A stretch of 35,961 nt of DNA from Candidatus Kerfeldbacteria bacterium CG_4_10_14_0_8_um_filter_42_10 (GTDB lineage: Bacteria > Patescibacteriota > Patescibacteriia > UM-FILTER-42-10): positions 1-35,961 of the forward strand of contig PFMD01000064.1 of assembly GCA_002784945.1 (NCBI GenBank), read 5' to 3'. The translations under genes and the position numbers were made by a program. A model generated the notes under the pieces. That model worked only from the letters and a program-made list of their open reading frames with translations. It was not told where the DNA came from and searched no databases. Positions 1 to 35,961 of this stretch are shown here, piece by piece (the first letter of the stretch is position 1; each line of letters starts with the position of its first letter).

Positions 1-2
1 CG

Positions 3-2657
3 TTGGATTTTCAAGAATACGCTGAACCCACTCCCGGCAACGCCAATCAATCCGCTTCGCCCCAAAATTATTCTGACGATATCATTATTAATGAATTACT
101 CCCCAACCCTGAAGGAACGGATAGCGACGGCGAGTTCATTGAACTGAAAAACATTGGTTCCCAGGCCGAAGATTTAGCGGATTGGATAATCAGCGATTCC
201 AGCGAAACCAATTATGTGATTAATCCAGCGGATTTGGATTCCACCTTAGTGCAGGCCGGCGGGTTTTTAGTGATTGACCGGTCTGTTTCAGGCATTACCT
301 TAAACAATTCCGGCGGCGACCAAGTAGAATTGTATCAGCCGGATGAGGTTTTATTAGCAGAGGCGGCTTATTCCGGAGCAGTGCCAGAAGGGGAATCTTA
401 CGCGCGTACTTTGGAGGGAGAATTTAATTGGACCACCACATCCACTCCAAATGAGGAAAATATTTTTACTCTAGCCAATCAGCCGCCGGTAGCAGATGCC
501 GGATCAAACATTGAAGCGGTTGTGGGAGAAACAATTCAATTTGATGGGTCCGATTCCTATGATCCGGATGATGATTCGCTGGAGTACCGTTGGAATTTCG
601 GCGATGGCGCCGCCGCTTCCGAGCTAGCGCCCGAGCACGGCTACGCAGCAGCTGGTAATTATGTGGTTACCCTGACCGTTGATGATGGTTTAGCCGATAG
701 CTCCAGTTCCATTACTGTCGTTATCCACGAAAACTCAAATTCTCTGCCCCCGGGCGAATATTCCGGCAGCATTATTATTAATGAAATTTTACCGAATCCA
801 GAAGGTTCTGATTCCGAAGGAGAATTTATAGAGCTTAAGAATATCGGAGGCGAAACAGTTGATCTTACTGGCTGGGGCTTGGGCGATTCCAGCGCCGCTC
901 GCTATTCTATAAACGGTGACGATATTCCCTCAACCATTATTAATCCCAATGAATTATTGGTAATCTACCGCGAAGCGAGCGGGATTGCCTTGAACAATAG
1001 CGGCGGCGATCAAGCGGTCCTTTACTATCCCGACGAACAGGAAGCTTTCTTGGCGGAATATTCCGAAAGCGCGCCAGAAGGAAAATCATACGGCCTGCTT
1101 TCTTCGGGCGAATGGGTGTGGACCGATCCTACGCCTGGTACAGAAAATATCCTAGTTGATAATAATCAGCCACCGTTGGTCAAAATGGATTTGGTTTCAG
1201 AAACCAAAGTGGGAATAGAAGTAACATTCGACGCCTCGGATTCCTCTGATCCGGATAATGACTCATTGGAATACTTTTGGGATTTTGGCGATGGAAACAG
1301 CGCTGAAGGGATAGAAACCCAGCATGCTTATAGCGAATTAGGAACTTATTCGGTAGTTTTGAAAGCGGTTGATTCTAACAATGCCGCCTCGGAAACATCT
1401 GCGGTTATTGTTGTTTCCGATTATGATTATGCGGAAAAAATATTACTGAACGAATTAATGCCTAATGTGGCAGGATCAGATAACGAGGGCGAATGGATTG
1501 AAATTGTGAATTTAGAAGAAAGGGAAGTTGATTTAATGGGTTGGCAGATTACCGATTTAAAAGACTATTATCTTTTTACCGAAGATACCGTTGTCGCGGC
1601 TCAGGAGTATTTACTGGTTTCCCGAACAGATTCAGGCCTTACTCTAAACAATGCTAAAGACACTGTATATCTGATAAATCCCCGCGGTGAAATTATCAGC
1701 GGAGTAGCTTATGAAAAATCACCGGAAGACATTTCGTTTGCCCGCCAGGATTTTTCGGACAATTGGGTTTGGACCGATATTCCTACCCCCGGTTCTAAAA
1801 ACGAAATCAGCGAGGTGGAATTAGAAGAGAGTGATTCCAATGGCAGTGAATCCGCAACGACAAATAAAAAAGCGATGGTTACCAACATCCTTGATGCCAA
1901 GAAACTGGAAAAAGGGGATTTAATTCAAGTAGAAGGATGGGTAATAGTTGAGCCGGGAATCTTGGGATCCCAAAAATTTTATCTTATCCAAGACCAAAGC
2001 GGCATCCAAATCTATTCTTCTAAAAAGGATTTTCCGGAACTGAATTTAGGCGATTACATCCAGGTAACCGGAAAATTATCGGAAGCCAGCGGAGAGAAAA
2101 AGGTAAACATCAGCTCGGCGGAAGATATTGTAATTATGGAACCACAGGAAATTGTTCCCGAGCCAATGGTTATTACCTCCGAGGAAATTGATGAATCATT
2201 AGAAGGGGTTTTAGTTACCATAGAAGGGAATCTGGTGGATAAAAAAGGAACTAATCTCTATTTAGATTACGGCGGTCCTAAAGAGGCCAAGATTGCCATC
2301 AAATCAACAACGGGAATTAAGAAGCCGGAATTAGAAGACGGGCAGTTGGTGCGAGTAACCGGCATTGTCAGCCAGTCCGGAGACGAGTATCAAATCCTTC
2401 CCCGTTACCAGTCCGATATTGTTTTGCCTCAGGTCCAAGGGGTTTCAGAAGAATCAGAGCAGCAAGTTACCACGGTTCCCCCAATTTCTGAATCCAGGCA
2501 GTTTTGGCAATACGCAATAGTATTGTCGGCAGGAATAATTATCGTCAGCGCCGGCCTGCTGGTAAAAAAGTACAGGCTGTGGGAGAGGTGGAGGAAGAAG
2601 ATTACTAAAAGTAACGGGATTACTTCGTCGCCCCGCAGTAAGCGGGACTCCTCGTAA
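3..2657 (+). CDS. Lamin-tail-domain (LTD)/PKD repeat surface protein with OB-fold-like region and C-terminal TM anchor; 5' end truncated by window
   Basis: Repeated 'IIINELLPNPEGxDSxGEFIELKNIG' LTD motifs, PKD-like 'YxWNFGDG' repeats, C-terminal hydrophobic segment followed by KKYRLWERWRKK; reading frame open to window edge. Confidence 0.85.
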   Translation: MDFQEYAEPTPGNANQSASPQNYSDDIIINELLPNPEGTDSDGEFIELKNIGSQAEDLADWIISDSSETNYVINPADLDSTLVQAGGFLVIDRSVSGITLNNSGGDQVELYQPDEVLLAEAAYSGAVPEGESYARTLEGEFNWTTTSTPNEENIFTLANQPPVADAGSNIEAVVGETIQFDGSDSYDPDDDSLEYRWNFGDGAAASELAPEHGYAAAGNYVVTLTVDDGLADSSSSITVVIHENSNSLPPGEYSGSIIINEILPNPEGSDSEGEFIELKNIGGETVDLTGWGLGDSSAARYSINGDDIPSTIINPNELLVIYREASGIALNNSGGDQAVLYYPDEQEAFLAEYSESAPEGKSYGLLSSGEWVWTDPTPGTENILVDNNQPPLVKMDLVSETKVGIEVTFDASDSSDPDNDSLEYFWDFGDGNSAEGIETQHAYSELGTYSVVLKAVDSNNAASETSAVIVVSDYDYAEKILLNELMPNVAGSDNEGEWIEIVNLEEREVDLMGWQITDLKDYYLFTEDTVVAAQEYLLVSRTDSGLTLNNAKDTVYLINPRGEIISGVAYEKSPEDISFARQDFSDNWVWTDIPTPGSKNEISEVELEESDSNGSESATTNKKAMVTNILDAKKLEKGDLIQVEGWVIVEPGILGSQKFYLIQDQSGIQIYSSKKDFPELNLGDYIQVTGKLSEASGEKKVNISSAEDIVIMEPQEIVPEPMVITSEEIDESLEGVLVTIEGNLVDKKGTNLYLDYGGPKEAKIAIKSTTGIKKPELEDGQLVRVTGIVSQSGDEYQILPRYQSDIVLPQVQGVSEESEQQVTTVPPISESRQFWQYAIVLSAGIIIVSAGLLVKKYRLWERWRKKITKSNGITSSPRSKRDSS

Positions 2658-2720
2658 TGGATTGCTAAAGAAACATTTCGCGAGCGACCGGGGGGAGCGT
2701 GGCGAACCCGTTACTTTTAG
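2605..2720. repeat. Compound palindromic (REP-like) element with 14-bp perfect terminal inverted repeat CTAAAAGTAACGGG/CCCGTTACTTTTAG
   Basis: Arms 2605-2618 and 2707-2720 are exact reverse complements; interior has CCCCGCAGTAAGCGGG-type dyad and 'GATTACTTCGTCG...CTCCTCGTAAT' resembling a dispersed bacterial repeat. Confidence 0.8.
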
Positions 2721-2733
2721 CAAGCACACTGCT

Positions 2734-3027
2734 ATGAAAAACAGGCGGTATTACACCTACATCACCACCAATTGTCGGCATACGGTTTTATACGTCGGTA
2801 TGACTAATAATATTATCCGGCGCATGGAAGAACATAAAAGTAAGGCGGTAAAAAAGTCTTTTTCCGCTCGATACAATGTAGATAAACTGGTCTACTTGGA
2901 AGAGTACTCTACACGGATAGAAGCGTTGGAAAGAGAAAGACAACTGAAAGCCGGGCCAAGGTGGAGGAAGGAAAAATTAATAAATCAAAATAACCCCAAC
3001 TGGAAAGATTGGAGTGATGATTTTTAA
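2734..3027 (+). CDS. GIY-YIG nuclease superfamily (URI/YhbQ-like) protein
   Basis: YYTYITTN...VLYVGMTNNIIRRMEEHK motif; likely start ATG 2734 rather than the ORF-track start 2662, which lies inside the repeat. Confidence 0.88.
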   Translation: MKNRRYYTYITTNCRHTVLYVGMTNNIIRRMEEHKSKAVKKSFSARYNVDKLVYLEEYSTRIEALERERQLKAGPRWRKEKLINQNNPNWKDWSDDF

Positions 3028-3173
3028 ATAGCAGCAAGTCATCACCATTCGAGCCACGGTAGTGGAGCAAAGCTTGAAGGCAGGATCTTCGTAGGTAGGA
3101 CCTTTAGGTCCGTAGCCAAATGTAAAAAGCTAATTGTTTTTTAATTAGATTAGTGATAATTTAAATGTGATTT

Positions 3174-3929
3174 ATGTATTTCAAAAGGTTATTATTAGTC
3201 ATTATTTTTGGCGGTTCAGCTATTGTTTTTGTTTTAAACCAATTATGGCGGGGGCCCGAAGGCGTGGAAACGCAAGCTCGGGTTTTTGCGCCGCGTATTA
3301 CTGATGAGGAATCGGTTACTAATACTAATCAAACGGAGCAACCGCTCTTGCCGGCTGAAGAAGGTGAATTCGGCCAAATTCACCTTCTGGACGTTCCCTA
3401 TACCGTTCAAGCTCCTTATGCCAAATGGGATGTTTATGACGAAGAGGCTTGCGAAGAGGCGGCGCTTTTGATGGCTTATGAATATTTAAAAGGCAATCAA
3501 TATCCCCAAGGAATAATTCCGCCAGCCGATGCCCAAACAGAACTGCGCCGGATGATTGACTTTCAGGTCGATCAGCTTGGTTATGAAGTGACCACTGATC
3601 TTTTTCCGAATCAGCTGAAAACATTCATTGAAAGTTATTGGTCCGGTTATACGGCCAGATTTATTTCCGATACCTCAGTTCTGAAAATCAAACAGGAAAT
3701 CAATAGGGGTAATCCGGTAGTAATCCCGGCCACGGCCAAAATTCTTAATAACCCCTGGTACCATTACCAGGATTATCACATGCTGTTGGTCATCGGCTAC
3801 GAAGGCGATCAATTTATCACCAATGATCCTGGCACCAAGCGGGGAGAAGATTGGAAGTATGGTCAGGATTTGGTAATTGAGGCGATAGAAGATTCGGGTG
3901 GTGAGCCGTTGGTTTTAACAAAAAAATAA
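3174..3929 (+). CDS. C39-like (peptidase_C39_2) papain-fold secreted/anchored protein
   Basis: N-terminal signal/TM; 'DVPYTVQAPYAKWDVYDEEACEEAALLMAYEYL' and 'YHMLLVIGYEGDQFITNDPGT' motifs. Confidence 0.8.
   Translation: MYFKRLLLVIIFGGSAIVFVLNQLWRGPEGVETQARVFAPRITDEESVTNTNQTEQPLLPAEEGEFGQIHLLDVPYTVQAPYAKWDVYDEEACEEAALLMAYEYLKGNQYPQGIIPPADAQTELRRMIDFQVDQLGYEVTTDLFPNQLKTFIESYWSGYTARFISDTSVLKIKQEINRGNPVVIPATAKILNNPWYHYQDYHMLLVIGYEGDQFITNDPGTKRGEDWKYGQDLVIEAIEDSGGEPLVLTKK
3360..3387. repeat. 28-nt palindrome GAAGGTGAATTCGGCCAAATTCACCTTC inside a CDS
   Basis: 13 of 14 positions pair; encodes EEGEFGQIHLL in frame. Confidence 0.8.
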
Positions 3930-3965
3930 TTTCCCTTTTTGCCTAATTTCCAGTAGATTTAGTAT

Positions 3966-6731
3966 ATGGTAGTGAAGCAAAGAAAATTTGTAATTATTGA
4001 CGGTAACGCCCTGATTCATAGGGCTTTTCATGCCTTGCCGCCGCTTACAACCAAAGACGGTAAATTAGTTAATGCCGTTTACGGTTTTACCACTATTTTT
4101 TTAAGAGTGCTCAAAGAGCTCAAGCCGGAATACGTGGCGGTCACTTTCGATAAAAAAGCGCCCACTTTCCGGCACGAGGAGTACAAAGAATATAAAGCCA
4201 CCCGAATAAAGCAGCCGGACGAACTGTATGAGCAGATTCCCATCATCAAAGATTTAGTGGAAGCGTTTCGGGTGCCCATTTTTGAAAAAGACGGCTTTGA
4301 AGCGGATGATTTAATCGGAACGATTAGCCATCAAAAAGAGCTGCAGGATTTGAAAACGATAATCGTTACCGGCGATTTAGACGCGCTGCAATTAGTAGAT
4401 GACAATACCGAGATTTATACGATGAAGCGGGGAATCGCCGACACGATTGTTTACGATGAAAAAGCGGTCAAAGAAAAATACGATGGTTTGGGCCCGGAGC
4501 AGATGATTGATTTAAAAGCATTAAAAGGAGACGCATCCGACAACATTCCCGGGGTGAAAGGAATTGGAGAAAAAGGAGCAGTCGGTTTATTAAAGACTTT
4601 TGGTACGCTGGATAAAATTTTCCAGTCCTTAAACAAGAAAGATAAACTCAGCCAAAAAATATCGGAGCGGAATAAAAAACTATTAATCGAATACAAAAAA
4701 GACGCCCTATTAAGCAAGAGGCTGGCGACAATTGTGAATGATGTGCCGATAAAATTTGATTTGGAAAAATGCCAATTAGGCGATTATGACCGGCAAAAAG
4801 TGGTAGCAATTCTTCAATCACTCGAATTCAAAAGCCTCTTGAATAAATTGCCCGAAAATTCCACTCAAGGGAGAATCGATTTATTTCAAGCTCCGACCAA
4901 AGACAAAAAAAACAAGCCCGGTGAAGAACAACACGATTATCAATTAATAGATGATCCTAATAAATTCTCCCACTTTATTGCCAAGCTTAAAAAAGAATCC
5001 GCCTTTGCCATAGATACCGAAACCAACAGCCTTGATCCTATTTTAGCGGAGCTAATTGGAATCAGTTTTGCCTGGGAAAAAGGAAAGGCTTTTTTTGTTG
5101 TGGCTAAAGAAGGTTTTTTGAAAGAATTGAAACCAATTTTAGAAGACAAAAAGATTGCCAAATACGGGCATAACATTAAATATGATTTAGAAGTGCTTCG
5201 GAAAAAGAAAATTAACCTCCAAGGAATCACTTTTGATACCATGATCGCTTCTTATTTATTGAATCCCGGTTCCCGGCAGCATAATTTAGATAGCGTGGTC
5301 TTTTCCGAACTGGGGCACGAAATGATCCCCATTGAGGAGTTGATCGGTGAAAAAGGAAAAAAACAGATATCCATGGATCAAGTTCCGATTGATAAAGTAT
5401 CCTATTATTCCTGTGAAGATGCCGATTACACCAACCGTTTAGTAAAGCCGCTTACCGAACAGCTGGAAGCTAAAGTTAACTTGGGACTTTTGGAAAAAAT
5501 CGAAGTTCCCCTGATTCCGGTGCTTGCCGAAATGGAAACGAATGGGGTAAAAATTGATCCTGAATTTTTAAACAATAAATCCCGAAATTTTGCTAAAGAA
5601 ATTAGCAGTATTGAAAAAAAGATCTACCAATTAGCCGGAAAAGAATTCAATATCAGCTCCCCCCTTCAATTAAAGGAAATCCTTTTCGAAAAATTAAAGA
5701 TATCAACGGATGACATTAAAAAAATAAAAACCGGTTTTTCCACCGCAGCCGGAGAATTGGAAAAAATGCGCGGCAAACATCCGATTATCGATTTGATTTC
5801 ACAATATCGGGAATATACTAAACTCAAATCAACTTATTTAGACGCGCTTCCTAAATTAATCAATCCCCGTACCGGCCGGGTCCATACCAACTTTAACCAG
5901 ACCATTGCCGCCACTGGCCGGCTTTCTTCCTCTGACCCTAATTTGCAAAATATTCCGATTCGAACGGCAGTCGGCCGGGAGATCCGCAAAGCATTTGTGG
6001 CGGAAAAAGGCTACGATTTGCTATCCATTGACTATTCCCAAATCGAATTGAGAATCGTGGCCTCTTTGGCTAACGATCAGAAGATGATCAGCATTTTTAA
6101 GGCCGGCGAAGATATTCATAAAAGCACGGCCGCGGAAATCAACGAAGTTTCCCTGGATAAAGTAACCAAAGAAATGCGCTACGCGGCCAAGGAAGTTAAT
6201 TTTGGAGTCCTTTACGGAATGGGCGTATACGGTTTGGCCTGGCGCACCCAAATAGACCGAGGAAAAGCCAAAGAGTTTATTGATAAATATTTCTCCGCTT
6301 TTAAAGGAGTAAAGGAATATGTTGATCAAACCAAAGCACTGGCCCAATCAATGGGTTATGTGGAGACTCTTTTTGGCCGCCGGCGCTATCTGCCGGAAAT
6401 CAATTCCGGAGTAGTACAAATTAGAAACGCGGCGGAAAGAATGGCCGTCAACATGCCGATTCAGGGGACGGCCGCGGATTTGATGAAGCTGGCCATGATT
6501 TCCGTTCAAAAAGAACTGGCGCAATTAAAAGGGAACGAAACGGGAAAGATTGCCAAAATGATTCTGCAGGTGCATGATGAATTGGTGTTTGAAGTACAAA
6601 GCGATCAGGTAAAATTATTGGCTCGGAAAATTAAAGAAATAATGGAAACCGTTTACCAGCTTAAAGTTCCCATTGAAGCGGAAGCGAAAGCGGGCAAGAA
6701 TTGGGGAGAGTTGACGCCAATTAAATTTTAA
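3966..6731 (+). CDS. polA: DNA polymerase I (5'-3' exo, 3'-5' exo, polymerase)
   Basis: FEN domain, DTETNSLDP exo motif, DYSQIELR and QVHDELVFEV polymerase motifs. Confidence 0.97.
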   Translation: MVVKQRKFVIIDGNALIHRAFHALPPLTTKDGKLVNAVYGFTTIFLRVLKELKPEYVAVTFDKKAPTFRHEEYKEYKATRIKQPDELYEQIPIIKDLVEAFRVPIFEKDGFEADDLIGTISHQKELQDLKTIIVTGDLDALQLVDDNTEIYTMKRGIADTIVYDEKAVKEKYDGLGPEQMIDLKALKGDASDNIPGVKGIGEKGAVGLLKTFGTLDKIFQSLNKKDKLSQKISERNKKLLIEYKKDALLSKRLATIVNDVPIKFDLEKCQLGDYDRQKVVAILQSLEFKSLLNKLPENSTQGRIDLFQAPTKDKKNKPGEEQHDYQLIDDPNKFSHFIAKLKKESAFAIDTETNSLDPILAELIGISFAWEKGKAFFVVAKEGFLKELKPILEDKKIAKYGHNIKYDLEVLRKKKINLQGITFDTMIASYLLNPGSRQHNLDSVVFSELGHEMIPIEELIGEKGKKQISMDQVPIDKVSYYSCEDADYTNRLVKPLTEQLEAKVNLGLLEKIEVPLIPVLAEMETNGVKIDPEFLNNKSRNFAKEISSIEKKIYQLAGKEFNISSPLQLKEILFEKLKISTDDIKKIKTGFSTAAGELEKMRGKHPIIDLISQYREYTKLKSTYLDALPKLINPRTGRVHTNFNQTIAATGRLSSSDPNLQNIPIRTAVGREIRKAFVAEKGYDLLSIDYSQIELRIVASLANDQKMISIFKAGEDIHKSTAAEINEVSLDKVTKEMRYAAKEVNFGVLYGMGVYGLAWRTQIDRGKAKEFIDKYFSAFKGVKEYVDQTKALAQSMGYVETLFGRRRYLPEINSGVVQIRNAAERMAVNMPIQGTAADLMKLAMISVQKELAQLKGNETGKIAKMILQVHDELVFEVQSDQVKLLARKIKEIMETVYQLKVPIEAEAKAGKNWGELTPIKF

Positions 6732-6735
6732 CGCA

Positions 6736-6763
6736 GAAGGCGCGATTTGCGAATCGCGCCTTC
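6736..6763. repeat. 28-nt palindrome GAAGGCGCGATTTGCGAATCGCGCCTTC at polA 3' end
   Basis: 13 Watson-Crick pairs plus one G-T pair. Confidence 0.85.
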
Positions 6764-6776
6764 ACTACCATAAACA

Positions 6777-7757
6777 ATGATTATTTTCATTCACGGCGAA
6801 GATACCTACCGCGCTCAACAGAGAGTGATTCAGCTGAAGGAGGCTTTTATTAAAAAATACAGCCACTCCGGACTTAATGTTGTTACCCTAGACGGGGAAG
6901 ATTTAACCCTGGCTGATTTTCGAAGCAAATGTTTTTCCGCCGGATTGCTGGAAAAGAAACGATTAATCATAATCAAAAACGTGGTTGCTCAAAGCAGTAA
7001 TAAAGAGTTGCTGCAGGGGATACTAGAACTGATTAAGAACAAGAAATTCCCTCCAGACAACATTCTGATTTTTTGGGAGGGAAGTCTGACAGAAGAAAAA
7101 CCCAAAAAAGGAGAAACCAATCTGAAAAGTGCGCTACTTAAAATGCTGGCTAAAGAAAAAGCCGAAAGGTTTGAACCGCTCTCGGCCAATGAATTGAAAA
7201 AGTGGACGTTGAATGAGATTAAAAAAAGAGAAGGAAAGATAGAAAGCGATGCGCTGGAAGAATTAGTGGCCAAAGTGGGGCAAGATTTATGGCAAATGAG
7301 CAATGAGATCGAGAAGCTGGTTAATTACTGCTCAGGCCGTCCAATCACCCAGCAAGATGTTGCCGTTTTTGTGCAATCAAAATTCGATGAAAACATTTTT
7401 CACCTTACCGATGCCTTGGGGCAACGACAAAAAAAGCAGGCGCTTAAACTGGTTCACGACCAGCTGGCCAATGGAACTGAACCGCTGGTGCTTTTATCTA
7501 AATTCATCTGGCAGTTTAGGAATCTGATTCAAGTCAATGAAATGATCAGACTAAAAAAAACCCCAGCGGAAATTACCCAAGAACTGAAGTTGCATCCTTT
7601 CGTGGTGCAAAAAACTATTCCTCAAGCAAACCGCTTTTCCGAAGAAAAATTAAAGGAAATTTACGCGAATCTTTCAGAGATTGATTTCAAATTAAAAAAC
7701 AGCAATGCCGCTCCGGCGCTTTTATTTGACTTACTGATAATAAAGGTTTGTGATTGA
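6777..7757 (+). CDS. holA: DNA polymerase III delta subunit
   Basis: MIIFIHGEDTYRAQQRV..., HolA-type architecture and length. Confidence 0.88.
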   Translation: MIIFIHGEDTYRAQQRVIQLKEAFIKKYSHSGLNVVTLDGEDLTLADFRSKCFSAGLLEKKRLIIIKNVVAQSSNKELLQGILELIKNKKFPPDNILIFWEGSLTEEKPKKGETNLKSALLKMLAKEKAERFEPLSANELKKWTLNEIKKREGKIESDALEELVAKVGQDLWQMSNEIEKLVNYCSGRPITQQDVAVFVQSKFDENIFHLTDALGQRQKKQALKLVHDQLANGTEPLVLLSKFIWQFRNLIQVNEMIRLKKTPAEITQELKLHPFVVQKTIPQANRFSEEKLKEIYANLSEIDFKLKNSNAAPALLFDLLIIKVCD

Positions 7758-7778
7758 ATTTAGAAAACCAAAACAGTT

Positions 7779-7806
7779 GAAGGCGCGACATCGATGTCGC
7801 GCCTTC
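7779..7806. repeat. 28-nt perfect palindrome GAAGGCGCGACATCGATGTCGCGCCTTC between convergent holA and rpsT
   Basis: 14/14 pairs. Confidence 0.88.
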
Positions 7807-7819
7807 TTACTTTAGGAAT

Positions 7820-8083
7820 CTATTTTAGAGTATTATACTTTTTCGTCAGGCGGGATTTCAACCGGGCTACGGTATTCTTTTTCATTTTTTTATTCTGGGC
7901 AGCCTTATCTAGAGCTTTAATGGTTTTAGCTAAAAGTTCTTTGGCGCTGTCTTTCTGATTCGCTTCGATTGCTTTCCGCGTTTTTTTCTTCAGTGATTTT
8001 AAGTTGTTAATCACTTTAAGATTCCGAGAGCGGCGTTTTTTAGATTGCCTTAGTGATTTAAAGGCGGCTTTTTGAGTAGGCAT
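7820..8083 (-). CDS. rpsT: 30S ribosomal protein S20
   Basis: MPTQKAAFKSLRQSKKRRSRN...; typical length and basic composition. Confidence 0.95.
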   Translation of the reverse strand: MPTQKAAFKSLRQSKKRRSRNLKVINNLKSLKKKTRKAIEANQKDSAKELLAKTIKALDKAAQNKKMKKNTVARLKSRLTKKYNTLK

Positions 8084-8254
8084 CTTGTTCTATTAATAAT
8101 TATGATAAAAGTTAGTCTTTATTTTAGCAAAAGAGTTACTTTTTAACAAGTTTTGACGCCGGGTTTATAAAATGATAAGGTGAAGATTCCCAAAACAAAG
8201 ATAATCAAAAAAAGTCCCTTCAAATACACGCTAAAGAAAGCGAGGTTAGTTGCT

Positions 8255-9763
8255 ATGTGTTCAATCTTCGGAGCGATTCCCTTAGAAGTTAAAGATCCCC
8301 TTGAAGTTCAGACATATACCATGATTGGTGCCAATTTTCTGCAACACCGTGGCCATGAATGGTATGGTCTGGCATTTTCCAATGGGAAGTTCTTGTGGAT
8401 TGAAAGGCGTTCCGGGTTGATCATATCATCACCAGACGACAGAGAGCTGGTAAGGCTAATTAAGGAAAATCAGCCTCAAATGATTATGTTTCAAACCCGC
8501 TTTTCTACCACAGGACCAAGTACATCCATTAACGCGCAACCCCAGTTCCTGCGTTTAAGGCAAGGAGCGATTGCTCTAGGTAGCAACGGAGACGTTTTCG
8601 ATTATACCAAGGAAAGAGAACGTTTAGAAAAAAGCGGATGTGATTTCCAAAGTCAGAATGACAGCGAGATATTGCTGCATCACATACTGCTCAATTCCGG
8701 GGATGACCCAGATAATATCCCTAAGGGGATTCAAAATCTCATGGGGAACATGCCCGCTACCTTCTCTTTCTGGCTCGCTACCGAAAAACGCGTGTATCTG
8801 GCGCGTGATCCTTACGGCAATCGCCCCCTGTATTATATGCAGGTAGGCGGTTACTTCATCTTCGCGTCGGAAGATTGCGCCCTGCTTGCAGTTTTAGAAG
8901 AGCGAGCGGAAGCCGGCTACGAAGACGGTACAGTCGAAATCAACCAGGTCCTTCCCGGAGAGATAATTGAAGTCAATCTGCACGGACCAGTGAATTACCT
9001 GAAAGGAGCAGATCCTAAAGCCATCCTGGCCCAGTGCACCTTCGAGAAAGTCTACTTCGCCCGACCGGACAGCAGAGTATTTGGTTCTTTGAAGCAGGGT
9101 CGACTCTGCTACAAAGTGTTGGTTTTGCCAGAAGGCGAAGACGATTACGTGATTCAAGTGCTGGATGATTCCGTGGAAGAGGTAGGCAGCTTCCGTTACC
9201 GGTTGGGAGAGAATTTGGGCGTAGAGAGTCCGGTAGAACAAGCGGATTGCGTAATTTCAGTTCCTATGTCGGGTGACTTTGCCGCATTAGGGTACGCTCA
9301 CAAAACCGGTACCGAATTCCAAATCGGACTGGTTCGCAATCCTTATTACACCAGAACATTCACCTCTCCTGGCAGAGAAAATCGGCAGAGGCTCGCCAGA
9401 CTCAAGTATCAACCAATGAGGGGTCTTTACGTTCGAGCAAAAAGAATCGTGGTAGTGGACGATTCTGTAATCTTTGCGACTACCCTTCAACGGTTAGCAC
9501 GCAAACTGAGAATAGCGGGCGCTCAAGAAGTGCATGGTCGTATAAGTTGCCCTCCGGTCAAATGCCCATGCCCTTATGGGATTGATATGTCTTCTAAGGG
9601 CCAGTTGCCTGCGGCAAGCATGTCCATGAAAGAAGTAGGGAATATGCTAAAATTGGACAGCTTGGCACATCTTTCCCTGGAAATGCTTCAGGCAGCTAAC
9701 GGTGCGTCAGCTAAGCATTATTGCTATGCTTGCTGGAACGGAGAGTTTCCAATCCATTACTAA
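8255..9763 (+). CDS. Amidophosphoribosyltransferase (PurF)-like: class II glutamine amidotransferase plus PRTase-like domain
   Basis: Start placed at MCSIFG (Cys2 nucleophile), not ORF-track start 8180; 'GLVRNPYYTRTFTSPGRENRQRLARLKYQPMRG', 'RIVVVDDSVIFATT', C-terminal 'CYACWNGEFP' as in Fe-S type PurF. Confidence 0.85.
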   Translation: MCSIFGAIPLEVKDPLEVQTYTMIGANFLQHRGHEWYGLAFSNGKFLWIERRSGLIISSPDDRELVRLIKENQPQMIMFQTRFSTTGPSTSINAQPQFLRLRQGAIALGSNGDVFDYTKERERLEKSGCDFQSQNDSEILLHHILLNSGDDPDNIPKGIQNLMGNMPATFSFWLATEKRVYLARDPYGNRPLYYMQVGGYFIFASEDCALLAVLEERAEAGYEDGTVEINQVLPGEIIEVNLHGPVNYLKGADPKAILAQCTFEKVYFARPDSRVFGSLKQGRLCYKVLVLPEGEDDYVIQVLDDSVEEVGSFRYRLGENLGVESPVEQADCVISVPMSGDFAALGYAHKTGTEFQIGLVRNPYYTRTFTSPGRENRQRLARLKYQPMRGLYVRAKRIVVVDDSVIFATTLQRLARKLRIAGAQEVHGRISCPPVKCPCPYGIDMSSKGQLPAASMSMKEVGNMLKLDSLAHLSLEMLQAANGASAKHYCYACWNGEFPIHY

Positions 9764-9790
9764 TAAGTTGATCCTTGAATTTCAACAACC

Positions 9791-9821
9791 CCGGTGAGTA
9801 ACCTTACTCACCGGTTTTTTT
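9791..9821 (+). terminator. Rho-independent terminator after purF-like gene
   Basis: CCGGTGAGT-AACCTT-ACTCACCGG followed by TTTTTTT. Confidence 0.9.
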
Positions 9822-9936
9822 CAATGAGCACGTGATTTATAGAATCTTTATTCCCATTAGAGCAGACTCCATAAAACCCGTTACTTAATCACAGACATTT
9901 TTTGTAACAGGGTGAATATAAATCACAGTGCGAATT

Positions 9937-10002
9937 GACCCTGAGCGACGAGCCCTTCCTTAAATATAAATCTTACATAAAAGGGTGAGGAGTCGAAGGG
10001 TC
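9937..10002. repeat. Compound REP-like inverted repeat GACCCTGAGCGACGAGCCCTT...AAGGGTGAGGAGTCGAAGGGTC
   Basis: GACCCT/AGGGTC and CCCTT/AAGGG nested pairs between convergent genes. Confidence 0.65.
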
Positions 10003-10044
10003 TTTGAGTATAATTATCTGCAGCTTATTGAATGGTCCATAGCA

Positions 10045-10467
10045 TTATTTTCGTTTCAACAGCGAACTTTTGTATTTTTCCGGATGGTATGGTTTAAGCC
10101 GGACAATTTGGCAGTTGATTTTTCTGCTTTTTAACTCCTGCACCAAAATGTCGGTATAAGTTGTCTGGTCGTATCCTAAAGCGATTACGTCTGGTTTTAC
10201 TCGCTCAATTATTTGATAAGGATCGTCTAAAAATCCCAATAAGGCTCGATCCACTATTTTTAATTCTTTAATTCTTTGTAATCTTTGGTTTTCATTATTT
10301 TGAGGGAGGGCGCCTTTTGTCTTTTGAACATTTTTATCTCGGGCAACGGCCACTACTAAAAGATCTCCCAGAGACTTTGCTTGCGCTAAATAGCTTTCAT
10401 GCCCAGGATGAAGAATGTCAAAGGTTCCAAAAGCGAGAACGATTTTTTTATTGTTATATTGTTGCAT
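10045..10467 (-). CDS. Cytidylyltransferase-family nucleotidyltransferase, RibL (archaeal-type FAD synthetase)/RfaE-C-like
   Basis: AFGTFDILHPGHESYLAQAKSLGDLLVVAVARDKNV...; C-terminal 'KPDVIALGYDQ'. Confidence 0.8.
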   Translation of the reverse strand: MQQYNNKKIVLAFGTFDILHPGHESYLAQAKSLGDLLVVAVARDKNVQKTKGALPQNNENQRLQRIKELKIVDRALLGFLDDPYQIIERVKPDVIALGYDQTTYTDILVQELKSRKINCQIVRLKPYHPEKYKSSLLKRK

Positions 10468-10527
10468 TGTTATATTGTTTATTTATTTGGGTCAAAATTC
10501 CAGCAATAAAACAATATAACAATAAAA
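10446..10527. repeat. AT-rich hairpin, ATTGTTATATTGTT family
   Basis: TTTTATTGTTATATTGTT (10446-10463) is exact reverse complement of AACAATATAACAATAAAA (10510-10527). Confidence 0.8.
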
Positions 10528-10530
10528 CAA

Positions 10531-12498
10531 TCATGATTTTTTCAATTCCTTAATTTGGTCTCTGATAATGGCCGCTTTTTCGAATTCCAAATTTTTGGCG
10601 GCTAATTCCATCTGATTTTTCAAATCTTTAATCAAATGATTAATTTCATCGGGAGGAACCAGTTTAACATCCAATTTTAATACCTCTTTTTCCGCCAATT
10701 TAGCGCCGGCCAGCCTTTCCTCCTTAATTGCTTTTTGAATCGACTGGGGGGTGATATGGTGTTTTTGATTGTAAATTTCTTGAGACTTTCTTCTTCTTTT
10801 GGTTTCGGCAATCGCTCTTTTCATGGAATCAGTGATTTTATCGGCATACATTATTATATGCCCTTCCTGATGCCGGGCCGCGCGCCCCATGGTTTGAATC
10901 AGGGCCGTATCGCTTCTTAAGAATCCTTCTTTATCCGCATCTAGAATGGCGATGAGCGAAACTTCAGGCAGATCCAGCCCTTCCCGCAAAAGATTGATTC
11001 CGACCACCACATCGTAGGTGCCCAGGCGCAAATCCCGCAAAATTTCCAAACGTTCAAAAGTGTCTATTTCGGAATGAAGATAATGAACCGCAATCCCCAC
11101 TTCTTTCAAATATTCCGAGAGCTCTTCCGCCATCCTTTTGGTAAGAACGGTGACCAGCACGCGCTGATGCCGTTTCACTCTTTGCTGGATTTTATCCAGT
11201 AAGTCATCGATCTGATGCTGGGTCGGCTTTAATTCAATGGTCGGATCCAAAAGCCCGGTGGGGCGGATTAATTGTTCCGCTATTTGCTTGCTTTTTTTCT
11301 TTTCGTATTCCATCGGAGTGGCGGAAACGTAAATTACTTGATTGATTTTCTGGTCGAATTCGGCAAAAGTAAGCGGGCGGTTGTCCCGTGCGGCCGGAAG
11401 CCGGAACCCGTATTCCACCAAAATATTTTTGCGGGCGCGGTCGCCTTCGTACATGCCCCTGATTTGAGGAACGGTCATGTGGGATTCATCAATAAACATC
11501 AAAAAATCCTTAGGAAAATAATCTAAAAGCGTATAAGGAGGCTGGCCGGGCTTCCGGCCGTCAAAATAGCGGGAATAATTTTCGATTCCGTTGCAGTAAC
11601 CGGTTTCTTTGATCATTTCCAGGTCATAGCGGGTGCGCTGCTCTATTCTTTGAGCCTCAATCAGCTTGTTTTGTTTTTCAAAAAAACCCACTTGTTCTTT
11701 TAGGTCCGCTTTAATGTTTTTAAAAGCCAGCTCTTGTTTGTCAAAAGGGACTAAATAATGAGTGGTGGGAAAGATCATCACTTCTTTCAGATTTTGGACC
11801 GTTTCTCCGGTGAGTGAATCAATCTCTTTGATTTGTTCAATCTTATCGCCCCACATTTGAATTTGATAGGCATTTTGTTCCGAGTAAATGGGAAATATCT
11901 CAATTACCTCTCCTTTAATTCTAAACTTTCCTCGATCCAAATAATGATTGTTCCTCTGATACTGGATCTTAACTAAGTTTTCTAGTAAGCGCTTACGGTT
12001 GATTTTTGCCCCGACCGAAACAAAAATTCCTTCTTTCTGATATTCTTCCGGAGCGCCCAAACCATAAATGCAGGAAACCGATGCCACGATAATCACGTCT
12101 TTGCGCGAAATTAAAGACTGAGTGGAAGCGTGCCGCAAACGGTCAATTTCTTCGTTAATATCCGTCTCTTTTTCGATATAGGTGTCGGTGGTAGGCAGGT
12201 AAGCCTCGGGCTGGTAGTAGTCGTAGTATGAGACAAAATAATGCACCTCGTTTTTGGGGAAAAAGTCCCGAAACTCGGAAGCGAGTTGGGCAGCCAAGGT
12301 TTTATTATGAGAAATGACTAAAGTGGGCTTTTGGACCTGGGTAATAATATTGGCCATGGTAAAAGTTTTTCCCGAGCCGGTTACGCCTAAAAGCGTCTGG
12401 TCGCGATACTTTTTAGCCAGTCCTTTTACCAGTTGATCAATTGCCCTTGGTTGATCGCCTTTCGGCCTAAACTTTGATTGGAGTTTGAATTTATTCAT
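10531..12498 (-). CDS. uvrB: Excinuclease ABC subunit B
   Basis: GVTGSGKTFTMANII Walker A, YYDYYQPEAYLP, UVR motif at C terminus. Confidence 0.97.
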   Translation of the reverse strand: MNKFKLQSKFRPKGDQPRAIDQLVKGLAKKYRDQTLLGVTGSGKTFTMANIITQVQKPTLVISHNKTLAAQLASEFRDFFPKNEVHYFVSYYDYYQPEAYLPTTDTYIEKETDINEEIDRLRHASTQSLISRKDVIIVASVSCIYGLGAPEEYQKEGIFVSVGAKINRKRLLENLVKIQYQRNNHYLDRGKFRIKGEVIEIFPIYSEQNAYQIQMWGDKIEQIKEIDSLTGETVQNLKEVMIFPTTHYLVPFDKQELAFKNIKADLKEQVGFFEKQNKLIEAQRIEQRTRYDLEMIKETGYCNGIENYSRYFDGRKPGQPPYTLLDYFPKDFLMFIDESHMTVPQIRGMYEGDRARKNILVEYGFRLPAARDNRPLTFAEFDQKINQVIYVSATPMEYEKKKSKQIAEQLIRPTGLLDPTIELKPTQHQIDDLLDKIQQRVKRHQRVLVTVLTKRMAEELSEYLKEVGIAVHYLHSEIDTFERLEILRDLRLGTYDVVVGINLLREGLDLPEVSLIAILDADKEGFLRSDTALIQTMGRAARHQEGHIIMYADKITDSMKRAIAETKRRRKSQEIYNQKHHITPQSIQKAIKEERLAGAKLAEKEVLKLDVKLVPPDEINHLIKDLKNQMELAAKNLEFEKAAIIRDQIKELKKS

Positions 12499-12543
12499 GA
12501 GTAAAGGGGATTATATAACATTTTTGGAATTTGGTAAATCGTG

Positions 12544-12579
12544 CCCTGAAGGCGGACAAACGTTTGTCCGCCTTCAGGG
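12544..12579. repeat. 36-nt perfect palindrome containing the 28-nt unit GAAGGCGGACAAACGTTTGTCCGCCTTC (12548-12575)
   Basis: 18/18 pairs. Confidence 0.9.
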
Positions 12580-12642
12580 TCGTTGCCGTGCAAGGAAGTT
12601 AATTAAAGGTGTTATTTCAACAACCGATGCGCGACATATCGT

Positions 12643-12690
12643 AAGCCCTCGCTTGCCGCATGTGAAAGTAAGGGGGGGGGGCGAGGGCTT
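12643..12690. repeat. 10-bp inverted repeat AAGCCCTCGC/GCGAGGGCTT with G10 homopolymer abutting the right arm
   Basis: Exact arms 12643-12652 and 12681-12690; G run 12672-12681. Confidence 0.75.
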
Positions 12691-12710
12691 CCGCCTACCC
12701 ATTAAACATC

Positions 12711-12739
12711 TTGACAAAGTTCCCCGAATAGGATATTTT
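12711..12739 (+). promoter_or_regulatory. Sigma70-like promoter TTGACA-N17-TATTTT
   Basis: Consensus -35 and near-consensus -10 upstream of the 71-aa ORF. Confidence 0.7.
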
Positions 12740-12798
12740 TTATTATCATCAAATTACTAAATCCAGCACCTTGTCCTAATTTTCCAAAGGAAGCGACT

Positions 12799-13014
12799 AT
12801 GCGATTAGTTAATCAGCATCCGGTTCCAGTCTCTGACGCTGGTTGTAATTTCGTCAGAACCACCTTGGCGCCCAGCGGCCCCGAAGGCTATGCAGTACAT
12901 CGCGCTAGCAATCCATTTGGCACCGGTGACAATTGGCTCATGCTTGTCGGAACCAAAGAAGGCGCTGGAGAACCGTATCTCCGGAAACAGCCAGGCGTAA
13001 CAGTTCTAGAATAG
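12799..13014 (+). CDS. Hypothetical 71-aa protein
   Basis: Own promoter and terminator bracket the ORF; RBS-like AAAGGA upstream. Confidence 0.6.
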   Translation: MRLVNQHPVPVSDAGCNFVRTTLAPSGPEGYAVHRASNPFGTGDNWLMLVGTKEGAGEPYLRKQPGVTVLE

Positions 13015-13045
13015 CTTCCTCGTTCTTTACTTACGCTCTTTGCTC

Positions 13046-13080
13046 AAGGGGTTCCTGACAACAGGCTACCCCTTTTTCTT
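13046..13080 (+). terminator. Rho-independent terminator
   Basis: AAGGGGT...ACCCCTT with inner CCTG/CAGG pair and T-rich tail. Confidence 0.75.
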
Positions 13081-13128
13081 TAAATACTAAACGAGGAATT
13101 CCTGAGCTGGGAATCCTTATTAATTAGG

Positions 13129-13156
13129 TTGACAAACCGGTCTTTATTAGTAAAAT
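13129..13156 (+). promoter_or_regulatory. Promoter TTGACA-N16-TAAAAT upstream of the thiolase-like gene
   Basis: Consensus hexamers, spacing 16. Confidence 0.7.
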
Positions 13157-13193
13157 GTCACCATGGTCTTTAACAACCAGATTTCGTAGGCGG

Positions 13194-13219
13194 AGCCATG
13201 CACCGTCCGGTACATGGCT
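13194..13219 (+). promoter_or_regulatory. 5'-UTR hairpin AGCCATGcACCGtcCGGTaCATGGCT
   Basis: 11 base pairs with one C/A mismatch, inside the predicted ~140-nt leader. Confidence 0.55.
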
Positions 13220-13301
13220 GAGAGGGCGGTTTAGAATAAAAATTCTGAATTAGTCCTTAATTATCAAAATCCCCTTTGTTAAGGGAGAAATGGAGTAGTG
13301 G

Positions 13302-14552
13302 ATGAACAGAGTGGGAATTGTCGGTGCAGGCATAACGGAATGCCGCTCCCGATGGGTAGAAGCTACCTATTGGAAGCTGTTCCAAATGGCTGTGCGGGCA
13401 GCATTAGAGGATGCCAAAATGACCGCCGCGGAATTAGACGCGGTAGTTTACGGCATCTACAACGACATGTTTGAACACATGGCTATTCCGGAATCGGCCT
13501 TAACCGGCTGGATTAGCATGGGGCTCAAACCCGGAGTACGAGTAACCAACGGCGGCGCCACCGGCTTTTACGCCATGCGCGCTGCTTACATGGAAGTGGC
13601 CAGCGGCCTTTCCGATATCGTGCTGTGCGTCGGAGGCGAAAAAGCGACGGATTGCTTTGATCCTCAAAGTGGTACCCCCACGCCGGCGGTGGTAGGAGTT
13701 ATTGCCCAGAGCTGGGATCCGTTTTACGAGTATCCGCTGGGTGCCACCGCTTCCGATTCGTACATGGGAAAATGCATGGCCTACAATGACGCGTATCCTG
13801 GCGACATCGGCGACGGGCTGGTAAGGGCGCAGATGATTGAGATGCTGTGTCGTCAGGGTAATCGGAATCCTTTCGGTCAGCGCCGCAAGGAAACGGTTAC
13901 CGCTGAGCAGGTATTGGCTTCCCGTTGGATCATCGCGCCGTTTTTGCGCTTGCTGGAAGCATGCATGTACACCGAAGGCGCCGGCGCCCTGATTTTCGCC
14001 AACGAGCAGAAGACGCTGGAAATCTGCCAGCGCACCGGACGCCAGCCGATTTGGGTCAAAGGAGTGGGTGCCGCTAACGAACCGTACGCGGTCGGTCGCG
14101 GCAGCGATAACCTAATGGAACTTCCCCGAATCAAAAGCGACCATCTGGCCGCTTATCGGGCGTACGAAATGGCGGGTGTTCAGCCTTCCGACATTCAGAT
14201 CGTGGAAGTGCACGATGCCTTTGTGGCTCAGCTCATGATTACCATGGGAGAGCTGGGATTCGTGCTAATGGGCAAAACGCGCGCTCTGATTGACGATGGC
14301 GTTATGGCGGATATTCAAAAGCTCGGCGATGAAGGCCGGCCCGAACCAGGGCAGGTTTTGATCAATCCGTCCGGCGGGCTGATTTTCGGCGGGCACTTTG
14401 TGGGAGGCAGTAATATGTTTTCCACTTGGTCCGCTATCCGCGAAATGCGCCGTCGTCAGGTTCCCCTGTCGCTGGTGCACGGCACCGGCGCAATCAACGC
14501 CGCCTATGGCGGAGCCATGATCCTAGAGTTGGGAGAGGAGGTGAGAGCATGA
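13302..14552 (+). CDS. Thiolase-superfamily protein (SCP-x/Ltp2-like), nucleophilic Cys replaced
   Basis: GIVGAGITE..., 'RVTNGGATGFYAMRAAYMEVASGLSDIVLCVGGEK', 'VEVHDAF', 'NPSGGLIFGGHFVGG'. Confidence 0.9.
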   Translation: MNRVGIVGAGITECRSRWVEATYWKLFQMAVRAALEDAKMTAAELDAVVYGIYNDMFEHMAIPESALTGWISMGLKPGVRVTNGGATGFYAMRAAYMEVASGLSDIVLCVGGEKATDCFDPQSGTPTPAVVGVIAQSWDPFYEYPLGATASDSYMGKCMAYNDAYPGDIGDGLVRAQMIEMLCRQGNRNPFGQRRKETVTAEQVLASRWIIAPFLRLLEACMYTEGAGALIFANEQKTLEICQRTGRQPIWVKGVGAANEPYAVGRGSDNLMELPRIKSDHLAAYRAYEMAGVQPSDIQIVEVHDAFVAQLMITMGELGFVLMGKTRALIDDGVMADIQKLGDEGRPEPGQVLINPSGGLIFGGHFVGGSNMFSTWSAIREMRRRQVPLSLVHGTGAINAAYGGAMILELGEEVRA

Positions 14553-15550
14553 GCCAGAATCAAACCGTTATCCCGCAGGAATTCAATTTGCCCGCGGGAG
14601 TCAGGCCGGTTACCGGTCTAGACGGCATTCCTTGCCTGGAGCTGGCCACTCAAATGACCACTCTTTACTGGCAGACCTATGGCGAACAGTCGCGGTTTTT
14701 CCAGGCGCTAATTGAAGGTCGGCTGATCGGCGCCAAATGCCCCCAGTGCCAAATGGTGCTGGTGCCGCCCATGACCTGGAACTGCCCGGATTGCGGTTTC
14801 ACAGATATGGAAGAAGTTGTCCTGCCTCATCATGGCCTGCTGGCGGCAACCGCTCCCATCACTATCTTTCCGCCCGCCGGTCAGCACGGCAATGCGCCTT
14901 ATGCGAGGGGCTATGTGGATGTGGCGGTGGACGTCGCCAAAGCATCGTTCCTGCCGGCGCGGCTAATTACTACCACCGGGCTGCCGCGTCCGGGCATCTT
15001 CGTGAAAGGGGTCAAGCTGAAGCTGGTTTTCAAAGATGAACGGGAGGGACGCATCACCGACATCTTCTGGGTGCCTTGGGACGAGATTCCAGAGGGCTTA
15101 AGAGATATCGAACCTCTTCTGGCTTCTCAGCTTCAGTTTGAAGATCCTAAACCGCCCGTGATTAAGCGACCATTTGAAGAAGTTTTTACCGCGGTGCGAG
15201 ATTTAGCCGTCAAGGCAGTAAGGAGCCCACGAGCGGTAGAAAACCTGAAAGCGGTTGGTACCCGTCGGATCGGCGTTTGGGTAGGTGGAGGAGAATTCAC
15301 CTTATCCATCCAGAATGGGTGTTTAGAGGTGAAGAGAGTATCCGACCCTGGTGTTGACTTCGTCATTCAAGCCGATGATCCCAATGTATTTCTCAAATGG
15401 GCGAATGGCGGTTCGTTAAGCGACCCAGCGGCAGAGGGTAGTCTCTGGCTTCCGAATACTGAGGCATTTGGCATACTACCCGCTTTAGACCGGGTGCCGC
15501 GTTCGGTCCGGCGCGACGAGGGTGAAGGCAAACTGTCGCCTGAATCCTGA
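14549..15550 (+). CDS. DUF35-type Zn-ribbon/OB-fold protein fused to C-terminal SCP2 sterol-carrier-like domain
   Basis: CPQCQMVLVPPMTWNCPDCG zinc ribbon; C-terminal SCP2-like segment; ATGA overlap with upstream gene and GGAGG RBS support start at 14549. Confidence 0.82.
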   Translation: MSQNQTVIPQEFNLPAGVRPVTGLDGIPCLELATQMTTLYWQTYGEQSRFFQALIEGRLIGAKCPQCQMVLVPPMTWNCPDCGFTDMEEVVLPHHGLLAATAPITIFPPAGQHGNAPYARGYVDVAVDVAKASFLPARLITTTGLPRPGIFVKGVKLKLVFKDEREGRITDIFWVPWDEIPEGLRDIEPLLASQLQFEDPKPPVIKRPFEEVFTAVRDLAVKAVRSPRAVENLKAVGTRRIGVWVGGGEFTLSIQNGCLEVKRVSDPGVDFVIQADDPNVFLKWANGGSLSDPAAEGSLWLPNTEAFGILPALDRVPRSVRRDEGEGKLSPES

Positions 15551-15590
15551 ACAATGAATCAGTAGTTTCAAACATTGAACCTTAACCCAC

Positions 15591-15626
15591 GGGGCGTAGC
15601 GAAAGTTGCGCCCCCTTTTCTTTTTT
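15591..15626 (+). terminator. Rho-independent terminator
   Basis: GGGGCG...CGCCCC followed by CTTTTCTTTTTT. Confidence 0.85.
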
Positions 15627-15662
15627 GCTTGCTTATCTTAATTTCCTCTGCCATAATCTAAT

Positions 15663-15765
15663 TAGCTTCTTAGGTTGGTAGCTTATTAGCTTTTTAGTTA
15701 AGCTATCTACAAGAAGTCTAAGAAGCTAAAAAGCTACAAGCTACAAGCTAATCTTCTACAAGCTA
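15663..15765. repeat. AGCTTCTTAG/CTAAGAAGCT hairpin-repeat region
   Basis: AGCTTCTTAG 15664-15673 and CTAAGAAGCT 15718-15727, plus multiple AGCTACAAGCT/TAGCTTATTAGCT units. Confidence 0.7.
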
Positions 15766-15770
15766 AAGAC

Positions 15771-16355
15771 ATGATCACCTATCTTAAAGGAAAGGTAAAA
15801 TATAAGAACAAAACCTACATTGTGATTGACGTTCATGATGTGGGGTACCGGGTGTTTGTGGCACCTCAATTCCAAGACAAAATTAAAGAAGATCAGGCGG
15901 TTGAATTGTACACTTTCCAGCATGTGGGAGAAGATAAAACGGAGCTTTACGGCTTTGAACAGATTGACGAATTGGAATTCTTCGAGCAATTAATCCACAT
16001 TTCCGGGATCGGGCCCAAATCCGCTTTAGGGATTCTAACTCAGGCCAAAGTGGACGAAGTTAAGCGGGCGGTAATCCACGGTGATTCCTCGCTACTAACC
16101 AAGGTTTCAGGGATCGGAAAGAAAACCGCCGAAAGGATTATTCTGGAATTAAAAAATAAAATTGATGTTTCCGATAAAGAAGCCAAGGAATTTCTAAAAG
16201 GAGGAATTAAGGATGATGTCGAGACCATCGACGCCCTGGTCAGTTTGGGGTATTCGCTTAGCGAAGCGCGCGAAGCATTAAAGCTGATCCCCGAAGAAGC
16301 CACTGCCATTGAGCAAAAAGTCAGGGCCGCTCTTAAGTTACTAGGAAAAAAATAA
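15771..16355 (+). CDS. ruvA: Holliday junction branch migration protein RuvA
   Basis: MITYLKGKV...VGYRVFV, helix-hairpin-helix 'SGIGPKSALGIL' and 'SGIGKKTAERIILELK'. Confidence 0.95.
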   Translation: MITYLKGKVKYKNKTYIVIDVHDVGYRVFVAPQFQDKIKEDQAVELYTFQHVGEDKTELYGFEQIDELEFFEQLIHISGIGPKSALGILTQAKVDEVKRAVIHGDSSLLTKVSGIGKKTAERIILELKNKIDVSDKEAKEFLKGGIKDDVETIDALVSLGYSLSEAREALKLIPEEATAIEQKVRAALKLLGKK

Positions 16356-16427
16356 ATTCGCTAAATATTATCTTTGATGGCTAATAGAATTATTAGCTGA
16401 AATATGAAATCCTAATTGAATTGTTAA

Positions 16428-16485
16428 ATTGCTATATTGTTTTGCTTACTGTTTACAAAGTTGAACAATTTAACAATATAGCAAT
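16428..16485. repeat. AT-rich hairpin, ATTGCTATATTGTT family
   Basis: ATTGCTATATTGTT 16428-16441 and AACAATATAGCAAT 16472-16485 are exact reverse complements. Confidence 0.75.
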
Positions 16486-16497
16486 ATATCGCTATAG

Positions 16498-17520
16498 ATG
16501 GAAGTAAAAATCCTAGAAGACCAAAACCAAATAGATGAATTCATAAAAGCCCAGCGGATAAAAAGTGGGTCTTTTTTACAATCCTATGAATGGGGGGAGT
16601 TTCAGAAGCATTACGGATACAAAATATGGCGCCTGGGAATATTTGACCAAGCGGAATTAAAGGCGGTGGCGCTGGTAATTAAATATCCGCTGCCTTTGGG
16701 AAAAAGCTATTTTTATTGCCCGAAAGGGCCTATTTTGGAGGGTCGAGAGTCGAGAGTCGAGGGTCGAGTCGAAATGTTTAATTTATTGTTTGGAAAATTG
16801 AAGGAGATTAGTAAAAACGAAAAGGTAATTTTCATAAAATTCGAGCCGCCGGTCAGTAAAAAGGAGTTCGAAGAATTGAAAGAGAACTTGGCATTAAAAG
16901 AAGCAAAAGCAGTTCAGCCCCAAAACAATTGGCTCCTTGATCTTGACGGCACCGAAGAAGGGATTTTAGCAAGAATGAAGCAGAAGACCCGCTATAATAT
17001 CCGGCTGGCGCAAAAAAAAGGAGTGAAAATTAAAGTCAGTGATGATTCAAAACAGATTGATCGACTTTTTGCGCTGGCCCAAGAGACGGCGGAAAGGAAT
17101 GATATTAAAACCCATCCGAAATCCTATTATCTGAAGATGATTGAAATGTTAGCACGACAAAAAATGGCAAAATTGTATCAGGCAGAATACAATCAAAAAA
17201 TCCTCGCCGTAAATTTAATGCTTTCCTTTGGTGATACGGCAACTTATCTCCATGGCGGATCGTCCAATGAATACCGCAATGTCATGGCTCCTTACCTTTT
17301 GCATTGGCAGGCCATTTTAGATGCCAAAAAAGAAGGAAAAAAATATTATGATTTCGGCGGCGTTGCTCCTGAAAATGAATCCAATCACAAATGGGCGGGA
17401 ATCTCTCGGTTCAAGCGGAGTTTCGGCGGTTTTCAGGTTAATAGTCCGGGCGCTCTTGATATGGTAATTAAACCTTTTTGGTACAAGCTGTATCAAATTG
17501 GCAGACGGTTCAAGAAATAA
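16498..17520 (+). CDS. FemAB-family peptidyltransferase (peptidoglycan interpeptide bridge)
   Basis: SFLQSYEWGEFQKHYGYK..., 'KQKTRYNIRLAQKKGV', C-terminal 'GGVAPENESNHKWAGISRFKRSFGG'. Confidence 0.9.
   Translation: MEVKILEDQNQIDEFIKAQRIKSGSFLQSYEWGEFQKHYGYKIWRLGIFDQAELKAVALVIKYPLPLGKSYFYCPKGPILEGRESRVEGRVEMFNLLFGKLKEISKNEKVIFIKFEPPVSKKEFEELKENLALKEAKAVQPQNNWLLDLDGTEEGILARMKQKTRYNIRLAQKKGVKIKVSDDSKQIDRLFALAQETAERNDIKTHPKSYYLKMIEMLARQKMAKLYQAEYNQKILAVNLMLSFGDTATYLHGGSSNEYRNVMAPYLLHWQAILDAKKEGKKYYDFGGVAPENESNHKWAGISRFKRSFGGFQVNSPGALDMVIKPFWYKLYQIGRRFKK
16741..16768. repeat. Four tandem 7-mers RGTCGAG inside the femAB-like CDS
   Basis: GGTCGAG AGTCGAG AGTCGAG GGTCGAG. Confidence 0.9.
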
Positions 17521-17532
17521 TAATTTCAACCC

Positions 17533-17560
17533 GAGGGCGGACAAACGTTTGCCCGTCTTC
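17533..17560. repeat. Degenerate 28-nt palindrome GAGGGCGGACAAACGTTTGCCCGTCTTC (34 nt with flanking CCC/GGG)
   Basis: Two G-T pairs and one A-C mismatch; core shared with the 12544 palindrome. Confidence 0.75.
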
Positions 17561-17612
17561 GGGATAATGCGTTCATCTTGCCAAAAACAGCTCTATCTTC
17601 TATTATAAATGC

Positions 17613-17637
17613 GTTACCCCAAAAAGGTAACTTTTTT
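17613..17637 (+). terminator. Rho-independent terminator
   Basis: GTTACC-CCAAAAA-GGTAAC followed by TTTTTT. Confidence 0.7.
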
Positions 17638-17653
17638 ATAAGTAATAACTGCA

Positions 17654-18403
17654 ATGATTAAAAAAGTCATAATATCAGCTGCCGGACAAGGCAAACGGAT
17701 GAGACATCTTACCAAAGACAAGCCCAAGCACTTGATCGAAGTGAGGGGACATCCTTTTCTTTACTATCTTTTGGAAAATTTGAAGGAAGCCGGGTTAAAA
17801 GAAATTATCATCGTGATCGGGTACAAAAAAGAAGTTCTGGAAAAATTTATCAAAAAATACGATCCCAATATCACCATTTTGAATCAATCCGATTTTGTCG
17901 GAGAAGAATACGGCACCGCTTGCCCCATTAAATGCGCGGAGCATCTTATTAAGAACAAAAATTTTTTGTCAGTCTGCGGGGATAATTTATATTCCGTGGC
18001 TGACATAAAGCAACTGATGATTGATGACCATTATAACTATATTGCGGGAATAGTGGATGAGCATCCCGAAACTCACGGGGTTTTAGTCGCTAAGGAAAAA
18101 GATTTATCCTCGCACTCAAGACTTGAGCGTGAGGATTTACTGGAAAAAATAGTGGAGAAGTCAAATGAGTCTATGGGAAATTTAGTTAACACAGGAATGT
18201 ATAAATTCACGCCGGAGATATTCCAAGTTGTGAAAAAAATCTCCCTTTCTTCTCGGGGCGAATACGAAATAACCGACGCCATTTCCTTATTAGCAAAAGA
18301 AAATAAGGTAAAGATAAAAAAAATTAAGGATTATTGGCTGGAATTCACCAGGCCGGAAGATATCATTTCGGTAAGCAATTTTCTGAGCCAGCATTTCAAA
18401 TAG
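17654..18403 (+). CDS. NTP-transferase (NDP-sugar pyrophosphorylase-like)
   Basis: IISAAGQGKRMRHLTKDKPKHLIEVRG signature; 'VCGDN'. Confidence 0.88.
   Translation: MIKKVIISAAGQGKRMRHLTKDKPKHLIEVRGHPFLYYLLENLKEAGLKEIIIVIGYKKEVLEKFIKKYDPNITILNQSDFVGEEYGTACPIKCAEHLIKNKNFLSVCGDNLYSVADIKQLMIDDHYNYIAGIVDEHPETHGVLVAKEKDLSSHSRLEREDLLEKIVEKSNESMGNLVNTGMYKFTPEIFQVVKKISLSSRGEYEITDAISLLAKENKVKIKKIKDYWLEFTRPEDIISVSNFLSQHFK
18106..18136. repeat. In-frame imperfect palindrome ATCCTCGCACTCAAGaCTTGAGCGTGAGGAT inside the NTP-transferase CDS
   Basis: ATCCTC/GAGGAT and CTCAAG/CTTGAG arms. Confidence 0.75.
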
Positions 18404-18432
18404 TTCTAGGAAATGGTTACGAAACTGTTTCT

Positions 18433-19437
18433 ATGAAAAAGACGGGAATCAAAATTGTCACTATCGGCGGGGGGACGGGCAGTTCCCAGGTCCTTTTGGG
18501 ATTAAAAAAATATCCCGTTCAGCTTTCCGCTATCGTAACCATGACTGATAGCGGCGGATCGACGGGCAAACTGACTGCAAAATACAAAGTCCACCCCATG
18601 GGAGATGTTCGGCAAGCGCTGCTGGCGCTCTCTAACGCTGAACCGGCCGATCGAGAATTTTTTAACTTCCGCTTCGCCGGCAGCGGTTTAAAAGGGCACA
18701 GTTTAGGAAACCTGTTTTTAGCCGCTTTAGAAAAAGCGACTGGCGATTTCGAAAAATCCATTCAAATAATTAAAAAACTATTTTCCGTAGAAGGAAACGT
18801 TATTCCGGTCACTCTAGATTTTACTGACTTAGTGGCTTATTTAAAGAACGGCCGGAAATTGGTAAAAGAAGACCAATTGGGACTGCTTGAGAAAAAAGGA
18901 TACCACTTTAAAAAATTAGGATTGACTCGCAAAGCCAAAGCCAATCCCCAAGCGCTAAAGGCAATAAAAGAAGCGCAAGTAATTATCATTTGTCCCGGTA
19001 ATCCTTTGCGAAGCGTCCTGCCCAACTTTTTGATTGAAGGAATAAAACAAGCGGTAAAAAATTCCAAAGCGTCGGTAATTCTGATTGCCAATTTAATGAA
19101 TAAAAAAGGGCAGACCGATAATTTAACCCTTTTTGAACTAGTCGCTTTTTATGAACAGTACGCCGGCCCAAGGGCCATTGATTACGTAATTTATAATACG
19201 TCTAGCTTTCCGCCGAGTTTGCTGAAGAAATATCAATTAAAAGATGAATCTCCCTTAAAAACAGATAAAGAAAACCTATCCAGGTTATCTTATAAAACAA
19301 TCGGCGCTCCTCTTTTGGCAAAAACAGGCTATCGGCAGAAAAAAGGCGATGTTTTATTAAAGCGGACCGCTATTAGACACGACCCTAAAAAGCTTGCTAA
19401 GATGATTATGCGGGTTGTTTCCAAAACAAAGCAATGA
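18433..19437 (+). CDS. yvcK: YvcK/CofD-family protein (gluconeogenesis factor)
   Basis: KIVTIGGGTGSSQVLLGLKKYP...TDSGGSTGKL...PMGDVRQALLALS; likely start 18433, not 18334. Confidence 0.92.
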   Translation: MKKTGIKIVTIGGGTGSSQVLLGLKKYPVQLSAIVTMTDSGGSTGKLTAKYKVHPMGDVRQALLALSNAEPADREFFNFRFAGSGLKGHSLGNLFLAALEKATGDFEKSIQIIKKLFSVEGNVIPVTLDFTDLVAYLKNGRKLVKEDQLGLLEKKGYHFKKLGLTRKAKANPQALKAIKEAQVIIICPGNPLRSVLPNFLIEGIKQAVKNSKASVILIANLMNKKGQTDNLTLFELVAFYEQYAGPRAIDYVIYNTSSFPPSLLKKYQLKDESPLKTDKENLSRLSYKTIGAPLLAKTGYRQKKGDVLLKRTAIRHDPKKLAKMIMRVVSKTKQ

Positions 19438-20063
19438 AAATAATTTTAGACTTTGATCATACTTTATTTAATGCGCAAGATTTCAAGCAAGCGTTAAGAG
19501 ATCGCTTCGCCTTGTTTGGAATTACCGCTCAGCAATTCGATGACACTTATTTTGCCATCAAGCAGCAGCTGGGTTATTATAATTATCACGAGCATCTAAA
19601 AATCTTAGCTCAAAATAGCAGGATCGATGAAAATGATTTGATTTTGAGTTTTCAAGAAATAGTCGATTCCGCCAAAGATTTCCTTTATCCGGACAGTTTG
19701 TTTTTTCTAAAAACCATAAAGAATATTCCGAATATTTCTGTTTATCTGTTAACCTTCGGTCAAGATGAACTCCAGCAATCCAAGATCGAAGCCAGCTGGA
19801 TCAAAGAATACTTTAATAAGATAATTGATACCAAAGAATCCAAAGCGGATTTATTAAAGATGGATCAGGATTCCAATATGGTGGTAATCAATGACCGAGG
19901 CAAAGAAATAGACGAAATCAAACAGCAGCTGCCCAACCTAAAAGCAATCTGGTTAAGAAGAGCGGATTCTTTCTATGTCAACGAAGTTTGCCGGCAAAAA
20001 GATTACGAAGCCAGCACTTTGGGCGAAGCTCTGAGTATTATCAAAACCCTGGTTAATAATTAA
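19434..20063 (+). CDS. HAD-superfamily hydrolase
   Basis: MKIILDFDHTLF motif; ATGA overlap with yvcK. Confidence 0.8.
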   Translation: MKIILDFDHTLFNAQDFKQALRDRFALFGITAQQFDDTYFAIKQQLGYYNYHEHLKILAQNSRIDENDLILSFQEIVDSAKDFLYPDSLFFLKTIKNIPNISVYLLTFGQDELQQSKIEASWIKEYFNKIIDTKESKADLLKMDQDSNMVVINDRGKEIDEIKQQLPNLKAIWLRRADSFYVNEVCRQKDYEASTLGEALSIIKTLVNN

Positions 20064-20073
20064 GAATAATCCA

Positions 20074-20316
20074 ATGAGCGAGCATAAAAGAGACGTGCAT
20101 GGCCATACCGTTTCCGGTGAAGACGATGCCTTGAACGGCATTAACTATCTGGATCATCACCTGGACTACCAAGAGGCGGAAGTTTTTTTCGATCAAGCCA
20201 AAAGGAACGGCGCGGCCCAGTTCGAAGATGATAAAAAGAAAAACTACACCATTATCCGCAACCAAGATGCCACTTATACCGTGGAGCGCCGCAAGGAATC
20301 CGGCGGCTGGTTTTGA
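20074..20316 (+). CDS. Hypothetical 80-aa acidic/charged protein
   Basis: Open frame following the HAD gene; no family recognised. Confidence 0.5.
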   Translation: MSEHKRDVHGHTVSGEDDALNGINYLDHHLDYQEAEVFFDQAKRNGAAQFEDDKKKNYTIIRNQDATYTVERRKESGGWF

Positions 20317-20376
20317 TTGGCACGCAACAAGGCTTTACCGAAAACGTTGATCGGATTGCCGTTTTGAATCTCTGAT

Positions 20377-20405
20377 TTGACACATATTTAAACCTATTGT
20401 AAGTT
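20377..20405 (+). promoter_or_regulatory. Putative promoter TTGACA-N17-TAAGTT
   Basis: Upstream of the secreted paralogue pair. Confidence 0.45.
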
Positions 20406-20451
20406 GAATTTAGGCGTTCTCTAAACTACTTTATTCTTAAATGGAAATAAT

Positions 20452-21246
20452 ATGTTTAGATATCGTTATAGCCTCCTAATTGGAATAGGAGTTTTTTTAT
20501 TTGCTTCAATGACTCTTGCCTCTACTTGGAAATCGCCAAACTATCCGTATACTGATGATTTAAAAATAGGTAATTGCACATTGATAAATACCATAGCGGA
20601 AAAAGACGCCACGCATATTTACACGCTTAATCCTGGTTTTACCGTTCAGTTAAATTCTGCATATATTAATTATTGGAATCGTAATGCCCGTTGCGACGAA
20701 TTGCAGTTTCACGTTGATCACAATACATCTCTTACTACTTTGAATAATTGGCTTGGTCAAATAGCTGTTAGCTGGTACAAAAATATTAGTGCCACCCACC
20801 TTAATCATCAGACAATTAGCACTTCAAGGCATGAATGGTTTTACATTGACGAAAACGGAGTACACAGAATACCTGATATATTAACGGCTTGGTCATTTGG
20901 TCTATTATTGGACGATCGTTTTTCCGTAAATCCTTCACTTACTGACGCTTTTTACAATAATGTGACTATTGGCACTCCATTAAATTTCAATAATGGTCAG
21001 TACAAAACTCAGATTAATAATATTTGGAAAAATAACGCTTCTATAACTGACTCTGGTTTGCCCGCTACCCTTATAACAAATCTTAATTACTTAGATGCTT
21101 ATCATTATATAGGCCATCCTTTTGGCTATAATGGTGTTTTTGATAATTGTCAGTTAGATGGTTGGAATTTGGAAAGTCGCGTTTACGAAAATCTTCTGGA
21201 CTGGTCCTGGATGCTGCGTAACCACGACTGTCCGCTGGCAAGTTAG
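20452..21246 (+). CDS. Secreted hypothetical protein, paralogue 1
   Basis: Signal peptide; shares NARCDExQFHVDHNT, STSRHEWFY and C-terminal DWSWMxRNxxCPLAS with the next ORF. Confidence 0.8.
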   Translation: MFRYRYSLLIGIGVFLFASMTLASTWKSPNYPYTDDLKIGNCTLINTIAEKDATHIYTLNPGFTVQLNSAYINYWNRNARCDELQFHVDHNTSLTTLNNWLGQIAVSWYKNISATHLNHQTISTSRHEWFYIDENGVHRIPDILTAWSFGLLLDDRFSVNPSLTDAFYNNVTIGTPLNFNNGQYKTQINNIWKNNASITDSGLPATLITNLNYLDAYHYIGHPFGYNGVFDNCQLDGWNLESRVYENLLDWSWMLRNHDCPLAS

Positions 21247-21267
21247 GTTTATTAATATCAATTCATT

Positions 21268-22053
21268 ATGAAAAAAATCATTTCAGTAACGTCAATTTTA
21301 TTTGTTTTATTTTTGGTTTCAGTAAAACAAAGCAATGCCTCCCCATGGATACCGCCTCAAGGTTTAGGCACTGAATTCTTAGAAGCCGGCGACTGCATTT
21401 TAGTTAATACGGTAGCGGAAAAAGATGCTAATCATGTGTATACTTTAAATCCCGACAATACAAGAGCGATTAATCAATCTTACGTTATGCGTTGGAGCAG
21501 AAATGCCAGGTGCGATGAAATCCAATTTCATGTCGATCACAATACGCCTATTAGCGTATTAAACAACTGGCTTGATAATGTCGCATACGGTTGGTACGCA
21601 AATCTCGGAAGTACTCATTTTAAAGGACAGACAGTAAGTACTTCCCGCCACGAATGGTTTTATGTCGATCAAAATGGAATATTGCAGCGAATACCGGATT
21701 GGTTAACAAGTTTATCTTGGGGTTTGCTTGTCAGTGACCGCCTTTCCGTTTCGCCCTATCATGCAGACAAGTTTTATGAGTTTGTAACCATAGGTCCACC
21801 TCTCGGTTTTAATGACGGTCAATACGCCGTTATAATAAATAACATTTGGAAGAATGGGAGTACGGATTATACTGGTTTGCCGCCTCGGCTTGCGGATGAA
21901 TTTAGCCGTCCAACTTACCTGACATGCAGTGATTATTTTTGTGGAATATTTGAAGCTTGCGAATATCAATCTAGTTTTCCTGGTGATCCGTATTATAATC
22001 TTTTTGACTGGTCCTGGATGATGCGCAATCCTGGCTGTCCGCTGGCAAGTTAA
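21268..22053 (+). CDS. Secreted hypothetical protein, paralogue 2
   Basis: Signal peptide; colinear homology to the preceding ORF. Confidence 0.8.
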   Translation: MKKIISVTSILFVLFLVSVKQSNASPWIPPQGLGTEFLEAGDCILVNTVAEKDANHVYTLNPDNTRAINQSYVMRWSRNARCDEIQFHVDHNTPISVLNNWLDNVAYGWYANLGSTHFKGQTVSTSRHEWFYVDQNGILQRIPDWLTSLSWGLLVSDRLSVSPYHADKFYEFVTIGPPLGFNDGQYAVIINNIWKNGSTDYTGLPPRLADEFSRPTYLTCSDYFCGIFEACEYQSSFPGDPYYNLFDWSWMMRNPGCPLAS

Positions 22054-22137
22054 GATTCATCAAATTCCGCGGGTATGGGCTCGGCGTTTGACCGGGCCTT
22101 TGTTGTATTAAAGCCAATAACTATTTATAATTAACCC

Positions 22138-22755
22138 ATGATCAAAGAATTTTTAAATCCCGATCGAGTAACATTGAGAATGGGAAGGGTGCTGGCGAAA
22201 GTTTCTTCCCGGCCGAATGTTTGGACAATTATTTCTGTTATCCCGGCGATAGCGGGTTTCTATTTGGTTTGGCGGCATAGTATTATCTGGAGCGTAGTTT
22301 GTTTCTTATTATCCGGATTTCTGGATTCCATTGACGGAGCGGTCGCCCGCTGTCAGGACAAAAGCACTTATTTAGGAGCTTTTATTGACGGTACGGTCGA
22401 TCGTTTTGTCGATTTTCTTCTGATTTTCAGTTTTCTTTTTTTAGCAATGCCTGATATCTTGTTTTCTTTTTCCTGGTGGGTGGTGATTGGCGCTTACTTC
22501 GCCTTAATGCCCACTTTTACCGTGGCTTATGCCAACCATCGTAAGGCGGTGCCCGATCCTACCGAAAAAGTCATCTGGCGCATTTTACACCGCTCGGAAA
22601 TGTACCCCTTATTTTTAATCGCTCTATTGGCCGCCGCTTTCAGTTTAACGACCGCCGCCTATCTGTTTATTTTTACGGCCATTCTTTCCATTATCACGAC
22701 TTTTCAGACAATCTATTTAGTGGTTAAAAAATCGAAGAATTATCCTCAGAATTAA
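22138..22755 (+). CDS. CDP-alcohol phosphatidyltransferase family protein
   Basis: DGAVARCQDKSTYLGAFIDGTVDR matches D-G-x2-A-R-x8-G-x3-D-x3-D; multiple TM segments. Confidence 0.92.
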   Translation: MIKEFLNPDRVTLRMGRVLAKVSSRPNVWTIISVIPAIAGFYLVWRHSIIWSVVCFLLSGFLDSIDGAVARCQDKSTYLGAFIDGTVDRFVDFLLIFSFLFLAMPDILFSFSWWVVIGAYFALMPTFTVAYANHRKAVPDPTEKVIWRILHRSEMYPLFLIALLAAAFSLTTAAYLFIFTAILSIITTFQTIYLVVKKSKNYPQN

Positions 22756-22840
22756 TTGTTTTATTGTTAAATTGCTTTATTGTTTTTAGACTTATTTGTT
22801 TGTCAGCAACAATTTTAACAATAAAACAATATAACAATAT
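22754..22840. repeat. AT-rich hairpin, ATTGTTTTATTGTTAAA family
   Basis: Left ATTGTTTTATTGTTAAA vs right TTTAACAATAAAACAAT around a ~25-nt spacer. Confidence 0.75.
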
Positions 22841-22845
22841 CTTAA

Positions 22846-24087
22846 ATGAAAATCTACTCCGTCTCCGAATTTGTCCAAACAATCAGGGATTATTTAAGCG
22901 AAACAATCGGGCCCGTTGTAATCCAGGGCGAAGTAACCAACTTTCGCCAGCCCAAAGGCAATCTGGTTTATTTTGAACTAAAGGATAAAGAATCCCGAAT
23001 CTTGTGTTTTATGCTTTTCTGGGAACTGAAAGTTCCGATGGAAGATGGAGCGGAAATCAGGGTTTTAGGGACCCCTTCTTTATTCAAAGGCTCGGGCGGC
23101 TTTCATATCAGAGTGCAAGAAATCGAATTAGTGGGCGAGGGGGCGTTAAGGCGGGCCTTGGAAGCATTGAGAACAAAAATGGAGCAAGAAGGATTGTTCG
23201 CCCCGGAAAGAAAAAGAACTCTTCCTCCTTTCCCTTCCCGCATCGGTTTAGTTACCTCTCCAGATGCCGCCGCTTATACCGACGTGCTGAGAATTCTTAA
23301 AAATCGCTGGTCCGGGCTGATCATTAAATTCTTTCCCGTGGCGGTCCAGGGGATCGGCTCGATTGCCCAAATCGTTAAGGCTTTGGAATATCTTAATCGA
23401 GAACAGGATAGCGAAATAATCATTTTAACCAGAGGCGGCGGCTCTTTGGAAGATCTACAGTCTTTTAATTCCGAAGAGGTAGTTCGGGCGATCTTTGCTT
23501 CCCGCATTCCGGTGGTTTGCGGCGTTGGTCACGAAAGGGATATTACTCTGGCGGATTTAGCAGCCGATCAACGGGCTTCTACTCCTTCTAATGCCGCTGA
23601 AATTGCGGTTCCCGATAAAAGAGAAATTATTAATACCATAGATTGGGAAACCGGCAAAATAGAAAGCAATTTTTCTTCCCTGTTAGAAAAAACCGGTGAA
23701 GCAATAACCGAAAAAGTTTTTCTGTTGGAAAAAGGAATCCAGGATCAAAGAGACAGATTTGTTTATCTTTACGAAAAGCTGGGCCAGAATTGGCGTTCCT
23801 TTGTTCAGAATTTCCTATGGCAGCAAGAAAGACTGCAGAGTCACTTGGGAAGAATCAGTGGAAAATTTTCTTCCGTTCTGGAAACTATTAAAGAACGTCT
23901 GGCCGTTCAAGAACGCTTGATTGCCACGCTTTCTCCGCAGGCTACTTTGGAGCGGGGCTATAGTTTGACATATCTTAAGGATAAGCAGAAAATTATTAAG
24001 GATAGCCAAGAAGTTCGATCCGGCGACAGTATCACCACTCGCTTGGCGAAAGGAAACATCAACTCAAAGGTTAACCCCGTTACTTGA
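22846..24087 (+). CDS. xseA: Exodeoxyribonuclease VII large subunit
   Basis: OB-fold N terminus, 'TSPDAAAYTDVLRIL', 'TRGGGSLEDLQSFN', 'GHERDITLADLAADQRASTPSNAAE'. Confidence 0.96.
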   Translation: MKIYSVSEFVQTIRDYLSETIGPVVIQGEVTNFRQPKGNLVYFELKDKESRILCFMLFWELKVPMEDGAEIRVLGTPSLFKGSGGFHIRVQEIELVGEGALRRALEALRTKMEQEGLFAPERKRTLPPFPSRIGLVTSPDAAAYTDVLRILKNRWSGLIIKFFPVAVQGIGSIAQIVKALEYLNREQDSEIIILTRGGGSLEDLQSFNSEEVVRAIFASRIPVVCGVGHERDITLADLAADQRASTPSNAAEIAVPDKREIINTIDWETGKIESNFSSLLEKTGEAITEKVFLLEKGIQDQRDRFVYLYEKLGQNWRSFVQNFLWQQERLQSHLGRISGKFSSVLETIKERLAVQERLIATLSPQATLERGYSLTYLKDKQKIIKDSQEVRSGDSITTRLAKGNINSKVNPVT

Positions 24088-24179
24088 ATACCCGACAGTC
24101 CTTAGTCGCGGGGTTGCCGCAGTAGTCGTCCGTACTTACCACGGGGTATAATACCTTACGGTCAAGTAACGGGGTTAAC
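24070..24179. repeat. Inverted-repeat element with 18-bp perfect arms GTTAACCCCGTTACTTGA/TCAAGTAACGGGGTTAAC
   Basis: Exact arms 24070-24087 and 24162-24179; left arm contains the xseA stop codon. Confidence 0.88.
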
Positions 24180-24196
24180 TAATTATAACTAAAACC

Positions 24197-24412
24197 ATGA
24201 AGAAAAAAACTGTCTTAAAATCGAAGCTGAACTTTGCCGAAGCCTTTGCGGAACTGGAAAAAATCACCGAGGAATTCGAGAATGAAACCGTTGATTTAGA
24301 ATCCGGTCTGAAAAAGTTCGAGCGGGGGCTGGAACTAGCCAGTGAGCTTAAGGCCAGATTAAAAGAAGTAGAAAACAAGGTGGAAATTATTAAGAAGAAG
24401 TTTGAAGAATAA
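24197..24412 (+). CDS. xseB: Exodeoxyribonuclease VII small subunit
   Basis: FAEAFAELEKITEEFENETVDLESGLKKFERGLELA. Confidence 0.92.
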   Translation: MKKKTVLKSKLNFAEAFAELEKITEEFENETVDLESGLKKFERGLELASELKARLKEVENKVEIIKKKFEE

Positions 24413-24481
24413 CTTTTTAGGAATTAGCTTTTTAGACTTTAGATTATTGCTCAATTGTTCGATCGCTCGATTGTTAGTTTG

Positions 24482-24544
24482 ATTGTTATATTGTTTTATT
24501 GCTGAATTGTTAATTCTTAAAAAACAATAAAACAATATAACAAT
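24482..24544. repeat. AT-rich hairpin with 20-bp perfect arms ATTGTTATATTGTTTTATTG/CAATAAAACAATATAACAAT
   Basis: Exact reverse complements 24482-24501 and 24525-24544. Confidence 0.88.
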
Positions 24545-24612
24545 ACAGCAATATAATAATACCAGTAAAAAAACCATAAAACAGCAGAACAATCGAACTT
24601 AATAAGCTAAAA

Positions 24613-25209
24613 ATGCGACTAACCAAATACATCCGAATCGATGAAACTCCGCGGCGGGTTCTGGGGAACTTACCCAAGCTTTTTTTAGATACGGCCAGGG
24701 GAATTTTTTTAAGGGATGAATGGCAAGACAACACCAAAAATAATCTTTTATCCCGCCCCGACCCGATCAGAAAAAGCTATCCGAATTGGCCGGCTGGCGA
24801 TGGTCATTGGCGCACGAACTCTCCGGAAGGGGAACAGGGTGATTTAGAAATTCCCCCTTATCTTTTGGAACAAATTTTAAAAACGAATAACCTGGTTACG
24901 GAATTTAATACCGAGCTGGAGCAGAGAGGCGTTGCCAAAATCAAAATCGAAGAATTCCGCTACGACAGTTATAAAATTGGTTTGAAGATAGCGGAAGGAA
25001 TTATCCTTCAGTTCAACCAGCCCTGGATGGCCAGCCGACAGTTTGACTTGGCTCAAATCCATGCCGAGAACACCATTATTACTCTTCAAAACTTCAGGGA
25101 AGAAAGAATCGGATCAGCGGAAAAAATTGCCGTTTTAGAACAGCACTGCCGTAGAATAACTTTAATCATCAGGGAACTTAAGCAATATTTTGATTTAGAC
25201 CAACTATGA
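24613..25209 (+). CDS. Hypothetical protein, 198 aa
   Basis: Long open frame, overlaps cutA start (ATGA). Confidence 0.7.
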   Translation: MRLTKYIRIDETPRRVLGNLPKLFLDTARGIFLRDEWQDNTKNNLLSRPDPIRKSYPNWPAGDGHWRTNSPEGEQGDLEIPPYLLEQILKTNNLVTEFNTELEQRGVAKIKIEEFRYDSYKIGLKIAEGIILQFNQPWMASRQFDLAQIHAENTIITLQNFREERIGSAEKIAVLEQHCRRITLIIRELKQYFDLDQL

Positions 25210-25511
25210 TTTTTGTCTATATCGCTTGTTCCACTCGGCAGGAAGCCAAAAAAATCGGAATGGCCTGCGTAAAAAAGCATTTAGCGGCTTGCGCCAACTA
25301 TTCTCCCATGGAATCGATCTATTGGTGGCAGAAAAAATTGGTGCTGGATAAAGAATACGCCCTGATTCTAAAGACTCGGAAAGAAAATTTTCCCAAGGTA
25401 AAATCTTTAGTGAAAAAAATGCACAGCTATGAAGTGCCCTGCATCTGTTCGTGGCGGATTAATCAGGTTGAGAAAAATTATTTAGAGTGGTTGAAAGAAA
25501 ACAGCAAATAA
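25206..25511 (+). CDS. cutA: CutA-family divalent cation tolerance protein
   Basis: CVKKHLAACANYSPMESIYWWQKKL...EYALILKTRKENF...HSYEVPCI. Confidence 0.93.
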   Translation: MIFVYIACSTRQEAKKIGMACVKKHLAACANYSPMESIYWWQKKLVLDKEYALILKTRKENFPKVKSLVKKMHSYEVPCICSWRINQVEKNYLEWLKENSK

Positions 25512-25526
25512 AGCGGGTCAAAAACA

Positions 25527-25746
25527 GTAGGCGAGAATATGTATGCTGGATCCAACTCTCTAACGCAAAATTCGAATCGGTCAATATTACCGACCCCTCC
25601 TCTCCTCCCCTTGGCAAGGGGAGGAAACCTTATATTTCCCCTCCTTACTAAGGAGGGGTTAGGGGAGGTCTAATAAATTCGCACCAAGTTACTAAATAAT
25701 CATTCCTATTGAGCTAGAGATTTTAGAATTGCCTATTCTCGCCTAC
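25527..25746. mobile_element. Candidate MITE-like element: 13-bp perfect terminal inverted repeats flanking nested GC-rich palindromes
   Basis: GTAGGCGAGAATA (25527-25539) / TATTCTCGCCTAC (25734-25746); interior CTCCCCTTGGCAAGGGGAG and CCCCTCCTTACTAAGGAGGGG. Confidence 0.45.
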
Positions 25747-25763
25747 GCTTAATACAGAGATTC

Positions 25764-25772
25764 TGCTATAAT
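25764..25772 (+). promoter_or_regulatory. Extended -10 promoter TGCTATAAT
   Basis: Perfect TGnTATAAT 27 nt upstream of the subtilase start, no clear -35. Confidence 0.55.
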
Positions 25773-25798
25773 AAAAACATAATTTTTAATTAAAAAAC

Positions 25799-28693
25799 AT
25801 GCCTAAGAGAATCTATTTATACTCAACAATTTTAGCCGTCAGTTTCTTGACGCTATTTTTTTATTTTGATTCGGCCGCCCGGCCAGCCGCCGCTTCACCT
25901 AATCCGATCCAGGGGGAATATCGGCCCCAAACGCTGTTAGTTAAATTCCGCCCGGAAATAAAAAAATCAGTCAATGTCGAAAGCGCTAAAATTAATTTGC
26001 CCTCAGTGGAATATTTGAACAACAAATATCAGTTAAACAAAATCGATCCGCTTTTCCCCGGCGCCCGGCACGCTTTAAGCGCTCGGGGAACCACTTACCG
26101 CATGACCTTTAATTCTTCGGAACAGCTGGAAAAGATAATGGCCGATTATCAGAACAACCCGGTAGTATTAACCGTCGAACCGGATTACCGGGCAAAAGCG
26201 GAATGGTCGCCGAATGATCTTCTTTACTCGGAACAGTGGGATTTTGACACCATTAATGTCGAAGGCGCTTGGGATTATGATGATACTACTCCTAAGTATG
26301 GCGGCGATCCAGATATAGTGGTAGCGGTTGTTGATACCGGAGTGGCTTACGAGACTTATGGTTCTTACATTCAAGCCCCCGATTTGGAAGAAACTAATTT
26401 CGTGGACGGTTATGATTATGTCAATCTCGATTCCCATGCCAATGACGATAATGGCCATGGTACTCACGTGACCGGCACCATTGCTCAAAGCACCAACAAC
26501 AGTATTGGAGTGGCCGGTATCGCTTATAATTCCACTATTATGCCCATCAAAGTATTAGACGAAAATGGTTCGGGCTGGGTTTCGGATATTATTTTAGGAA
26601 TAGAATTTGCCGTTGATAATGGCGCTGATGTAATTAGCATGAGCCTTTCTTCCAGCGCTCAAGTGGATGCTTTAGACCAAGCTTGCGAAGACGCTCGGGA
26701 CGCCGGTTTGATTTTAGTGGCGGCCACCGGCAACGATGGAGAAAACTCCATTGCTTATCCCGCCAGGCATAGCGACGTGATTGGGGTCGGGGCATCCAAT
26801 TCCAGCGATTCAATCACCGCTTATTCCAATACGGGAACGGGCATTGACCTGGTAGCTCCCGGCGGAGAAGGCGTTGATCTGATAATCCAGCAGACCTGCG
26901 ATAACGCGCCTGATTGCAACTCCTTTGATTATTACGGGTTTGAAGGAACCTCCATGGCGACTCCGCACGTTTCCGCCGCAGTGGCTTTGCTTTTAGCTTA
27001 CGGAGTGGCCGCTGACAGTATTCAAGATACGCTTCAGGATTCCGCCACTGATTTGGGATCAAACGGTTATGACACCACTTATGGCTATGGCCGTTTGGAT
27101 ATTCAAGCCGCCTTCGCTTCTTTGGGTGACGACGTGGTTGATCCGACCAATCCAACCATCAAAGCTTATTCCAGCAGTACCAAGAACACGGAATATGATG
27201 AATCAACGCGCTATGATGATACCAGCGTCTATTTCGAGTGGAGCGGCGCCGATGATAATGTTGGCGTGGAGGGTTATTACGTTTACTTTGGAACCACCTC
27301 TAACGCCAATCCGGTAACGGCCGGAGATTTTCAGACCGGTACCAACTTTTCTGCGAGCGGTCTTTCGGGAGATAATCAAAGCTACTATTTTAAAGTAAAA
27401 ACCCGAGATTTTGCCGGAAACGTCACTAATACTTCGGAAATTTTCACTTATATTATTGACCTAGAAGCGGAAGCTCCGGATAACCTTGCCGCTTCCCTTG
27501 AACCGGGCGGAGTGACGGTTGCTTGGGATAATAGCGATGCTTATTCCGATCACTATGATGTTTATTGGTCTACCGAAGCCGCGGGCGACTATATTAAATT
27601 AAATTCTTCTGATATAGCTGATACCGAATATTTAGATGCGGACAGTTCCGTTTACAATACGCAAAAGGTAACTTACTACTACAAAGTTAAAACAGTGGAT
27701 GATTTAGGCAACGAAAGCGATTTCTCGGATGTTTTAACGGTAACTTATTATCCGGAAGCAGATATTATTGTCGGAGCCGGCCCCGGTGGCGGTCCCCAGG
27801 TGCGGATATTTAACCCGGACGGGACACTAGTTTCTCAATTCTTTGCTTATTCCGAAACATTCCGAGGCGGGATAAACGTGGCTGTCGGTGATTTAGATAA
27901 TGACGGGGAAAATGAAATTGTCACCGGTACCGGCCCCGGCGGCGGACCCCAAGTAAGAATATTTGACCTGAATGGTAATCCTAAATTCACCAGCGGTTTC
28001 TTTGCCTACGCGGAATATGTCCGCAACGGAGTTTATGTGGCAGTCGGTGATTTGAACGGCGATGGTTATGGCGAAATCATTACAGGAACCGGCGCGGGAT
28101 CAGGCCCCCACGTGCGAACCTTTAATCGTTTTGGTACGCCGGTGTTTTCCCCGGGTTTCTTTGCCTACGCTGAGCACGTTCGCAACGGAGTTTATGTGGC
28201 GGCCGGCGATTTAAACCGAGACGGAAAAGATGAAATAATCACCGGCACCGGGCCAGGCAGCGGCCCCCACGTTCGAACTTTCAATTACTTGGGACAACCA
28301 ATCTTTACTCCCGGCTTCTTTCCTTATGACTCGGCTTTTCGAGGAGGAGTCAGGGTAGGCATTGGCGATTTAGACGGCAACGGCAAAGATGAAATTATCA
28401 CCTCGCCTGGTACTGGCGGCGGACCCCAAGTGAGAGCGTTTGATCGTTTTGGCATTCCCCGAGTGACTAACGGCTTCTTTGCCTTTGATTCTAGTTTTCA
28501 CGGCGGAATATTTATTGCCAGCAGTGACACCAATCAAGACGGCAAAGATGAAATAATCACCAGCATCGGCTCTCAAAGCAGCCCGCTAATTCGGGTGTTT
28601 AATCCCACCGGCTCGACGATATTAGAAGAATTTTACGGCTTAGCCGAAACCTTTACCGGCGGGATCAATGTTGCGGCCGGAGTGATGGATTAA
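25799..28693 (+). CDS. Secreted S8 (subtilisin-like) peptidase with Fn3-like region and C-terminal FG-GAP/VCBS-like repeats
   Basis: Catalytic motifs VVDTGV, GHGTHVTGTIA, GTSMATPHVSA; about six 'GDLNxDGxxEIITGTGPGxGPxVRxF' repeats. Confidence 0.95.
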   Translation: MPKRIYLYSTILAVSFLTLFFYFDSAARPAAASPNPIQGEYRPQTLLVKFRPEIKKSVNVESAKINLPSVEYLNNKYQLNKIDPLFPGARHALSARGTTYRMTFNSSEQLEKIMADYQNNPVVLTVEPDYRAKAEWSPNDLLYSEQWDFDTINVEGAWDYDDTTPKYGGDPDIVVAVVDTGVAYETYGSYIQAPDLEETNFVDGYDYVNLDSHANDDNGHGTHVTGTIAQSTNNSIGVAGIAYNSTIMPIKVLDENGSGWVSDIILGIEFAVDNGADVISMSLSSSAQVDALDQACEDARDAGLILVAATGNDGENSIAYPARHSDVIGVGASNSSDSITAYSNTGTGIDLVAPGGEGVDLIIQQTCDNAPDCNSFDYYGFEGTSMATPHVSAAVALLLAYGVAADSIQDTLQDSATDLGSNGYDTTYGYGRLDIQAAFASLGDDVVDPTNPTIKAYSSSTKNTEYDESTRYDDTSVYFEWSGADDNVGVEGYYVYFGTTSNANPVTAGDFQTGTNFSASGLSGDNQSYYFKVKTRDFAGNVTNTSEIFTYIIDLEAEAPDNLAASLEPGGVTVAWDNSDAYSDHYDVYWSTEAAGDYIKLNSSDIADTEYLDADSSVYNTQKVTYYYKVKTVDDLGNESDFSDVLTVTYYPEADIIVGAGPGGGPQVRIFNPDGTLVSQFFAYSETFRGGINVAVGDLDNDGENEIVTGTGPGGGPQVRIFDLNGNPKFTSGFFAYAEYVRNGVYVAVGDLNGDGYGEIITGTGAGSGPHVRTFNRFGTPVFSPGFFAYAEHVRNGVYVAAGDLNRDGKDEIITGTGPGSGPHVRTFNYLGQPIFTPGFFPYDSAFRGGVRVGIGDLDGNGKDEIITSPGTGGGPQVRAFDRFGIPRVTNGFFAFDSSFHGGIFIASSDTNQDGKDEIITSIGSQSSPLIRVFNPTGSTILEEFYGLAETFTGGINVAAGVMD

Positions 28694-28696
28694 AAT

Positions 28697-28747
28697 TAGC
28701 TTCTTAGCTTATTAGCTGGTAGCTTTTTAGAAAATTCTAAGAAGCTA
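28697..28747. repeat. TAGCTTCTTAG/CTAAGAAGCTA hairpin, same family as 15663-15765
   Basis: Exact arms 28697-28707 and 28737-28747. Confidence 0.75.
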
Positions 28748-28788
28748 CTTCCTACAGGCTACAAGCTAATCTCCTAATTTCCTATTCC

Positions 28789-29160
28789 ATGCATACCAAA
28801 TTCCAAGGCAAAGTAATTCGTGGTGATGGCCTGGGGCGCAAGTTGGGATACCCCACCGCTAATTTAAACCGGCCGAAAAATAGAAAGATTCCCAGAGGGG
28901 TATTCGCCGCCCGAGTGCGGGTGCTTAAAAAAAATTATCAGGGAGTGGCCGTGCTGGGCATTCCTTCTGTTGCTGACGGAAAACCAAAATTAGAAATCCA
29001 CATTCTGGATTTTAATAAAATTATTTATGGAAAATGGTTTTCCGTTATTTTAATAAAGAAAATCAGGCCATTAAAAACCGATCAATCAAAAAAAGAATTA
29101 ATCAAAACAATTAAAGACGATTGTCAAAAAACCAGAAAAATTCTAAGAACAACGGAATAA
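28789..29160 (+). CDS. Stand-alone riboflavin kinase (RibF C-terminal domain type)
   Basis: GDGLGRKLGYPTANL, RGVFAARV, LEIHILDFN; no FAD-synthetase domain attached. Confidence 0.88.
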   Translation: MHTKFQGKVIRGDGLGRKLGYPTANLNRPKNRKIPRGVFAARVRVLKKNYQGVAVLGIPSVADGKPKLEIHILDFNKIIYGKWFSVILIKKIRPLKTDQSKKELIKTIKDDCQKTRKILRTTE

Positions 29161-29370
29161 TTTTTTTCTTGTAATGTATAGCGCCTAACCAATGGCGTTT
29201 TATTATTTGGGGAATAGGGAATGGGGAACGTGAAGTGCGTTTCGGAGTGCGGATAAAGGAGCGTGTATTAAAACCTTACTCCCCATGCCTCACTCCTTAA
29301 ACTCATTACTCATTCCACACCCCCTCTGCACAGTGTATTATGGCTTGAATTCAGAGGCTCTGCCGAACCA

Positions 29371-29399
29371 TTGACAATAAACAAAAAATATACTACCAT
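29371..29399 (+). promoter_or_regulatory. Putative promoter TTGACA-N17-TACCAT
   Basis: Consensus -35 upstream of the 29531 CDS. Confidence 0.45.
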
Positions 29400-29530
29400 A
29401 ACCAGTTCTTTTATTCCCGTTCTTTTTTATATGAATATATAGAAAAACCGCAGTACCAAACAGTTACAATCAACCACCTGAAACCCCGCCAGCCGCCGTG
29501 CGCCGCTGGCAGGCAATGAATGGAGGAAGA

Positions 29531-30439
29531 ATGAGTCAACAAAACATGAGCATGGAAGCGTTCCTGTCACGAACCAGCTTCGGTCTTATCTTAAGGGTAT
29601 TTGCCCAGAAGGAGGCCGACATTTCCAATCGGATTGAAATGGTTCGCGAATTAGTGGAACGGGCAGCCGGTGTATCGGTGTTTGGTCATCGCTTTCTGAA
29701 AGCAATTGACGTGCTGGTCTGGGCGGACAACCGCTACGAGTCAGATTGTGGAAAAACCACGTCGGCTTTGCGCAAAGCAGTGCCCAAGAAAGTAAACGGT
29801 GTACTGGTACCGATCAGTGAAGTTCGCCACGGAGATTTGTTCTGTGGCATTCTAAACCATGGCATTGGTTTGCAGTCGCGCCGGGGCATAGACTACAGTA
29901 TGATTGTCTCACCCGAAGCGTTCAGCTACCTGAACACCGAAACTACGGATCAAATGGTATTTGCCGCGACAAAAGGTGCCCTGGCCGTTGGTGTGGCGAT
30001 TAACGAATTGACCCAGTCCATTCTTGAAGGTCGGATCGCAAACACTTTCGCCATGTGGCATAACCTCTCCTTGCTTACCGTGGGCGGATTCGATCTGCGT
30101 GCTGCCAAACCGATTGCTGACGACCGTATTGCTGAATATGTGCGCGGTTGGCATCCAGACAAAGGCGAAGTTTTTTACCAAATTGCCGGCGTGGAGGAAG
30201 TAATTCCCCTGGCTCGCCTTGCCGAGACTTATGGACCATGTATTGCGCCAATTATGCCGCAAGGCGAAGGGGTGCAACGTTACGTGGTTCCGGATCCCAT
30301 CAAGAGTCCTGAGCTCTATCTCCGCCATGTTTCCAAAATGGGAACAAAGCTGGAGCGTCAATCCCATCATCTTGCCCAAATCGGATTTGATCTAACTTAC
30401 CTAAAGGGCGGAGTGATGCCGGATTACCGCACTGTCTAA
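29531..30439 (+). CDS. Hypothetical protein (302 aa), no family recognised with confidence
   Basis: ATG 29531 preceded by GGAGG (29522-29526); ORF-track start 29498 lacks comparable RBS. Confidence 0.75.
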   Translation: MSQQNMSMEAFLSRTSFGLILRVFAQKEADISNRIEMVRELVERAAGVSVFGHRFLKAIDVLVWADNRYESDCGKTTSALRKAVPKKVNGVLVPISEVRHGDLFCGILNHGIGLQSRRGIDYSMIVSPEAFSYLNTETTDQMVFAATKGALAVGVAINELTQSILEGRIANTFAMWHNLSLLTVGGFDLRAAKPIADDRIAEYVRGWHPDKGEVFYQIAGVEEVIPLARLAETYGPCIAPIMPQGEGVQRYVVPDPIKSPELYLRHVSKMGTKLERQSHHLAQIGFDLTYLKGGVMPDYRTV

Positions 30440-30479
30440 AGCCCTGCCTTAAGAACAGGAATTAATCGAACGTTATATC

Positions 30480-30516
30480 CCGCCATTCGCAGCAATGCGT
30501 TTGGCGGATTTTTTTA
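30480..30516 (+). terminator. Rho-independent terminator
   Basis: CCGCCA...TGGCGG with inner CGCA/TGCG pair then ATTTTTTT. Confidence 0.8.
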
Positions 30517-30521
30517 TCGTG

Positions 30522-30594
30522 ATTCGCGATTCCTGATTCGCGAATCGCAAATTTTAGTCACAGAACAAGGAATCACGAATCAGGAATCGCGAAT
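30522..30594. repeat. 19-bp perfect inverted repeat ATTCGCGATTCCTGATTCG/CGAATCAGGAATCGCGAAT with internally repetitive arms
   Basis: Exact arms 30522-30540 and 30576-30594. Confidence 0.85.
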
Positions 30595-30648
30595 AGCTAT
30601 TTAGAATCCTGTTTCCATAATCTTTGAATTTGCATTAAGATATAGAAT

Positions 30649-31974
30649 ATGAACAGCTTCAAATCTCTTATCAAAAAATTCGCCCCTTCTTTTCTGATCG
30701 AGTGGTACCATTTTATCCTTTCTTATCTGGGCGCCTTTTGGTATGGCAATCCCTCTGAAAAAATGGTGGTCATTGGCGTAACGGGCACTAACGGCAAATC
30801 AACCGTGGTGAGTTTAATCGGGAATATTTTGAAAGCGGCCGGTCAAAAAGTAGTCTGGATGTCCACCGCTAATTTTCATCTGGCCGGAAAAGAATGGCTG
30901 AACGACCAGAAGATGACCATGTTAGGCCGGTTCAAAACCCAAAAATTATTGCAAGACGGCGTTAGGTCCGGCTGTAAATACGCTGTTATTGAAACTTCTT
31001 CCGAAGGAATCAAGCAGTACCGCCATTTAGGAATCAATTATGACGCGGCGGTATTTACTAATTTGACGCCGGAACACTTGGAAGCGCACGGCAGTTTTGA
31101 AAATTACAAAAAAGCCAAGGGAAAACTGTTTCAGCATCTTACCAAGCGGCCAAGGAAAAAAATTGACAATCAAGTAATCAAAAAAACAAGCGTGGTCAAT
31201 GCGGACGATCAGTATGCCGATTACTTTTTGAATTTCCCCGCTGATCAAAAAATAACTTATTCCGTTGACCGCCCGTCCGATTTTCAGGCAGTTGATATTG
31301 AGTTGAGTCCAGAGAAAAGTAATTTCAAAACTGGCAACCAGCCTTATCAAACAAATCTTCTGGGAAAGGTAAATATCTACAATTGCTTGGCCGCCATTAG
31401 CGTCGCAAGAACCTTAGATATGCCCAACGAAATTATCCTAAAGGCATTGGCGCAATTTTTAGGAATGCCGGGCCGGTTTGAATTTATCGACGAAGGCCAG
31501 GATTTCCAATTAATGGTGGATTACGCTCCGGAACCGGAGTCAATGCGAAAATTATACGAAACTCTCCAACTTTTTAAGTTTAATAAAATAATCCATGTCT
31601 TAGGCTCTACCGGCGGCGGCCGAGACAAGGCCCGTCGTCCCATCTTAGGTCAATTAGCCGCAGAGAATGCCGATGTAGTAATTATTACCAATGAAGATCC
31701 TTATGATGAAAATCCTCAAACCATTATTGACGAGGTGGCTCAAGGAGCGGAAGATAAAGGAAAAGTCCTGAATCAAAATCTATTCAAAATATTAGATCGT
31801 CGGGAAGCAATTAAAAAGGCGTTGTCTTTAGCCAAAGAAAGCGAAGATGCGCATCTTCGCTTTCTGGTGCTGATTACCGGCAAAGGATGTGAACAGTTCA
31901 TTTGCGTGGCCAATGGCAAAAAAATTCCTTGGGATGATCGCAAGGTGGTAAGGGAGTTGATAACGAAAAAATAA
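30649..31974 (+). CDS. Mur ligase family protein, MurE-like
   Basis: GVTGTNGKSTVVSLI, 'VFTNLTPEHLEAHGSFENY', 'GSTGGGRDKARRP', 'ITNEDPYDENPQTIIDEV'. Confidence 0.9.
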   Translation: MNSFKSLIKKFAPSFLIEWYHFILSYLGAFWYGNPSEKMVVIGVTGTNGKSTVVSLIGNILKAAGQKVVWMSTANFHLAGKEWLNDQKMTMLGRFKTQKLLQDGVRSGCKYAVIETSSEGIKQYRHLGINYDAAVFTNLTPEHLEAHGSFENYKKAKGKLFQHLTKRPRKKIDNQVIKKTSVVNADDQYADYFLNFPADQKITYSVDRPSDFQAVDIELSPEKSNFKTGNQPYQTNLLGKVNIYNCLAAISVARTLDMPNEIILKALAQFLGMPGRFEFIDEGQDFQLMVDYAPEPESMRKLYETLQLFKFNKIIHVLGSTGGGRDKARRPILGQLAAENADVVIITNEDPYDENPQTIIDEVAQGAEDKGKVLNQNLFKILDRREAIKKALSLAKESEDAHLRFLVLITGKGCEQFICVANGKKIPWDDRKVVRELITKK

Positions 31975-31985
31975 TCGAAATTCCA

Positions 31986-32013
31986 GAAGGCGCGATTCGC
32001 GAATCGCGCCTTC
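31986..32013. repeat. 28-nt perfect palindrome GAAGGCGCGATTCGCGAATCGCGCCTTC
   Basis: 14/14 pairs, 12 nt after murE-like stop. Confidence 0.88.
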
Positions 32014-32074
32014 TTAGCTCTTGTGGACAATCTGTGGCTTTCTTTTTTCGAGCGTAACAGGAGATTATTAAAAA

Positions 32075-32123
32075 TTGGCTTAACCTAGGCCAATCCGAAT
32101 AACTATTGGCTAATCTTAGCCAA
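32075..32123. promoter_or_regulatory. Two operator-like dyads TTGGCTTAACCTAGGCCAA and TTGGCTAATCTTAGCCAA upstream of rpoB promoter
   Basis: Dyads 32075-32093 and 32106-32123, centre spacing about 30 bp. Confidence 0.6.
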
Positions 32124-32158
32124 ATATGTTTCAAAAAACGGCTTTTTGACTAAAATAC

Positions 32159-32188
32159 TTGACAAATCTGTTTTTTAACTGATAGTAT
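32159..32188 (+). promoter_or_regulatory. rpoB promoter TTGACA-N18-TAGTAT
   Basis: Near-consensus hexamers upstream of rpoB. Confidence 0.65.
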
Positions 32189-32210
32189 CTATTTATGCAC
32201 AATTTAATAA

Positions 32211-32268
32211 AGTGAAGACTGGAATAGTCTTAATCACTCTCTTCTCGCAAAATAATATTGAGAAGAGA
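32211..32268 (+). promoter_or_regulatory. rpoB 5' leader with two consecutive hairpins, the second pairing an RBS-like GAGAAGAGA
   Basis: AGTGAAGACT/AGTCTT-aat-CACT and TCTCTTCTC (32238-32246)/GAGAAGAGA (32260-32268). Confidence 0.55.
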
Positions 32269-32275
32269 CCGTTTT

Positions 32276-35200
32276 ATGACTACTAATAAATCGATTAGTC
32301 GTAAGTATTTTAAAAAATTTCATCAGACAGTTGCCCTAGAAAATTTAATTGATATCCAAATAGATTCCTATTACTGGTTTCTAAAAGAAGGGCTGAAGGA
32401 ATTGTTCGAAGAAATTTCCCCGATCAAGGACTTTACCGGCCGGGAGTTGGAATTGTATTTCTCCGACCATTATTTGGATGAGCCGCGCTTTGATGAAAGA
32501 ACGGCTAAGGCCAAGAACCTTACCTACGAAGCGGCCTTGCGGGTGCAAGCCCAGTTGGTTAACGAACGAACGGGCGAGGTGAAAGAACAGGAAGTCTACC
32601 TGGGCGATTTTCCTCTGATGACGGAAAGAGGAACTTTTATTGTTAATGGAATTGAAAGAGTAGTGGTAAGCCAGCTGATCAGATCAGCCGGCGTTTTTTT
32701 TACTTCCGAGATACTTAAAGGAAGACGCTATTACGGAGCAAAAATTATTCCCAATCGCGGAGCTTGGTTAGAATTAGAAACCGATGCCTCGGGAGTTATT
32801 TCGGTTAAAATCGACCGCAAAAGAAAAGTGGCCATTACTTCTTTATTAAGAGCGTTCGGATATTCCAGCAACGAAGAAATTACGGAACTCTTTAAAGAGG
32901 TAGATACCAATCCTGACATAAGGTATATCGAAACGACCATTGCTAAAGACATTGCCCGGTCCGAGGCCGAAGGCTTGAAAGAAGTTTACAAAAGAATCAG
33001 GCCGGGAGACTTGGCTACCGTTGATAACGCTCGTTCCCTGATTCATTCCATGTTTTTCAACTTTGATCGTTATGATTTTGGCAAGGTGGGCCGTTACAAG
33101 CTTAATCAGCGTTTCGCCTTTGATTTTTCCTTATCAAAAGAAAACAGAATATTAAAGCGAGAAGATTTAGTAGAGATAATCAAAGAAATCATTCGTTTGA
33201 ATAATACCCAAGAAGAACCGGATGACATTGATCACTTGGGAAACCGGAGAGTGCGGGCGATCGGAGAATTAGTCCAGAACAAATTCCGCGTCGGTCTGGC
33301 CCGAATGGAACGAATTATCAAAGACCGAATGAGCACTAAAGATGTTGCCACGCTTACCCCCAATCAATTAATCAACGCGCGGCCGGTAATCGGAGCGGTC
33401 AAGGAGTTTTTCATGTCTTCTCAGCTTTCTCAATTTATGGATCAGACTAATCCCTTAGCCGAACTGGAGCACAAGCGCCGGCTTTCCGCGATGGGCCCCG
33501 GCGGACTTTCTCGGGAACGCGCCGGTTTCGATGTTCGCGACGTCCACCGCACTCACTACGGCCGGATCTGCCCAATCTCTACCCCAGAAGGACCAAATAT
33601 CGGATTAGTGGGCCACCTCACTTCTTATGCGCGCGTAAACGAATATGGTTTTATTGAAACTCCCTACCGCAAGGTACTGCATGATGTCAAGAACAAAGCA
33701 TCCCTAACTGGAGGGAAAGTTGCCCGAGAAGATATTAAAGATGAAAAAACCGGCAGCCTTATTGTTAAGGCTGGTGAAACTATTAATGAAAAGAAAGCCA
33801 AAGAATTAGAAAAAGCGGCCGTATCATCAGTGCCCATTAGGCCGCAAGTTACCAACGAAATAGAATATTTAGATGCTTTTACCGAAGAAAGGTATATCTC
33901 CACCGCCGCCACTACCCCGGTTGATGGCCAAGGTTATTTTTTAAATGAAAAAGCGGAAGTTCGAAGCCATGGCCGCCCCGGCATTGAATCAGTCAACAAA
34001 ATTGACTATATGGATGTGGCGCCTTGTCAAATTGTCAGCGTGGCGACTTCTTTAATACCTTTTTTGGAACATGATGATGCGGTAAGGGCGTTAATGGGTA
34101 CCAACATGCAGCGGCAGTCCGTATCGTGCATCAGACCGGAAGCTCCTTTAGTCGGCACCGGTGTCGAAGCCCAAGCGGCGTATGATTCCGGACAAGTGGT
34201 AATTGCCAAGGATAAAGGTAAAGTAATCGAAGTATCCTCCGATGAAATTAAAATCTTGGAAGACAGCGGCAATCTTCGCTCCTATCTATTAGGAAAATTC
34301 GTTCGCTCCAATGCTTCAACCTGTATGAATCAAAAACCGCTGGTTGATAAAGGAGAAAAAATAGAAATAGGCCAAGCGCTTGCTGATGGTGCCTCCACCG
34401 ATCGAGGAGAACTGGCCCTGGGTCAGAATATTCTGGTCGCTTTCATGCCTTGGGAAGGAGGCAATTACGAAGACGCCATCTTAATCTCAGAAGAGTTGGT
34501 AAGAGAAGATCGTTATACCTCCATTCACATTGAGGATTATTCCATTGATATCAGAGATACTAAGCTGGGCCCGGAAGTGGTAACCAGAGATATTCCCAAT
34601 GTATCCGAAGAAAAACTAAAAGATTTGAATGAAGAAGGAATCGTCTGTATCGGCGCGAATGTTTCCTCAGGGGATATTTTAGTAGGAAAGATCACTCCTA
34701 AAGGAGAAACAGAATTATCGGCCGAAGAAAAATTGCTGCGGGCCATTTTCGGCGAAAAGGCTAAAGACGTTAAAGACAGTTCCTTGTATCTGGAACACGG
34801 TGAACACGGAAAAGTAGTGGACATAAAAATATTTTCTCGAGAGAAAGGCGATCGTTTGCCCTCGGGCGTCATTAAGACTATTCAGATATCCGTGGCGCAG
34901 TTAAGAAAAATCCAGGTCGGTGATAAAATGGCCGGCCGCCACGGGAACAAAGGAGTTATTTCAAGAGTAGTCGCGGTTGAAGATATGCCCTTTTTGGAAG
35001 ACGGAACGCCCGTGGATATTATCCTTAATCCTTTAGGGGTTGCTTCGAGAATGAACTTAGGGCAGATTCTGGAAACTCATTTGGGTTTAGCCGCAAAAAA
35101 ATTGGGTTACTATGTAGCCAGCCCGGCTCTCGATGGAATTGACGAATCAGTAATCAAAGAAGAATTGAAAAAAGCCAATTTTACCGTTGATGGCAAAATG

Positions 35201-35710
35201 GTGCTTTACGATGGCCGGACCGGCAAACCATTTGATCAAAAGGTTACCGTAGGATACATCTATATGATGAAGCTGAATCACTTGGTGGAAGATAAAATCC
35301 ACCAGCGTTCCATTGGGCCTTATTCTTTAGTTACTCAGCAGCCTCTGGGCGGAAAAGCCCAGTTTGGCGGACAGCGCTTTGGAGAAATGGAAGTATGGGC
35401 CTTAGAGGCTTATGGCGCCGCGCACACTCTGCAAGAGATGCTGACCATTAAGTCGGATGACGTTCCCGGACGCTCTAAAGCGTATGAGGCGGTAATTAAA
35501 GGAGAACCGATCAGAAAACTGAATGTGCCTGAGTCCTTTAATGTTTTGGTCCGAGAGTTGAAAGGCCTTTGCCTTAATGTGGATTTATTAGAAGAAAGCG
35601 GTAAAGAAGAAAAGGAAACAGAAATAAAAGAAGAACCGCCTACAGTAGAAAAGAAAAAAGCGATTCACAAAAAAGAAGACAAAGAAAGCAAAGAAGTGAA
35701 GGATAAGTAA
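32276..35710 (+). CDS. rpoB: DNA-directed RNA polymerase subunit beta
   Basis: Canonical motifs, e.g. [40 protein letters not shown]-like region and C-terminal [28 protein letters not shown] 32276 preferred to TTG 32258. Confidence 0.97.
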
Positions 35711-35764
35711 ATATAGTGGCATAACCTTCGATGTGAGCCTCAGCCCTTGCCGTTTATTTAATAA

Positions 35765-35961
<197 letters not shown>

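Follow-up and report, generated by a model that had tools for sequence, protein, structure and literature searches.

Two genes on the forward strand, lying between uvrB and ruvA, are described here from a window of 35,961 nucleotides (the whole stretch of DNA that was analysed). The first encodes P0001, a thiolase-fold protein, and the second encodes P0002, in which a DUF35 part is joined to an SCP2 lipid-binding domain. The stop codon of the first gene and the start codon of the second overlap in the sequence ATGA (14549-14552) as determined by an ORF check. The coordinates of the genes, domains and motifs are included in Table 1. Promoter-like sites numbered 5 compared with 2.7 +/- 1.7 in shuffles. 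A search for Rfam elements in the window gave no hit, which leaves a riboswitch 5' of the pair unsupported. A perfect 36-base palindrome (CCCTGAAGGCGGACAAAC/GTTTGTCCGCCTTCAGGG) is located at 12544-12579, immediately upstream of uvrB. Elsewhere, the window encodes a class II glutamine amidotransferase (GATase_6/7; 8180-9763) with a PurF-like-looking C-terminal part, which is retained in a same-genus genome (L092), two similar tandem secreted-looking proteins of 264 and 261 aa (20452-22053) without a Pfam match, and a 313-aa ORF (29498-30439) that also has no Pfam match and whose GC content of ~51% is above that of its neighbours.

Table 1. Features of the gene pair, with positions in the window
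Feature	Positions	Strand	Basis
Promoter-like TTGACA-16-TAAAAT in AT-rich DNA upstream of the pair	13129..13156	+	Consensus match only
P0001, thiolase-fold protein without catalytic cysteines, 416 aa	13302..14552	+	ORF, Pfam, AF2/Foldseek
GGATG, residues 84-88, Gly85 at the nucleophilic-Cys position	13551..13565	+	Invariant in 53/53 full-length homologues
Cys118, in an insertion absent from most compared thiolases	13653..13655	+	Invariant in 53/53; inside low-confidence loop 117-152
HDAF, residues 304-307	14211..14222	+	Invariant in 53/53
GH, residues 364-365, thiolase active-site His retained	14391..14396	+	His365 invariant; at the TcLtp2 Tyr344 position
HGTG loop, residues 393-396, without Cys	14478..14489	+	Invariant in 53/53; joint alignment
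P0002, DUF35-SCP2 partner, 333 aa	14549..15550	+	ORF; AF2 model mean pLDDT 91
DUF35 part of P0002, zinc ribbon and OB fold	14681..15148 (outer limits approximate)	+	Invariant Cys, zf-ChsH2, Foldseek
SCP2 lipid-binding domain of P0002, ~residues 205-325	15161..15523 (limits approximate)	+	PF02036 in homologues, Foldseek
Terminator-like stem, 10 pairs then a T-rich tail, directly 3' of the pair	15591..15614	+	Consensus match only

P0001 matches the thiolase N and C domains of Pfam. Its AF2 model has a mean pLDDT of 83.9, with low confidence in the loop 117-152, and the best PDB match in Foldseek is the archaeal ACAT 6et9 (TM 0.80/0.85). No NCBIfam model reached its cut-off for P0001, the best being PRK06064 (170 bits, with the cut-off at 420), and the models that reach the family are generic 'thiolase domain-containing protein' models, all under their cut-offs. 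For comparison, the sequences of TcLtp2 and CtSal were taken from PDB alignments, in which the numbering gives Y294/Y344 for TcLtp2. In the nucleophile loop of P0001, RVTNGGATG, Gly85 aligns with the catalytic cysteine of the archaeal ACAT 6esq (RVEAACASG) and the SCP2-thiolase 6hsj (NVNNNCSTG), and the loop is aligned with CASG/CSTG of thiolases and with the GG of Ltp2 and Sal. The second cysteine of the SCP2 and archaeal thiolases (HDCF) is missing, as P0001 has HDAF instead, a motif that by itself is also present in the Cys-bearing thiolases 7yvy and BbsB. In the joint alignment, His304 occupies the tyrosine position of Ltp2 (YDHF) and Sal (YDCY) and Ala306 the cysteine position of HDCF, while NPSGG...GGH is retained. 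The sequence-only reading had described a replaced nucleophile, a missing second cysteine and retained HD and NPSGG...GH elements, and the alignment confirms this; the column that could have held a cysteine after all holds Gly85. Of the features of thiolases (EC 2.3.1.9/16), P0001 therefore has the fold and the histidine of the GHP motif and lacks both the nucleophilic and the second cysteine.

The counterparts of the HGTG loop are SGTG in CtSal, AGTG in TcLtp2 and HGTG in 4u4e, whereas thiolases differ (HN[IVL]G). Similarly, the GG nucleophile loop is common to Ltp2, Sal and 4u4e, whereas most thiolases have ACASG. Judged by these aligned residues, the active site of the family is a mosaic that combines aldolase-like GG/GTG loops with thiolase histidines where the aldolases have tyrosine or cysteine. 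An acyl-enzyme at the usual position would be impossible because there is no nucleophilic cysteine, which would exclude classical thiolysis or Claisen chemistry there. If P0001 works as an enzyme, it would use neither the classical thiolase mode nor the known aldolase dyads. Cys118 is a possible candidate for a relocated active residue.

The zinc ribbon of P0002 (C64-x2-C67-x11-C79-x2-C82) is followed by an OB fold, as in DUF35 proteins (PF12172/PF01796), and Cys64, 67, 79 and 82 are invariant in 50/50 homologues. P0002 itself is under the PF12172 cut-off (20.3 vs 23.2 bits), and zf-ChsH2 matches in 46 of the 50 homologues (E<=0.1). A Foldseek search with the AF2 model determined that the closest structures to the DUF35 part are 9myr_B (Shy DUF35) and 6ok1_B (ChsH2 DUF35). 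The C-terminal part resembles SCP2 structures, among them UbiJ-SCP2 and AF1534 (Foldseek probability 1.00 to several, E ~1e-3), and PF02036 matches in 24/50 homologues (E<=0.1), P0002 itself being without a match. The overlapping gene had been read from its letters as a Zn-ribbon/OB DUF35 protein with an SCP2 domain; the ORFs, the four cysteines and the fold matches agree with this, and the C-terminal domain, for which a different identity would have counted against the proposal, is SCP2 by both the PF02036 matches of the homologues and the Foldseek matches. DUF35-SCP2 fusions as such were already known in 2010 (PMC2954200).

A scan of one genome per species found 57 related loci in Desulfobacterota/Myxococcota, Chloroflexota, Bacillota, Acidobacteriota, Bacteroidota, Planctomycetota, Zixibacteria, Schekmanbacteria, Rokubacteria, Elusimicrobia, Hydrogenedentota, Actinomycetes and Magasanikbacteria. 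The DUF35-SCP2 gene is directly 3' in nearly all of them, the exceptions being mostly loci that end near the pair. The 53 full-length P0001 homologues span 46-80% identity, and all 53 have GGATG, HDAF, GGL..GH and HGTG; Cys221 is invariant in all of them and ~80 further residues are also invariant across many phyla. Between the window and the Magasanikbacteria copy the thiolase chain is more conserved (80% identity, dN 0.14) than P0002 (56%, dN 0.39), and the dN/dS between these two Patescibacteria copies of P0001 is ~0.14/1.9. The invariant motifs together with this ratio indicate that the Cys-less site is under selection, and because the same residues occur in 53/53 homologues, the loss of cysteine is due neither to chance nor to sequencing error. 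A pseudogene with a chance loss of cysteine was rejected on the same grounds. No relatives were found in viral contigs, and plasmids held distant thiolases only (387 records, all <60% identity) and none for P0002.

In the maximum-likelihood tree, in which several outgroup rows are long branches, the family forms one clade with full support, apart from the archaeal ACATs, the SCP2-thiolases and the Ltp2/Sal/4u4e group. The best tree places the family elsewhere than with Ltp2/Sal (6ok1, 9myr, 4u4e), and forcing this grouping was not rejected (p-AU 0.30). The phylogeny with Ltp2, SCP-type thiolases and archaeal ACAT that had been suggested as a check therefore gives the family a clade of its own, with a joining to Ltp2/Sal still compatible with the data. 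New in this analysis are the conservation of the two genes as a family, the mosaic character of the active site, and the passage of the pair into Patescibacteria.

The pair in Patescibacteria is a horizontal acquisition from an unrelated bacterium, as it has a GC content of 57% in surroundings of ~42% and sits in a slot occupied by different genes in a same-genus genome (G001). There, uvrB and ruvA are syntenic with 78-89% nucleotide identity, and the slot is filled by glutamine synthetase and one further gene. The space between uvrB and ruvA (window 12498-15771; L092) is variable, with the pair here and glutamine synthetase plus a 174-aa ORF in the same-genus genome. None of 94 further genomes that were sampled as relatives, same-genus and same-family ones included, had the pair, and it was present in 2/380 Patescibacteria genomes sampled, namely this one and a Magasanikbacterium whose copy is 80% identical. 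The Magasanikbacteria copy is also a high-GC island (65% vs 41%), and the two copies are sisters with full support in the maximum-likelihood tree. Thirty other Patescibacteria gave distant matches only, and the five of these put in the tree are thiolases of archaeal type that retain the cysteine. Relatives at 72-75% identity come from Myxococcota, Bacteroidota, Zixibacteria, Planctomycetota and Schekmanbacteria. Of the earlier suggestion that the unit is host-derived, the foreign origin stands, given the GC content and the slot; none of these groups is indicated as the cell's host. A high-GC, foreign-looking 381-aa ORF without a Pfam match lies 360 bases 3' of the pair on the AT-rich Magasanikbacteria contig (L020:10619-11764).

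The gene content of the genome was searched family by family. CoA-transferase, acyl-CoA dehydrogenase and aldehyde:ferredoxin oxidoreductase (AFOR) had no match in either Patescibacteria genome, and enoyl-CoA hydratase had none in this one, so the expectation of a genome lacking lipid catabolism holds for the beta-oxidation genes searched for. With these genes and AFOR missing, no substrate supply is visible in the Patescibacteria genomes. One acetyl-CoA synthetase-like gene is present in this genome. No other thiolase-like gene was found in it, so a heterodimer with an intact thiolase is unlikely here. No HMGCS gene is adjacent to the pair, and PF02797, sought in the genome, had no match. On another contig (L089:1219-3694; G000 contig C58), an aldehyde-dehydrogenase-like N-terminus is joined in frame to a FabD-like C-terminus and followed by a FabG-like gene; this join is a possible misassembly or contamination in this genome.

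In other bacteria, the genes adjoining the pair are rich in those for CoA-transferase, acyl-CoA dehydrogenase, acyl-CoA ligase, enoyl-CoA hydratase, 3-hydroxyacyl-CoA dehydrogenase, MaoC and related proteins. Of 111 candidate neighbouring proteins, 46 were scanned, with likely spurious ORFs left out. CoA-type genes and AFOR numbered 44 at a distance of up to 1.5 kb from the pair, 42 of them on its strand, vs 13 beyond 4 kb (7 and 6 by strand) over similar lengths of DNA. Some of the query genes were themselves taken from the neighbours, which biases the count, though the difference between strands is affected less. These neighbourhoods support the proposed link to CoA thioesters in other hosts, and no isoprenoid link, which had also been proposed, was found. 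AFOR is encoded 3' of the pair at three loci (L026, L027, L033). At L026:4510-12274, the genes run from a second Cys-less thiolase through DUF35, MaoC and 3-hydroxyacyl-CoA dehydrogenase to the pair and then AFOR, which is the order expected for hydration, retro-aldol cleavage and aldehyde oxidation and is the main positive hint of the chemistry. AFOR in this position fits a retro-aldol (or aldol) CoA lyase because it would take the aldehyde product. The second Cys-less thiolase-like gene at L026 differs from P0001, with GGATP and with LLGPY replacing HDCF, and has its own DUF35 gene. In an Actinomycetes MAG (L087:1492-3807), two adjacent thiolase-like genes have altered active sites (STAEGDG with HDAF, and TGGCTG with YLPY), both without the GH histidine. 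In a Bacteroidetes MAG (L019:5768-10314), the homologous pair is also beside uvrB in a different orientation, perhaps by coincidence.

We propose, with a confidence just short of even, that the pair is a heteromeric CoA-thioester C-C lyase of the retro-aldol or aldol type in which histidine replaces the tyrosine of Ltp2/Sal. By homology to Ltp2-ChsH2, Sal-Shy and archaeal ACAT-DUF35, the thiolase-fold subunit would be dimeric and capped by DUF35. The SCP2 domain, tethered via DUF35, would bind or deliver a lipid-like acyl-CoA, whose CoA thioester would be held in the thiolase pocket. His304, at the place of the catalytic tyrosine of Ltp2/Sal, may then take the proton of the beta-hydroxyl, and cleavage of the C-C bond would yield an aldehyde together with the enolate of an acyl-CoA, which the backbone loops GG and GTG would hold. 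His365 may help to hold or protonate the enolate, and the reverse aldol addition would be equally possible. This lyase reading is supported by the invariance of the motif residues in the 53 homologues, by GG/GTG loops that match Ltp2, Sal and (for GTG) 4u4e but not thiolases, by a DUF35 part structurally closest to those of both aldolase complexes, and by the CoA-type genes and, at three loci, AFOR that adjoin the pair. Additionally, the characterised Cys-less members of the superfamily that are paired with DUF35 are retro-aldolases, and CtSal has glycine at the nucleophile position (PMC12329534). It is weakened because the proven catalytic residues of Ltp2 (Tyr294, Tyr344) and Sal (Tyr302, Cys304) are absent, because the best tree does not group the family with the aldolases even though joining them is not rejected, because the loci with AFOR are few in number and perhaps of a single lineage, because the Patescibacteria genomes show no substrate supply, and because of the partly circular choice of neighbour queries.

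Other explanations have to be weighed against the lyase. The absence of both catalytic cysteines and of the aldolase tyrosines would also suit a non-enzymatic acyl-CoA-binding scaffold or regulatory subunit that presents an SCP2-held lipid to other enzymes of the operon, and a role in the non-covalent delivery of acyl-CoA has been suggested for DUF35 proteins, which are known to be fused to SCP2 (PMC2954200). However, HDAF, GH, HGTG, GGATG and ~80 other residues are invariant across many phyla, and both Patescibacteria pairs stand without the expected partner enzymes, which leaves this role unlikely. A thiolase whose nucleophile has moved to the invariant Cys118 or Cys221 would be quite unlikely. 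Cys118 lies in a family-specific insertion and its place is not fixed by the model, as the loop is of low confidence, but Cys221 recurs in Ltp2 and in SCP2-thiolases without being reported as their nucleophile, and the GG at the normal site is the motif of characterised aldolases. We consider very unlikely a Cys-independent decarboxylase or hydrolase of a beta-keto or malonyl-type CoA ester that uses a thiolase-derived enolate-stabilising pocket. His304 and His365 do match residues retained in thiolases, and the Cys-less relative TbSLP decarboxylates malonyl-CoA, although very slowly; CtSal, in contrast, showed no activity of this kind (PMC12329534), and the gene neighbourhoods examined gave no pointer to malonyl-CoA or carboxylated substrates.

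It might also be asked whether the pair belongs to this genome at all, since it is a GC-rich segment in AT-richer flanks and the contig mentioned above looks chimeric. The uvrB/ruvA flanks are, however, syntenic with the same-genus genome, in which the slot has different genes, the sister copy is in an independent Magasanikbacteria contig where it is likewise a high-GC island, and promoter-like and terminator-like signals frame the pair, so an assembly or contamination artefact is highly improbable.

To our knowledge, the characterised Cys-less thiolase-fold aldolases come so far only from the degradation of steroid side chains. The known chemistry of the fold would be broadened by a conserved family whose active site differs and which occurs in many, mostly anaerobic or subsurface, lineages, and its recognition would help to put right annotations in which such genomes are assigned a thiolase. 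It also raises the question of how one imported CoA enzyme is used in a Patescibacteria cell without beta-oxidation.

Several known systems share features with the pair. The archaeal ACAT-DUF35 proteins (ACAT/HMGCS complex, 6esq/6et9) are the best sequence and structure match and have a separate DUF35 partner and the HD and GH motifs, but they retain two catalytic cysteines where P0001 has none, their DUF35 protein is without SCP2, and they belong to a separate clade. SCP2-thiolase/SCP-x also combines a thiolase fold with an SCP2 lipid-binding domain, but the cysteines are kept (NNCSTG, HDCF) and SCP2 is on the thiolase chain rather than on the DUF35 chain. The benzoylsuccinyl-CoA thiolase BbsAB (7pxp) has a DUF35 partner and the HDAF motif, whereas BbsB keeps the nucleophilic cysteine and BbsA is without an SCP2 domain. 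ST0096 of Sulfolobus tokodaii (4yzo) and TbSLP (5ab4-5ab7) are thiolase-like and lack the nucleophilic cysteine, as P0001 does; ST0096 has serine at the nucleophile position and HDMA, TbSLP has YDCF, and neither is known to be paired with DUF35-SCP2.

The closest parallels are the two aldolase complexes, whose catalytic residues are Tyr294 (YDHF) and Tyr344 in TcLtp2 and Tyr302 and Cys304 in CtSal (PMC12329534). Ltp2-ChsH2 (TcLtp2, 6ok1) has a thiolase fold, GG without a nucleophilic cysteine, a GTG C-terminal loop and a DUF35 partner. P0001 differs in having HDAF/GH (His304/His365) in place of the two tyrosines, ChsH2 carries MaoC where P0002 carries SCP2, and Ltp2 and the P0001 family are separate clades in the best tree. 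The likeness to Ltp2/ChsH2 seen in the sequence-only reading accordingly stands for the Cys-less fold and the DUF35 partner, but an Ltp2/Sal-type aldolase is less well supported, given the His, His and Ala at the catalytic positions, the separate clade in the best tree, and SCP2 instead of MaoC. The Sal-Shy bile-acid aldolase (CtSal, 9myr) has glycine at the nucleophile position, a GGA loop and an [SH]GTG loop, and Shy is the closest DUF35 fold to P0002, but Tyr302/Cys304 (YDCY) correspond to His304/Ala306 in P0001, and the zinc ribbon is Cys3His in Shy and C4 in P0002. With catalytic residues that differ from theirs, P0001 was not assigned to Ltp2 or Sal; the family probably resembles them in activity, yet it lacks their catalytic residues and is not filed as a member. 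More tentatively than the lyase activity itself, we suggest that the family may represent a third type of CoA lyase with the thiolase fold, alongside Ltp2 (Tyr/Tyr) and Sal (Tyr/Cys) but distinct from both, with a His/His (or relocated Cys118) site and an SCP2-carrying DUF35 subunit, that would act in CoA-thioester pathways in many phyla and has entered Patescibacteria without beta-oxidation as a self-contained cassette of two genes.
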